Below the pieces are notes generated by a model. That model saw nothing but the letters and a program-made list of their open reading frames with translations, was not told the DNA's origin and did not search any database. Positions 1 to 64,000 of a stretch of 64,000 nt of DNA are shown piece after piece. The stretch is taken from NCBI GenBank assembly GCA_025765615.1, contig JAIVFJ010000001.1:124001-188000 (forward strand), in the 5' to 3' direction. Made by a program: the position numbers and the translations under genes. Position 1 is the stretch's first letter. Each line of letters starts with the position of its first letter. Source of the DNA: Zopfochytrium polystomum. Lineage: Eukaryota > Chytridiomycota > Chytridiomycetes > Chytridiales > Chytridiaceae.

Positions 1-2
1 AA

Positions 3-2393
3 TGGAAGACTGCCTTCAGATGCAAATACGGTCACTTTGAGTACTTGGTTATGCCCTTTGGACTTACCAATGCTCCAGCTATTTTCCAAGGCATGATGAA
101 TGACATCTTCAGGGATATTCTGGACCTTTTTGTCATTGTCTACCTGGATGATATCCTGGTATTTTCATCTGACACTGCAAGCCATATGGGACATGTCAAG
201 ACTGTCTTGGAGAGACTCAGACAGCATCACCTCTATGCAAAGCTGGAGAAGTGTGAATTCCACAAGACCTCCATTGAGTTTTTGGGGTTCATTGTGTCTG
301 ACAAAGGGATCTCCATGGCACCAGACAAGATCCAAACTATTCTTGAATGGAAGGCTCCAAATTCCATCAAGGATGTTCAAAGCTTCCTTGGATTTTGCAA
401 CTTCTACAGAACCTTCATTGCCAACTATTCTGCCATAGCCAAGCCTCTCACTGATCTCACCAAGAAGACCACCAAGTTTGAATGGACCCCAGCAGCAGAG
501 CAAGCCTGGCTAGCTCTTAAGACAGCAACCACAAGTGCACCACTCCTTAAGCATGTGGATCCCTTGCTTCCCTTCACCTTGGAAACTGATGCCTCAGACT
601 ATGCCCTTGGCGCTGTTCTGTCCCAGCCAAGCTCTCAGGACCCCTCTGCTCCTCTGCATCCAGTGGCATATTACTCCAGGAAGCTGAACAGTGCTGAGTG
701 TAACTACACAGTCCATGACAAGGAGTTGCTTGCAATTGTGGAAGCATTCAAATTCTGGAGACACTACTTGGCTGGTTCTAAAGGCATCTCTGTCTATTCT
801 GATCACAAGAACCTCACCTTCTTCAGGGCAAGGAGGTTGCTCAAGCAGAGGCATGCCAGGTGGGCTGAACTGCTCTCTGAGTATGACTTTAAGCTGTGCT
901 ATTCTCCTGGCCACCTTAACACTGTGGCTGATGCCCTGTCAAGAAGAACAGACCTTGCACCTGAAGGGGGAGATGGTTTCACCCCACCATCCAAGACACA
1001 CCTTTCATTGCTTCCTGACAGTGTGTGGGCCTATGCTATTTCCAAGGACCCCAAGCCTCACAAGATTCAAATCAGCCAAGAAGAGGAAAAACTTGAGATA
1101 CTCAAGACAAGGCATGATGCAGCAACAGCTGGACACCCAGGAGAGCACAAGACATATGAGCTTGTTTCCAGAGACTTCTACTGGCCAGGCATGAGGAAGT
1201 ACATCAAGAACTATGTCAGCAGCTGTGAAACCTGTCAAAGAAACAAATCCAGCAGACACAAGCCCTATGGACTTCTGGAGCCCCTCCCAATTGCCATCAG
1301 CCCTTGGTCATCAATATCCATGGACTTCATTGTGAAACTGCCCCCATCCCATGGATTTGACTCTATCCTTGTTGTCATCTGCAGAAGGACAAAGTTGGCC
1401 CATTTCATCCCCTGCACTGAGAATATAGATGCACAAGGAACAGCAGACCTGTTTTTGCAGCACATATTCAGGCTCCATGGGCTGCCTCAGTCAATCGTCA
1501 GTGACAGAGGACCACAGTTCAGATCTCAATTTTGGAAAGCACTCACAGCAGCCCTTGGAATCAAGTCTCAACTGTCAACTGCTTATCACCCTCAGACTGA
1601 TGGACAAACAGAAAGAACAAACCAGACTCTGGAGCAGTATTTGAGGTGCTATGTCAGCTATCAACAGGATGATTGGCCCACCCTCCTTCCACTGGCAGAA
1701 TTTGCTCTCAACAATTCTCTCCACTCAAGCACCCAGCTATCTCCTTTCTTTGCAACCTATGGCTTCAATCCAAGAGGAGATCTTCTGGGACAAGAGACCC
1801 TATCCAATGTCCAAGCTCCTGCTGCGGCTTCACACTTACATAAGCTCAAGATCATCAACTCCTTCCTGGACTCCACCCTGAAGCAAGCCCAAGAAGATGC
1901 CTCAAGATTTGCCAACACTCACAGAATGGACCATGACTTTGCTGTGGGTCAGCAAGTTTGGCTTCTGAGGAAGAACTTGCAGACCAAAAGACCAAGTCCC
2001 AAGCTAGACAACCTCAAGTTGGGTCCTTTCAAGATCTTGGAGCAAATCAATCCAGTCACCTTCAAGCTGGATCTCCCTGCATCCATGAAGATCCACCCAG
2101 TTTTCCATGTCAGCCTTTTAGAGAAGTTTGTGGCCAATTCCATTCCAGGCAGAGTTGTTCCTCCTCCTCCTCCAGTTGAGGTAGAAGGTGAAGAGGAATT
2201 TGAGGTTGAACAAATCTTGGATGCCAAGTGGTTTGGAAGGACACTCAAGTTCCTTGTTAAGTGGAAAGGTTACTCAGATGCTGACAACACCTGGGAGCCT
2301 GAGTCAAACCTCACTCACTGCCAAGACCTTCTGCTCGAGTTCAAGACCAGGTACCCCACCAAGTTGCAGAAGAGGCCTAAAAGGGGGAGATGA
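3..2393 (+). CDS. Pol polyprotein (RT-RNase H-integrase-chromodomain), N-terminally truncated by window edge
   Basis: 796 visible codons with no stop. The frame is already open at base 3 (WKTAFRCKYGHFEYLVMPFG), so no start should be assigned here. Reverse transcriptase: catalytic YLDD at about residue 47 of the visible part. RNase H: TDASDYALGAVLSQ at about 194-208. Integrase zinc finger: GHPGEHKTYEL then CETCQRNK at about 377-411. DDE core: D in MDFIV (~441), D in SDRGPQF (~500), E in TERTNQTLEQ (~537). A C-terminal chromodomain (about 732-788, with LKFLVKWKGYSD and NTWEPESNL) would tether integration to histone marks. Known role of the family: cDNA synthesis and chromosomal insertion. All catalytic residues in view are present. 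Confidence 0.97.
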   Translation, partial: WKTAFRCKYGHFEYLVMPFGLTNAPAIFQGMMNDIFRDILDLFVIVYLDDILVFSSDTASHMGHVKTVLERLRQHHLYAKLEKCEFHKTSIEFLGFIVSDKGISMAPDKIQTILEWKAPNSIKDVQSFLGFCNFYRTFIANYSAIAKPLTDLTKKTTKFEWTPAAEQAWLALKTATTSAPLLKHVDPLLPFTLETDASDYALGAVLSQPSSQDPSAPLHPVAYYSRKLNSAECNYTVHDKELLAIVEAFKFWRHYLAGSKGISVYSDHKNLTFFRARRLLKQRHARWAELLSEYDFKLCYSPGHLNTVADALSRRTDLAPEGGDGFTPPSKTHLSLLPDSVWAYAISKDPKPHKIQISQEEEKLEILKTRHDAATAGHPGEHKTYELVSRDFYWPGMRKYIKNYVSSCETCQRNKSSRHKPYGLLEPLPIAISPWSSISMDFIVKLPPSHGFDSILVVICRRTKLAHFIPCTENIDAQGTADLFLQHIFRLHGLPQSIVSDRGPQFRSQFWKALTAALGIKSQLSTAYHPQTDGQTERTNQTLEQYLRCYVSYQQDDWPTLLPLAEFALNNSLHSSTQLSPFFATYGFNPRGDLLGQETLSNVQAPAAASHLHKLKIINSFLDSTLKQAQEDASRFANTHRMDHDFAVGQQVWLLRKNLQTKRPSPKLDNLKLGPFKILEQINPVTFKLDLPASMKIHPVFHVSLLEKFVANSIPGRVVPPPPPVEVEGEEEFEVEQILDAKWFGRTLKFLVKWKGYSDADNTWEPESNLTHCQDLLLEFKTRYPTKLQKRPKRGR

Positions 2394-2411
2394 TGTTATG
2401 AATCACCCTCT

Positions 2412-2520
2412 GGAAACCTCTGGAACCTTCTAGAACATTCCTTCATGGAACCTTCTGGAACCTTCTGGAACATTCTAGAACATTCCTTCATGGAACATTG
2501 TGGAACCTTCTGGAACCTTC
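2412..2520 (+). promoter_or_regulatory. Heat-shock-element array in the LTR U3
   Basis: Three blocks of alternating GAA and TTC units spaced exactly as a heat-shock factor site (nGAAn repeated head to tail). GAA/TTC triplets sit at 2423, 2428, 2433, 2438. An eight-unit run then sits at 2448, 2453, 2458, 2463, 2468, 2473, 2478 and 2483, and another cluster at 2503, 2508, 2513 and 2518. HSF trimers need three such units, so this array could bind several trimers. It lies about 110-220 bp upstream of the TATA box. Heat induction is inferred from the motif. Confidence 0.8.
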
Positions 2521-2585
2521 TTTGCTTTCCTGACTTGTCTTGTTGTCATTGGTATCATTGGTATCATTGTATTACTAATTGCTCT

Positions 2586-2638
2586 TTCTGGAACTTTCTT
2601 TGAGTCTTGACAAGGAAGACTCTCAAAGGGTATAAAAG
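2586..2638 (+). promoter_or_regulatory. Core LTR promoter: proximal three-unit heat-shock element plus TATA box
   Basis: TTCtgGAActTTC at 2586-2598 is a perfect three-unit heat-shock element. TATAAAAG follows at 2631-2638, 32 bp downstream, so transcription would start around 2660-2670. Confidence 0.65.
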
Positions 2639-2746
2639 GGGGATGGGGGACCTGTCCCATCCCTCAAGTGAATTATTGTTTCCAATACAATCATCACTCC
2701 TCTCAGTTCCTTGTCTGCCTTGTCCTGTCCTGCCCTGTTCCTGACA

Positions 2747-3305
2747 AAAGTCCAGCTCTGGCGATGCCATCTCTGGTTCATCTGGGACCGAGCTTGGATC
2801 GTGGATTTCTCCCAACTGGCTCAAGTACGCAGCTAGGAGAGATAGTAGGGAGCCTGTTATACTTGGAGACACTGTCGGGGATCCGACTACACTTTGGTGT
2901 AGCTGGTGAACCACTTTCATTACAAGAATCCCACTTCGCAGATGATATTCCTGCTGGGCATGTTCAAGGGCTGCAATCAATAACCTTTCTACATCGCTAA
3001 TAGAAGCAGATTTGGTGTTGATCAGGCCGGCCATCTGCTTCGCAGATGCTGTAGCCAATGTTTCGGTAAAAACTTATCTCCTCCTTCCACCACTATCGTT
3101 ATCACAACAAGGTTGCATGTACTACAAACCTTCATCCACTCCACACAAATAACCAAACACGGCTCAAATGCTTGGTAGGCATGGGACAGATGTCGCGGCA
3201 TTAGCTTGATGAAGTGATGGCACTCCCATCAATGTTTCAACCAAAACAGGCCGGCCGCGCCGAGTCACAAATGTTTAATGAATCCAACCGAGAGCTCCCA
3301 AACAA
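2747..3305. other. Region between LTR and next gene; possible disrupted reading frame
   Basis: No gene I can name. A minus-strand open stretch starts near 3058 and runs leftward to the LTR boundary; its composition (helical, e.g. SDVERLLIAALEHAQQEYHL) is protein-like and it then continues into LTR sequence. It could be the 5' part of a host gene cut by the retrotransposon; the other half would lie left of the window. Confidence 0.3.
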
Positions 3306-4977
3306 CTAACCCATAAACGGGTGGACAACAACGCAAATTGTAGATGCAAACGTTCGGGAATTGGTGCAGTAGCTGCCTTCGCGGCACCAACCCTCACGAC
3401 GCGGCCAAGGAATAGTCGGAAACCACTCCTGGCGTTCTGCCAACTTTACACTAAACTCAAAATTAAAGACTCGCAGTGGGACTTGCTGAAGAGCAGCAGG
3501 GTGGTAAACAGCAGTCAATGCATCTTGTTGTGGAAGCGTAGACACGTCCCCAAATACAATGGATTCACGTTTCGCCAAGTCTCCAGGTGCTGCCTCGCAT
3601 TGAAAGTCGTCGCCGAGCTTTGGGTTTCTTGCGGACAGGTAAATTTCTCTGTATGGATTGTAATAGTAGCAACCCCTGTTTTCAGAAATCGGTCAAGCAG
3701 CCAAATTAGCCAATTTCACCCTGGAGGAGAGTGATTTACCTGGAATGGTTGTCACCTTCGTGGGCCAAATCCATTCTTCTGAAATATGTATTCTGCAGTC
3801 CAAAAAGCTTGTTCAGCACTGTCAGAGTTTTCAACGAGGCTTCGTTCTCAAGTTTAAAGTCAGAGGCAGGGCATGCTTGCGGTGCAAATTGGAACTCAGG
3901 AATTTCCCAAGGACTGACATGCTCCCATTTCTTCATAAGCTCCTCTGCAGCTTCCGCCATCTCGCCAACTCGAAAAAAGGAATTCAGTTCCTCCTGCAGT
4001 TCTGCCGATGCGATCAGCGCCACCGGTTTTGGCGTTGAAGATGCGTCCGAGGACGTCGATGAGAAGCCGATTTGGTCACCTTGATCTGAAGATTCCTCGT
4101 CGTGTTCCCGCCAAAGTTCAGAGAGCAATTGCTTGGAGGAATCACGTTCAACAACTTGCTGCAGATCCGAGCAACTACTACTTTCCTCTTGTTCTGGGCC
4201 CTCTTGATCCTGAGGCTCTGTGTGATGTTCTTCTTCGGTTTGCCCAGCCATCTTTGATTCGGTGAAAGAATCTGCCATTCTTGCAGTAACCAGCTGAGGC
4301 CATATCTCGTTGAACTCCTTGATCATCGACATCCAGCTCTCTGTCGTCTCTGCAGCCTCCTTCTGCGCACGCTTGATCTGCTCCAGCGCTGGCCCCATGC
4401 GTTGGAGTGCGGCCCTGCCGTTCGCAGTCCACGCAAACACGGAAAACGACCAACGTGGGTCAAACGGCGACGGGATGCCAAGAAACTGCAAGTCGTGATT
4501 GATGCGAGCCGGCGAAAGCTCGCCTGCCTCTTCGAGGTCATGGTCGCCGTCTTCGTTGCCGCTCGACTCGCCGGCGTGCACGGCTTCGACGAGCCTGCCA
4601 AGGAAAGTATTGGCAGAAAGGAGAACGTTCTTGGGGAATCCGAGGTGAACTGGAACGTGCCATTTGCGCTCAGCCGTGTCGTAGAAGGGCAGGACGACGC
4701 GGCGAAAGACGACGGGGGAGCAGTCGGGCAACTGGATCAAGTAAGGATCGCGGAACTGGAGGATGCGGTGCGTTCGATCGTGGAGGAGCGTGTCCGGGAA
4801 GGCGGCAAAAGTGGACGCCGGCACCTGGAAAACTGTTTCCCCGACGCCGCCGCCGTCTGCGTCACAGTGGCCGACGATGATCGTGAACAAAGGGTCGGCG
4901 GGGTTGTTGGGGTCTTTCGCCCGCACGATGGTTGGCCAAGTGAACGAAGACGCAGCGATTTCGTCGGAACTTTGCAT
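3306..4977 (-). CDS. BTB/T1-like domain protein, two exons
   Basis: Exon 1 is 4977-3740 and exon 2 is 3675-3306, with a 64-bp GT-AG intron that keeps phase (…GDNHSR joined to GCYYYNPYRE…). I chose the ATG at 4977; the frame is open further upstream but lacks coding character. The N-terminal third resembles a BTB_2/potassium-channel T1 fold: FQVPASTFAAFPDTLL, then HRILQFRDPYL, then FRRVVLPFYDTAE. An acidic E/Q/S-rich middle and a short conserved C-terminal module (IVFGDVSTLPQQDA) follow. BTB proteins often act as oligomerisation or ubiquitin-ligase adaptor modules; the role here is unknown. Two decayed relatives lie at 41.7-42.9 kb and near 58.6 kb, so this is a lineage-specific family. Confidence 0.7.
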
Positions 4978-5823
4978 GAGCAGGATTGTCCGGAAGAAAA
5001 GGCTCGGTCGGTTCGGATGGCAGAAACAGAACCGGGGGGCCAACCGACCAAACGGATAACCCCTTTCACACGAACTTTCCAACGGTGCCCGCTTCGCTCT
5101 CCCCCTCACAGTAAGAAAGTTCATGAGCATTTAGAGTTGAGTGGCCTTTTTGAATTCCCTCTCATCTTCGCACACTGCACATTCAATCAAACTCATCCTG
5201 TGTGGACGAATGAGGCGCCGCCCATGCGTCAACGCTTTCACGGGCGCACCCATGCGGTCGGTGCATCCAAACGTTGGCTGGCCCTGGCCCAAAAAAAAAG
5301 AATGGGTCCGGTCGGTACATAGCATTACTGTACACGGGAAAGTGTGTTGGTGGGTTTTGAGACCGTTTTTGTCTCGCTGAAAGTTCGAAATTTGAACCAT
5401 CCATCCACTAGGTCCTTGACACGGTAAGGACCGTCAACCCATCGACAGGGACCGCTCCCAACAACGCCCCGAGTCGTGGTTGGTTCGCTCTATGGTGCGA
5501 CCCCCACTAATTGAACGGGCGAGGCAACCGGACGGGCCTGGTTGGGGGACTCCGTAAGATCACTTGGAAGCTTCCGATCGGATAGGATGGAATGCGTTGG
5601 GATGGGATGGGATCGGATGGAATGACCGATCAATCTCCCTGGGATCCCTCCGGACTTAGCAGCCGATGCAGCCAGACTCAAACCCTCTTAGCGTTGCAGC
5701 AAGACGATCTGCCCCCCCTCTGCACCCTATCAAATCCTTGCACCAATTGGGCACGATCTGACCCCTGACCCCTTCCCGTTCGTCCCTATTCGCTCGCCGA
5801 CACGATCTCGCGATTCCGCAGAA
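4978..5823. other. Divergent intergenic region (BTB-like gene / RPL29)
   Basis: No coding signal. It should hold both 5' regions. A degenerate GGATGGGATGGGAT-type repeat lies at about 5580-5625. I see no clear TATA box. Confidence 0.5.
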
Positions 5824-6230
5824 ATGGTAAGTCTTGTTGACGATCGCTTCCCCCTCTGGTTCCGCCCATCTTAACATCTTCTCCTTGACCCCTCGGTGCT
5901 TCCCTCGATCCGCCCCTTTCTAGGCCAAGTCAAAGAACCACACCAACCACAACCAGGGACACAAGGCCCACCGTAACGGCATCAAGAAGCCCAAGAGCCA
6001 CAGGTACCCGTCCCTGAAGGGCGTTGACCCCAAGTTCCGCCGTAACCAGCGGTACGCGAAGGCGGTAAGTTAAATGAAGTTCTTCTCGTTTGGTGCTCAG
6101 CCCCCCTATTTACGCTGTCTCGTTTATTTGTTACCTCTCTTCGAAATCACAGGGCAGCCTCAAGGCGACTATCGCCCTGCGGGCCAAGATTGCGGCGAAG
6201 AGGGCGGAAAAGGCTGCCGAGAAGAAGTAA
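5824..6230 (+). CDS. RPL29: 60S ribosomal protein eL29
   Basis: Three exons: 5824-5826 (only the ATG), 5924-6064 and 6153-6230, with GTAAGT donors at both introns. The spliced product is 73 residues: it starts [20 protein letters not shown], continues with [20 protein letters not shown], and ends in an Ala/Lys-rich tail. This is the very basic, small eL29 of the large ribosomal subunit, close to the usual fungal length plus a short tail. The first intron lies directly after the initiator codon. Confidence 0.97.
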
Positions 6231-6493
6231 ATCGCTCGGATTTTGGGGTCAGCTCGTGTTCCGGGGGGGTTTGGTGGGATGAGGTGGTGATGGCCGCGTT
6301 TCAGGTCACTATATTTTGAGATCGACCGATTCAGAATATGAGAAACAGTTGTGCTCAAAACTTGTCCATACTTTGACTTCTCGGGAGCGAATCGTTCTCA
6401 CAGAACGCGTTTGCCACCACAGCCCCCAATTTCATTCCAGAGTAGCAGAACTGTGGCACCGAGTATGCAAATCATATTTATTATGAATGAGAA

Positions 6494-8091
6494 TCAGAAT
6501 GTCAATGCTTTCTTCGCCATTTGAATGGCTCCGTCCTGGAATGAGATGTTCAGTGGAGCATTGCAAGTTTTCCTGTGATTGCTGGTACCTTCGTCGCGTT
6601 CCCACCAATAAAGCCCGACGCGTGAACGAAAATGCACCCCGGAATGCCTGAAAGAGTGCTGAGAGCGTCATCGCGGACTCCCCTCCACGGTTCAGGCAAC
6701 GGCTTCCGACTGGGAAACAGGTATTTGGATTACATTCGTTAGAAGTCTCTTGAGTCTGAAACTAAATCACCTTTCAAAAGACTCGCTTTCTTTCGGTACT
6801 TGAAGGTGATGGAAAGTCAGTACAAGTTTCGTCAATGAGTTTAAAGGACGCACCGGCCTGCACCCTCCACTTTCCGCTCTCGTCGGGGTAAATGACATAA
6901 AGCGGCTGCTGCGCCTCGGGAACGTTGGTCTCTTTTTCCAGAATATGCCTATAAATCGATTAGGGCGGTGCAAATGCTCTCGTACACTTTTGAAAACGCT
7001 GCTTACAGGTGCTCTTTCCACGGCGAGAATTGCTCAAACAAAATGATGTGGCCTGACGCATCAACATCGAATCGGGTCGTGAGACCTTTCTCGACAATCT
7101 CTCGGGCAGGAAGCCAAGAGAGAGCAGTATACCGGACCTGCGTTTCTCAGGTGAGTTGTTGCTCCCAAAGGCAAGGTGCTGCAAGCTCACTTTGTCCGTG
7201 AATTCCTCCCCAGTCATTTGCACTACAGCAGAGAAGCAAGGAGGAAAACGAACGAACGTTGCGTTAGACACGAACTGTTGTCAAAGCGATCGGCCTTACC
7301 AGCCGCCAAAAACCTCTGCATGACATCGACGCCCTCTTCGTTCCACCAAGGATTCAGCCTCGCGACTCTGCTTGCAATACCAGTTCCGTCTTTGTAGCGC
7401 GGTTTAACGTCGCTGGGGTACCGGTTCACCCCGTTGTCGATGCCGTCAAAGCCTTCCACAAACTCGTCGTACATGCGGATGTACAGGAGGTCGAGACGCG
7501 GGTCGGCGAGCGGCCAGTTCAGGATCGACGCGATAACCTGCTTGCCAAAGTGCTGTCCGGGTGGGTTTGAACGCGAGAATCAGTACTAAATCGTTGACAG
7601 GAGGGCAGCAAAGTTCGAGCTGTACCTTGTAAATCAACCCCGCTGAGGACAACTTGATCGTATGAGTCGCATCGAAAGAGTGCTCAAACCCGCGCTGGTG
7701 GTGATCGAATCGATTCCGCTCGGGGACGTACTCGCCGCCGACGTCGACGACCACGTCCGCCTTGGCAATGACATCGGCGTCGCGAGTCCTGACAACGGCT
7801 GGGAGAATTCTATTTTAGCTTCTTTGAATCAGCCTGCGTGTGCCCGTCCGCGGCTGAAGGTCACGCGCTCTCACCAGCATCGGTGTACTCGGGGCAGAGT
7901 TTTGAGCATGAAGACGGCGAGGGATTCGTCTGGGTTTGCGGGGAGGAGTGATTTCAAGAGTAAGCACGGTGTGTCGATTGGGCAGGCGTCCGGTCACCGT
8001 GGTGGGGAGAAGGGGACGGTGGTTGAGGCTGGGTTTAGACATCCTCACCCGCGTGGAACGCGCCGCTGTGAGTTGCGATTGTCTTGGTCAT
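6494..8091 (-). CDS. MYG1: MYG1-family metal-dependent hydrolase / 3'-5' exonuclease
   Basis: About nine short exons. Exon 1 (8091-8049) encodes MTKTIATHSGAFHA and joins DESLAVFMLKTLP, reproducing the family's N-terminal HxGxFHADE metal motif. Further on come VRTRDADVIAKADV, VDVGGEYVPERNRFDHHQRG (the DHH-like metal site), SAGLIYK, GIDNGVNRYP, SRVARLNPWWN, a WLPAREIVEKGLTTRFD stretch, FSPWKEHL, GKWRVQAVP, LPEPWRGVRDD and a VHASGFIGGN terminal motif, then stop at 6494. MYG1 is a conserved mitochondrial/nucleolar RNA exonuclease. One lesion: exon 2 needs one base removed from a four-base G run at 7891-7894 (plus strand) to read PEYTDA in frame with the next exon. All other splice phases fit, so I treat this as a gene with a probable sequence indel. 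Confidence 0.88.
7891..7894 (-). other. Single-base (+1) frame disruption in MYG1 exon 2
   Basis: The minus strand reads CTGCCCCGAGTAC. The family frame requires CTG CCC GAG TAC, so one C is extra. The upstream exon frame and the downstream exon (VVRTRDAD) are both correct otherwise. Confidence 0.75.
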
Positions 8092-8524
8092 GAGCGAGCG
8101 GGGATGGCTGGGAAAGCGGGGAAGACGTCGGCCGCAGGGAGAGAAGACTTGACGCGACAAGGACAGGTTAGCGAGATTTCTGACGGTTTGTTGCATTTTC
8201 ATTGCAAAAGGGCCGACATCCAACGACCGTCCCGCCCGACCCGCCTTCGCTTCGCGCGGAAGCCGAGCCGGTCCGAAAACACTTGCCAGCGGACGCCGAA
8301 GCATTCCAAAGAGATTGATGCAAGTGTGGTTGACCCAATGCACGACCAGTGCCTGGCAGCGATGAGCCTCCCTCCTCAGCGTCCCTCACTTCGCTGACAC
8401 AATCTGGTATTGGTCGAGACCTAGCCCCAAAAGGCCCCGCACCATACCGTTACCTACCACCGGAACAAGCCACCGTCTGCCCCCGCCGGCTATCATGCTG
8501 CTTCAGACAACGAATGGCAAACGA
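8092..8524. other. 5' region of MYG1 and spacer
   Basis: No supported gene. GC-rich with open but unpatterned frames on both strands. Confidence 0.4.
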
Positions 8525-8885
8525 CATTCAAATACTTGGATCTGGATAAACTCACCACCAAGGTGCCGCTGTCCTCGACACAGCAATCACTCTGCCGCAT
8601 CATTCCCGTCATCGACCGCGCCCTCCGCCTCCGCGCCGCCCGCCCCGACGGCGACTTGCGCTGTTTGCTTCCCGTCCGCGCGCCCGTTCTGGGCGAGGTC
8701 CCTTTGGCGGAGGACGCGGCGAGGTCGTGGTTGGGAGCCGCAGCAGCAGCAGCAGAAATCCGTGGAAACCGACGCTGACGCCAGCGACAAGGGCCGACTG
8801 GTCATGCTGAGCCGTGGGTTTCCAATGCTGAGGTTCTACTGCGCGGCCATGGGATCCTTGTTGATGAGGTTTTCGGCGGCTTGCG
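8525..8885 (+). pseudogene. Truncated copy of the F-box-like family (C-terminal part only)
   Basis: It translates to YLDLDKLTTKVP, IIPVIDRALRLRAA, PVRAPVLGEVPLAEDAARSW, then, after a one-base shift near 8733-8735 beside a CAG run, GRLVMLSRGFPMLRFY and AAMGSLLM. These match the C-terminal half of the gene at 29.3-30.9 kb segment by segment. The N-terminal half, including the F-box-like helix start, is missing, and a stop follows shortly after the match. A polyglutamine tract sits where the intact gene has a Ser/Glu linker. Confidence 0.7.
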
Positions 8886-9813
8886 CCATTTCTGTGCTGA
8901 AAACTATCCGCCGCACCTTTTGGTTGTTTCCAGTTGTTAGTATCTATATATTTATTTTCCTCTGCTATGGACGGTGTAAATGTAAGTGTATGTAACTCGA
9001 TGAGAAGAGATTGGAAAGGAGCGAGAGATTCGCCCATGTTGCCTTCAAAGTCATCGTTGGTAAAAATAAAGTTAATTTGCAAAACATCCAAACGATTCCT
9101 TCATCGGCGCAAAACAACACCAACCACTGAATGAGTTGAAGCATCTCCACCTGCGGCTCCTTTGCGTCCTTTGAGCGTTCGATTTGTCCACGCGATGTCC
9201 GACCAAGTCGTCAACCCTTTGCCCGTGGAAGTGTCAAATCGGATGGCGAGACCCCCACCCAACCCCGATCGGGTAGTTTGGGAACAGCAAATGCCCGGAA
9301 CGTATTTCACTAGTCGGCGACGCGGGTCTGCTAAACGGGATTATGTGTGCACAGAAGCCAACTGCTTCACTGCTCATTTTCGTTGGGGCACAGTGTCTTT
9401 GCCAACGCGGGCACGCTTTTCTGGACCTCGAGCTCGTCTCGTGACGCAGTCGAAATTGGGCACTGAGAGCAGCTTGACTGGACACCACGAATTGCAGCTA
9501 CGAAGCCGAAAAATCCTCGAGAGTATCGTCGATTCATCGATTTTTCGAAGTAATCATTCCAGTAGTAATTTCTGCACATATCATCGGCGCTTTTGCAGGT
9601 TTCGTGGCTGCGGCAAACGCAGTTAGTCTGTCTCGACGACGGGTGTCTGTTCGCTGCGATCGCCTCAAATACAGAAAAAAAGATCAAAAATCGGAGAGGT
9701 TTTGCCTTGACTCTGCCTGCACCCATAGTGCACCCGCGAGCAGAGAAAGGGAAAAAACTGTCTGGAACCAGAGCGGGCGGGGATCATTATCCATCGCAGC
9801 ACTACCAGCAACC
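8886..9813. other. Intergenic region upstream of the GTPBP1-like gene
   Basis: No gene recognised. Short open frames on both strands show no family motif. It presumably contains the promoter of the gene at 9814. Confidence 0.4.
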
Positions 9814-12590
9814 ATGGACACCAGCAAAACCGCCGCGGGTATGAACAAGAAGACCGCAAAGGCCGCGAGGAAGGCCGCCGCCGCAGCCGCTGCAGCAACA
9901 GCTGCTGCCTCGACCGGATCGGGGCCGGCTGCTGCCGCCGCCGCCGCCGCGTCAACAGCAACGCGGGTGCAGCAGCAGGCGGAGGACCCCTTCCCTCCGT
10001 CCTTGTCCGGCAGCTCCGCCCCCTTCCCCATCTCCGCCGCCAAGCCGCTCCTCTCGACGACGGCAACGGGCGCTTTGACCGCCTCGGCCGCGGTGCAGCT
10101 CGCCCAGCGCTTAGCCGCCGTCAGCCTCCAAGATGCATCGCTGAACCCCGCAGCCGCCGCAGAGTCGCGCCACGACGGCGGCGACGCCGACTTTGACAGA
10201 TTTGACGTCGATCTTGACGCGGAAGGGCCGTCGTTCTCTACAAAGGTTTGGACACCCGGCAAGACCGAATCGCATAATCTCTTTGCCACCTCTGCTTCGC
10301 CCCAGGGTCTGTTCGCTGACTCTCGCTTTACCAGGATTTGTATGTGAACCCCACCCCCGAGAAGTACGATCGTCTTGTCAAGCAGTTGACCGTCCGGATG
10401 GCCGACGGGCAGGGAGAAACAATAATGGAGCTCGGGATCGAGGGTACGCGATCCGCTCGTCCGTCGGCGCTATTTGAAGAGTCCTGCTAAAGTTGTAATC
10501 GTTTCCAGACGATGGCAGCTCCATGAAGCTCGATGCCGAAGCTTATGCGTCCGCCCTGAGTACCCTCAAACGCGCCGCAGACAGTTTATCCGCCGACCTC
10601 ACGGTTCTGCACGAGCGCCGCTCGCTCATACTCCCCACTTCGTCAGCAAACGAATTCTCCCTGGACTCGCTTCGCATTGTTGAGTCATCCATGACCCCGA
10701 GGGCCGAAGGCGCAGACAACTCCGTCAGACGACCTTCCGTGGCCCTTGAGGAACCCCCAATACCGGGAGCCGAGTTGAAAACTGAACGACACCGACGGCT
10801 CCTCGGATGAGAAGAACGGCGCCGCCTCCCCCAACAGCGGCCACTACTTTGCCCACGTCCTCATTCGGCGGCGACCCGGTGAAGTTGCTGACATCCTCGA
10901 GTTGCGGATAGCAGTCGTCGGGAACGTGGACGCCGGCAAGTCCACATTGCTCGGTGTCCTGACGAAAGACGTTCTCGACGACGGCAGAGGGAAGGCCCGT
11001 GTCAACCTCTTCCGACACAAGCACGAAATGGAAAGCGGTAGAACGAGTTCGGTCGGTCTCGAGATGATGGGATTCAACTCGAAAGGCCAAGTCGTTACTC
11101 CTGCGATGCTTGGAAAAACCGAAAATCTCATGGGACGACATATGCGTTGAATCCTCCAAGGTATGTTTGCCTTTTGCTCGCATCAAAGTGTGAAGAAGGT
11201 TTGACTTTCACAACTAGGTTCTGAGTTTTATTGATTTGGCCGGTCACGAGAAATATTTGAAAACAACAGTCTTTGGAATGACTGGCTGTGCCCCAGACTT
11301 TGTTATGCTTATGGTGAGATTGGTCACTCCTTTTACGTCTCTGCTCACTCGCAAATTATTTTTTTCTCCTACTTAGATCGGCTCGAACGCTGGCATAATT
11401 GGAATGACGAAAGGTAAAAGCCTTATTCCTCTCTCCGAATGTTAACCTCTACTCAATTAAAAAGAGCACCTTGGACTTGCGCTTGCGTTGAACGTCCCCG
11501 TTTACATCGTCATCACCAAGATCGACATGTGTCCGCGGAACATCCTCGAAAGCACAATAAAGCAGCTCACCAAAATCCTCAAGAGTTCCGGCTGCCGAAA
11601 AATCCCCATGTTTATAAGAACAATAGGCGATGTACTGGTGACTGCTGGCAACTTCGTATCTGAACGGTAATTCTACTTGGATCTCTCATTGCGGAACTGA
11701 TGTGGCATCAACTTCTTCAGTGTTTGTCCAATATTCCTCGTGTCCAACATTACGGGGCAAGGACTGGACCTTTTGAAAACGTTCTTGAATGTCATTCACG
11801 CAAACGGCGTCGGACGGTATGACTCGAGCTCTCCTGTTGAATACCAAATAACAGGTATTCAAGTTTGAAGATAAATGGTCATTGCTAATTCTAAACGAAT
11901 TGCGCTTGCAGATACGTTTTCGGTTCCTGGCGTTGGCACGGTAGTCAGTGGAACCGTGATGGGTGGTATGGTCCACGTTGGCGACTCCCTTCTTTTAGGC
12001 CCTGATTCGACAGGGCATTTCACTCCAACCATAGTCAAGTCTATTCAGCGCAAGCGGGTGAATGTTCCATACTGCAGTGCAGGTCAAAGTGCAAGTTTTG
12101 CTTTGAAGAAAGTGAAACGATCAAGTATACGAAAAGGAATGGTGATGTTAAGGTGTGTTCTTGGGTTTCCTGCTGATGGTGGGCATTGGCTCATTTCACC
12201 ATTTCTTCTTCAGTCGAGCGGCCGATGCGAAAGCTGTGTTCGAGTTTGAGGCCGAGGTCCTTGTCCTGTACCACAGCACCACAATAGGCGCCAAGTACCA
12301 AGCCATGCTTCACTGCGGTTGCGTTCGACAAACCGCAAAGATCGTGGGAATGGACAAGCAGGTTCTAAGAACCGGGGACCGCGCGATGGTCAGATTCCGC
12401 TTTATCCAGCACCCCGAGTATTTGAAGATTGGCACGCGGTTACTCTTCCGTGAAGGTTAGTTCCATACACTGCGCTGTAGAAGCCCAATCCGTCTCACGC
12501 TTGAATTGCTCCGTTTCAGGTCGAACGAAGGGGGTGGGTAAGGTGGTGCGGTTAGGACCGAGGGACCCGAAAGAGGCTGGACCGGCTTGA
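9814..12590 (+). CDS. GTPBP1: GTPBP1/GTPBP2-type translational GTPase
   Basis: A multi-exon gene. The N-terminus is Ala-rich and low complexity, then [18 protein letters not shown]. The G domain is complete: G1 GNVDAGKST (about 10921-10945), the family signature [16 protein letters not shown]3 [19 protein letters not shown]4 TKIDMC. Domains 2 and 3 follow, with [55 protein letters not shown] and [11 protein letters not shown]. The last exon ends in RTKGVGKVV with stop at 12588-12590. These GTPases are eEF1A-like factors linked to ribosome rescue and mRNA decay; the family is absent from yeast. One extra A at 10778-10781 breaks the frame in the linker before the G domain; removing it joins GAELKL to [10 protein letters not shown]. 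Confidence 0.93.
10778..10781 (+). other. Single-base (+1) frame disruption in the GTPBP1-like gene
   Basis: TTGAAAACTGAAC: the upstream frame reads TTG AAA ACT and soon stops; dropping one A gives TTG AAA CTG AAC and connects to the G domain. I could not find a GT-AG intron that repairs the phase as simply. Confidence 0.65.
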
Positions 12591-12847
12591 TCAGAGTTGG
12601 CCCTTTCATTGACTCTGAGGATTTCATGCTTCAAATGTTTCTGCACCCAAGCCCCGGTGCATCCAAGTTCCTATTTTGCTTGCAGGAGCGTTTGTTTGCT
12701 GCCCACGCGCTCGCGGTTGTGAATGACACAATTTGAAGTAGTGATATAGTGATAATCGTTCGTGCAAATCGTTGCGGTCGACGTGGAAGAAAGGTGGAAG
12801 TTAGTAAAAAAAGGCTCAGAAACAAAGAGGAGAAACGTTGGGAAAAA
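12591..12847 (+). other. GTPBP1-like to COPA spacer
   Basis: 257 bp holding the 3' UTR of one gene and the promoter of the next; no coding signal and no obvious TATA box. Confidence 0.4.
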
Positions 12848-15800
12848 ATGCTGGCCAAATTCGAAACAAGGGTGAGTGAGTGGCTGGCGATGACTAGCAT
12901 AGATCAATCGTGAGAGCAGTCCTGGCAGCAAGCTTCGGTCATCAAGTGGGAATGCTCAGACGACGATCTGCGTCAAACAGTTGGAAGCATCCTTTGCGGT
13001 TGTCGAAGCTGAGAGCTGGGCTGGTTTGCGCCTTGGCCGAAGGACGCGTGAATCTGGCCCGATTGGGCGCTAGATCTGCTAACTAGTTTTCCCCTGTCCC
13101 CATATCCCGCCATCACATATTTTCGCGTCTCTGCATAGTCGAGCCGCGTCAAAGGCCTTTCCTTCCATCCGAAGAGGCCATGGATCTTGGCCGCCCTCCA
13201 CAATGGGTCAGTCCAAATGTGGGACTACAAGATTGGATCAATGGTCGATCGGTTTGATGAACACGAAGGTTAGCCGCCAATTGGTAATCTCGTGCGGTTC
13301 TGAAAACCGGTTCCTCTCTCCAACTTGCTGTCGCAGGTCCCGTCCGAGGCGTTTCATTCCACCCGACTCAGCCTCTGTTCGTATCGTGCGGCGACGACTA
13401 CAAGATCAAGGTGTGGAACTGGAAACTTCGGCGCTGCCTGTTCACCCTCAATGGCCACCTCGACTACGTGCGCACGGTCTTTTTCCACCACGAGCATCCG
13501 TGGATCATCAGCTGTTCCGACGATCAGACAATCAGGATCTGGAACTGGCAGTCGAGGAACTGCATTGCGATTCTGACCGGACACAACCACTACGTAATGT
13601 CCGCCATGTTCCACCCGAAGGACGACTTGGTCGTGTCCGCTTCTTTGGATCAGACGGTTCGCGTCTGGGATATCAGCGGTGAGTAGCAAGGGGAAAAAAA
13701 GCGGGGGTGAACCGAGCCTGCACATGGGACCGCCAGTGCTGATAATGAATTTTTTGCTGTTATCAGGGCTGCGAAAGAAGCATGCATCTCCTCAGTCGAT
13801 GACCTTGGACGACTCGCACCGTGGCGGGGCTCAGGCCGATATGTTTGGCAACACCGATGTCGTCGTCAAGTACGTGCTGGAGGGTCACGATCGCGGTGTC
13901 AACTGGGCGTCGTTCCACCCAAACCTCCCATTCATCGTCTCTGGCTCGGACGATCGTCAGGTCAAAGTCTGGAGATACAACGGTTCGAGCATCCTGTTCA
14001 ACAAATGCGCGGGACATCTAATGACGCGATCCCCCATTTCCCTTGCCAGAAACGCGGGCGTGGGAGGCAGATTCGCTGCGCGGGCACTACAACAACATCA
14101 ACTGCGTTATTTTCCACCCGCGACAGGACCTGATCATCAGTAACTCTGAGGATAAGACGATCAGTATTTGGGACATGTCGAAGAAGACCCGTCTGCAGAC
14201 GTTCCGTCAAGAGCATGACCGCTTTTGGGTGCTCACTGCCCACCCGGAATTGAACCTGTTCGCAGCGGGTGAGGGAGCGGCAACAAGAGTATGCATGCCC
14301 GTGGGTTAAATGATTTTACTCTTAGGGCATGACGGTGGCTTCATTGTGTTCAAGCTGGAGCGGGAGCGCCCCGCGCAAGCTCTTCACCAAAATCAGCTCT
14401 TTTACGTCAAGGACAAATTCCTGCGGATGCATGACTTTAACAACTCGAACGATGTCCCCCTGCTTTCGGTTCGCAAAGCGACTACTGGCCAGTCTCCCCC
14501 AGCACGGACGCTTTCGTACAACCCCGCGGAACACTCGATTCTGATTTGCTACGTAAGCTGATCTCACACCTGAAAACCGTGCGCCAATCTTCGTCACTCA
14601 CAAGACATATCCCCACAGCCGAACGATGGAGGGAGCTACGAGCTGCACACACTTCCTCGTCAAATGAACGGAGATGTCCGCGAAGGCTCTGACGCAAAGA
14701 AAGGGTCCGGGCATGCTGCCGTGTTTGTGGGTCGCAACCGCTTCGCTGTTTTCGATAAGCAGGGCCAGGTGAGAACTTTTGTTTGAAAGCTGCGACTGGA
14801 CGACCGTAACGTGCCTTTCTTTTTGAATTTAGAACATTATTATCAAGGACCTGCAAAACCAGGCGACCAAGTCTTTCAAAACGCCGGGCGTCATTGTTGA
14901 CATGTTCTACGCGGGCTCGAAGAACCTTCTGCTCACCACAGCAACGTCCGTAATTCTGTATGACACGGAACTTCGCGTCACCGTGAGCGAACTTTCCATT
15001 GCGGGTGTGCGCTATGCCGTCTGGTCGCCCGATGGCTCCATGGTTGCACTTTTGAGCAAGAACAGTGAGTGGCTTTTGCGAGAAGCCGTCCCTCTGACTG
15101 TAAAGAGTCCAGCCATTGTCATTGCAAGCAAGCAGTTGGAGCAACTCAGCCTGATCCACGAGACGATAAAGATCAAGAGCGGAACGTGGGACGACATAGG
15201 AATTTTCTTATACTCGACCCAGAACCACATCAAATACGCTCTTCCCGAGGGGTCAGTTCCAGTTCGCCCTTCTCCCCACTTGCTCCACGCTAACAAAGGC
15301 CGCCTTTTCGAAATGCAGAGATGTGGGCATCATCAGAACTTCGGAACAGCCAATCTATCTGACCAAGGTCAAGGGCAAGAACCTGCACTGCCTCGACCGT
15401 GACGGCAAAATTCGTGTCATCGCCATCGACCCGTCAGAGTACAAGTTCAAGAGCGCTTTAGTGAAGCGCAACTACGATGAAGTGCTGCAAATCATTCGCA
15501 CCTCCAACCTTGTCGGGCAATCCATCATTGCCTACTTGCAAAAGAAGGGCTACCCAGAGGTATGATATCCTTTATTTTTTCTGCGTTTGTTGACGCCCTC
15601 CAAGGTTGCTCTTCATTTCGTGAAAGACAGCAAGACTCGTTTCGAACTTGCCCTGCAATGCGGAAATCTCGAAGTTGCAGAAGAAACCGCAAAAGTTCTT
15701 AACCGTGACGAGTCGTGGAATTTGCTGGCCAGCGAAGCGTTGCGCCAAGGCAACCACAAGGCAAGAAGCTTAAAATTTTTTTCGTTCCGTGCGCGTCCCT

Positions 15801-17850
15801 TACATGGAGTTTAAAGATTGTAGAGAAGGCCCTGCAGCAGACCAAAAACTTTGACCGTCTGTCCTTCCTTTACTTCATCACCGGAAACACGGAAAACTTG
15901 AAGAAGATGCTGAAGATCTCTCAGCTGCGTGGGGACGTGATGTCGCGGTATCACAACGGGTTGTACTTGGGTGATGTCGAGGATCAGATTTCCGTTTTAA
16001 AGGAAGTGGGGCAATGTAAGTAACAACATTTGGCAGTGTCGTTGCTTGCTTCTCACGATGCTTCTCCCAGCACCCCTCGCCTACTTGGCGGCAAAAACGC
16101 ACGGCCTCGAAGAGGAAGCCAACGCCATCTTTGAAGCAGCAAACACGGGCTTGTCCGCTCCACCGCCTGTGAAGCAGGCTGGCGTTTTGCTCAAGCCGCC
16201 CGCGCCCATCCTCCGACACTTTGATTCGAACTGGCCACAGCTCACGCAGACGCGCAGCTTCTTCGAAGGTGGACTCTTTGGCAAGGCGGACAACCCGATC
16301 GCAGCACCCATCCCTCTCGACACCACCGAGATGGAAGACGTCGGCGGCGGCGACTGGGGCGACGAAGACGACCTCGATATTCCCGAGCTCAAGCCCACAA
16401 AGAAGGCGGGCACCGCCGCCGCCGCGGCAGCGCCAAAGTCGGTGGCCCGCGCGGAGGGCGAAGGGTGGGACGACGACGACCTGGACATTCCGGCGGACGA
16501 CTTTGAAATCGCGCCGACGAACGGCGTCTCGCTGGACGAGTTTGTCGCTCCGCTGCCGGGACCGGCGATCGGAGAAATTTGGGTTCGCAACTCGCAGTTG
16601 GCGGCAGACCATGTGGCTGCCGGGTCGTTTGAGACCGCCATGCAGGTGATTCTTTAGCCCAGTCGGCGTTGGGGGGGCTGTTCCGTCAAGGGGATGCTTG
16701 TTTACTGAACACTCGATCTTTCCCAAAAACAGCTCCTCAACCGGCAGATCGGCGCGGTGAACTTCGCTCCGCTCAAGCCCTTGTTCTTCACCGTGCTTCA
16801 AGCATCAAAGGCGTACCTTTCCTGCAATGCGTCTCTGCCGTCGATCGCGATTCCCATTAACCGCATCTCGGACGACAAGCGAGGCGGCGAAAAGAAGCTT
16901 CCGTTCCAAGCAATCACTCTGCAGTCTGTCATTAACAAGTTGCAGGAAGCATATTCGGCGACAGCTTCAGGAGGGTAAGTGCTCAACGAGTATTCTTTGA
17001 ATCCAGTTTGAAGGCCAATCTCCTAATGGTTTTCCGCAGGTTCTCCACTGCATTGGCAATCTTTGAAACAATTATTCACCAATTGATCTTTGTGATTACC
17101 ACCCGAAAGAACGAAGTGGAGGAGGTGACGAGCCGTTTCTTTTGTCTTGTTTTCGATTTACATTCGAATCTATCCGTACATTAACCTTCCTTTTTTCGGG
17201 ACCTGATACTGCAGATCCAGCAACTCTTGACCGTTGCCCGCGAGTACATTCTGGGTCTAAAGATGGAGATCTCCCGCAAAGACCCGTCGACCCCACCAAA
17301 GCGTGCACTGGAACTCGCCGCGTACTTTACCCACTGCCAACTTCAGCCTCTTCACCTTCAACTCACGCTCAGATCGGCAATGACGTTTGCGTACAAGCTC
17401 AAGAACATGGACCTGGCGAGCCAGTTCGCCCGTCGATACTTGGAACTTGGACCGCCGGCGGACAAGGCGCAGACGGTAACCGCAATTTATTTCGGCTTGG
17501 GGAGGGGCGCACGGTGCAACAAAATTTTATCTAATGCTCTGACACACTGTTCACCCGCCTCGCGAAAATCCTAAAAAAAAACTACAACAAACCCAATCCA
17601 TCATTCCCAGGCCCGCCGACTGCTCCAAATGTGCGAAGGCAAGGCGGACGACATTGCGGTCGACTACGACCAGCACAACCCGTTCGTGGTCTGCGCCATC
17701 TCGTACACGCCCATCTACCGCGGCAGTCCGTCGGTCCTCTGCCCGTACTGCGGCGCGTCGTACAAGCCGGAGTTCGCGGGCCGGCTGTGCAAGATTTGCG
17801 ACGTTGCGGCGATCGGCGCGAACGGGTCGGGGCTTCGGAGCATGCAGTGA
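12848..17850 (+). CDS. COP1: Coatomer subunit alpha (alpha-COP)
   Basis: A full-length gene of about 1,200 codons with roughly sixteen short introns. Exon 1 is only MLAKFETR. It reads into [16 protein letters not shown] and MWDYKIG, then a run of WD40 repeats ([79 protein letters not shown]). The coatomer WD-associated region follows ([49 protein letters not shown]), then an acidic hinge ([13 protein letters not shown]) and the COPI C-terminal domain ending in a CPYCGASY…[10 protein letters not shown] cysteine module. It is a structural subunit of COPI coats for Golgi-to-ER retrieval; the WD40 propeller binds dilysine cargo. Every exon joins in phase and no frame disruption was found. Confidence 0.97.
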
Positions 17851-17915
17851 ACAAAAAAGAAGACCAGTTTTGCTTTGGTTTGTGATGTGGACCCGTTCGC
17901 TTGCTCTTGTATTTC

Positions 17916-17952
<37 letters not shown>

Positions 17953-18647
17953 CGCTTCCTTCTCTTCAACTGGATGCTGTTTTGGGTGCTGCTGTAGCTG
18001 CTTCTGAAATAAGCTCTCTCGGTGTCACCCACCAACGACACTGCCCAATGCCATGGGTTTTCCTTTCTTTTTTTTTTCTTCTTTTTTTTTTTTCCTTCCT
18101 CTTTTGCTTCTTTCTTTTTGTGCCATCCCCTCGTGCCCCCTTAAAAATTTTCTCAGTTCCTCTTCAATTTTCGTGAAACTTTTCACACATGTAGGGTGTG
18201 CTAGGGGGGTGGGGGGTTGGTAACAGGCTGCTCGGGGGCTGCGTTGTTGCGCCCCAATAGTGCCTACTTTTTTGACTGTGTTGTTGTTACTTGTTCTCTT
18301 AGAATTTTTTCGACCGGTGCGGGGGAGTGTGAGTGACAAGAGGGAATGTTCGAACGAACGAACGACTGTTTGTATGGCAAAGGCTGCGACCAGCAGTATA
18401 CGTTGCCCCCTCCTTTATACCGGTTAACTTTGCATTTGTAATACCCACCCAAACGCCCGCAAACAAACAAAACTCAGAACGCATTCTGGAACCGCCAGAT
18501 ATCCAGACCTACCGGAAAATGGGAACAGAACAAAACAAAAAAAAAAAAAAAAGCGTTAATGCACTCCAAGCGAACACACCGCCCTGCAGAACACAAGAAA
18601 AAAAAAGAACCCCCCCCCCATCCTCCCCCTCCGCACGCGCGAATCGC
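17851..18647. other. 3' intergenic region with long A tract
   Basis: No gene. It contains an uninterrupted 35-A tract at 17917-17951, 66 bp after the COPA stop, and T-rich low-complexity sequence at 18060-18120. Convergent with the secreted-protein gene to the right. Confidence 0.6.
17917..17951 (+). repeat. Poly(A) homopolymer, 35 bp
   Basis: Uninterrupted A run just beyond the COPA coding region. Confidence 0.95.
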
Positions 18648-19542
18648 TTAACTGGAGCTCGACAAAATGTTTCCGTTGCCGTCGGTGCCGGCCCACCCGA
18701 CGCGGACCTTGATGTCGCAGCTGGCGGCGGCGGAGCAGGTCGAGCCGCAAATGTTGTCGATGCAGGTGCAGGCGGAGAGCGCGCAGTCGGTCGGCGACCA
18801 GGCGAGCGAGGTCGCCGAGATGGGGACGCCTTTATTTTATTTTATTTTATTTTTTTTTTTTTGGTTGGTTGGTTGGTTTGGTTGGTTGGTTGATGTGAAA
18901 CTGTACTTTTAGTGGTGAAGACCCACTCGACAACAACCAACAGCACACGTTGCACGAGTAAAACACCCCCACCGCCCCCTCACCATTCTGCAAATTCACA
19001 ACCACAGTCCTCGCCGGCACGTAATACAAATCGCCGTCCAGCTTGCTCCACGCGACGGGTCCCGACTTGAACAGCTGGCCCCTAAAATACAGCAGGACCT
19101 GGACATAGGGGGCGACCGTCGCCGACGTCGTCCCTCTCACCAGGGCAAAGCTTCCGGGGACAACGAGCTCCGAGTACTGGTCGACGAGGGGGTAGAAGGC
19201 CGCGGTTTTCACTGCGTTGTAGGACGCTGAGGTGGTGGAGGAGGTGGTGGAGGGGGCGGTGGAGTTGACGTAGAGGAACTGGAGGAAGAAAACGGAGGGC
19301 ACGCCCTTGACGTAGAGGTCGCTGGTGTCGGCGGCGGCGACCCTGCGCTGGGCGCAGGTGCCGGACTGGCCGCAGTAGGAGCCGTCGGGGGAGCCCCAGG
19401 ACGGCGGGTCGTGGTCGCCTTGAGCGAGCACGAGGGTGTCGTCGGGAGATGGGAGGATGAGGGCCAGCAGTAGCGCGAGCAGCAGTGTGGTGGTGATGGT
19501 GATGGCGGTGGTGGTGGTGGTGGTGTGGGAAGGCGGTGCCAT
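18648..19542 (-). CDS. Secreted protein with cysteine-rich C-terminus, unknown function
   Basis: Exon 1 is 19542-18984 and exon 2 is 18829-18648; the 154-bp intron contains TTTTA and GGTT simple repeats, and the phase joins NLQN-G-VPIS. The 246-residue product starts MAPPSHTTTTTT and has a strong hydrophobic stretch (TTTLLLALLLALILPS), so a signal peptide is likely. A mature domain with YCGQSGTCAQRR, FLQFLYVNST and YVPARTVVVNLQNG follows. The end is Cys-rich: DCALSACTCIDNICGSTC, then CDIKVRVGWAGTDGNG. I do not recognise the family. An extracellular or cell-wall role is inferred from the signal peptide and cysteine density. Confidence 0.65.
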
Positions 19543-19660
19543 CGCAGCTTCGTGTTTTTTTCGGGACAATTCCGAAGAAAAAGGTCCAAGTTTTCGGACA
19601 AAAGCACCTCAACTCTTCCGACCGATTCCACCAAGACCCCAACCCCCCCAAAAAAAAAAA

Positions 19661-19691
<31 letters not shown>

Positions 19692-20460
19692 CGAAAATAG
19701 GGAGTACGCTACTGCCATGAAGCAGAAGCAAGAGACGGCAAGAACGAACGATGGGAGCAAATTAGGGAGGAGACACGGCGGGTGGGCGGGTGGGCGGATG
19801 GACGGACTTAGCAGACGGACCGTGTTCGTAGAAGAATGGGAAAAGCGGGCAACAACGCAAAGTAACTGGCGTGGAGTGGCGTGCGGATGGAGCTGCAGTC
19901 ACTCCCACCAGAAAGAAGCAGCGATAACAAGAAAGAAAACAAAAAAGAACAAGAAGGAAGAAGAAAAAGGAAGAACAAGATTGTGTTAGCGGAAAGAGGC
20001 GGGATGAACGGAGAAGAAAGTAAACAAGGAGGACACAAAGAGGGGGGGAAAAAAAAAAACAAAAAAAACAAAAAAGCAAGCAAAAAAAAGGAAACCACCT
20101 CACAGGTTGCACATGAAACCAACGCCTGCCAGGCGAGGCATTGAGACAGGAAATGGATTCGGTAGGTACAAAGAGCAGACAAGTTTGGCGAGGGAAAAAA
20201 GACGGGAGGGAGACGAGTAAGAATCTGGTCAACCATAATTGGACGAACCGCTGACAGGAATTCAAACACATCGTGGGGGGTGGAATGAGAGGGAGCGGGT
20301 GATAAAGAAAAAATGTTCTGCCGGGAACAGAGGGAATGGTGGTGATAAAAAATGGAAAAAGAAAAAAAAAAGAGCAGATCAGGCCCCCGACGTCGGATGA
20401 AAAATGGAGGAATCTCTATTCGCGTTCGGTATTTTGAAACACAAGATAGGAGCCCTGCGT
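19543..20460. other. Purine-rich intergenic region
   Basis: No gene. Poly(A) of 28 bp at 19650-19677, then AG-rich sequence to about 20360. The open frames here are low complexity (Lys/Asn or Phe/Ser strings) and not credible proteins. Confidence 0.55.
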
Positions 20461-21769
20461 TTACATCACGTCCTTCTTCTTCTTGTTCGCTCCTTTTCGT
20501 GGAGGTGTTACCGGCCGGCCAGAGTTCATTCCCCCGTAAGCGTACTTCTGCTTCTTCTCGGCGGGCTTCAAGATCTGATTATATAAAGCAGAATGTTACA
20601 CAACGTTCATAAAAACCGGATAGGGCTGTACCTGGAAAGAACACATTAAAGTCTCGTCGACACTCATCATGGCTCCCGCGTTGTCAAACTCTCCACAGTA
20701 GTTCGGCGCTGAAAAGAGGGTAACAAGCTGGCGTTTTGCGAAAAACTCGTAGCCGTCCTCAACCACTTGGTGCGCCCGGCAAATCAGATCAAGATCGTGC
20801 TTTTGAAGGAACCGTGTGACAACATCGGTCCCGAAAGTGAAGCTAACACCCCTATCATTTTCACTCCATCCCGTAATCTCCTTGTCAGGGTCGGACCAAA
20901 GTAAATCACATAAGAGGCCTAGTGGAATATTAGAAAGATACTATCCGACAGAACAGAAAGGCCAACCGCACCAGTGTCTGGGACGTCAGTCGGTCGCATA
21001 ACCCGCCTAATTTGCTCCATTGATTGAAGGTCGGGCGACAGTCCACCGTGCATCGTAAAGATCTTTTCATCGATGATCGCGGCGATGGGCAGGCAGTTGA
21101 AGCAATCCGTGAAGGTCTTCCATAATTTTATGTTGTACCTTCGCTTGCCTGGAACATTGACGAAGATAGTGCGAGCAACTGTTTTAGACAAAGAAGGAAG
21201 TGGGGTAGTCTTACATTCATCATAGAATCCGTAAATACGATTGATACTGGCGCACTCGTGGTTTCCGCGAAGAATAAAGAAGTTTTCGGGGTATTTGATT
21301 TTATATGCCAAGAGAAGGCAGATCGTCTCCAAGGATTGCTTCCCTCTGTCGACGTAATCGCCCAGGAAAAGATAGTTGGCATCAGGGGGAAAGCCTCCGT
21401 ACTCGAACAGACGTAGAAGATCATAGTACTGGCCGTGAATGTCCCCTGCAGCCAGCACACGGACGATTAGAATAGTCTTAATCACAAAAATCACACAAGG
21501 TACCGCAGATCTTGATAGGCGCCTCGAGCTCCAGCAAAATTGGCTGGTTTATGAAGATCTCCCTCGACTTTGTGCACAGATATCTGATTTCGTGCTCAGC
21601 AAGCATCACTTGCTTGCCAGGACGACTGCCACGAACTTTCGGGGAAAAGGGTGCATCAGGTGATGTCTTGTCTTCACATCAGGGGAGATTGCGAACAACC
21701 AACCCAATCCTCACCTTCCAGTAGCCTTTCGATTACCGAATCGACATCTACCTCCTGGTTATCAGCCAT
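20461..21769 (-). CDS. GLC7: Serine/threonine protein phosphatase PP1 catalytic subunit
   Basis: Several exons; the start at 21769 reads [19 protein letters not shown]. All phosphoesterase metal motifs are present: [48 protein letters not shown]. Downstream are [60 protein letters not shown] and [16 protein letters not shown]. The final exon ([15 protein letters not shown], then PVTPPRK and a Lys-rich tail) ends at the TAA at 20461. The C-terminal TPPRK is the regulatory CDK site known in PP1. The enzyme dephosphorylates many targets through RVxF-type regulatory subunits. Confidence 0.96.
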
Positions 21770-23004
21770 CGTGGGGAAAGGAGATCCGGTAACAAAAGAA
21801 GATTGGGTGGAGGACGATCTGTGAGGAGTAGTGTAGCTTGAATCAGCAAGGAGGCATCACTATGGGAAGGCCAAGCGCGGTGAAGCGGGGCTGCGTTGGG
21901 ACGAAGGAGAGTGGGGGAGTGAACACTGATTGTCCAGGGGCGCGACTGAATAGCGGCATGGGGTGAACGAGGGGCTGGATCCAGCGATTCGTGGGGTCGC
22001 GCCAAGCCCGGACACTTCCGGATGGCGAACCATCAGCAGAAGGGACTGAAGGCGACAAGACTCCTCCATGAGTTGGCTGCTGCTGCTGTTGCTGAGCCAG
22101 GGACGAAAAAGGTGGTGGCGGGTGATGCGAGGGCGGTCGGCGATTGCGAGACTGCGAGTGAGGTGAAGGAGGGAGGGAGGGGAGGGTCACGACCACCCTT
22201 GCCGTGGTGTTGGTCGCCGTCGTCGTCGTCGTCGTCGTCGTCATCCACGCCCCCTCCCTTGCCCTCTATCTCTCGCTATCACTCTCCGCCCTATTCCCAC
22301 CCACCCGCTCTGTCTCTGTCCCTCTCCGCCGTGCCCCACCTTCTTTTTGTTCGCACACACTCCCAGACCTTTCTCGCAGATTTTTTTCTTTTCTTCCTTT
22401 TCCCTCGCAATAATTGAACGATTTCCAACTTTGTGTTTTTTTTTCTTTTTCTTTTGCTTGCCTTGTATCGCGAGAGGGACCACCGGATTACTACATATCA
22501 CGCTGCACTCCATAGCGAACACGCCGCTCTCGATGGTGTGCGAAGCGTAACAAGCGAGGAGGACCCCTCCCGTCGTGACAGCTTCAACTAGTCATGCTTG
22601 CAACCCGCCCTCTCAGCAACAAGCCGCGTCCGTACTGGTTATTGGGACGAGAGGGGCAAAGGAGTTTCTGCAAAAAGCCCTCCTCCTCCTCCTCCTCCTA
22701 TTGTCACTACCCCTCGTCCAGTATGCCCCTCGTCCACGCCAAGTCTCTCGCACGAGGTAAAGTGAGCAGAATAGTCCGAAGAGTGCTCGTTGCAGGGCTG
22801 TATTAGTTTGCAGAACGACCATGTCACACGCGCGATCCGGGGCGATCGATTATGGGCAAAAAAGCGAACAAAAAGAAGCTTGTCGATGGCGATGGAGAGG
22901 GCGCGCAGACAGACAGGCAGACAGACCCTTCTAAGCCCAAACATATCGCCAGCAGCGAAGACCAAGGGACTGAGCAGGGGGGGCATCATCACACACGCAC
23001 CGCC
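21770..23004. other. Divergent promoter region, PP1 / pyruvate kinase
   Basis: No supported gene. It includes a GTC trinucleotide repeat at about 22207-22243, pyrimidine-rich stretches around 22380-22460 and CTC repeats near 22680. An open frame continuous with the pyruvate-kinase N-terminus begins at 22852, so translation could start there instead of 23005. Confidence 0.5.
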
Positions 23005-25746
23005 ATGAAGAACATCTTCTCGTCGCTTCGCCGCCCGTCCGCCGCATCCTCGTCCTCCCTTTCGTCTGCCACGACGGCTGCTGCCACTGCCGCGGATCCT
23101 TCGCCCGAACGCGCGACCCCCCCACGCTTCTCCGCTGCTTTCGCCCTTGCCCTCCCGCTCCGCCGCCACCCACGACTCCGACACGGAACAGACCTCTTCT
23201 TCTGCCCAATCCAAACCAGCCACGCCGTCGAAGCGCAAGTTCTTCTTCCGATCGTCCACCTCAAAGTCTTCGACGGCCGCATCCCGCTCCGGCTCCCCGA
23301 CTCCCTCGGTCTCGTCTACCGCCCCGCGAACTCCAGTACCGGACCCTTCCTCAGTCGAATCGCAGCCCGCGCAGCAGTCTCCACCTCACCTGGAGCTTCC
23401 CCCAGCTGCCCCCGCCATCGTCTTGGAGTTTTCCACCGACTCGGCCCCGAAAACGCCTGTTCTCACGAAGCCCGAGGATCCTGAGCCTGCACCTTTGCTG
23501 ACTGCAGTACCCGTCGAGGAAACCACCCCCCCACCCCCAACCATGTCGCTGCGCAAGATTCACCCGTCGCACATGCACGGTAATTGCAACTGAAGGCTGC
23601 GCGTTGATAAGAAAAGTAACACAGACCGAACACAGGCACGGCTGACGTGCTTCGCACGAAAGTCGTATGCACTATTGGACCTGGTATTTCCCTTTAATTT
23701 TCAGCCGTTTTTCCTCCTTGGTACAGATTTTGACCCAGCAACTTTGATCCAGCAACTTCTGGCTACGACAATCTCGGACGGCTCGTTGAAAGCGGCATGA
23801 ATGTTTGCCGCCTTAACCTCAGCCACTGCACCCACGACTTCGCCGCACAGGTTATTCGCGATCTTCGCAAGTACATTGATGATACGAACCACACCGCCGA
23901 AGTAGCTGTTTGGATCGACATTAACGGGCCGAAAGTTCGGTAAGGAGTCTTGAACCGTGGCGATTCCTTGTTGACCCGCCCCACGTCGTGCCACAGAACT
24001 GGTCGCCTTCAAGAGCCTACAGTTTTCTTGAAGGCTGGCGATGACTTCCAGTTTGTCAACGACGATTCGATTATCGGGGACAGCACTCGGGTTTGTGAAT
24101 ATTCCTTCTACTTGTGCGCCGGAAGGTTACGTATTGGAAGGGTTTACGGTTTTCTTTCCAGGTGTCAACCACGTACACCAAAGAACTTGTGAAGGTCGGG
24201 GATAAGATGTACGTTGACGACGGACTCTTGTCATTTACTGTGTTGGAACGGCTGGACGGTGCGATCCGGTGCCGCATTGAGAACTCAGGTGACTGAAGCA
24301 AAATGTTCGCGGCACCGATTCATTGCTGACTCTCATCCTGCTTTCCAGGGTATCTTGGCGAGAACAAGGTACATTCAGATCCTTGCGTAATCGGAACCCA
24401 CACTAATTACCTGTGCAGGGAATCAACTTCCCAAGCTACGTCATCGACGAGCTTCCCGCCATTTCAGCAAAGGACGAGGCAGACATCCAGTTCGCCCTCA
24501 GCCAGGATGTCGATTTTGTCTCCGTCTCCTGCATCCGGGATGTCGAAGACGTGGAGGAGGCTCGTTTGCTTCTCGGGAACAGCAAGGTCAGACTTTTGGC
24601 GAAGATTGAGAATGCGCATGGAATGGACAACTTTGAGAGCATCCTGAAGCTGGCGGACGGAGTTGTCATCGACCGCGGTTACCTCGGAGCCGAGATCGAT
24701 ATTGAAGAAGTGACAATGGTGCAAAAGAGAATGATCGCTAGGGTACGTTCGGCAGCTAATCTAATCCGACGATAAGAAACCTCACCATTCGGTCAGGCAA
24801 ACGTCGTGGGAAAAAACTGTCCTGATCGCCAATCAGATGCTGGAGTCCATGAAGGACCACCCTCGCCCCACCCGCTCTGAGGCAGCCGGTCAGTCCAAAC
24901 TGTGTGATTGATTTCGATCTTGGATGGACGTTAAATTTCTTTCGCGCAGACGTCGCGAACGCTGTTATGGACGGTGCCGATGGCCTGATATTGTCCGCCG
25001 AAACTGCCGTTGGATCGTATGTCTTTGAAACTCTCGACACTATGAGACGCGTCGCCTTCACTGCCGAGCTTAATACCAACTATGCAGAGTTTCAGGTTGG
25101 GGCACCTTTTCCTCCAAGCCTATTTGTGGTTGGGTCGACTGTATTTTGAACTCTGCTTGCTTTTTGTCGGATTAGACGAAAATGAACCGCAGCATTCCTA
25201 AACCAATCGGTGTGTCGGAGGCGATTGCTTCGTCTGCAGTTCTCGCGGCGAGACAAGTTAATGCGACGATCATTGTCTGCTTCACGGTAAGTTCGTTAGG
25301 CGATTGCTCTATTTAAACTTGCTCTTACGATCTTTATGCCTACCTTAGGAATACGGAGGTACCGCTCGGTTGGTTGCCAAGTATCGACCACAGATTCCTG
25401 TTCTCGCCGCCACGATGGTAAAGCAGACTGCACGCCAAATGTCAATTACTTTTGGACTCGTCGCGTACCACCACACTGGTCATCCTGACGACGTTATCAA
25501 GGAAACCATCAGTGAGTTTTTTGTATTCCTCACCGCATTGCTCCCCGAAAGTGGCAGTGTGATGAGACACGTTTGAACCTTTTTTTTTTTTTTTTTTTTT
25601 TTTTTTTCCCTTTGGCAGAGTACGCCGTTTCCCTGGGTCTGTGCAGTCCGGGCGAGATCGCCGTCATGACGTCGGGGCAGGCGGTCGGCTTCCTGGAAGG
25701 CACCACCACGAAAATGCAGCTGTACACTATTCCTTCGTTCGACTGA
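23005..25746 (+). CDS. PYK1: Pyruvate kinase with long Ser/Pro-rich N-terminal extension
   Basis: The catalytic core starts around [12 protein letters not shown] (23543) and runs through many short exons: [84 protein letters not shown], a GAEIDIEEV segment, [36 protein letters not shown] and a C-terminal domain ending at 25746. It catalyses the last ATP-forming step of glycolysis. Upstream, about 180 codons of Ser/Thr/Pro/Ala-rich sequence are open, beginning [18 protein letters not shown]. That start is basic, lacks acids and resembles a mitochondrial presequence. One extra C in the seven-C run at 23117-23123 separates this start from the rest of the extension. In the catalytic stretch the usual MVARGDLG is replaced by [10 protein letters not shown], which changes residues normally conserved near the metal site. 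Confidence 0.92.
23117..23123 (+). other. Single-base (+1) frame disruption in the pyruvate-kinase extension
   Basis: GACCCCCCCACG: reading six C instead of seven joins PERATP to [18 protein letters not shown], which is open to the MSLRKI start of the core. Confidence 0.55.
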
Positions 25747-26738
25747 GCTGCGGGGACGACGTCGAAATCGTCAAATGGCAGCTAATTTCTTGGGGTGGAG
25801 AAAACAGGACCCACAGACTTGTGCACTTTGCCTGATCTTTGATCTCTTTTTGGTAGGCCGCCTTTTCTTTCTTTTTTTTTTTTCATGGTTGTCTAGGACA
25901 AGGGACTTGTATCTCCTTAGGTTTGCTTTCTTTCGTTTCTTTCGTTTCTTTTTTTTTTTTTTTTTTTTTTTTGTCTCATATGGGAGACAGACGCATGGCC
26001 TGAGAAAAAAAGAAAAAAAAGTTGTGGCCCACGAATTGGGTTGTGATCGAGTACCGTGAATTCTTGGGTGTGTGCATCGCAGGCCGGAACCAAAGCGCGA
26101 ACAACCAGACAGAGAGAAGGAAGAAAAAAAACAAAAAAAAACAACGATGTACCCGCCTTCGGCTGGCCCCCGAAAGAGACGCCGAGCCGAACGGTCGACA
26201 CAATGAAGCCCAGACTGTTCAGGATGAGGCCAAGGCCAAGGCGGTGGGTGGGGTGGGTGCAACAAGTGTAGTTGGATGACCAGCCGACCACCTTTGATCC
26301 AAAAATCAAACCCCAATGATCATCGGAACAAACCGTAACCCGCCTTTTCCCCGTTTGACGCACCTTTTGCAGGGACTACATGCCGCGACAAGCCAAATTT
26401 AAGTGGACCTCGACCTCGCCGATTGCGAATTCACGATTTTGGGTCCCTCACTCGTCCATTTACTCATAACCGGATTCCTCGGCGCAATATTGTACGGGCC
26501 GGTCGGCTGACCTCTCTCCACCGCCAGGTGCTCCTTGTACACTTTTCCCCGACGTCTTGATGCATTTTGGGCCATTTTTCTCGAGAGCTCTATTCGCATT
26601 TGCTGTAAAATATAGCAGCATTTTCTCTCATCTTCGCGGAACCTTTTTGATTCCTGGACGTGCCGTCAGATTATCGAAACCTACACTGTCCAAGTTGATT
26701 CAGGCTGGCTGTGGCAAAGTTCTCAAACCCCCTATCAG
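25747..26738. other. Intergenic region with poly(T)
   Basis: No gene. A 24-T tract lies at 25949-25972 and A-rich stretches at 26000-26140. The open frames across it are low complexity. Confidence 0.5.
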
Positions 26739-27300
26739 TCATATTCCGCCAAATGAGTTCAAAGCCCGCATCACCTCCACCTTACCCGGCGTCACCGCGA
26801 TCGGCTGCGTCGCTTCGACTTGGTACAGCCGTTGCATCGCGTCCTCCTCCGTGGGGCTCAGCCTCGCGCCGTCGGGCGGCCGAAACGTGATACGGCACAA
26901 GATCTCGTGCGCGACGACCGTCAAAATTGACGCCCGCGCACTCGACCCGGTCCATGCGCGCCAGCAGCGGGGCCTGGCCCTTTGCGACCAGCCTCGCCGC
27001 CGCCTCGTCGGCGGCGGCGTCGCGCGGCAGCGCGGCCGCGTGGCGCGGGACCGGCACGACGGCCATGAAGGAGCGCCCCGGCGGCGCGTCGCTGCCGCCG
27101 CCGCCGGCTGCTGGCCGCCATTTCATCGCCACGACGTCCTTCTTCACGCGCGCGACGACGTGGGAGGTGACGCGCCGCGACGGACCGCGGCGGCGGCGGC
27201 GGCGGCGCGTATCTTGCAGCGGCGGGGGCGGTTCGTTCGAGGTGTGCGACGGTTTCGGCGAGGACAACCTCAGCGAGCGCGACGTGCGGGAGTCGTCACT
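26739..27300 (-). CDS. Unrecognised GC-rich coding stretch (3' part of a gene)
   Basis: Two minus-strand open segments join if one base of the A run at 26923-26926 (plus strand) is removed: …ARMDRVECAGVN then LTVVAHEILCRITFRPPDG, then LSPTEEDAMQRLYQVEATQP and PGKVEVMRALNSFGG, with stop near 26741. The second segment has ordinary amino-acid composition and looks like real protein. The first is Ala/Arg-rich and could be a GC artefact. No family recognised. The overlapping 354-codon plus-strand frame is Arg/Ala/Gly-rich and less convincing. Confidence 0.35.
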
Positions 27301-27734
27301 CGCCGTCTTCGTCGAACGGCGACTTCGACGAGGAGCTCTTCGCCTGGCGCGACGCGATGCGATGGCGATGCGGAACGACCAGTTGAGGCGGAACGACCGG
27401 GGGAGGCCGTGCGCCGGGGCCGGTTGTGGTCCTTTGATGGCGCGACCGCCGGAGCTCAGTTGGGAACGGAAGTGGGGCAGCGAGTCGCGCGGGAAGAACG
27501 GGACGGGGAGGTGGCAGAAGAGGGAGGCGGATGCGGCGCTGCGGTGTCTCGGGTTCTAGGCTCGGGCCGAGGGCGGCCGAGAGGCGGTAGAAGATGGTGG
27601 TGGAGGTGGGGTGGTGAATAGTGCTGATGAGGTTGACGGCGGGGGGGCCAAGGTGAAAGAAAACGAGGCGTGGACGACCTCGTTGGGTTACCCACGAAAG
27701 TTAAAGCGGCGGGGCAAAAACCAAGCGTTGAACT

Positions 27735-28340
27735 CTTACTAAGTGAACATCCTTCACCACCACGATCTGCGGAACCTCGAAAAGCGGGAAGCGAAAAGTC
27801 TGCAGCGCCGCGGCGTGCACTTGCACGCCGGGTATCATTTCAGCAACGCCGATTTTCTCGACTCCCCGACGACGGTCCCCGAAAACGCGGACTAAAGCCC
27901 GAGGGTGACGACGTCCAGCTTGCACGGCGAGGTTTGCGCGTTTCGCACCCGGAGGATGATTTCAACCGACCAGGATCCGAGGCCGTTGGTTCCTCGAATC
28001 AGCGCGCCAGCATCCGCATCGCCGCCGCTGGCGGCGAGGCCGGCCGCGGGGAGGAAAGCCAGCTGGACGAGACCCTTTGACGAAGTGGTTGCGACCAGGT
28101 CGGGATCGCCTCCCGATCCACGCGGCAAAATGGTCGACGCCACCGACACCGACGGGGCGGGTAAGCCGACGGGGAACAAGCAAGGCGAGCCGACGGGAAC
28201 GACGCCATTGGCAGCGTCGGCGACGTGTTGGAATGCCGCGGTGGGTCCCACCTCCTCCCGGACGGCCGTGGCGCCGGATCGGTCAGGGTTGGAGTTGAGA
28301 CTCTCGTTGGAACTGGAGACAGCCGAAGTTAATGGTTACG
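27735..28340 (-). CDS. Unrecognised coding stretch, probably 5' part of the same or a neighbouring minus-strand gene
   Basis: Two open segments in different frames: one contains DLVATTSSKGLVQLAFLP and SWSVEIILRVRNA, the next VRVFGDRRRGVEKIGV and FRFPLFEVPQIVVVKDVHL followed by a GTAAGAG donor-like sequence (about 27740). The transition needs an intron or an indel that I could not settle. The beta-rich pattern of the second segment is protein-like. No family assigned. Confidence 0.3.
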
Positions 28341-28416
28341 CAAACCTTAACGCTCGCCCCCCATCCATCTAGCACTCAGGTGCGCTCCACTCTGCAGCCA
28401 GCGACTTGCTGATTTA

Positions 28417-29000
28417 TTATGTGGGCCTATGCCCTGATACCCGGTTTTTCTTGTCTAGTATGTTGTCCTTTCTTCTAGTCGGGATTGTCTGTGGGGCGGA
28501 GTTGTCTGCAGTTGGTGGCATCCAACATAACATAACAAATGCCAGCTGCGGGGCTGCTGCGCCGTCTCCTGGCGTCATCAAAGACTTCCAAGCATTGAAT
28601 ATTGCTTGCAAGTCACTGTCCTCAAGCAGCCAAAAAGACTCGACGGAATTCAGCGCATCGAGAATGATCGAGAGGAAGTCGTCCTTTGTACGCGCACCTC
28701 CGCTCGCACCGGCTGCGGCGTCGGCGGCGACGGCTTCTGTTGCAGCTGCCGCAGCGAGATCGAGGACGAGGGCCTGCCTTTCCATGCAGATGAGCTCGCG
28801 GTAAAAGCAGGACGATCGGGAGCGATCAGGAGAACGAGGGTTGGCTTCGGCGTCGGAGCGTTTGTGGCCGTAGCTGCCGTCGCTATCTGCCAAGCGGGAA
28901 GCCTAGAGAGGACGCAAGATCCGGGCCACCAGTGCGCCACTGTCTTTCGCGTCTTCCGGGGCCACTCAGACTTCTTTCGTCTTTCTTTCCGTACCACTGG
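28417..29000 (-). pseudogene. Internally deleted copy of the F-box-like gene
   Basis: The translation parallels the neighbouring gene: a CVLSRLP start region, SPDRSRSSCF, LDLAAAAATEAVAADAAAG, DDFLSIILDALNSVES. It then jumps straight to FWLLEDSDLQAIF, which in the intact gene lies over 200 residues further on. A reading shift near 28905 separates the first piece. After the jump the match is lost and the frame ends at 28417. Confidence 0.65.
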
Positions 29001-29262
29001 AAGATATCCCTCTCAAGACCATCAGTAAAGAGGGTTACCTTCATATTCATTGTAAGGTTAGACTGTCCTCATTATGTCGAGGCCCAAAGTTCAAGAACAC
29101 TCCACCGTAAACAATACGACGAGCCACAGCGCTAGGCAGGCCGACCCAAAGAATCCAGAAAAAAGTGTCGGGGTTAAGATGTCCATTCACAGCTGAATGT
29201 AAGCGACAGTAATCATTATTTCATGGTACACTCGATCATGTGTCGGTCCGCCACAAGCTTTG

Positions 29263-30852
29263 TTATCGCAGCATGGGCTCCAGCCGCTGGAATCCTTTCC
29301 ACAGCCGCAGCCGATTCCGCATCGACAAGGATCCCATGGCCCCGCGGTAGAATCTCAGCATCGGAAACCCGCGCCGCAGCATGATCAGTCCGCCCTCCTT
29401 GCTTTCCGTGTCTGACGGTGCTTCGAACCACGTCATTGCTGCGTCCTGCGCCAAAGGTATCTCGCCAAGGACTGGCGAGCGGACGGGTAATATCCATCGC
29501 AAGTCGCCGTCGGGGTCCTCGGCGCGGAGCTGGAGCGCGCGGTCGATGAGCGGGATGATGCGGTCGGCTGTTTGTTGTGTTGAGCACAGCGCCAGCGGCA
29601 CTGTGGTGGTGAGCGTGTCCAGATCCAAGCAGGCGAATATTGCTTGCAAGTCGCTGTCCTCAAGCAGCCACAAAGCCGTGGGGAGCGCGGAGCTCTTTGC
29701 GGTGGAGGGTCGAAGCTGTGTGGAGCGCTGATTTTCGGGAAACGAAGGCCATCTGGATCGAACAAAGAGTGAAGAAATTAAGCCGAACACAAAAGGGTGA
29801 TTCCCACTCACAAGTCAGGACGGCACAAGACCCACAGGCGATGATCAAAAACCAACGGCTTCAAAAGGTCATGCTTTCGACGGCCCCGCGAAATGGCCGC
29901 ATTCGTGTGGCGAAGGTTCAACCGTGCATTTTTGAGTTGATCAAGCTCTCCTTGGCATTGCTCGAGACCGCCGTAGTCCCACTCCTTCAGTATATTGAAG
30001 GGTTCAGTTTCCGTGTAGGCCGAATAGTACCTGCCGGGAGGCCATTTTTGCACTGCGTCGTACAACAGCCAAGCGAAATTCCCAAGTTGCGCCTCTTGGA
30101 GGTGGTTGCCGACACCCTCGTTGGGCGGATCGCCGCCCAACCACTCAGCAAACAAGCGCGCGACGCCTTCGTGTGCAAAAAGGATGTCTGCGCCCTCTCG
30201 AATGTAAATATCGCGTTCTAAAAAAAGGGGGTCCCGTCCGTCGGTTGGGTAAATCCAATCAAAGGTGTTCAGTCCGAGGCGGGATCCCGCCAAGACCGCC
30301 GTAAAGTCGCTCGGAATGTCATATTCGTGACAGCCCGCGCGGCAGAGGTTGTTGCTCCAGAGCTCCTGAGGATTAGCGTCCCAGGGTGGTTCCACTTGAC
30401 CAAACAGGAGGACAGTCCTCGTCAGCTTCCATTCAAACAGTTTTCGCTTCGGCGCCAGGGAGTAACGCCCGAAACAAGTCCTTCACGCGGAGCCAGCTCG
30501 TGGTGACCCCGAGGGAGTCGCTCCGGTCGCTGTGCGATTCGACGGAATTCAGCGCATCGAGAATGATTGAGAAGAGCTCGTCCTCTGTGAGAGCACCGCC
30601 ACCCGCACCGGCGGCAGTGGGGACGGCGGCCGCGACGTCGACGGCGGCTTCTGCGGCAGCGGCCGCAGCGAGATCGTGGGCCACATCCCGCTTCTCCCTG
30701 CAGAAGCGCGCGCTGTCAAAGCAGGGCGATCGGGAGCGATCAGGAGAGGCAGCGGCGTTGGCGGCGGTGCGGTTGTGGCCGTGGCTGCCGTCGTGATTGT
30801 CTTGGGCGGGGAGCCCAGAGAGGACGCAAGAGCCGAGGGGCGTGTCGCCCAT
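29263..30852 (-). CDS. F-box-like family protein, lineage-specific
   Basis: Start at 30852 (MGDTPLGSCVLSGLPAQ). An Ala-rich linker leads to LTEDELFSIILDALNSVES, LRVKDLFRALLPGAEAK, then (after dropping one base at 30441-30444) LFEWKLTRTVLLFGQ, EPPWDANPQELWSNN, FDWIYPTDGRDPLFLERD, ADILFAHEGVARLFAEWLGG and RPDL. A 59-bp intron (29811-29753, GTGAGT donor) follows, then WPSFPENQ, WLLEDSDLQAIFACLDLDTL (F-box-like helix pair), IIPLIDRALQLRA and RRGFPMLRFYRGAMGSL, stopping at 29263. The F-box assignment rests only on the LxDSDLxxIFxxLDLDxL pattern. Two defective relatives are in this window (8.5 kb and 28.4 kb). Function unknown; a substrate-adaptor role would be inference. Confidence 0.6.
30441..30444 (-). 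other. Single-base (+1) frame disruption in the F-box-like gene
   Basis: The minus strand reads GCGAAAACTGTTTGAATGG. As given, the frame stops at TGA; with three A it reads EAK-LFEWKLTRT into the long downstream frame. Confidence 0.65.
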
Positions 30853-31070
30853 GGAGGTGCGGGCTGGGATCGCCTGGCGTGTACTTTTCTGGCCGTCGTC
30901 TGTGCCACGCGACTCGAAGTGTCTGTCCTTCCATGGCACAGAGTAATGGCAGTTCACTGTGGGCCACGGGGGGGGTTTTTTGCCTCTCCAACAATTAATG
31001 GGTTGGGGCATTTGCTGTTTGTGTCTCTAATTAACTGACAAAGACGAGGTGACATGATCGTGCCACTGTT

Positions 31071-31185
31071 GCAGAAAATGCATTTTTGGGGTGTGAGCAG
31101 AAATTGCATTTTGGGGTGTGAGCCATCAGACAGACGAAAGGTATGCTGGCGCGAACCTGTCTGTCTGTCTCTCTCGCACTCTCTC

Positions 31186-31223
<38 letters not shown>

Positions 31224-31375
31224 TCTCTCTCTCTCTCCCTCTCTCCCTCTCTCTCCGGGGTAGCTCAGGGTGGCCCTGATGGCGACGGCGGGGCTCGATG
31301 GTGGAAAATGCATTTTTGGAGTGCGGGGGTTGGTGGATTTTTTCAAGTTGTATCAGGAAATGCACTTGTGGGGTG
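31071..31375. repeat. Four copies of a ~25-bp motif centred on the palindrome AAAATGCATTTT
   Basis: Copies at 31071-31097 and 31098-31122 (adjacent), 31303-31327 and 31355-31375. The common form is GAAAATGCATTTTTGGGGTG; the last is more diverged. They flank a CT microsatellite and sit in non-coding DNA. Confidence 0.7.
31159..31258 (+). repeat. (CT)n microsatellite
   Basis: About 100 bp of nearly pure CT dinucleotides with occasional CC interruptions. Confidence 0.95.
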
Positions 31376-34300
31376 CCACCTACTACTTGTGACCAAACCT
31401 CAAGTCCCAAACCCGAAATTTTCAGGTCCTGACACCTATGAGGGGAGGACCCTCGGATGACGAGGCGCAAGGGACCCAACCCCACGCACAATGGTGGCTG
31501 ATGAGCGATCCGCATGTTGATTTGGTCGAATGTGTGCAGGACTGCGTTGGTATCGACAGCTGTGATGTCCCTGCTGACATGTTGAGCTCAAGTGGCACCA
31601 GCTTGATTTGATCATTGTTGCTGTGCATTAGTGAAGCGGTGCGCACTGACAGCGGTGATAGGAGTGGGGGTGGGCGCAAGAGCGGAGTGTGCTGTGGGGT
31701 TCCAGGACCGCACCTGTGCACGCTAGCAGGCTTCCCTCCTACTCCTCCTTTCGTGACAGCGGCGGTGACTCCGCATTCCGGGCAAGATGTGGGCAAAGGA
31801 GGATTTGGACTATCTTGACTGGTGGAGGGGACGCAATGCAGGCAACTGATGCTAATTTCATTGTTCGAAGAATAGGTTTACCGCAGCGATGGAAGGGAAT
31901 GGCCATAGCGATACACTCGTCGTCGGAAAAAAACCAGTAGCAAACTAACTGGGAAGCAATAGGCACTGTAATGTAGAATGTTGAATGACAAGCTGAGGAA
32001 AGGATAGTTCACTGAATGTAATGGCCACTACTATCGGCTTTGGCGGCTCCTACTGCGTGCTCACTCCGGCAGGCGCGAACTCTGACGTGGCTCGGCCACC
32101 AATCACGCTCGTGCTCCGGCTTCCACCACCGCCGCCTGCGCCTGTCTTGTCCATCACGAACAAAATAGGGCGACAAAGATGCCACGCCAACTGCTGATAC
32201 TGGGCTGCCGACTCCGACCGACCCCTGCAGCGCCGCCCACACTGGGCCACCCAAATCAACGATGCTGCCAGTGGTTGCCCGCTGGCTGCTGGCGACCGCC
32301 TCTGCCGTTGGATGAGGATGATGAAGAATTACGTCGACCTGCGCTGCAGCTGCATTTATGCAAATGGTGCTGTCGCAGCACGTGGGGGCAGCGGTCAGTG
32401 TGTGCCAGCCATCACAGGCAGTGGTGGAGTGTGAAGCGACAACAACGCGTTGGAGTAGCGGCCTCCTCTGTCCACCGCGCTGTCCTCGGAGATCACCTGC
32501 TGTAACATTGCAGACTCTTGTGTAGCAATCCGGCTGGGCACCAGCGGCCGGTCGAACAGCGTCCAGACAGAGAATAATTTTCCAGATCTCGATTTGCCCC
32601 TTTGGAACCACTCAACGTGATGAATGTCCGTGTGTTCTGTTTGCAGCGAGATCAAGCTGACCTGAGAGCTCTATTGAAATTAGAGAGTAACGAATCAACA
32701 GAAAGAGATGGCACTGCCAGTTTGTTCATTAACGGTTGAATTTGTGCGCTCTCTCATGTGCCGGCTATTGCTGGCACCCTGTCTTGCCTGCTATCTGGCT
32801 GTGGCAATGGTAGAGTGGCTGCCTATGTCGCCAAGGGGTTCCTTGTCAACCAGAATGGAGTGAGCAGAAGAAATTTTCGTTCCACTGCTTGGAGCAGCAG
32901 CTGCTGCATGCTTGGCAGCCTGCAGAGCGCAAGCCACCGCTGCCTTCCCCAACTGGCCAGGTGTCCACTTTCCTCACACAGGACGTTTCATTCCCTGGTA
33001 CGTATACAGCAATCACAATAATGTTGCATGTGGGAATGCTTCTGTCCTGTATTAGAATGTGATCTCACCGGCATCACTTGCAGATTGAACCAGAACAATC
33101 GAAGCAGAAGTACTCTGTTGCGCTACTTCGATTCAGTCTGGTAGATTTTGGCAGCTCCGATCGCATTGGCTTGGTTGGGCAGCATCTGATGAACACTCAC
33201 ATGGATTGACAATTAGGTGAGGATTGAAATAATGGATCATTCACGCAGAAGCATCACAACTGGTCCTCGTACTAGTAGTTTGCATGGAGAAAGCCAGTCA
33301 TTGTCGCCATGGACGTTCAAAGTCGGTAGGGGTTCCCATTGCTTCCTTCCATCCTCAGGCTCACCGATTTCTGCTCATCTTCTCCACCTCTCGCCTTACC
33401 AGCACAGGCACGGACTTTGCCGATCTGATTCACCAAGAGGCCTCTCTCCGCAGCAACACATGTGTGGCTCCGTACTCTGCAAACGCTGAAGGAGGAAATT
33501 ATGCAGGAGGGTAACTGCGCCAATTGGGCTGAAAGGTTCAACAATATCGATTCAAGAGTCTTCCACCGCACTGGTGGTGACTTCCACACCGGGCTGGTTC
33601 TGCGAGGCAGTCCACTCCGTCCCGCCGCTCTCTGCCATCACGATCCTCGACCTGCCAAAGCCGACGCCGTCGTACTGCCCGAACGATGCCTGCAGATCTG
33701 GGCTCCACTTCTGGCTGATAGGGGACCTGCACCAGATTTGACGAGGATGATGTAAGTCAATGATACCCACTTGGTCTGGTTTGTTCACCTCAGTAGCAAG
33801 GGGTTTCAGTTCGTTGCGGTTAATCTTGTTAAATTGCGTGTGCTCACTCAATTAAGAGCCAATCAAATCCCTAAGTTTTCGCCCATGCAAGTGTGATTGT
33901 GAAGATCTCGACGAAGGTGGGATAGTTTCTATCAAGCTTTTGTAGTAAATCCAAATTTCTGCTCAATAAGGAACGGCATCATCAGCACCACCAGCGCAGG
34001 CGGATAGACCGCGCCGACGTCTAAGAAGTGCTCTCGACGAGAGGTACGAGAAAAGTGAACTTACGTGAACAACCACCGCTTTGAGGATGGTTGGCGTTGT
34101 TTTGCAGCTTTTATGTCAATGGCAGAGCACCAAGCGCTGGCGAAGTCAACAGACACTTTAAAGCTGTTTTGGTGGCTTTGAAAATTGGCTTGAATAGGTT
34201 TTCGGTTGAGACTACGTTGAATACTTTTTGAACCTAATCAAAACAACAGGTTAACAGGACTTGTCAAAATTCTTGTTCTCACCGCAATATTTTGGGCTGT

Positions 34301-35217
34301 CTGTTTTTTCTTGACACGTCCAACGTCCGTGGCGGACGCAGGACGGCACTTCATTCTCTGTTTGCATTCATGGTAGTGTTCGCTTGGCGAAACTACCTGC
34401 ACTGGGGTGTGCACAGAAAATCACTCAAGATTCTTTTCGAGAATAAAAATGCAGCTTTAGTCCAACTCCTAAACGTTTTTGTGCTGCAGTACATGCTATT
34501 CCGTTTAATTACTCCACAAGAAAAAAAAATCCAAGGGGGAGTCAGGAAAACTGATGCCAATCCGTCTCGTACTTTTGCGAAGTTCGTTACTACCTCGTTG
34601 CCCAGATTGCGCTCATTAGCTGGGGCTTTTTCTACCCGTCCTCCCAAACTAGGGTTTGTCGCTGATGTGGATCCAGTCTACCCCCCACAAATCGTGGCCC
34701 ACAGTGGTTTTGAGGGGACAAGTTGTGTCGACGAAGATCGCGAACGCTTGCTACGCCAACTTTTTATGGAAACTGTAAATATCGTCCACCCACAAGGATT
34801 ACTGTCGCCGACGATCCCACTGCTGCTGCTGTTGCTGCTCGCTAAGGCCGTGCTGTTGCGAAGAAATAATGCACAAGCACCTTTTTGCCAATTTCTTTCA
34901 CTTCTTTTTTTTTCCCGTCCTATTCTCCGACGTCCTTTATAAGCAGTTCGTGTTTATGCTCAGTGATCATGGGAAGCTGGTGGCGGGGCAGAAGGAGCGT
35001 TGTGCTTGCGACGTAAAGAGGCGGCGGGCGGCTTTGCTCGTTTCAATGGCACAGAATCGCGCGTCTTCTCCTTGCCGAACACTGAGCCACGCTGTCCCTC
35101 GACTTGGAATTTTCCAGTTGAAGCTTGAGCAAGATGGGCAAAGTCTTCATGCATGGCCTGGGCAAAGTTTTTTTTTGTTTTCTCCAATGAAAATCACTAG
35201 CACAAACACTACCTGAA
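31376..35217. other. Gene-poor region
   Basis: No gene or known element recognised in 3.8 kb. There are scattered open frames up to about 200 codons (32.0-32.6 kb minus; 34.3-34.9 kb plus) without family motifs; the plus one has a Leu-rich string from CTG repeats. Composition is nearer 50% GC than in the genes around it. It may be decayed transposon sequence. Confidence 0.35.
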
Positions 35218-35301
35218 GCCCCTGTCGTCCAATGGCTAGGACATCACCATTCCCATCGGAAAATCTCGGTGAAGATCGGCGTTCAAATCGTCGGAGGGGC
35301 G
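35218..35301 (+). tRNA. tRNA gene with 12-nt intron, anticodon probably TCC (Gly)
   Basis: The cloverleaf is drawn from the sequence. Acceptor GCCCCTG (35218-35224) pairs with GAGGGGC (35294-35300), with a mismatch at the last pair. D stem GTCC/GGAC has an AATGGCTA loop. Anticodon stem is TCACC (35244-35248) / GGTGA (35268-35272). T arm is CGGCG-TTCAAAT-CGTCG. The anticodon stem encloses 19 nt, i.e. a 7-nt loop plus a 12-nt intron in the usual position after base 37. The loop begins ATTCC, giving anticodon TCC, but base 37 would be C rather than a purine. A T7 run at 35315-35321 is a Pol III terminator. Confidence 0.65.
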
Positions 35302-36353
35302 GGTGCAAGCCTTCTTTTTTTCTTGCTGAAGTCCTTCGCGATTAGGGACGATTTTTCATGGTGTTTCGGTTTATGTGAATTAAGGATCAATCGCTATCAT
35401 TCCCTTGTTGCTGCTGCTTTCCTCAACTGCTCTCGCCTTGATCGTGTCGATGTCTTCTCCGCAGCGAATTCGTCGACGACAACGGAAAAAGATTGAGACC
35501 ACCGTTTTTACACATGTCACGACATCGGTCAGAAGACGTTCGTCAGCATAAGTGGGAGGGAAGTGAGGCAACGGGTGTCGGAATCCGTCAAGCTAAAAAG
35601 GCTCTTGTCGCGGGGTGCCAGGGACTCGCTGACAGGCCGCACCACGTTCCCGCGCTCATTGTGACTCGACGTGAATGTTGTTACCTTTATTGTGAGGAGG
35701 TAGCAAGCAGAGGTCTGCACCGTGAGGGGGGAGTTCCATGGTTCGGTTGCCAGTAAACCTCGCGTTCAATAGTATATTGCGGGGCGCTTCCTTTTTTTTT
35801 TTTTTTTTTCGTTGATTGGTTTGAACTCGCAACAAACACCAACGTGGATTAGTATTAGTATTTAATCTGCTCGCGCATACAAAAGCGCCGCTCTCTGTGC
35901 AGCTACGATGAAGATGACGATGAAGACGCTGATGGTGACGCTGTCGCCACAATCGGCGGAGAATCGGACATGTTTGCTCAGTTGGACTTCTCTCAACTCG
36001 TGATGAGCGTCCATTCGGCTCAGCTCACGACGGCGGTTGCGGGTTTGTCGGCCCCGTCGTTGAAACACCAACCCGACGAGTTCAACTTCACCAGAAGGAG
36101 CCGTCGCCGAGCGTTGCGGTGCGATCCAACAGGCCGCTGAACAGCCCACCCCCTTTTCTCCGGACTGAGGGGCCGTCGCACTGCACAAACGACGCAAAAG
36201 GCTCCCAGCGCCGGCTTTAAAGGCCGAGGCGGTGATAATAGTCTTTCAAGCCGCACAATACGGTGGCGAGAGCATTTTTTTTTTTGACAGTAATTTTGGA
36301 TCGATGTTTCATTATGTGCTTCTCCTCGTTCAACTGACTCCCACCGAACTTCT
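35302..36353. other. Intergenic region between the tRNA and the repeat-protein gene
   Basis: A T18 tract lies at about 35792-35809. A minus-strand open frame (36256-35862) is Arg/Ala-rich with no recognised motif. Nothing else supported. Confidence 0.35.
35315..35321 (+). terminator. Pol III terminator of the tRNA gene
   Basis: T-run starting 14 bp after the discriminator base. Confidence 0.6.
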
Positions 36354-37616
36354 CTATTCGAGCAAATCGCACCGGCTCTTCCAAACGCGGGCTTGTCTGC
36401 GCCACCACCGTTGGATCCAGTGACTTCTCAACGATAATGCCTTACTGTTAACAAAGTCCTCAAATGCTCGCTGATGCTCAGGCTGGCCTTCCAGCCACTG
36501 CTCAAACAGTCCGCTTTCTGCCCACCACTCAAGGGATTCCACGTCGTCCAAACTTGTATCCTGAAAGTAGTTCGGATTCCAGTCGACGACCAATCCACTT
36601 TCTAACCACCACTGCAAGCTTCTTGTTGCAGAGGCACAGACGGCGCTTCTGATAGACACTCCAGTGTAGCGGAGTTCGAAGCCGCTGTTCTTCCACCACT
36701 CGAGAACTTCAACTTCCTCAAGCTTGCTGGCGTCATCCATTGCCTCTGCACCGTACTTGAAATCAAGTTCACTGTCTTTCCACCACTGCAGCGCCCGAAC
36801 TGAGCCAGCGACTGATGCGCTCCACACTGCACGTTCATCGTACTTCAGGGGTAGGCCACTGTCCCTCCACCACTGCAGCACGTCGATGAGACCCTTTCCA
36901 CTTGCGTCCGTCAATGCGTGAATGCTGTACTTCAATTTGAGCCCACTTTCTTTCCACCACTGCAGCACGTCGATGAGACCCTTTCCACTTGCGTCCGTCA
37001 TTGCGTGAATGCTGTACTTCAATTTGAGCCCACTTTCTTTCCACCACTGCAGCACGATTGGATGCCCATCGCGGCTGGCATCGTCCATTGCAAAGTTGTT
37101 GTACTTGACGCGTAGCCCACTGTCTTTCCACCACTGCAGCAGGTCGATTCGCCCTCCCGCGCTGGCATACTGCATCGCCATCTCGGAGTATCTCATTTCC
37201 AGCCCACTGTCCCTCCACCGCTGGAGGATCTCGACGCTCATAACGCGGTCAAAGAAGCCGCCATTGTGCCAGCGCACCAACCGGTCCCTCGGAAGATTCT
37301 GCAACAAGAAATCCAGGAGGCTGACGGAGCCGATGCCGCTCAAATCCCGGCGACGCCAAAGTTTTTGAAAGTCCAGCGCCTGGAGTTGAGGCAGGCGAAA
37401 GAGCGTGGCGATTTTGAAGCGAGCGCGCGAGCCGTGGGTGTACGAGTGAATCGTTGTCGTGACAATGGAGGGAAGCCATCGTGGTCGACGTGATTGTGCC
37501 AGCGGTAAAGGGGGGTTGGCGATCGCTTTGGGGTAGTCTTTGGCGTCCGACATGTCGCTTTCTGCCAGCTCGTTGGGGGGGAGACTGTGCCGAGATCGTC
37601 GAGTTCTTCGTTTCAT
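36354..37616 (-). CDS. Protein of 29-residue 'LQWW' repeats (ankyrin-like solenoid)
   Basis: A single exon. I start at the ATG at 37616 (MKRRTRRSRHSLPPNEL); an in-frame ATG at 37646 and one at 37553 are alternatives. After a basic N-terminal region the protein is a series of about nine units of the form VLQWWKESGLKLKYS + AMTDASGKGLID: two aromatic Trp, a short helix, then a second Ala/Ser-rich helix. The helix-turn-helix pattern is like ankyrin repeats but keeps its own consensus. A basic C-terminus (HWIQRWWRRQARVW) ends the protein. Repeats of this kind form large families in chytrid genomes as far as I know; binding function is inference. Confidence 0.8.
   Translation of the reverse strand: MKRRTRRSRHSLPPNELAESDMSDAKDYPKAIANPPLPLAQSRRPRWLPSIVTTTIHSYTHGSRARFKIATLFRLPQLQALDFQKLWRRRDLSGIGSVSLLDFLLQNLPRDRLVRWHNGGFFDRVMSVEILQRWRDSGLEMRYSEMAMQYASAGGRIDLLQWWKDSGLRVKYNNFAMDDASRDGHPIVLQWWKESGLKLKYSIHAMTDASGKGLIDVLQWWKESGLKLKYSIHALTDASGKGLIDVLQWWRDSGLPLKYDERAVWSASVAGSVRALQWWKDSELDFKYGAEAMDDASKLEEVEVLEWWKNSGFELRYTGVSIRSAVCASATRSLQWWLESGLVVDWNPNYFQDTSLDDVESLEWWAESGLFEQWLEGQPEHQRAFEDFVNSKALSLRSHWIQRWWRRQARVWKSRCDLLE
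36876..37049 (-). repeat. Two near-identical 87-bp tandem units inside the repeat-protein gene
   Basis: The 87-bp segment from 36876 recurs from 36963 with almost no changes (one codon differs: Leu/Met), while the other units of the gene are diverged. 87 bp equals exactly one 29-codon repeat, so the frame is kept. A recent unequal-crossover duplication. Confidence 0.85.
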
Positions 37617-38044
37617 TTTGAGGGCGCAGTCATGCAATGCAACCACGTCCGGGGAACTGGAAAATTAGAGAAAGACAACGGTAGCGGAAAGGAAGAAAGA
37701 AAAGAAAGAAAAGAAAGAAAAGAAAGAAAAGAAAGAAGAAATCGAAGACAAGAACAGAGAGACACCGCTTGGCTGAGCGTGCTTCCCCAAGATTTTTCCC
37801 TCTTTTCGCAGTAAATAGATCGATATCCTGTGATGTCATTATTCATTGGTCGGACAAGTCAAACGTGCAAAGTGGGTGGGTGGGTTCAAAGTGACACACA
37901 CACTCATGCATGTGACCGGGTGGGTTCAACACCCTGTCCGAACATGGAAGCAAGCAAGCACACAGTGTCTGGGCCGCCCTGTCCTGTCTGCCTGCCTGCC
38001 TCCCTGCCTTCCCTCTTCAAAAATCAAGCATCACACATTCCACC
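37617..38044. other. Divergent promoter region with AAAG microsatellite
   Basis: An AAAGA repeat occupies about 37688-37738. A GGGTGGGT-rich stretch and CCTGCCTGCC repeats precede the gene at 38045. Confidence 0.5.
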
Positions 38045-40708
38045 ATGGCGTCGTTCGCCCAGCAGCCGCCGCCGCCGCCGCCTTCGCCGCCGTCGTCGGA
38101 GTCGGAGTCGGAGTCGGAGTCGGAGTCGTCACGGGGCTGGTGGTGGTGGTCGTGGGGTGGCCCCTTGACCGCCCCCAACACCATCACCGCCACCAGCGAC
38201 CACAGCCGTAGTACTAGTAGTGGCGAGACCGTCTCCGGCAAATTACCCTCCACCACCAGCACCACTCGCGCGGGACCACTGCACGCCAACGACTACGGCG
38301 ACGACGACGACGACGACGACTCCACTTACGACCCGTCGCCATCCTCGTCGTCGCGGGACGTGGCCATCAATGTAGATCCTTCCGACCCCAGCGACGGCGA
38401 CGACGGCGACAGCGCCGACGACAGCGTAAGCCAGTTGACGGCCCGGGCCTTTGTATCCACGCGCCTGCACGGCAGCCTCGCAGCCGTTCTCATCTCGACC
38501 GTCTTTGGCCTCGGCTTTGCGCGCGTCGCCATCCTCCCCGTCGTCGCCCTCGCCGCCGCCATCGTCTACACCCGTCTCGCGCTTCTGCGACTCGACGACG
38601 ACAACAACAAGAGCAACTCCACCACCGGCAACGACCCCCTAGCCTTCACCACCCCTCTCCTCACGCAGGCTGCCGCGCGCAGGCTGGCGGCCCTGCACGC
38701 GGCTCTGTCCGCCGGCATCGGCCTGTCGCTGTACGAGGCGCCAGCAGAGTCTCAGCCGCCGCTGTCCGCTGGCGCAGACTATGTAGTCGCGCTGGCGCTC
38801 CTCGGCGCCCTGTACGCGCTGGTCGTCGTCGCCGTCCTCGTCCTCGCGTCCTCCACCACCACCGCCGCTACCACCACCGCTTTTCACGACCGCGGCGCGG
38901 CCGTCGCCGCGCTGGCGCTGCCCACGCTCTGGGCGGCCGCGTGGCGCGTGTTTGGCTCGGACGCGTCGCCGACGGGCGGCTGGGGCAACTGGGGCGCCGT
39001 GGTGGCCCTCGGACGCGGCGCCGTCGACGGGTGGGGCGCGGCTGGCGCGCTCGCGGGGCCGGCCGCCGCCGACGTCGTGCTGGCGCTACTGGCGCAGGCG
39101 GCGGCCGACGCCGTGCTATTTCTAGGCACACCGGCGGGCGGGCGGCAGCGGCGTGGGCGCCGCGACGCGCTTGCAGCGGTGCGGGCGGGGCTGCGTGCGC
39201 AGGGGCTGACGCCGGCGGCGCGGTGGTTCACGCTACGCGCCGCAGCTGCCGCGGTGGTGGCGGTCACCGCGTACGGTGTGTGGTCGCAGACGACCGCGGC
39301 GACCGCCGGTCCGACGGTGTCCGTCGCGTGCGTGGCGCCGACGGACGCCGCGGCGTCGGCGGACCCTGGGGCGCGGGTGGCTGCGCTGCTCAAGGGGTCT
39401 GCGACGGCTGCGGCGCGCGGTGGAAAGGTGGTGCTGTGGTCCGAGGCGGCCGTCGAGCTCCCGACGGCGGCCGCGGTCGCGGCGCTGTACGACGGCGCGC
39501 GGCAGCTGTCCGCGCGGCAAAAGGTCGTCCTCGGAATCACGTACGCCGCGCCGGCTCACAGCGAACGCCCAGGTCTGCTTCACAACGTGGTGGCCCTGGT
39601 CGCGCCAACCGCCGCCGGTACCAACGCGACCGTCGTGTGGGAGTACCGCAAGACGCACCTCGTGTTTATCGCAGAGTCGCACCGCTTCGCCCCGGGGAAC
39701 GGCACGGTGCCGGCCGCGGTCGTGCACGTGCCCGTCGCCGTCGACTCGGACGAGGCCGCCGACGCGGCCGCCGCCTCTGCCTCCGAAACTTCCATTAACA
39801 GCAACAACAACAAAAAGCGCCCGCACACGCCTCCCTCCGCGGCCGTTGCGGTCGCGGGTGTGATCTGCCACGACCTGGACTACGTGCACTTTATGCGGAC
39901 GCGCGCCGGTGGGGCGCTTGCTGCGGCTGCAGCTGCAGCGGTAGCGGGGGAGTCGGGCCCGGCGTCGTCGGGGCGGCTGCTTCTAGCGCCGGCAAAGACG
40001 TGGTCGCAGCGGGCGGGGGCGAGCCACGTCGCGACGACGCGGCAGCGGGCGGCGGAGCTCGGGGCGGCGGTGCTGCGGTGCGACGCGGGCGGCGGGGTGT
40101 CGGCGGCGGTCGAGGCGCGCGCGGGGCGCGTGCGGTACGAGTACAATGACCACGGGCACGCGGGCGCGGTGTCGACGGCGGCAGCAGCGCCGGCCGCGCT
40201 GGCACACGTGCAGTTTGTGGTGGACCTGGCGGTCGGCGGGGTCGGGCGGACGCGGACGGCGTACGGGTGGCTCGGGGATTGGGGTGTCGTGGCGGTTGCC
40301 GTTGCCGGGGCGGCGGTGGGGTGGCGGTTGTGGCCCAGGGGGAGAGTGCGGCGGGAGCGGCTGCGCGGAGCGGCCGCCGACGAAGATGGCCCGGAGGTGC
40401 AGGAGGAGGCGCGGGCGATGGGCTCGTGGTGGCGGGCGGCAGCGACGGATGCGGTCGGCTGGGCACACGGACTCGCCGCAAACGTTGCCGCTGGAATCGG
40501 GACGGGCGAAGAGGGCGTCCGCGAGCGGCAGCCGCTCTTGCGGGGTGCTGGATCCTCTGGTGGTGCTGCTGCTGGGGCCACAGAGTCCTCGCGTGGCGAA
40601 AAGGCGGGAGGCCCGCGTCGTGTGGGGAATGTCGTCGGAAAGCGGGTCGTCGAGGTGGCGGGTCGTCGGTCGGACATCGAGTCCGATAATCACGGCTCGC
40701 GAACGTGA
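38045..40708 (+). CDS. Membrane carbon-nitrogen hydrolase, apolipoprotein N-acyltransferase (Lnt)-like
   Basis: A single exon of 887 residues. The N-terminus is low complexity with Pro and (SE)n runs from a GGAGTC microsatellite. Several hydrophobic segments follow (LAAVLISTVFGLGF; VVALAAAIVYTRL; VVALALLGALYALVVVAVLV; and more before ~residue 420). A nitrilase-superfamily domain then shows the three catalytic positions in order: Glu in VLWSEAAVELP (~465), Lys in YRKTHLVFIAESH (~536) and Cys in GVICHDLDYVHFM (~608). A final transmembrane segment (WGVVAVAVAGAAVGW) precedes a cytosolic tail with an acidic-dileucine motif (ERQPLL), a typical endosomal/vacuolar sorting signal. Bacterial Lnt has the same layout; the substrate in a fungus is unknown. 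Very GC-rich. Confidence 0.75.
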   Translation: MASFAQQPPPPPPSPPSSESESESESESSRGWWWWSWGGPLTAPNTITATSDHSRSTSSGETVSGKLPSTTSTTRAGPLHANDYGDDDDDDDSTYDPSPSSSSRDVAINVDPSDPSDGDDGDSADDSVSQLTARAFVSTRLHGSLAAVLISTVFGLGFARVAILPVVALAAAIVYTRLALLRLDDDNNKSNSTTGNDPLAFTTPLLTQAAARRLAALHAALSAGIGLSLYEAPAESQPPLSAGADYVVALALLGALYALVVVAVLVLASSTTTAATTTAFHDRGAAVAALALPTLWAAAWRVFGSDASPTGGWGNWGAVVALGRGAVDGWGAAGALAGPAAADVVLALLAQAAADAVLFLGTPAGGRQRRGRRDALAAVRAGLRAQGLTPAARWFTLRAAAAAVVAVTAYGVWSQTTAATAGPTVSVACVAPTDAAASADPGARVAALLKGSATAAARGGKVVLWSEAAVELPTAAAVAALYDGARQLSARQKVVLGITYAAPAHSERPGLLHNVVALVAPTAAGTNATVVWEYRKTHLVFIAESHRFAPGNGTVPAAVVHVPVAVDSDEAADAAAASASETSINSNNNKKRPHTPPSAAVAVAGVICHDLDYVHFMRTRAGGALAAAAAAAVAGESGPASSGRLLLAPAKTWSQRAGASHVATTRQRAAELGAAVLRCDAGGGVSAAVEARAGRVRYEYNDHGHAGAVSTAAAAPAALAHVQFVVDLAVGGVGRTRTAYGWLGDWGVVAVAVAGAAVGWRLWPRGRVRRERLRGAAADEDGPEVQEEARAMGSWWRAAATDAVGWAHGLAANVAAGIGTGEEGVRERQPLLRGAGSSGGAAAGATESSRGEKAGGPRRVGNVVGKRVVEVAGRRSDIESDNHGSRT

Positions 40709-41130
40709 TACTACTCCCTCTTTCTCTCTCTCTGTGTCTCCTTCATTCAGTTCCCCCTCCCTGAGTAAAACTTATCACTTGTCTTAGTAGCTTCCCAACT
40801 GTTCTGTCTCACTCACGCTCTGCCTCCAATCCACTAATTCCAGGAGGATCCATAGCATCTGCAGGTCAAAAATACACCGTACCCGTAAAAGAAAAAGAGA
40901 TTGCAAAACGAAACAACGGACTACAGTGTGGCCGATAAAACTGCCAAAGGCACTTTGATTCGTGTTGTGGTACTGACTTTGACGGTCCCAGCCTTGCCTT
41001 TATATCCAAAAATACCAATGACTCGCTTGACAGCCAACCAATTCGGTGTTGAAGCGGAAACTGAACGGAGAATGCTATTCTAATTCCCTCGTTTTTCATG
41101 GCAATGGCGATAGTGGCGCGGGCACAACAA
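40709..41130. other. 3' spacer
   Basis: No gene. Pyrimidine-rich just after the stop; otherwise nothing seen. Confidence 0.4.
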
Positions 41131-41366
41131 CCACCAGCGGATGGTGTCGATCAACCCGGAGGTGCACTGCCCGCATATTGGGTACCACATCGGGTACAGC
41201 AGCGGCATGTGCGCCGAGGACAACTGCGGGCCGGCGGGGTTGCCCGAGGAGTTTGGTGTCCTGCAGAACGTAGCGGTGGCGTTGCGGGCCGGCGCGGCGG
41301 GTTCGAACGCGACTGTGCTGGCCAATGGATTTCAAGTGGAAGTTCCCCACGGTGTGTGCGGAGATT
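41131..41366 (+). pseudogene. Orphan 3' fragment of the eight-cysteine family
   Basis: It reads SINPEVHCPHIGY, a partial duplication (HIGYSSGMCAEDNCGPAG), then LRAGAAGSNATVLANGF and a decayed end VPHGVC. It matches the last ~75 residues of the genes at 57.1 and 60.2 kb. No upstream part of the gene is present. Confidence 0.8.
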
Positions 41367-41679
41367 CAATATGGAGGAACGCTTGAAAAATGTAGCGAGG
41401 GCGGGTGGAACAAAGTTACAGGGGGCTACGTAAGATTGGAGTAGGAGAAAATCGGCATCTCGATAGAAAGCGACGCGTTTCAGGTCGGAATCTGCGTCCC
41501 GCACCTCTTCATGGTTATCGCTTCCCATGCCCTTCCCCCCACCCCGTTCCAGTGAAAGCAATCGATTTAAAAACGAAACAATCTTTGAAGCGCATGGAGC
41601 GGCCGCAAACAGTTTCGCAGTTGAAGATCCTGCTCATGAGGTGAAGGCAAACCAGAGCTCCCAAAAAAAACTAACCCAT

Positions 41680-42205
41680 TAACGGGTATATAACAACACA
41701 AATTGTAGAAAGAAATTCTTTGTGGTTGCCACAGCTGGAGCTCTCCTCGCACGAATCCAATCGACAAGGCCAACGAACAAATTCCAGGCAATTTGCCGAC
41801 TCCACGCCAAAATCAAAATTAAAGACCTGCTGTGGGACTCGCTGAAGCGCAGCAGGGTGGTAAACAGCGGTAGAGGCATCTTGTTGTGGAAGTGTAGACA
41901 CGTCCCCAAATACAATTGATCCACGTTCCGCCACGTCTCCAGGTGCTGCCTCGCGTGGCAGGTGCTGCCTCGCGTGGAGAGTCGTCGCTGAGCTTCAGGT
42001 ATCTTGTGGATAGGTAATTTTCTCTGTCTGGATCGTAAAAATAGCAACCCCTGTTTTCAGAAATCGGTCAAGCAGCCAAAGTAGCCAATGTCCAAGTCAC
42101 CCAGAAGAAAAAAAAATTACCTTCTATGGTTCCCACCTTTGTCAGCCAAATCCATCCTTCTGAAATAAACATTTTGCAGTCCAAACAGCTTGTCCAGCAC
42201 CTTTG
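41680..42205 (-). pseudogene. C-terminal part of a BTB-like paralogue
   Basis: The minus strand matches the 3' end of the gene at 3.3-5.0 kb, including the intron position: LDKLFGLQNVYFRRMDLAD, a short intron, then a module with IVFGDVSTLPQQDA, AVYHPAALQRVP and a CVVIYPLMG end. Homology stops abruptly at about 42205, so the N-terminal two thirds are absent on this strand. A local TGCCTCGCGTGG duplication lies near 41943-41972. Confidence 0.75.
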
Positions 42206-42599
42206 TGCCGCGACGCGATCCATGGGAGGAGGTAGGAATCGGAGCACACAACGGAGAATGAAGGCAGCTAGTGGCTCCTCTGTTTCTGCGAAATCCTCGC
42301 CCCGTGATCCTGAGGTGTCACAACGCATCGTTTTCCTCGCTCAGTCGTTTCCTCAATTTCTCGCCTTATTCCTTTCCGTGCTTTCCTTGGTTGCTCTCCT
42401 CTCCGCAGATCCCTCGGTCAGCCTGCTCACCCTCAGACGTCCCTCGCTTTCGCACTTTGATCCCGGCGCGTCGGTACGGCTGGAAGTTCTCCTGAGGTGA
42501 GTCTCTTCCAAACCTGTCTGCTTGGAGCGTACTGTCCAGCAAACCCTCTTCACATGAACAGTATCCAAACGGCAAAAACGATGGAACGAGACCAAATGG

Positions 42600-42895
42600 C
42601 GGCGGGCTCATGTTTTCTTGTCGTGATTTTCACGGTCGTCGTCGGCCAGACGGCGACGACGAGGGAACCGCTTTCCAAGTGCCGGCATCCACCTTTTCCG
42701 CCTTGCCGGGCACCGTCCTCCACGACCGAACGCACCGCATTCTCCAGTTCCGCGATCCTCACTTGATCGACTGCTTCCCAGTCGCCTTCCACCGCGTCGT
42801 CCTGCCCTTCTACGACACAGCTGAGCGCAGTCCCCTCGCCGTTTGACCCACGTTGGTCGTTTCCCGTGTTTGCATGGACTGGGAAAGCGCCTTTT
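42600..42895 (+). pseudogene. Inverted N-terminal part of the same BTB-like paralogue
   Basis: The plus strand reads FQVPASTFSALPGTVLHDRT and HRILQFRDPHL, then VVLPFYDTAERS, then (other frame) PSPFDPRWSFPVFAWTGKA. In the intact gene a further ~65 residues separate the last two pieces. The orientation is opposite to the C-terminal part 400 bp to the left, so an inversion plus deletion and frameshift broke this copy. Confidence 0.75.
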
Positions 42896-44205
42896 CACTG
42901 ACCGTTGGTCGTTTTCATCCATCGCTTGCGATGGTTCCATCCGCAGCACGACGACAATTTTCTTCTTCGCAACAGCAATAAATATACTCAGTGCACAAAT
43001 AAGTTGCCGCACAGTGAGTGACATAATAATAATAATGATAATAATAATAAACATGTTTCTTTTCGTCTCTTCTTCATTTGCTTCCGTGGAGGCTTCCAAC
43101 TCACTCTTTTTATAGTTCTGGGTGTAATTGGTAGATGAGGGAATGCGAGATTGTTGCATTTCTTGGTGATGATTCCTCCCCGCAAAACTGCCCCTTTGGG
43201 TGTTCCAAAACGAATGGTTCCATCATGGCTTTCTCCTCCTGCAGCAAGGAATGAATTTTTGGCTATTCTAACATCATTGTGAATATACAACCATCTCGGC
43301 ATCCAGACGACAAAACGTGCTGATTCCGTGCAAGTGATGGAATGAGCCGGGTGCCCTTTCATTGTACGAATTTTCTTCATCGATTGAACATTTGGCGCTT
43401 GAAGTTCCAACGGATAAGTGAGACCCAACCTGAATCCATCTCATTTTAGTCCGCCAGCGCTGCAACTCAGTGCCCCCAACCGCATCTCTCTTTCCTTTTT
43501 TCTTTGCACATTGATGGTGCTTTCTTTGGAACGGACGAAAACAATATTAATACAACCTCACTGTTTTACACTCGCGTTTACTGTGCTCCTTTGTTCGCGT
43601 CGTCATCACCCTCCCGCCGTCGCGAACGCGCTCGCCACACTCGTCCCATATCCCCATCCCGTACGACGCGTCGTTTGCCCTGGAATCGCGCGAGGGCTTC
43701 CCTCCCTCTTTCACTCCTTCACTGTTTAATAAAAAAAACAAAGAAAATGGAAAAAAAATAACGAGACTGGAAAAACAATTAGGCGACTCGTGATTTTTTT
43801 TCTTTGGTTCCGACTTTTCACTGGGAAAGGCTCGAGCCCGCTTATTCCATCGGAAACGGCGAGAAATCAGGCGCAGCCTGGTCTCCGAGTCCAAAACACT
43901 TACCAGGGACTCGCTTGACGCTCAAAGTTTACGTGTGTTCAAGCGAAACTGAAGTTACTAGTGAAAGAGGAGAAATAAAATGTGACACGAGGAGCGCAGA
44001 AACCGAGAATGGGATGGGCAGCGGAGTGAACTTTCATGCAGTGCAAGGGACAAGGGGTTGGAGTGGGAACATACAGCGATACAGCCAAAAGAATAAAGAA
44101 AAAATATTTTTGCTGCGGTGCTTTGTGGGAACGTATGTAGAGTGATAAGACCAAGCGAAAGAAAAAACGAGTTTTGCGATGGTGCTTTACAAAGGATGAA
44201 CCGAC
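42896..44205. other. Intergenic region
   Basis: Only simple sequence recognised: an AAT-type microsatellite at about 43023-43050 and A-rich stretches near 43730-43770. The right part (from about 43800) belongs to the duplicated block. Confidence 0.4.
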
Positions 44206-44694
44206 TCAGCACCCAGACGATCCATTCGAAACAAGCGTAGCCGTCGCGCTTCCGCTCCCATCTGCAAACGAGGCCTTGACTGGTCCTCCCGAACCGACCT
44301 TGACAGCTTGCATGCCGGCAGCTCCACCTTGCTGCTGCTGCTGCTGCTGTCCGTTCCCCGCCGCGTTCCCACCGTTCGCGCCCGTGACCGGCTTGGCGAT
44401 GCTGACCTGGCACGACGCGCCGGCGTCGTCGTTGGCCTGGATCGAGACGGCGAAGGGCGCGGTGCCGAGGGCGGGGCAGGCGGTGTTTTGCGTGTTTTTG
44501 GTGACGCAGCGGGCTGTGCGGCCGTCGGACGTGGTCACGGACCAGGTGTGGCAGACCGTGGTGGCGGCTGGAGCGGCGGGGGCGGCCGGGGCGGCGCGCG
44601 GGGTCAGGTCGACCGGGGTGGCTGTCGCACCGGGGAGGGTGATGGCGTGGAGCACAGCGACGGCGGCGGGGGCGAAGAGGATGGTGAGTTTCAT
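44206..44694 (-). CDS. Small secreted protein, tandem copy 1
   Basis: 162 residues, one exon. Signal peptide MKLTILFAPAAVAVLHAITL with likely cleavage after ATA. Then an Ala/Pro spacer, VCHTWSVTTSDGRTARCV, NTACPALGTAPFAVSIQAN, DDAGASCQVSIAKP, a Gly/Asn/Gln linker with seven Gln, and VKVGSGGPVKASFADG ending in SSGC. Five cysteines in the mature part. The family is not recognised; the compact beta-rich pattern suggests a small extracellular domain. A near-identical copy lies at 46951-47439. Confidence 0.85.
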   Translation of the reverse strand: MKLTILFAPAAVAVLHAITLPGATATPVDLTPRAAPAAPAAPAATTVCHTWSVTTSDGRTARCVTKNTQNTACPALGTAPFAVSIQANDDAGASCQVSIAKPVTGANGGNAAGNGQQQQQQQGGAAGMQAVKVGSGGPVKASFADGSGSATATLVSNGSSGC

Positions 44695-44801
44695 GGTTGG
44701 GTTCGGACTTTGGAAAAGGGCTGGTGAGGAGGGCTTGGAAGCTTTCGTGGTTTTCAGGTAGGGTTAAAGAATGCTTTTCGTGGTGCAAGAGGGGGGCGAC
44801 G

Positions 44802-44809
44802 TATTTATA
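44802..44809 (-). promoter_or_regulatory. TATA box of the small secreted protein gene, copy 1
   Basis: TATAAATA on the minus strand, 108 bp upstream of the ATG. The surrounding sequence is conserved in the second copy at 47540-47547. Confidence 0.7.
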
Positions 44810-45257
44810 TGGGGCAGGGAGGCGAAGCAAGTTAGCGGCCGAGCTCGCTCATCCGTAAATTGGTTTTTTCTGCGCTCTGCGAGAAAAAAGAGACGCGCCA
44901 AGACAACTGACAATTTGTTGCGATTTGTGTCAAATCGAAAATGGTCAGATGAGCCGCATTCGATCGCGCGCGCAGAAAAGCCGGGCCGCCAAGACTCTCA
45001 GCCACTCCTCGCCCTCGCCCTCAAAGCAAAAGGAGCTGGGTTGACGGTGACGTTCGTCTCGCGCGTGAAAGGCAAGCGGGCGGCACACGAAACGCTTATT
45101 AGCTAATGAAGCCCGCCAAGGCGCCAAGAGTAGTCTCGCGGCAAATGGCCGTTTTCCATTTGTGCACACCTGCAGGGGTGGCGGCAATAATTGGCGTCTG
45201 AATGCTTGTTGAGTTTCCACCAAAATCTCATTCTCCTGGTGGTTCCCACACTGCGTT

Positions 45258-45259
<2 letters not shown>

Positions 45260-45298
<39 letters not shown>
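45260..45298 (+). repeat. Poly(T) homopolymer, 39 bp
   Basis: Uninterrupted T run between the duplicated block and the dehydrogenase pseudogene. Confidence 0.95.
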
Positions 45299-45300
<2 letters not shown>

Positions 45301-45463
45301 GGCGTTCAGCTCCTCCATTCCAAAATCCGCTTTTCTCCGTCTAAAAGGAAGGAGAACGAAGAGAAAACGTGCCCATTTCCACGCAAATGTTCAGTAGAAC
45401 TCAGTGCAGAGTAACAAAAAGTAAAGTGTACGAAAACGCCGCAGCTCCCGAAGCGCCAATGCT

Positions 45464-46066
45464 CTACGCCGAGACCCATCGGCTCTTGGGATCGAGCAGG
45501 ATCGCGGCCGCGGCCGCGGCCTGTTCCAACTTCACCAAACCGCGTGACCTGCGCGGCCCTCTCGTCCATGCCGGGGAGCCATCATATCCGTCTTTGTCAA
45601 TCCCGGCAGCACGGCGTACACCCTGACCTTGCGCGGCCCGAGGCTCGACGGCAAGCGCCTAAGGTAGTGTAACCAGGGAACGGAGTGCGCGTGATGCCAG
45701 ACGAGATATTGAAGATGCTGCCTTCGTTCGGGATGTGCGTAACCGCCGCCAAGGTGACAAAGAGGAACGACAAAACGTTCGCCGCGATGGTTCCCTCGAT
45801 GACCACGAAGGGCGCAGTGACCGGGGCCGGCTCGCTGATGGCGGCGTTGTTGACGAGGCCCGTGATCTTGCTAAAGCGCGCAACCGTCTCTCGTCAATGA
45901 GCTTCGTCGCTCCTTCTGGGGTCGACGGCCGACGTGCCAGGACGAGGGCGGCAGCGGCAGTGGAAGCCTTGTAGTTGACGACAACGGCGGTGGATTTGTG
46001 GGCTACCTGCTTGGCGATGGCGGCGCCGATCCCCTGTGCGGCGCCCGTGATGACGATGACACGATG
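45464..46066 (-). pseudogene. Short-chain dehydrogenase/reductase pseudogene
   Basis: The minus strand shows the Rossmann start VIVITGAAQGIGAAIAKQVA, then (after a two-base GA insertion near 45888) ARFSKITGLVNNAAIS, VIEGTIAANVLSFLFVT, IFNISSGITRTPFPGYTTL, then VRVYAVLPGLTKTDMMA and PKSRWVSA with stop at 45464. The catalytic Tyr survives in GYTTL but the following YxxxK lysine and about 20 residues of helix are deleted. No start codon or exon is evident upstream of the Rossmann motif. Confidence 0.75.
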
Positions 46067-46101
46067 AAAGGATAAGATTACTGAGTGAAAGTCCCGTGTA
46101 T

Positions 46102-46102
<1 letters not shown>

Positions 46103-46144
<42 letters not shown>
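46103..46144 (+). repeat. (GT)n microsatellite
   Basis: About 21 GT units. Confidence 0.95.
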
Positions 46145-46147
<3 letters not shown>

Positions 46148-46411
46148 TAGGTAAGAGCAAGAGTTTGGTGAGGCTGCAAAATTCCACGGCAGGCAGGAAC
46201 CGAGAGGATGGGGGGAGATATGAAGTGTTTTTGACCAGCAACAGTGGCCGCGGGGGGTTTTATATCCAATACTGGGGTTGCCCGTTTCGGTTGCAAGCGT
46301 CGCGACGCTCCGCCTGTGTCGCCTTCCCTTCCACGCACGGCTTTGGTTTTTTGGTTTTGCAATTTAATAAACTCGAACAGCATTTTGGGTTCAATTGCGG
46401 ATTGATGCCCG

Positions 46412-46414
<3 letters not shown>

Positions 46415-46446
<32 letters not shown>
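46415..46446 (+). repeat. Poly(T) homopolymer, 32 bp
   Basis: Uninterrupted T run to the left of the second duplicated block. Confidence 0.95.
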
Positions 46447-46447
<1 letters not shown>

Positions 46448-46950
46448 TCGCACCGTTTCGTATGTCAACTCTAAGGATCCAGTTAATGCATGCGGCGGAG
46501 GGGAATGGTGTGGAGAGTGCGACCTTTCAAATCGTTCGGCCGCGGGCTAACGAATTCCCCGAAACCCACGCCAACACGAACAAAAATGGCGCTGCTGCTT
46601 ACTTCAACGCATTGGCATCAGGTAGCGGAAGAAGAGGAGGCGAAGTCAACCGACTCGTAATTTTATTTTGGCTCCGGCTTTCACGAGGAGCGTCCGATTC
46701 CGCTAGTTTCAATGGAGACGGGAGGAGGTCGGCCCAGCGTGCCTCCAAGTCCAAACGAAACCGCATGTTGAAAGGAAACTGAAGCAAAGAGGATGCGAGG
46801 AGCAGAGTAAAAGACCGAGACTGGGATGGGGAGCGGAGCGAACTTTCAAGCAGTGCAAGGGACAAGGGGTCGGAGTGGGAACATACTGTGATAAAACCAA
46901 CAGGAAAAAAAACGAGTTTTGCGATGGTGCTTTACAAAGGATGAACCGAC

Positions 46951-47439
46951 TCAGCACCCAGAAGATCCATTCGAAACAAGCGTGACCGTCGCGCTTCCGC
47001 TCCCATCCGCAAACGCGGCCTTGACTGGTCCTCCCGAACCGACCTTGACAGCCTGCATGCCGGCAGCTCCACCTTGCTGCTGCTGCTGCTGCTGCTGTCC
47101 GTTCCCCGCCGCGTTCCCACCGTTCGCGCCCGTGGCCGGCTTGGCGATGCTGACCTGGCACGACGCGCCGGCGTCGTCGTTGGCTTGGATCGAGACGGCG
47201 AACGGCGCGGTGCCGAGCGCGGGGCAGGCGGTGTTTTGCGAGTTTTTGGTGACGCAGCGGGCTGTGCGGCCGTCGGACGTGGTCACGGACCAGGTGTGGC
47301 AGACCGTGGGGGCGGCTGGAGCGGCGGGGGCGGCCGGGGCGGCGCGCGGGGTGAGGTCGACCGGGGTGGCTGTCGCACAGGGGGAGGTGAGAGCGAGGAT
47401 TAGAGCGACGGCGGGGGCGAAGAGGGCGGTGAATTTCAT
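46951..47439 (-). CDS. Small secreted protein, tandem copy 2
   Basis: 162 residues; start at 47439 (MKFTALFAPAVALILALTSP). The mature part is nearly identical to copy 1 (VCHTWSVTTSDGRTARCV, DDAGASCQVSIAKP, SSGC end), with eight rather than seven Gln in the linker. The signal peptide is the most changed part. Same TATA box and leader as copy 1. Confidence 0.85.
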   Translation of the reverse strand: MKFTALFAPAVALILALTSPCATATPVDLTPRAAPAAPAAPAAPTVCHTWSVTTSDGRTARCVTKNSQNTACPALGTAPFAVSIQANDDAGASCQVSIAKPATGANGGNAAGNGQQQQQQQQGGAAGMQAVKVGSGGPVKAAFADGSGSATVTLVSNGSSGC

Positions 47440-47539
47440 GGTTGGCTTTGGACTTGGGCAAAAGGCTATCGGGAGCTTTGGAGCTTGTTTTTCAAGTTGG
47501 GTTAAAGAATGCTTTTCGTGGTGCAAGAGGGGAGCGACG

Positions 47540-47547
47540 TATTTATA
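47540..47547 (-). promoter_or_regulatory. TATA box of the small secreted protein gene, copy 2
   Basis: TATAAATA on the minus strand, 101 bp upstream of the ATG, in the same context as in copy 1. Confidence 0.7.
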
Positions 47548-47860
47548 TGGGGGCAGGGAGGCAAAGCAAGCAGACAGCAGAGCTCGAATCTCTCTAAATT
47601 GATTTTTTCCGGCTTCGCGCGAAAAAGGAGACGCAGCCAAGACAACTCGTTCTCCAAGATTTTTGCCAATTTGTAGAAGTTTGTGTCCAAATCGAAAATG
47701 GTCAGATGAGCCGCGTTCGAGAGCGCAGAAGAGTCGGGCGGCCAAGAATCTCAGCCACGGCCCCCGGCTCAAAGTGGAAAGCGGGTTGTGGAACACGAAA
47801 AGCTCATTAGCTAATGATACTGCCAAGACGCCAAGATTTGTTTCGCGGCAGAAATATCAT

Positions 47861-49523
47861 TTCCTCAATGCACTGGCCGCAAACACAAAGAAATGCTTGT
47901 GAGGGTTGGTGAAGTTGATGCAAGTGAAAACAAAGCTGCAAACCTGCACCCCTACTACCGATATTCCTTCTAACATCAGCTGAGTCGATGCAAAAGCGCC
48001 AAGTCCGACGAAGCCTTGGCGCAATCATTCTCTGCTAAATTACCAGCCCCTCGTGGTCGACAGCTTCGAGAACAGCTCAGAATGCTCTACTTTCAATGTT
48101 CTTTTTGGTTGATAATTAAGTTATATTCGCATGGAGGGTCAAAGAAATCCAAAATATCTCATCTAAAAGCAAACCGTGTTTGCAGCGAAAAAAAGAAGAA
48201 AAATCACGCTATTAATTCAACTGTGTTACAGAAGCGGATAACTGCGAGTACGCGTGTGTGAAGCGATTTCCAAGCATTGCTGTTGAGGCTTCGTCAGCTC
48301 TGGGCTTTCAGGCGTCCCAAAGTACTGGAAGTTTGGCTACACTTTTTAATTAATTGGTTTGCCGGTTGGAAGTTATTCTGCTTCTGATAGGAAATTCGTC
48401 GATCGCCCACGTACAGGCGTGCCTTTGCCGTCACCGGCGAGGTTGAGTCTCGACAAACTTGCTTGCCCACGCCACCCTCAACGTCGCCGCCGCTGTCGAC
48501 GATCGATTCACCCGCCCAGCCCCTGATCGACCTTGTCGCCGGCGCCTTTTCCTACTCCGACGCCATTGCGGCGCCTGGAAGGCCAGGACCTCGCCCCACT
48601 CCCGCCGACTGGCGACCCCTTTGAAAAACCCCCGCACGAAGGAGCCCGCTTGCAAGCCCGAGCTCCCTCGCAATCACGAACAGAATCGAAGGTCGAAGAG
48701 GTCGGTTTGCGCACACGCACACACTCACACTCAAACGACAGGAAAAATGCACAGCGTGCTTGCAGTTAAGTGCTTGCACTGCTCCTTGGTTTTCGTGTGT
48801 CGGTCGGATTTTCTCGGAGACGATTTAGCCGATTGGCTTTGGCAGCCCAAGGGACAGAAGAGAAGGAGTGAGAGACAGAGAGAGAGGGAGAGACAGAGAG
48901 ACAGATAGAGAGAGGAGAGGAGAGGAACAGAAAGAAAGAAAGAAAGAAAGAAAGAAAAGGTTCTTCCGCAAGTTCCGCCAGAAAGATTTGTGAGAAGACA
49001 AAGCCGTCGCTGCATGCAATTTTTTTTCCTTTCTTCCTTCTTTGTTTGTTATTTGCTTTCGGTGAATAAACTATTCGAGGGCGAGGAAGGCGCATAACAA
49101 AATAACAAAAAAAAAAGGGCTAAAAACAGCCGAATTGAGCCGAGAACGGGACTCAGTGAGATTGGGAGAGAGAGGGTGTGTATGTGCAGTGACAGCGAGA
49201 GATAGAAGAGAGGGATTGAGAGAGAGACAGGGACAGAGAGAGAGAAAGGGAAAGAGAGAGAGAGACAGAGAGATAGAGAGAGAGAGAGAAGGCGTAGAGA
49301 CAGGGACTCGGAGCGGGAGAAGGAGAAGGATCGCCGAGAGTATATATACACACAGCACCTTGATATCCCCCGCTTCACCAAGTCATCTCTCAAAATCTAG
49401 ATTCGCCCAATAGTGAACGACCAAACGGAGGCAGCCTACCCGCGCGCCACCTCGCTTCTTCACCATTGGCTTCACATCACGATCTCAGCCTCATCCTGTT
49501 CCAGCCTCACCCACAAAGTCATC
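47861..49523. other. Intergenic region / MFS gene promoter
   Basis: No gene supported. GA-rich microsatellite stretches at about 48865-48958 and 49160-49325 precede the transporter; a TATATATA sequence at about 49340-49348 may be its TATA box (about 180 bp upstream of the ATG). Confidence 0.5.
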
Positions 49524-51337
49524 ATGCCCTCTCCTGAGCTCCCTCCATTGAACTTCGCCACCGCCAACGCTGACGCCTCCAACCACAACGTCGATGCACC
49601 GAACCGTCCACCGTCGCGGGGGTCGGTAGCCTCCACTCATGTTGCCGAACCGTTTCCGTCAGTGTCTTCGGAATCAGATCCAAAGAAGGCGTCACATGAA
49701 GTTGCCGTGGATGTCAATGAGACGAACGTTGTAAGTTTCTCGGGCGCGTCGGCCCAGCGCTGACAAACGATTTTTCATCGCGGCTAACATATCCCTCGTT
49801 CTCTGTTCTCAATCGCTGCTCAGGTCGACTGGGATGGACCGGAAGACCCAGAAAACCCAAGAAACTGGTCGAAACTAAGAAAATGGATCGGTGTCGCCAT
49901 CGTGGGCATTTTCACGCTAATGACCGCAATGGGCTCGTCCGTCGTCGCTCCCTCCGTTCCTTACATCGCCATTGGTATGCTTTGCCCCCTTTGCGTAATC
50001 GACCGAAATTTTGACCTCTTTGGCCTCACAAAAGACCTCAGCGCGTCCACGACCCTCCAAAAAGAAATGATCATCTCAATCTATGTGCTATCCTTTGGTC
50101 TTGGTCCTCTACTCGTTGGCCCCCTCTCGGAAATCTACGGCCGTCGATGGCTCATGATCATCTGCAACGCCGCCTTCCTCGTGTTCAACATTGCCTGCTC
50201 CTTTGCAACTTCATACACACAGATGCTGATCTTCCGTTTCTTGGCTGCCCTCGGTGGCAGCGGTCCCATTGCGGTACGTTTCTATTTCTTTATCACTGCT
50301 TTTGTAACTTTTGCTCATAAACCTCAAAACCGCAGATTGGTGCCGGCGTCATCAGCGACATGTTCTCCCCAAAAGAGTTTGGCGTCGCCGTCAACATGTA
50401 CTCGCTCGCGCCACTTCTCGGCCCCGCGGTGGGTCCCCTCATCGGCTCCCTCATCACCCAGAACTCGTCGTGGCATTGGGTGTTCCAATTTATCAGCATC
50501 TGCGACGCGGTGGCGCTTGTCTTTGGCTTCTTCTACCTCAAAGAGTCGTACGCGCCGGCAATCCTCGAGTCCAAAGCCGCGCGGCTGCGCAAGACCACGG
50601 GCAACGACGCGCTGGTCGCCGCCGGCGGCGGCACGTCGAGCAAGAGCTTCGCGACGGTGCTCGCAGAGTCGATCAAGCGTCCCTTCATCCTCCTCTTTAC
50701 TCAACCCATCGTCATGATCATCTCGCTCTACATGGCGTACCTCTACGGCATCCTTTACCTCGTCATCGCAACCTTCACTCAGCTCTGGGTGGTCCGCTAC
50801 CACGAGACCCTCTCCATCTCGGGTCTCCACTACCTCGCGCTCGGCATCGGCCTCCTCGGCGGCACCCTCGCCTCCGGGCCGGTCATGGACCGCATCTACC
50901 TCAACCTGCGCGAGAAAAATGGCGGCGTTGGGGTGCCCGAGCACCGTCTCCCGATCACAATCCCTCTCTCCTTCGTACTCCCGATCGGGCTCTTCATGTA
51001 CGGGTGGACGGCGCAGCAAAGGGTGTTCTGGCTCGCGCCGGACGTGGGGATGATGCTATTTGGGCTGGCGTTCACGATCGAGTTCCAGGCGCTGGCAGTG
51101 TACGTTGTGGACGGGTACCGGCGGTACGCCGCCAGCGCCATGGCCGCGGCGTCGTTCCTGCGCTCGGTCGCTGGCTTCGCGTTCCCACTGTTTGCACAGG
51201 ACATGTACGACAAGCTCGACTACGGGTGGGGGAACTCGGTGCTGGGGTTTGTCGCGGTCGCGTGCATCCCGGCGTCGTTCTTGCTGTACAAGTACGGCGG
51301 GTGGCTGCGCAGCCGCAGCTCGTACGCCGCTGGATAA
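49524..51337 (+). CDS. MFS multidrug/polyamine exporter (DHA1-type)
   Basis: Four exons: first intron from 49731 to 49823, second about 49975-50031, third about 50274-50335, all GT-AG with matching phase. A hydrophilic N-terminal region leads to VDWDGPEDPENPRNWSK, the signature that precedes TM1 in fungal DHA1 drug:H+ antiporters. Then SSVVAPSVPYIA, a motif-A loop LSEIYGRRWLMII between TM2 and TM3, LGGSGPIAIGAG, SLAPLLGPAVGPLIGS (motif C-like), a central cytosolic loop and six more membrane segments ending in YKYGGWLR. About 12 TM segments. Likely exports drugs or polyamines from the plasma membrane; substrate not predictable. Confidence 0.93.
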
Positions 51338-52404
51338 TGATATGGGCTGAAATGTTCTTAAGACTGACTTCGTTTTTATCGAACCTTTATCCTTTTTAAC
51401 TTACAACGAAAATGTTTTGGAATCCGTTACAGGGTCCATCTTCACTCGTACTACTTCTCTTTTTTTCTGTTGGCTTCTGCATCATCGTATGCACAATATA
51501 TGACCACGGGATGTCACTGTCTCCCTCATACGAAACCTGCTCGCGCAACTGGCTATCTCGCGCTAAACTCATCGAAACTTCACCTTGTCGCTTGATATGT
51601 ATATGGGATAGTGAACAAGGTTGAAATTTGAGAACCAATGCTCCTTGTGAAATCCTGGTTGGAGCTCGTTCAACCAGGTAATCGCACACAGATTACACAA
51701 AGAGACGCTGCATGTCTGGAGAGCAATCGCTTTTCACCAGAATTACTCAGCAGGCTTCTTCTTTCTGTGGACGCTTGGTCGAAAGTCTTGTCCTCGGTGT
51801 GAGGGAGGAGCTGCAGTGCAGGCGACAGCATCGACATCTATGACAAACAGTAGATGAGCTGTTAAGTTTTATTTCCCGCTGATAGTGGCAGAAGCACTCA
51901 ACCCCAACAAGATCCAATCCAAATTCACGCGAAACTGAATTGGCACGACTGCGGGGCGGCACCATGCAAAGCTAGGCTGGGCACCGCGGTGGCATGGCCA
52001 CATGGCGTTGAGTGGCCTAGTCCTTCATCAAAACCGTGCCAACCCCTTAATCAGGAAAATTCGCCGAGCCGGAATGCGCTTATTTATTGGGACCTGCCTG
52101 AGTGCACCTCGGTACAGTTGTTACTGAGCTTGGAGGTCCCAGATATCAACATTATCCGCCCGGTGTGACTTCATCAGCTAGGAGAGATATCTGACAAATC
52201 CGAAATTGGTCCAGCGCCCAAACTTGAAATTGTCTGACAAAATTGTCTCGTGCAATACCACTTCGCCCCAACCCGCCACAACAAACTCTTAATTTAAGAT
52301 AAACGAGGCCCTAATTAAGCACACATACTTCGTTCCGCCCAATACGTCACCCGTCATCGTCAGTGATACAACCTCCATTACGGCGCAGTGCTTAATCTAG
52401 CACG
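51338..52404. other. Intergenic region between convergent genes
   Basis: No gene, RNA or repeat recognised. Confidence 0.4.
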
Positions 52405-54477
52405 TCACCCGCACCAATCGTCTGTCCTCTTATCCTGCATGGCGTCCAGCTCCGCCCGCATAAACAGCCTCAAGTACAGCCGGCCCCAGAAGCTCCGCTT
52501 CAAGCTGCCCAGGGACGGCACGCCGTTCCACTCCCCCAGAACAGACCCGTCCCGGTACCGCTGCGGCTGGCACGGGCCCTTGATCGCCGGCGCCAGCGGT
52601 GGCTTTACCCCGCCGCACTCCAGTTGCGCCGCAACGGCCTCGTCCGGATAAACGAACCACCGCAGCCACTCGTGGGCGGGAATGATGCGCTGGCGGTGGC
52701 CGTCGTCGCGACTGCGTTTGGGCTCGGCGGCGGCCGCGACGGCCGCCGCCAGGCAGGCGTCCGCCAGGCACGTGTCTGCCAAGACCGCCGCCCGCCGCAG
52801 GTTCTCGCGCCGGTGCGCCGCGAGGTCAAACGCCTCCGCAGCGGCGGGCGGGAACGCCGCGCGGCTGTTCAAATTCAAGGCCGACAGGCGTTTCTCCGCC
52901 GGCAGCAGCATCAGCCCACCGCCATCGCCTCGGGGTTCCGCCCTGTGCCTCCAAGCGCCTGTCCGCGGGTCGAAGCGGTAGTCCGGGAGTAGCCGCCATC
53001 CGTGGGTCGCGACGAAATGCACGGCGTCGAGCAAGTACTGTACATCCGCGTCGTCGGCAAAGTACGGCACGCCGACGCGGGTCGCTCCCGGTTTGAGGAC
53101 CTCGTCGCCGGCGACGACGGCGTAGCCGAGTGCGACGATGTGATTGCGACGGAGGCCGAGCAGGCGGGCGCCGTAGGGTCCTGCGCAGTGGCAGCCGCCG
53201 CGGGAGAGCACGCCAAAGAGGTCGTTGAGCAGCGCGCAGACAAAGTTGTGGTGGAGGAAGCGGTCACCGAAGCGGACCATGAACGAAAAGATCGGGAGCT
53301 GGTGGTGGTGCTCTGGCGCGGATGGGTCGTTGTGGCCGAGGAGGACGATGTGGTCGTTTTGGGCCAGGGAGCGCCGCACTCGGCGCACGAGGTCGCGCTC
53401 GATGGCTGCGATGCGGGCGGCGCCGACGCGCAGCTTGAGCTCGATGGCGAGGCCGAGCCGGATGCTACCGAGGATGTCCGGCGTGCCGCCCTCCTCGCGC
53501 TCGACGGGGTTGGCGAGGTAGCTGTGTGCCTTTTCTGTGACGAACAGCACCGTGCCGCCGCCGGGGGCCGACGGGGGTGCGTTGCGCGGCAGGACGTCCC
53601 TCTTGACGATCAGCACACCGGGCGTCCCTGGCCCTCCCACAAACTTGTGTCCCGAAAAGAACACCGCGTCTTTGCTCGCGGCGGGGTCGCCGGACGGGTT
53701 CATGTCGATGTCAACGTACGGCGCCGCAGCAGCGTAGTCCCAAAAGGCTAGCGCGCCGTGCTTGTGGAGCAGTCGCGTGGTGCGGTCGACGTCCGCCAAC
53801 GCCCCCGTCACGTTCGACGCCGCGGTGAACGCGCCGATCTTGAGTTTGCGCCCGCGGAACCGAACCAGCTGCTGCTCCAGCTCGGCGTAATCGATCAGCG
53901 CGCCAAAGCCGTTTCCTCTGACTGGCCGCGCCTCGGGGATCTCGACGACGTCTGCGGCAAGCAGCTCCCGCCACGGCAGGAGGTTGGAGTGGTGGGCAAA
54001 GGGGCAAGTGAAGATGGCGGGGCGCGAGCTGGGCAGAGAGCTCCTTGGCATCCTGTCGAGGCCCATGGCCGTAATCAGTTTCGCGACGGCGCCAGTGCAG
54101 CCGTGACCGGCAAAGAGGACGACGTCGCGCCGTCCGGGGCCGTGGCCGCTGATCCAGGCGTTGACAGCCCTGGCAATCGTCTGGCGGGCTTCCTCGCGCA
54201 GCGCCGTGGTCTGCAGGCCAGTGATTGAGGTGGTGGTGTGCGTGTTTCCGTATGTCGGGAGGACGTTGGTTTGGATGAAGGCCTCGACGCACTCGAGGGC
54301 CCTGCCGCTGGCAGTGTAGTCTGCGTAGCACTGGGCTGTAGTCCCAAAGGGCGTGCGAAACAGCGCGTCGCGGCCTATAATTTGCTGGCGGATGTCGGCC
54401 AGCAGAGTGTCCGTCTGCTGCTGGTCCTGCTGGTCGTGCTGTTGCTGCTGCTGCGCATCGGAGCAGTGGGGCTTCAT
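52405..54477 (-). CDS. Class V aminotransferase / cysteine-desulfurase-like PLP enzyme
   Basis: 690 residues, one exon. I start at 54477 (MKPHCSDAQ followed by a Gln/Asp-rich stretch); the open frame extends upstream but overlaps a family fragment on the other strand. PLP fold-type I motifs: YADYTASGRALECVE, YGNTHTTTSITG, LFAGHGCTGAVAKLI, FTCPFAHHSNLLPW, FTAASNVTGALAD, FWDYAAAAPYVDIDM, and the Schiff-base lysine in FFSGHKFVGGPGTPGVL. A cysteine pair in GVLSRGGCHCAGPYG sits where SufS-type enzymes have their active Cys. A C-terminal region of about 170 residues (FDPRTGAWRHRAE onward) is additional to the enzyme fold. Sulfur or amino-group transfer is likely; the substrate is unknown. Confidence 0.85.
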   Translation of the reverse strand: MKPHCSDAQQQQQHDQQDQQQTDTLLADIRQQIIGRDALFRTPFGTTAQCYADYTASGRALECVEAFIQTNVLPTYGNTHTTTSITGLQTTALREEARQTIARAVNAWISGHGPGRRDVVLFAGHGCTGAVAKLITAMGLDRMPRSSLPSSRPAIFTCPFAHHSNLLPWRELLAADVVEIPEARPVRGNGFGALIDYAELEQQLVRFRGRKLKIGAFTAASNVTGALADVDRTTRLLHKHGALAFWDYAAAAPYVDIDMNPSGDPAASKDAVFFSGHKFVGGPGTPGVLIVKRDVLPRNAPPSAPGGGTVLFVTEKAHSYLANPVEREEGGTPDILGSIRLGLAIELKLRVGAARIAAIERDLVRRVRRSLAQNDHIVLLGHNDPSAPEHHHQLPIFSFMVRFGDRFLHHNFVCALLNDLFGVLSRGGCHCAGPYGARLLGLRRNHIVALGYAVVAGDEVLKPGATRVGVPYFADDADVQYLLDAVHFVATHGWRLLPDYRFDPRTGAWRHRAEPRGDGGGLMLLPAEKRLSALNLNSRAAFPPAAAEAFDLAAHRRENLRRAAVLADTCLADACLAAAVAAAAEPKRSRDDGHRQRIIPAHEWLRWFVYPDEAVAAQLECGGVKPPLAPAIKGPCQPQRYRDGSVLGEWNGVPSLGSLKRSFWGRLYLRLFMRAELDAMQDKRTDDWCG

Positions 54478-54904
54478 ATTGCAGCGGCTCCTCCTTCCTG
54501 CGCGACAAGCAGCAGGCGGCTGTTCCCGGAGGTTGTGGTAGTGAGTGCTGCGAGAGAGCGCTAGTGTAGCAACAAATGCGCGACAAGGGTTAACGAGTGG
54601 GTGGAGTGATGAGGGGCTGCTGGATGTGGCTGGCACAAGACACAAAATGAAGCAGAAAGAAGGGAAAAAAGCAGAAACCACATTGTGCTGCCCGTCACGT
54701 GATATGTCTAACCACAACAACCAAAAAAAAAAAATAATAATAATAATAATAAAAATAAAATCAAGGTTTGCCTCGTGTTGCCCTGGCTGTCTTCGCACAC
54801 AACGCGCACCCCCTGCAACGAACGGTGCACGAAATGCGCCGTGGCACCACCCCGTTTTTGGTACCGAAAGCCGAAGACCTTCGGGCCGTGAAGACAGCGA
54901 CCGC
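54478..54904. other. Promoter region of the class V aminotransferase gene
   Basis: AAT microsatellite at about 54733-54760. No coding signal I trust. Confidence 0.4.
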
Positions 54905-55051
54905 AACCCTGCTTCGAGAAAGCCACCCTTTTTCCACAACTGCGGGCCGGCCCGGGTGGCGGCGGACTTTGCCGTTCCAGAGAGCGTGGCGATCTTGGAC
55001 GCGACCGTGCTGGACGACGGCTTCAAGTGGAGTTTCCCCAAGTTGTGCTAA
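54905..55051 (+). pseudogene. 3' remnant of an eight-cysteine family gene
   Basis: Reads CGPA then ADFAVPESVA and ATVLDDGFKWSFPKLC with a stop at 55051, the end of the family's C-terminal domain; the preceding ~370 residues are missing. Confidence 0.7.
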
Positions 55052-55399
55052 TATTGCAGAAAGCTGGTAATGAAGGAAGCCCGCCCCAGCTTAGCGAGTT
55101 TTGGCGGTAATGTCTGTTGGGAATTGTCTGGCGAATGGGTCATAGGAGTTGCTTTGAGTTTTTTCCACTTGTTTCTTGCGAACTAACTGATAAGTCTTAT
55201 ATTTTGGACTGCCTTAAGCCTCGCCCAAAGTGTTAAAAGGTGTATGAAATATAGCGATCTCATGGCTCACACACTCTTTTCTGATCATCATTTTTACCAC
55301 CTGCTGTTAAAATAGAATTTTGGGTTGGTGGTAGAGTAGCCCAAGCAACTTCAAAATTTGGGGCAGTGTCTGTTCCCCTTGCGAACTTTGGCGATCTTC

Positions 55400-55990
55400 T
55401 GCAACAACTTGCTACTTGCTCGTCTCTGCTCCTCCCGACCCTTGCCGCCTGCGGGGCCTCACTGCCCTCAAAGCCTGCTGCGACGCCCTCAGCACCTTCA
55501 CCAACGCCGGCTGCTTCTGCAACCCTCTGACCGACTTCTTGCTGGGCAACGTCCAACGCTCCCCTTGTTCGGAACCTCTCCTGCCATCGGCAACCCTTTC
55601 AAAAAAAAACTGAATTGTGCACTGCGGGCCGTACACGCAGAAGACCTACAACGGCGGAACTTGGTCGCTGTCGGACGTCGCCATTGACTCGGTCCAGAAT
55701 GCCATCGGGTTCTTGACGACGCTAAACAGCCTCAACGCGGACCACTAAGAAGACCAAGGCTACTTCAACTACACGTTACTGTTGACGAAATGCAAAGAGC
55801 TCTTCGATGGGAGCTTCACCACCTCGGTCCCTTTCGGTGTCGGTCTTTCGACTCGTTCGAGCGCTCGCTGGAGTACCTGTCACTGTTCAACGCCTAGGTC
55901 ACCGAAGACATGTGGTAGACCACAACGATCTTGGCTCCATCCTTCAAGTCTCGTTTGACAAGCACTCATATCACAACGACTCTTACGTCG
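55400..55990 (+). pseudogene. Decayed N-terminal half of an eight-cysteine family gene
   Basis: Recognisable pieces in shifting frames: KACCDALSTFTNAGCFCNP, PLTDFLLGN, then AVHAEDLQ-frame text equivalent to TYNGGT, LSDVAIDS, NAIGFLTTLNSLNADH followed by a stop, YFNYTLLL and SFTTSVPFGVG. Several stops and indels (for example an A8 run at 55602-55609). Confidence 0.75.
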
Positions 55991-56000
55991 CCAGTTGGGT

Positions 56001-56909
56001 CGCGTTTCGCGGACATTGATCCCCCGCAGTGGATAGTTCCGCGGTTGCAGAGGATAATCTCGAAGGATCCGGGTCAGAATCCGCAAACAATTCACACTTT
56101 CTCATCTGTTGCGCAGCCTCCGGAGTCCATTTTTTCCGATTGTTCTCACCCAGAAATCCCAGCCTCGCGGTGAACCCCGCAACTCGGGCGATATTTTCCT
56201 CCTGCCCTCGTGTTCGATTGTTGAAATCCGGCGGTGGAACGAAGGGCGAGACAAGTCAAGTTTTTCTTCTCAATTGGATTACATCGAGACTATTGTTCCT
56301 CACCCCACTCCCACTCCCGCTGCCTTCCACACCAACCCCGCCTTTTTTTTGACAGCCCAAAAAATAGCCCACAAAAAGGGTAAATCGTCAAAAGAGGAAA
56401 GCGCAGTACCGCGTGCGTGCGGCGTTCTCATTTCGATGCGGAGGCATCCAATTAAATTTTCCGCGCTTGCAACGTACTTTTAAAATTTATTGTAAATAAC
56501 GGAAAGGCGGGCCACAGAGAGAGAGTGGCTATTCCGCGTGTGGGCGTGTGGGTGTGTGGGAAGGAAATAATTTTTCTGTCTAATGTTTGCTCACGTCCCG
56601 GCACCCAATTCCCTGGCCTACTTTTAGCAGACAGACCCACGTTTGCACGTTTTCTCAATTTTTTTCCTCTTAAGGAAGGGTCCTTTCAGTTCAACAATTG
56701 GACGGGCATTGTGGCGTTTGTTTGGCTGAGTGTGTGGGGGAATGTCCAATGTCTTTCGCTGTACGTCATGCGGCTGGGCAAAGCGCTAACCTTGAAATTT
56801 TCTGCGGAAAACCAGGAAGAAAGGCTGCATCGAGAACCGGACAGACACAAGAACAGACAGAGAGAAAAACAGGTGGAGAGACAGAAAAAGTAACAGAAAG
56901 AGATGGAAA

Positions 56910-56914
<5 letters not shown>
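56001..56914. other. Intergenic region upstream of the first intact eight-cysteine gene
   Basis: No gene recognised; the sequence is AT-richer than the genes around it. Confidence 0.4.

Positions 56915-56968
<54 letters not shown>
56915..56968 (+). repeat. (GA)n microsatellite upstream of eight-cysteine gene A
   Basis: 54 bp of GA, ending 95 bp before the start codon. A TATATATC sequence lies between them (56999-57006). Confidence 0.95.
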
Positions 56969-56972
<4 letters not shown>

Positions 56973-57063
56973 AAGTGGAAGAAAAGATCATCAAGTTTAT
57001 ATATCTTCCCCCCAACGGCTTGACGAGCTACTTCGCTTGACGAACAGCTATCCTCGCTCTGCA

Positions 57064-58314
57064 ATGCCATCCCTCGGCTTATCTGCAGCCGTTTCCACGT
57101 CGGTCGGCACCAACACCAACACGTGCATTGGCCTCCTTCCGACCTTGGCAGCCTGTGGAGCCTCTCTTCCTTCGAAAGCCTGCTGCGACGCCCTCAACAC
57201 CTTCACCAGCGCCGGCTGCTTTTGCAACCCCCTGACCGACTTTTTGCTGGGCTCGTCGAACGCTCCTCTCGTTCGGTACCTCCTCCTCCCAGTGTGCGCC
57301 ATCGGCAACCCTTTCAAAAACTGGATTGTGCCCTGTGGGCCGTACACGCAGAAGACCTACAATGGCGGAACTTGCTCTTTGTCAGACGTCGCCATTGACT
57401 CGGCGCGGATCCAGAATGCCATCGGGTTCTCGACGGCGCTGAACAACCTCAACGCCGACCACTACGAAACCCAAGGTTGCTTCAACTACACGGCGCTGCT
57501 GGCCAAATCAAAAGAGCTCCTCGACGACACCTTCACCACCACGGTTCCCTTCGGTGTCGGGTTCTTCGACTCGTTCGATCGCGCTCTCGAGTACCTGGCC
57601 GTGTTCAACGCCAAAGTCACCAAAGACATGTGGTGGTCCATAACAGTCAACGCCACGACCAACTCCATCCTCCAAGTCTCCCAGGACGGCCAGTCCATCA
57701 TGCTCGGCTCGGTCACGACGCAAGCTTTCCTCGACGGCAACGTCACCTTTGGCCCAAACTGGTCCGAAACCCACACCTTCTTCAATGGCTGCAGCACCAA
57801 GCTCGCCGGACTCACGGCTCCGGCGACGCCGGCACTCGTGACGCCGACCTCCCCACCCTTCACCAAGTACCCGTACCTGCTTGGTCCGGTCCTCAACTCG
57901 CTCGGGCGCTTCATGGACAACGCCGATTACGGCCCCATTAACATTTGCCGCTTCCACACAAAGTACTGCTCGGAAAAGTACCCGCAGTACCGCAGCGAGG
58001 ACGAGTGCGTCGCCTTTGTCGCGTCGCTGCCGAGGATCAGTCCGGTGTGCGGTGTCGCCGGGGCGCTGTCGGGGAACTCGACGTTTTGCCGGTTCAAGCA
58101 CCAGTGGATGGCGTCGATCAACCCCGAGGTGCACTGCCCGCATATTGGGTACAGCAGCGACATGTGTGCCGACGACAACTGCGGGCCGGCCGGGCCGGCG
58201 GCGGACTTTGCAGTTTCGGAAAGCGTAGCGGAGGGGCTGCGGGCTGGCGCGGCGGCTTGGAACGCGACGGTGTTGGCCAACGGCTTCAAGTGGAGGTTTC
58301 CAAAAGTGTGCTGA
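57064..58314 (+). CDS. Eight-cysteine (lipid-transfer-like) family protein, copy A
   Basis: 416 residues, one exon, starting MPSLGLSAAVSTS. The N-terminal ~90 residues carry eight cysteines in the order C-X9-C-X8-CC-X10-CXC-X23-C-X12-C (CIGLLPTLAAC; KACCDALNTFTSAGCFC; LLLPVC; NWIVPC). This is the order of plant non-specific lipid-transfer and related seed proteins, with a shorter second gap. The middle (YNGGTCSLSDVAIDSARI, GFSTALNNLNADHY, MWWSITVNATTN) and a C-terminal Cys-rich domain (EDECVAFVASLPRISPVCG, STFCRFKHQWMASINPEVHC, CADDNCGPAG) are not recognised. N-glycosylation motifs (NYT, NAT, NWS, NST) suggest secretion, but no clear signal peptide is seen; an upstream exon may be missing. 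Confidence 0.85.
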   Translation: MPSLGLSAAVSTSVGTNTNTCIGLLPTLAACGASLPSKACCDALNTFTSAGCFCNPLTDFLLGSSNAPLVRYLLLPVCAIGNPFKNWIVPCGPYTQKTYNGGTCSLSDVAIDSARIQNAIGFSTALNNLNADHYETQGCFNYTALLAKSKELLDDTFTTTVPFGVGFFDSFDRALEYLAVFNAKVTKDMWWSITVNATTNSILQVSQDGQSIMLGSVTTQAFLDGNVTFGPNWSETHTFFNGCSTKLAGLTAPATPALVTPTSPPFTKYPYLLGPVLNSLGRFMDNADYGPINICRFHTKYCSEKYPQYRSEDECVAFVASLPRISPVCGVAGALSGNSTFCRFKHQWMASINPEVHCPHIGYSSDMCADDNCGPAGPAADFAVSESVAEGLRAGAAAWNATVLANGFKWRFPKVC

Positions 58315-58599
58315 GATTTTGCTTAGAAGTTGGGAATCGCCTGACAATGGAGTTGCCCTGCGCTTTCCTCCAATCGTTTGTTGCGTTGATAAATTTGCTT
58401 TCAGTCTTTGGGATGGGCGGGTCTCATAGGCCACTGATGTTCGAATGCTTTTGAACTTTCTTGCCTTAAACGGACACAATAAATCTCATGTGACAGGGCT
58501 CCGCCCTGTCCAATTATCATTGGCAAGATGATAACACGCTCGACGAAACCCGCGAATATGGAGATGGACACCGTCCGCGACCCCGGATCATTCACAGTT

Positions 58600-58830
58600 C
58601 CGGCGAAAGCTGCGCAAATTCGTTCACTCGGCCATCATATTCTCGATAGGCATCGGCCACCAGACGGCGATTTTCCAGGTTCCGGCACCAACATTTGCCG
58701 GTCCCCCTCGATTGGGTCCACCGCCTTCTGCAGTCGCACCATCCTCACTCGACCCACCTGCCCAACTAGCCCCCGGTCGTCTTTTGCCGAGTCTCAAGGA
58801 CAGTCGCTTAGTGTTGTTCAATCCGTCAGA
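58600..58830 (+). pseudogene. Remnant of the BTB-like N-terminal domain
   Basis: Reads IFSIGIGHQTAIFQVPAPTF and AGPP, matching FTIIVGH…VFQVPASTFAAFPD of the gene at 3.3-5.0 kb. The match is short and frames drift afterwards. Confidence 0.4.
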
Positions 58831-60010
<1,180 letters not shown>

Positions 60011-60176
60011 AAAGAATCAGAATATCGAGTTTCGATGGAAATATCTTCCCTCCCCATTTCTCAGACAAACTCGGCACCTACGATAGACTTCTCCCAGCGG
60101 CTTGACGACCTTTTCGGCGTGTTTGACGAGCTACCCCCTGTGACAAACAGCTGGTCTCTGCCATCCTCGGTCAGCA

Positions 60177-61427
60177 ATGCCGTCCCTCGGCTTCTCTGCA
60201 GCCGTTTCCACGTCGGTCGGCACCAACACCAACGCGTGCATAGGCCTCCTTCCAACCCTGGCTGCCTGCGGAGCCTCTCTTCCTTCGAAAGCATGCTGCG
60301 ACGCCCTCAACACCTTCACCAACGCTGGCTGTTTTTGCAACCCCCTGACAGACTTCTTGCTGGGGTCGTCGAATGCTCCCCTCGTTCGGTACCTCCTTCT
60401 TCCGCTGTGCACCATCGCCAACCCATTCAAAAACTGGATTGTGCCTTGCGGACCGTACACGCAGAAGACCTACAATGGCGGAACTTGCTCGCTGTCGGAC
60501 GTCGCCATCGACTCGGCCCGCATCCAGAACGCAATCGGATTCTCCACGACGCTGAACAACCTCAACGCCGACCACTACGAAGGCCAAGGCTGCTTCAACT
60601 ACACGGAGCTGTTGGCTAAATCAAAAGAGCTCCTCGACGACGGCTTCACCACCTCGGTCCCTTTCGGCGTTGGCGTTTACGACTCGTTCGAGCGCTCCCT
60701 CGAGTACCTGTCGCTGTTCTGCGCCCAGGTCACCAAGGATGTTTGGTGGGCTATAACAGTCAACGCCACGACCAACTCCATCCTCCAAGTCTCCCAAGAC
60801 GGCCAGACCATCATGTTCGGCTCCGTCACGACGCAAGCTTTCCTCACCGGCGCCGTCGCCATGGGTCCAAACTGGTCCGAGGCGCACAGCCTCTTCAAGG
60901 GCTGCAGCACCAAGCTCGCCGGGCTCACGGTCCCGCCGACGGCGGCGCTGGCGACCCCGACCTCGCCGTCGTTCACGCATTACCCAACCTCGATCGGCCC
61001 CGTGCTCAGTGCGCTTGGGTACTTTGTGGACTACGCGGACTACGGCCCCGTCAACATCTGCCGCTTCCACACAAAGTTTTGTGCGGATAAGTACCCGCAG
61101 TACCGCAGCGAGGACGAGTGCATCGCTTTCATCTCTTCGCTGCCGAGAGTCAGCCCCACTTGCGGCATTGCCGGCGCGCTGTCGGGGAACTCCACGTTTT
61201 GCAGGTTCAAACACCAGTGGATGGCGTCGATCAATCCGGAGGTGCACTGTCCGCACATCGGATACAGCAGCGACATGTGCGCCGAGGACAACTGCGGGCC
61301 GGCCGGGCTGGTGGCGGATTTTGCAGTTCCACAGGCTGTGGATGTGGCACTACGGGCTGGTGCGGCTGGTTCGAACGCGACCGTGCTGGCAAATGGCTTC
61401 CAGTGGAAGTTCCCTAAGGTGTGCTGA
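60177..61427 (+). CDS. Eight-cysteine (lipid-transfer-like) family protein, copy B
   Basis: 416 residues, the same length as copy A. All eight N-terminal cysteines have identical spacing (CIGLLPTLAAC; KACCDALNTFTNAGCFC; LLLPLC; NWIVPC). Differences from copy A are scattered substitutions, densest in the middle (GVGVYDSFERSLEYLSLFCA gains a cysteine) and in the SLFKGCSTKLAGL region. The C-terminal Cys-rich domain (STFCRFKHQWMASINPEVHC, CAEDNCGPAG) is conserved. The intact frame and conserved cysteines point to selection on both copies. Confidence 0.85.
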   Translation: MPSLGFSAAVSTSVGTNTNACIGLLPTLAACGASLPSKACCDALNTFTNAGCFCNPLTDFLLGSSNAPLVRYLLLPLCTIANPFKNWIVPCGPYTQKTYNGGTCSLSDVAIDSARIQNAIGFSTTLNNLNADHYEGQGCFNYTELLAKSKELLDDGFTTSVPFGVGVYDSFERSLEYLSLFCAQVTKDVWWAITVNATTNSILQVSQDGQTIMFGSVTTQAFLTGAVAMGPNWSEAHSLFKGCSTKLAGLTVPPTAALATPTSPSFTHYPTSIGPVLSALGYFVDYADYGPVNICRFHTKFCADKYPQYRSEDECIAFISSLPRVSPTCGIAGALSGNSTFCRFKHQWMASINPEVHCPHIGYSSDMCAEDNCGPAGLVADFAVPQAVDVALRAGAAGSNATVLANGFQWKFPKVC

Positions 61428-62558
61428 TATTTCCACGGGAAGCTGAGAGAGGGAGGGGCATGCAGAATTGCGGGTGAGCGGGGGCGCAAGCTTGGAGTTA
61501 GATGATCAGAAGCATTTTTTTTCCTTTCCTTATCTGTTTTTGTGAGCAATGAATGACTCAGACGGAGTGTCTTAAAAAATAAAAGCACTTGGGTCGGCTT
61601 TGTCACCTGCTGCGACCCCGCCTGCCATTGTAACCTTGCGATCGCGACCTGCGAATACGTCTTCCCACTGCATACCGCTGATCTCATCGCAAGACTCCTC
61701 TGGCTCCCGAGACATCAGACAGTGGCGATGGTGTAACTGCGCAGAGGTCGAGAGGGGCGGAACCGACATTCTCGACAAGCTGCATTCCGAAGGCGAAAAG
61801 AACTCGGTCGAGTCGGCTCGGTCGAGTCAGCGAAGGTCCTTCAGTGATGGAAGGAGTGTGGTTGGAACTAAGGTATTCCGATCTACTCGACACGTTTGGG
61901 ACAACCAGCTGCTAAAAAAAAAAAATTCCTTGCACGGGACCATCAGTAACGTGGAAGAGAGGTCCCGCCTTGGGGCGCAACGGTCATACCTCCCGACAAG
62001 GATCCCAGTGAACATGTTTTGCGCCGAGTGCGTTTTAAGCTATCGCTGGCCATCTGCGCCGCGGTCGGCGGGTGCAGTGGTGGTAAACAATTTTAGTGAC
62101 GTTCCGGGACGCTGTGCCAAATCGCGCAGTCAGTGAGGCGGACCTTGGTTTGTGTGTAGCGCATTTCCAAGGGTGAAGGGACGCACTTCTGCTTCTTGTC
62201 ACGACCCGCGATGCGCGACCTTCTTTCGCCTCAAGAGCGGTTCGCGCTCCAAGAGTCTCCTTAGTTCGATTGGTCAGGTGCCCTGGCGTGCACGCCACCC
62301 ACTCCTTCAAGAAAATCCGTGATCGCATCTGCTTACCCTGCTGGTCTTTCACCTCCGCAACCGCCGTACGGGCCTCCGCCTTCCACATCCGCCCGCCGCT
62401 CCCGTGCTGGGTCACCTCTCCACGCTTGAGACCCGGCACGATACCAAGACGACCTGGAGCCAGACCCTCGGCATCTCAACGTGAGCTCTTCTCCTCCCGC
62501 TCTCGATTCTGAAGGCGGCACCCTCCCTTTCTCACACTCGATGCAGGGCACTTTCGCT
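61428..62558. other. Intergenic region / 5' end of the P450 locus
   Basis: No gene supported. The membrane-anchor exon expected for a P450 should lie here or further left, but I could not identify it. Confidence 0.35.
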
Positions 62559-64000
62559 TCCGAACGCATTGGATATCAAGGCGACTGTCGCGACTGCAGA
62601 TCCTGCGATCGTTCAATAAGTCTTAAAAACGCACTTCGAAAAGTATGAGAAGGGGGACGGTTTCAAATGGTCGTTTTCGAAACTGCTGGGAAATGGGATC
62701 TTTGCCGCGGACGGCGAAACAGTTAAGGATGCTCCCCCATATGTCGTTTTCTATTCACAACCTGCCGTAACTTCACTTTTCGAACATTGGCACAGTGGCG
62801 CCGACACAGGAAGACGGCCTCACACATCTTCACAACGTTAAGGAGACCATGAGGTAGTAAGCAGTCGGAATCGCGTTTGCTGTCTAAATCATTCTTGTGT
62901 TTCTGTCTTGATAGCTCCGTCTTTCTAGAGGATATCAGCATCTCGGGATGCGGTGATAGACCTACATGCCGTCTTCCACGCGTTTACTTTCGATGCGTAC
63001 GTACCCGCAGGATCCCCCTTCATCTGTCCGTTTGAAAGAGCCTCTTCCTGCATTGTTAGCGTCTTTCCTTTCATTCATTTTAAGCTTCGGCAAGATCGGT
63101 TTCGGCACATCGTTCAATTCGACAAAGCTGCAAATTTGGCTCTTGTTCAAAGAGCATCCCTTCAACCGTTTCTTCGGCTGGCCGCTGGGTTTGACTGCTG
63201 AGCTGGACAAGGCGATCGCCGTTATCAACGATTTTGCGTACTCACATATTCGTGAAAGGCGCGAGGCTGCGAAGAATGGAGAGCGAAGCGGCAAGCGCAA
63301 GGACTTGTTGGATCTATTTATGGAGCTTCAGAACGACGATGGAAGCCTTGCTACCGACGCGGAGCTAAGAGATATGTTGCTGAACATGATTTTGGCAGGT
63401 GAGGGTCGGATCAGTGCCTGTCAAACGTTCTGTAAGAATCAATATACTTATACCTTGCAGGGCGTGGCACGACCGCCTGCGCTCTCTCTTGGGCAGTATT
63501 TTCCATATGCACAAGGCCCGCAATCGTTGACAACATGCGCAAAGAGATTGAACGAATTACGGGAGGCGCGGTGCCGACTTTTTCTCAAATAAACGACTTG
63601 AAGTATATCAACGCGGTGTAAGGCATCCGTTTATTGACGATAAAAAACAAGATGATAGACTTAACTTTCAACCTTTCACAAGCTCCCCGCACCTCACCGA
63701 CCCAAATATTATGAAACGAACACACCCAGCTTCAACGAAACACTCCACCTCTTCCCAAGCGTGCCCGACGATTCGAAGTACTCTGTCGTGCCCGGTGTTC
63801 TTCCCGGGGGAATCCCTATTCCCGCCAACCCCGAGGTTGTCTGGTCATTATATGCCATGGGACGCCACCCGTCGCTCTGGGGTCCGACAGCCGCCGAATT
63901 CGATCCGGAGCGATGGCTGCAACGCACCGACGACGAGTCGTATGGGCTGGTGCGAGAGTCGCCGTACAAGTGGCCAGTTTTCAACGCGGGCCCGCGTGCG
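62559..64000 (+). pseudogene. Cytochrome P450, damaged and cut by the window edge
   Basis: Exons in order: NALDIKATVATADPAIVQ, in-frame stop (TAA at 62617-62619), VLKTHFEKYEKGDGFKWSFS, LLGNGIFAADGET; an 86-bp intron; WRRHRKTASHIF; a two-base shift; NVKETM; AVIDLHAVFHAFTFDA; FGKIGFGTSFNSTKL; NDFAYSHIRERRE; KRKDLLDLFMELQ; the I-helix oxygen motif LAGRGTTACALSW; FNETLHLFPSVP; PERWLQ; then the approach to the haem loop (FNAGPRA) at the edge. The order suits the CYP52/CYP86-like fatty-acid hydroxylases. The invariant ExxR arginine reads His (ETLH). Together with the stop and shift this suggests a pseudogene, unless these are sequence errors. Confidence 0.8.

Follow-up and report, generated by a model that had tools for sequence, protein, structure and literature searches.

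The first kilobases of the window, the 64,000-nt stretch of Zopfochytrium polystomum DNA analysed here (taken from an 80.2-Mb genome in 761 contigs), raise the question of whether a fungal retrotransposon is transcribed under the control of the host heat-shock factor. A Ty3 chromovirus occupies the first 2.7 kb of the window with its 3' part, the rest of it lying 5' of the window; the full element is L009:3778-9247, and the part inside the window covers positions 1-2746. The full pol ORF (L009:6255-8891) matches the Pfam domains RVT_1 (8.6e-40) and Chromo (2.3e-16), and the Pfam order RVT_1, RT_RNaseH, rve, Chromo is that of Ty3 chromoviruses. This bears out the assignment to a fungal Ty3 chromovirus made in the first-pass annotation, although the host is more exactly a chytrid, and it separates the element from ONSEN/COPIA78, whose pol is of the Copia type. 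Stops are present between the protease and RT ORFs in the frame tried. The LTR, originally delimited as 2412-2638, was corrected to the bounds given in Table 1. Both LTRs have TG...CA ends. A 5-bp target-site duplication, AAAGT, is found at 2747-2751 and again 5' of the 5' LTR, and R/U5 is identical between the two LTRs (217/217), indicating that the element is one recent insertion. No relatives were found in a pol scan of viral contigs. Frog-genome annotations account for several of the top named matches to pol, at ~53-62% identity and in many cases on very long contigs.

Table 1. Features of the chromovirus and its LTR; positions are those of the window unless a locus is named.
Feature	Position	Strand	Description
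5' LTR	L009:3778-4140		363 bp
Internal ORFs, 5' to 3'			gag, protease, then an 879-aa RT/RNase H/integrase/chromodomain ORF
pol ORF, 3' part	3..2393	+	RT/RNase H, integrase, Tf2-type SH3, C-terminal chromodomain
Putative polypurine tract AAAAGGGGGAGA	2379..2390	+	just 5' of the 3' LTR; read directly, role presumed
3' LTR	2394..2746	+	353 bp, TG...CA
HSE array	2413..2520	+	22 slots of 5 bp on one lattice; GAA or TTC in 18
Perfect alternating GAA/TTC run	2423-2440		4 units, exact 5-bp spacing
Perfect alternating GAA/TTC run	2448-2485		8 units, exact 5-bp spacing
Perfect alternating GAA/TTC run	2503-2520		4 units, exact 5-bp spacing
Separate perfect 3-unit HSE TTCtgGAActTTC	2586..2598	+	lattice differs from that of the array
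TATA box TATAAAA	2631..2637	+
AAGTGAATTAT	2666..2676	+	predicted RNA 5' end (U3/R boundary), complement of the putative self-primer

Other features were observed further along the window. An aminotransferase class V ORF (52408-55041, minus strand) has its best named matches mostly in oomycetes (up to 68%) and in the chytrid Cladochytrium tenue (65%), for which lateral transfer is a possible origin. Six 87-bp tandem repeats (36727-37227) lie within an ORF bearing an ankyrin match, and the repeat families D4, D9, D11 and D12, with three diverged copies each between 55470 and 60757 (at ~55.5-55.9, 57.2-57.6 and 60.3-60.7 kb), apparently make up a repeated coding unit.

Within the LTR, at least sixteen GAA/TTC units in HSF register had been claimed, and eighteen were found on one lattice. 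The uninterrupted run of eight placed at 2447-2486, which is its span when the n bases are counted, was confirmed, as was a perfect three-unit site ending 32 bp before the TATAAAA at 2631. The further claim, that chance is a very unlikely source of the array, was checked against shuffled sequence. Among 20,000 dinucleotide shuffles of 2395-2526, a run of four arose in five and a longer run in none, and the 212,537 bp of this genome that were scanned beyond the family's LTRs held 150 runs of two and no run of three or more, so a chance origin of the array was rejected. The array is, however, a tandem repeat, which makes the dinucleotide shuffle too strict a null and means that the improbability was overstated. 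Under a tandem-repeat null, which asks how often an arbitrary 10-mer spells such an HSE run if tandemly amplified, the outcome was 197 of 61,230 10-mers for the host (0.3%), 27 of 4,730 for the internal element and 8 of 216 for the rest of the LTR (3.7%). The three-unit site, which arose in 58 of 20,000 shuffles of 2521-2631, lies off the array lattice and is therefore not explained by the array's repeat.

The 11 nt starting 2 nt past the 5' LTR are the exact complement of LTR positions 2666-2676, a match length reached by 23 of 20,000 shuffled versions of the 20-nt stretch that follows the LTR. In the self-priming of Tf1, 11 nt of the primer-binding site are complementary to the 5' terminus of the transcript itself, and the same arrangement here predicts an RNA start at 2666, which is 35 bp past the start of TATAAAA. 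Together, the positions of the TATA box and the putative self-primer place the array upstream of this predicted start, at -253 to -146 (perfect runs from -243), with the three-unit site at -80 to -68 and TATA at -35, so that all runs of at least three units would sit in U3. As in ONSEN, an HSE of the 4P type is thus found in the LTR upstream of the start, the start in this case being a predicted one. The Tf1 and Tf2 elements of fission yeast are likewise of the Ty3 type; an 11-nt self-primer, predicted for the present element, is part of their design, and a Tf2-type SH3 domain was found here; to our knowledge, no HSE array is known from Tf1 or Tf2.

Genome-wide, the U5 25-mer has 1864 exact copies, a 22-mer anchor just 3' of the array has 1908 matches, and the terminal four-unit run occurs at 1770 places. 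A six-unit HSE pattern matches 2188 sites, against 0 for its backward control, and the six-unit matches listed (50, on contigs C1-C5) lie without exception in LTRs of this chromovirus family, 25 in number. A total of 68 LTR copies were extracted, with four that have no clear left end being measured over their last 91 bp. Of these copies, 36 come from loci chosen by R/U5 only (30 loci) or from L009, and 26 + 6 from loci chosen with the array, which biases the sample; the R/U5-found loci come from the best 41 matches listed, which leaves the most divergent copies under-represented. Perfect runs of four or more units are carried by 66 of the 68 copies, and by 34 of the 36 that were R/U5-chosen or from L009, while the remaining two of the 68 keep only 47 bp upstream of R/U5. 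Copies have up to 26 lattice units, with TTCtgGAActTTC intact in 62/68 and TATAAAA present in 65/68. It had been proposed that other LTR copies lacking the register would speak against a heat-shock design; the register was instead found to be kept in almost all of the copies read, and the idea that the array is peculiar to the window copy was rejected. Copy L055, the R/U5 of which is 90% identical, still has runs of six and four, showing persistence of the array in one older copy only.

Other arrangements of these LTRs were also seen. Five LTR anchors follow one another on the same strand at a constant interval of 3171 bp (G000 C6:359902-372607), which may reflect tandem repetition of an element shortened internally. 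Short LTR pairs of ~2.5-2.8 kb occur at C6:224217/227001, C611:11158/13707 and C311:18980/21788 (all G000), each with matching 5-bp flanks, and in L049 and L060, where partial pol is present; these pairs are probably non-autonomous derivatives sharing the HSE array.

The length of the array varies between copies. Where the left end is clear (64 copies), the upstream part measures 91 bp (21 copies), 136 bp (27) or 181 bp (5), with others from 47 to 156 bp, and the lengths change in steps of a 45-bp module and of 10 bp. In 59 of the 64 the lengths agree modulo 5, the exceptions being 47 (twice), 80, 90 and 104. Of 17 candidate LTR pairs that were checked, eight have matching 5-bp flanks and can therefore be taken as single insertions. 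In three of these eight the two LTRs carry arrays of unequal length, the difference being 10 bp in the window element and 55 and 45 bp in the other two, with 0, 4 and 1 substitutions in R/U5, respectively. With R/U5 nearly the same, this indicates that array length can evolve more quickly than the remainder of the LTR, the change arising either after insertion or during reverse transcription.

At the level of copies, no excess constraint on the GAA/TTC cores is visible: the terminal run has all 12 of its core bases intact at 1770 places, and a control of 12 bases, masked in the same way, sharing the 17-mer anchor and lying just 3' of the run, is intact at 1764. In the 136-bp class, the cores, spacers and R/U5 had diversities of 0.0025, 0.0252 and 0.0150, respectively (27 copies), and of 0.0037, 0.0363 and 0.0107 in its nine R/U5-chosen copies; the values for the 91-bp class were 0.0216, 0.0455 and 0.0216 (21 copies), and 0.0277, 0.0283 and 0.0201 in its 15 R/U5-chosen copies. 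Variable columns numbered 2/60 in cores against 8/49 in spacers for the first class and 4/33 against 7/31 for the second, or 6/93 against 15/80 when pooled (Fisher p 0.019, array-chosen copies included). For the R/U5-chosen copies the corresponding figures were 1/60 against 5/49 (9 copies) and 4/33 against 4/31 (15 copies), or 5/93 against 9/80 pooled (Fisher p 0.17). Purifying selection on the cores is thus not established by these comparisons, in which p < 0.05 was reached only when array-chosen copies were counted.

The family is also depleted of CpG. The 3' LTR contains 0 CG against 16 expected and the internal region 13 against 267 (O/E 0.049), while the observed/expected ratio over window positions 2760-64000 is 1.08; 58 of 64 LTR copies are without any CG. 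Arginine is encoded in gag and pol by one CGN and 56 AGR codons, compared to 65 and 13 in one host ORF. Since gag and pol stay open, the CpG loss seems to belong to the replicating lineage as such and not to reflect decay of the window copy. Among ten ORFs from other CpG-poor or neighbouring stretches, Copia-type domains were found in two (L048 and L050) and the other eight had no Pfam match, so the loss is probably not unique to this chromovirus family. CpG-poor transposons would fit CpG methylation of transposons combined with deamination; the LTR, without CG, has CHG sites such as CTG.

On the side of the host, the HSF DNA-binding domain is matched 14 times in the genome, at 11 places, in an exon-by-exon count. 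The Hsf1-like protein studied has this domain and matches solved HSF1, HSF2 and HSF4 chains; among the matches listed, Zopfochytrium polystomum comes closest (85%, covering 60% of the query), followed by Cladochytrium tenue (71%, covering 69%), both species belonging to the Chytridiomycetes. The comparison with HSP promoters is one with HSP20, as the HSP90 stretch (L071) holds only 106 bp 5' of a TATA-like site and HSP70 falls outside it. The full domain is covered in 12 of 33 HSP20 matches, and the upstream stretches of 10 of the 12 were read, the two omitted having scores and frame lengths equal to those of a read copy. TATAAA is present in all ten of these promoters and a perfect three-unit run in none of the ten, while a gapped 3-of-4 HSE (GAAttgtccaGAAacTTC and close variants; GAAnn(G/A)TCnnGAAnnTTC) is found in eight, starting 49-93 bp 5' of TATA. 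With a background of 5 in 212,537 bp, 0.09 such sites would be expected against the eight seen, a Poisson excess that is overstated because the eight are probably paralogous and not independent. The host therefore uses the HSE grammar at these HSP20 genes, in a weaker form than that of the LTR. The LTR as a copied HSP20 promoter was accordingly rejected, and the earlier proposal that the element copies the host heat-shock promoter is not borne out at HSP20, a result that leaves HSP70 and HSP90 as potential models. The exon-by-exon counts of 33 HSP20 (PF00011) and 58 HSP70 (PF00012) matches, in which possible duplicate contigs are included, suggest a large chaperone repertoire.

The anatomy of the LTR, the prevalence of the array, the grammar of the host and the analogy with known elements all point to U3 being an Hsf1-driven promoter, probably boosted by heat, and we hold this reading with reasonable confidence. 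Several Hsf1 trimers would occupy the 5-bp lattice next to one another, as well as the proximal three-unit site, and bound Hsf1 would activate the TATA box at -35, with the resulting genomic RNA expected to prime its own reverse transcription via the Tf1-like 11-nt self-primer. Heat or proteotoxic stress would raise element RNA, probably over a basal Hsf1-driven level. The array would grow and shrink by 10 bp and by the 45-bp module with the register mostly kept, and copies could therefore differ in promoter strength if dosage follows array length. Fungal Hsf1, as known from yeast, has basal activity, and contiguous high-affinity HSEs are bound by it without stress. Long perfect arrays would suit such constitutive occupancy, under which transcription would be steady and heat induction mild, but 4P-type HREs accompany strong heat induction in the COPIA elements of the Brassicaceae (PMC5059998), and we consider a constitutive promoter rather unlikely. 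The constitutive and the heat-triggered readings share the Hsf1-binding step, and the computed results do not separate them.

The array could alternatively be a neutral minisatellite, a 10-bp/45-bp repeat spread by slippage or by template switching of the reverse transcriptase, in which the HSEs are incidental. The differences within single insertions (10, 45 and 55 bp in 3/8 pairs with matching flanks) and the absence of excess core conservation (1770 against 1764) agree with this, whereas few 10-mers give HSEs when expanded (197/61,230 in the host and 27/4,730 in the internal element, though 8/216 in the rest of the LTR) and the off-lattice three-unit HSE adjoins the TATA box, which makes a purely neutral origin improbable. 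It is more doubtful still that the array serves another factor with an HSF fold (Skn7- or Sfl1-like), or a repressor, instead of Hsf1. Several related factors probably exist, given the 14 HSF-domain matches at 11 places, but the alternating GAA/TTC lattice of 5 bp is the grammar of Hsf1, present in gapped form at the HSP20 promoters.

An Hsf1-driven LTR of this kind would represent a strategy that is known in plants (PMC3907296, PMC5059998) and only suspected in fungi, for TCN3 and TCN12 (PMC12810828); the latter paper describes transposon heat activation via the host heat-shock machinery as not yet described in fungi. The parallel with ONSEN that had been drawn previously is supported as to mechanism, as are the dense HSE array in U3 of 66/68 copies and the Hsf1-like factor of the host. 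ONSEN/COPIA78 and TERESTRA of the Brassicaceae likewise have HSF sites in the LTR promoter, and the 4P HRE of ONSEN originated by duplication of a proto-HRE (PMC5059998). These are, however, plant Copia elements in which nGAAn motifs are clustered in fours (ONSEN) or in groups of up to six (TERESTRA) and for which heat induction has been measured, whereas the element here is a Ty3 chromovirus of a fungus, with 18 lattice units (up to 26 among its copies), ~1,900 LTR matches and within-element length variation. TCN3 and TCN12 of Cryptococcus are fungal LTR elements with putative HSEs and a mobility raised at 37 °C, but two such HSEs are given for TCN3 and one for TCN12 (PMC12810828), compared to 18 units here. 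For MAGGY of Magnaporthe, also a fungal LTR retrotransposon, stress-induced promoter activation is cited inside PMC3978060, the main text of which contains neither "heat shock element" nor "HSE". The Helitrons of Caenorhabditis are, like the present family, an HSE-rich class of transposable elements and hold 61.4% of C. elegans HSEs, but they are DNA transposons for which HSF-1 binding is shown, and not LTR promoters (PMC6927752). Within the open-access literature, the differences from known cases are the size of the array, its modularity and within-element variability, the copy number and the CpG-poor element.

Most copies read have ten to twenty HSE units or more, and there are ~1,900 LTR matches in the genome. 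On a broader and tentative view, which we regard as possible but doubtful, this CpG-poor family would be the genome's main holder of strong HSEs and its array a tunable dial within insertions; the family might then drive heat-triggered bursts of transposition, act as a sink for Hsf1 and serve as a source of heat-responsive promoters that reshape the host response. The natural array-length variants would allow testing of whether the number of HSEs sets promoter strength. The family is thus a strong candidate, by its sequence, for the activation of a fungal transposon by the heat-shock machinery, and it raises the question of whether the heat-shock response of the host is itself altered by a transposable element family with many strong HSEs.
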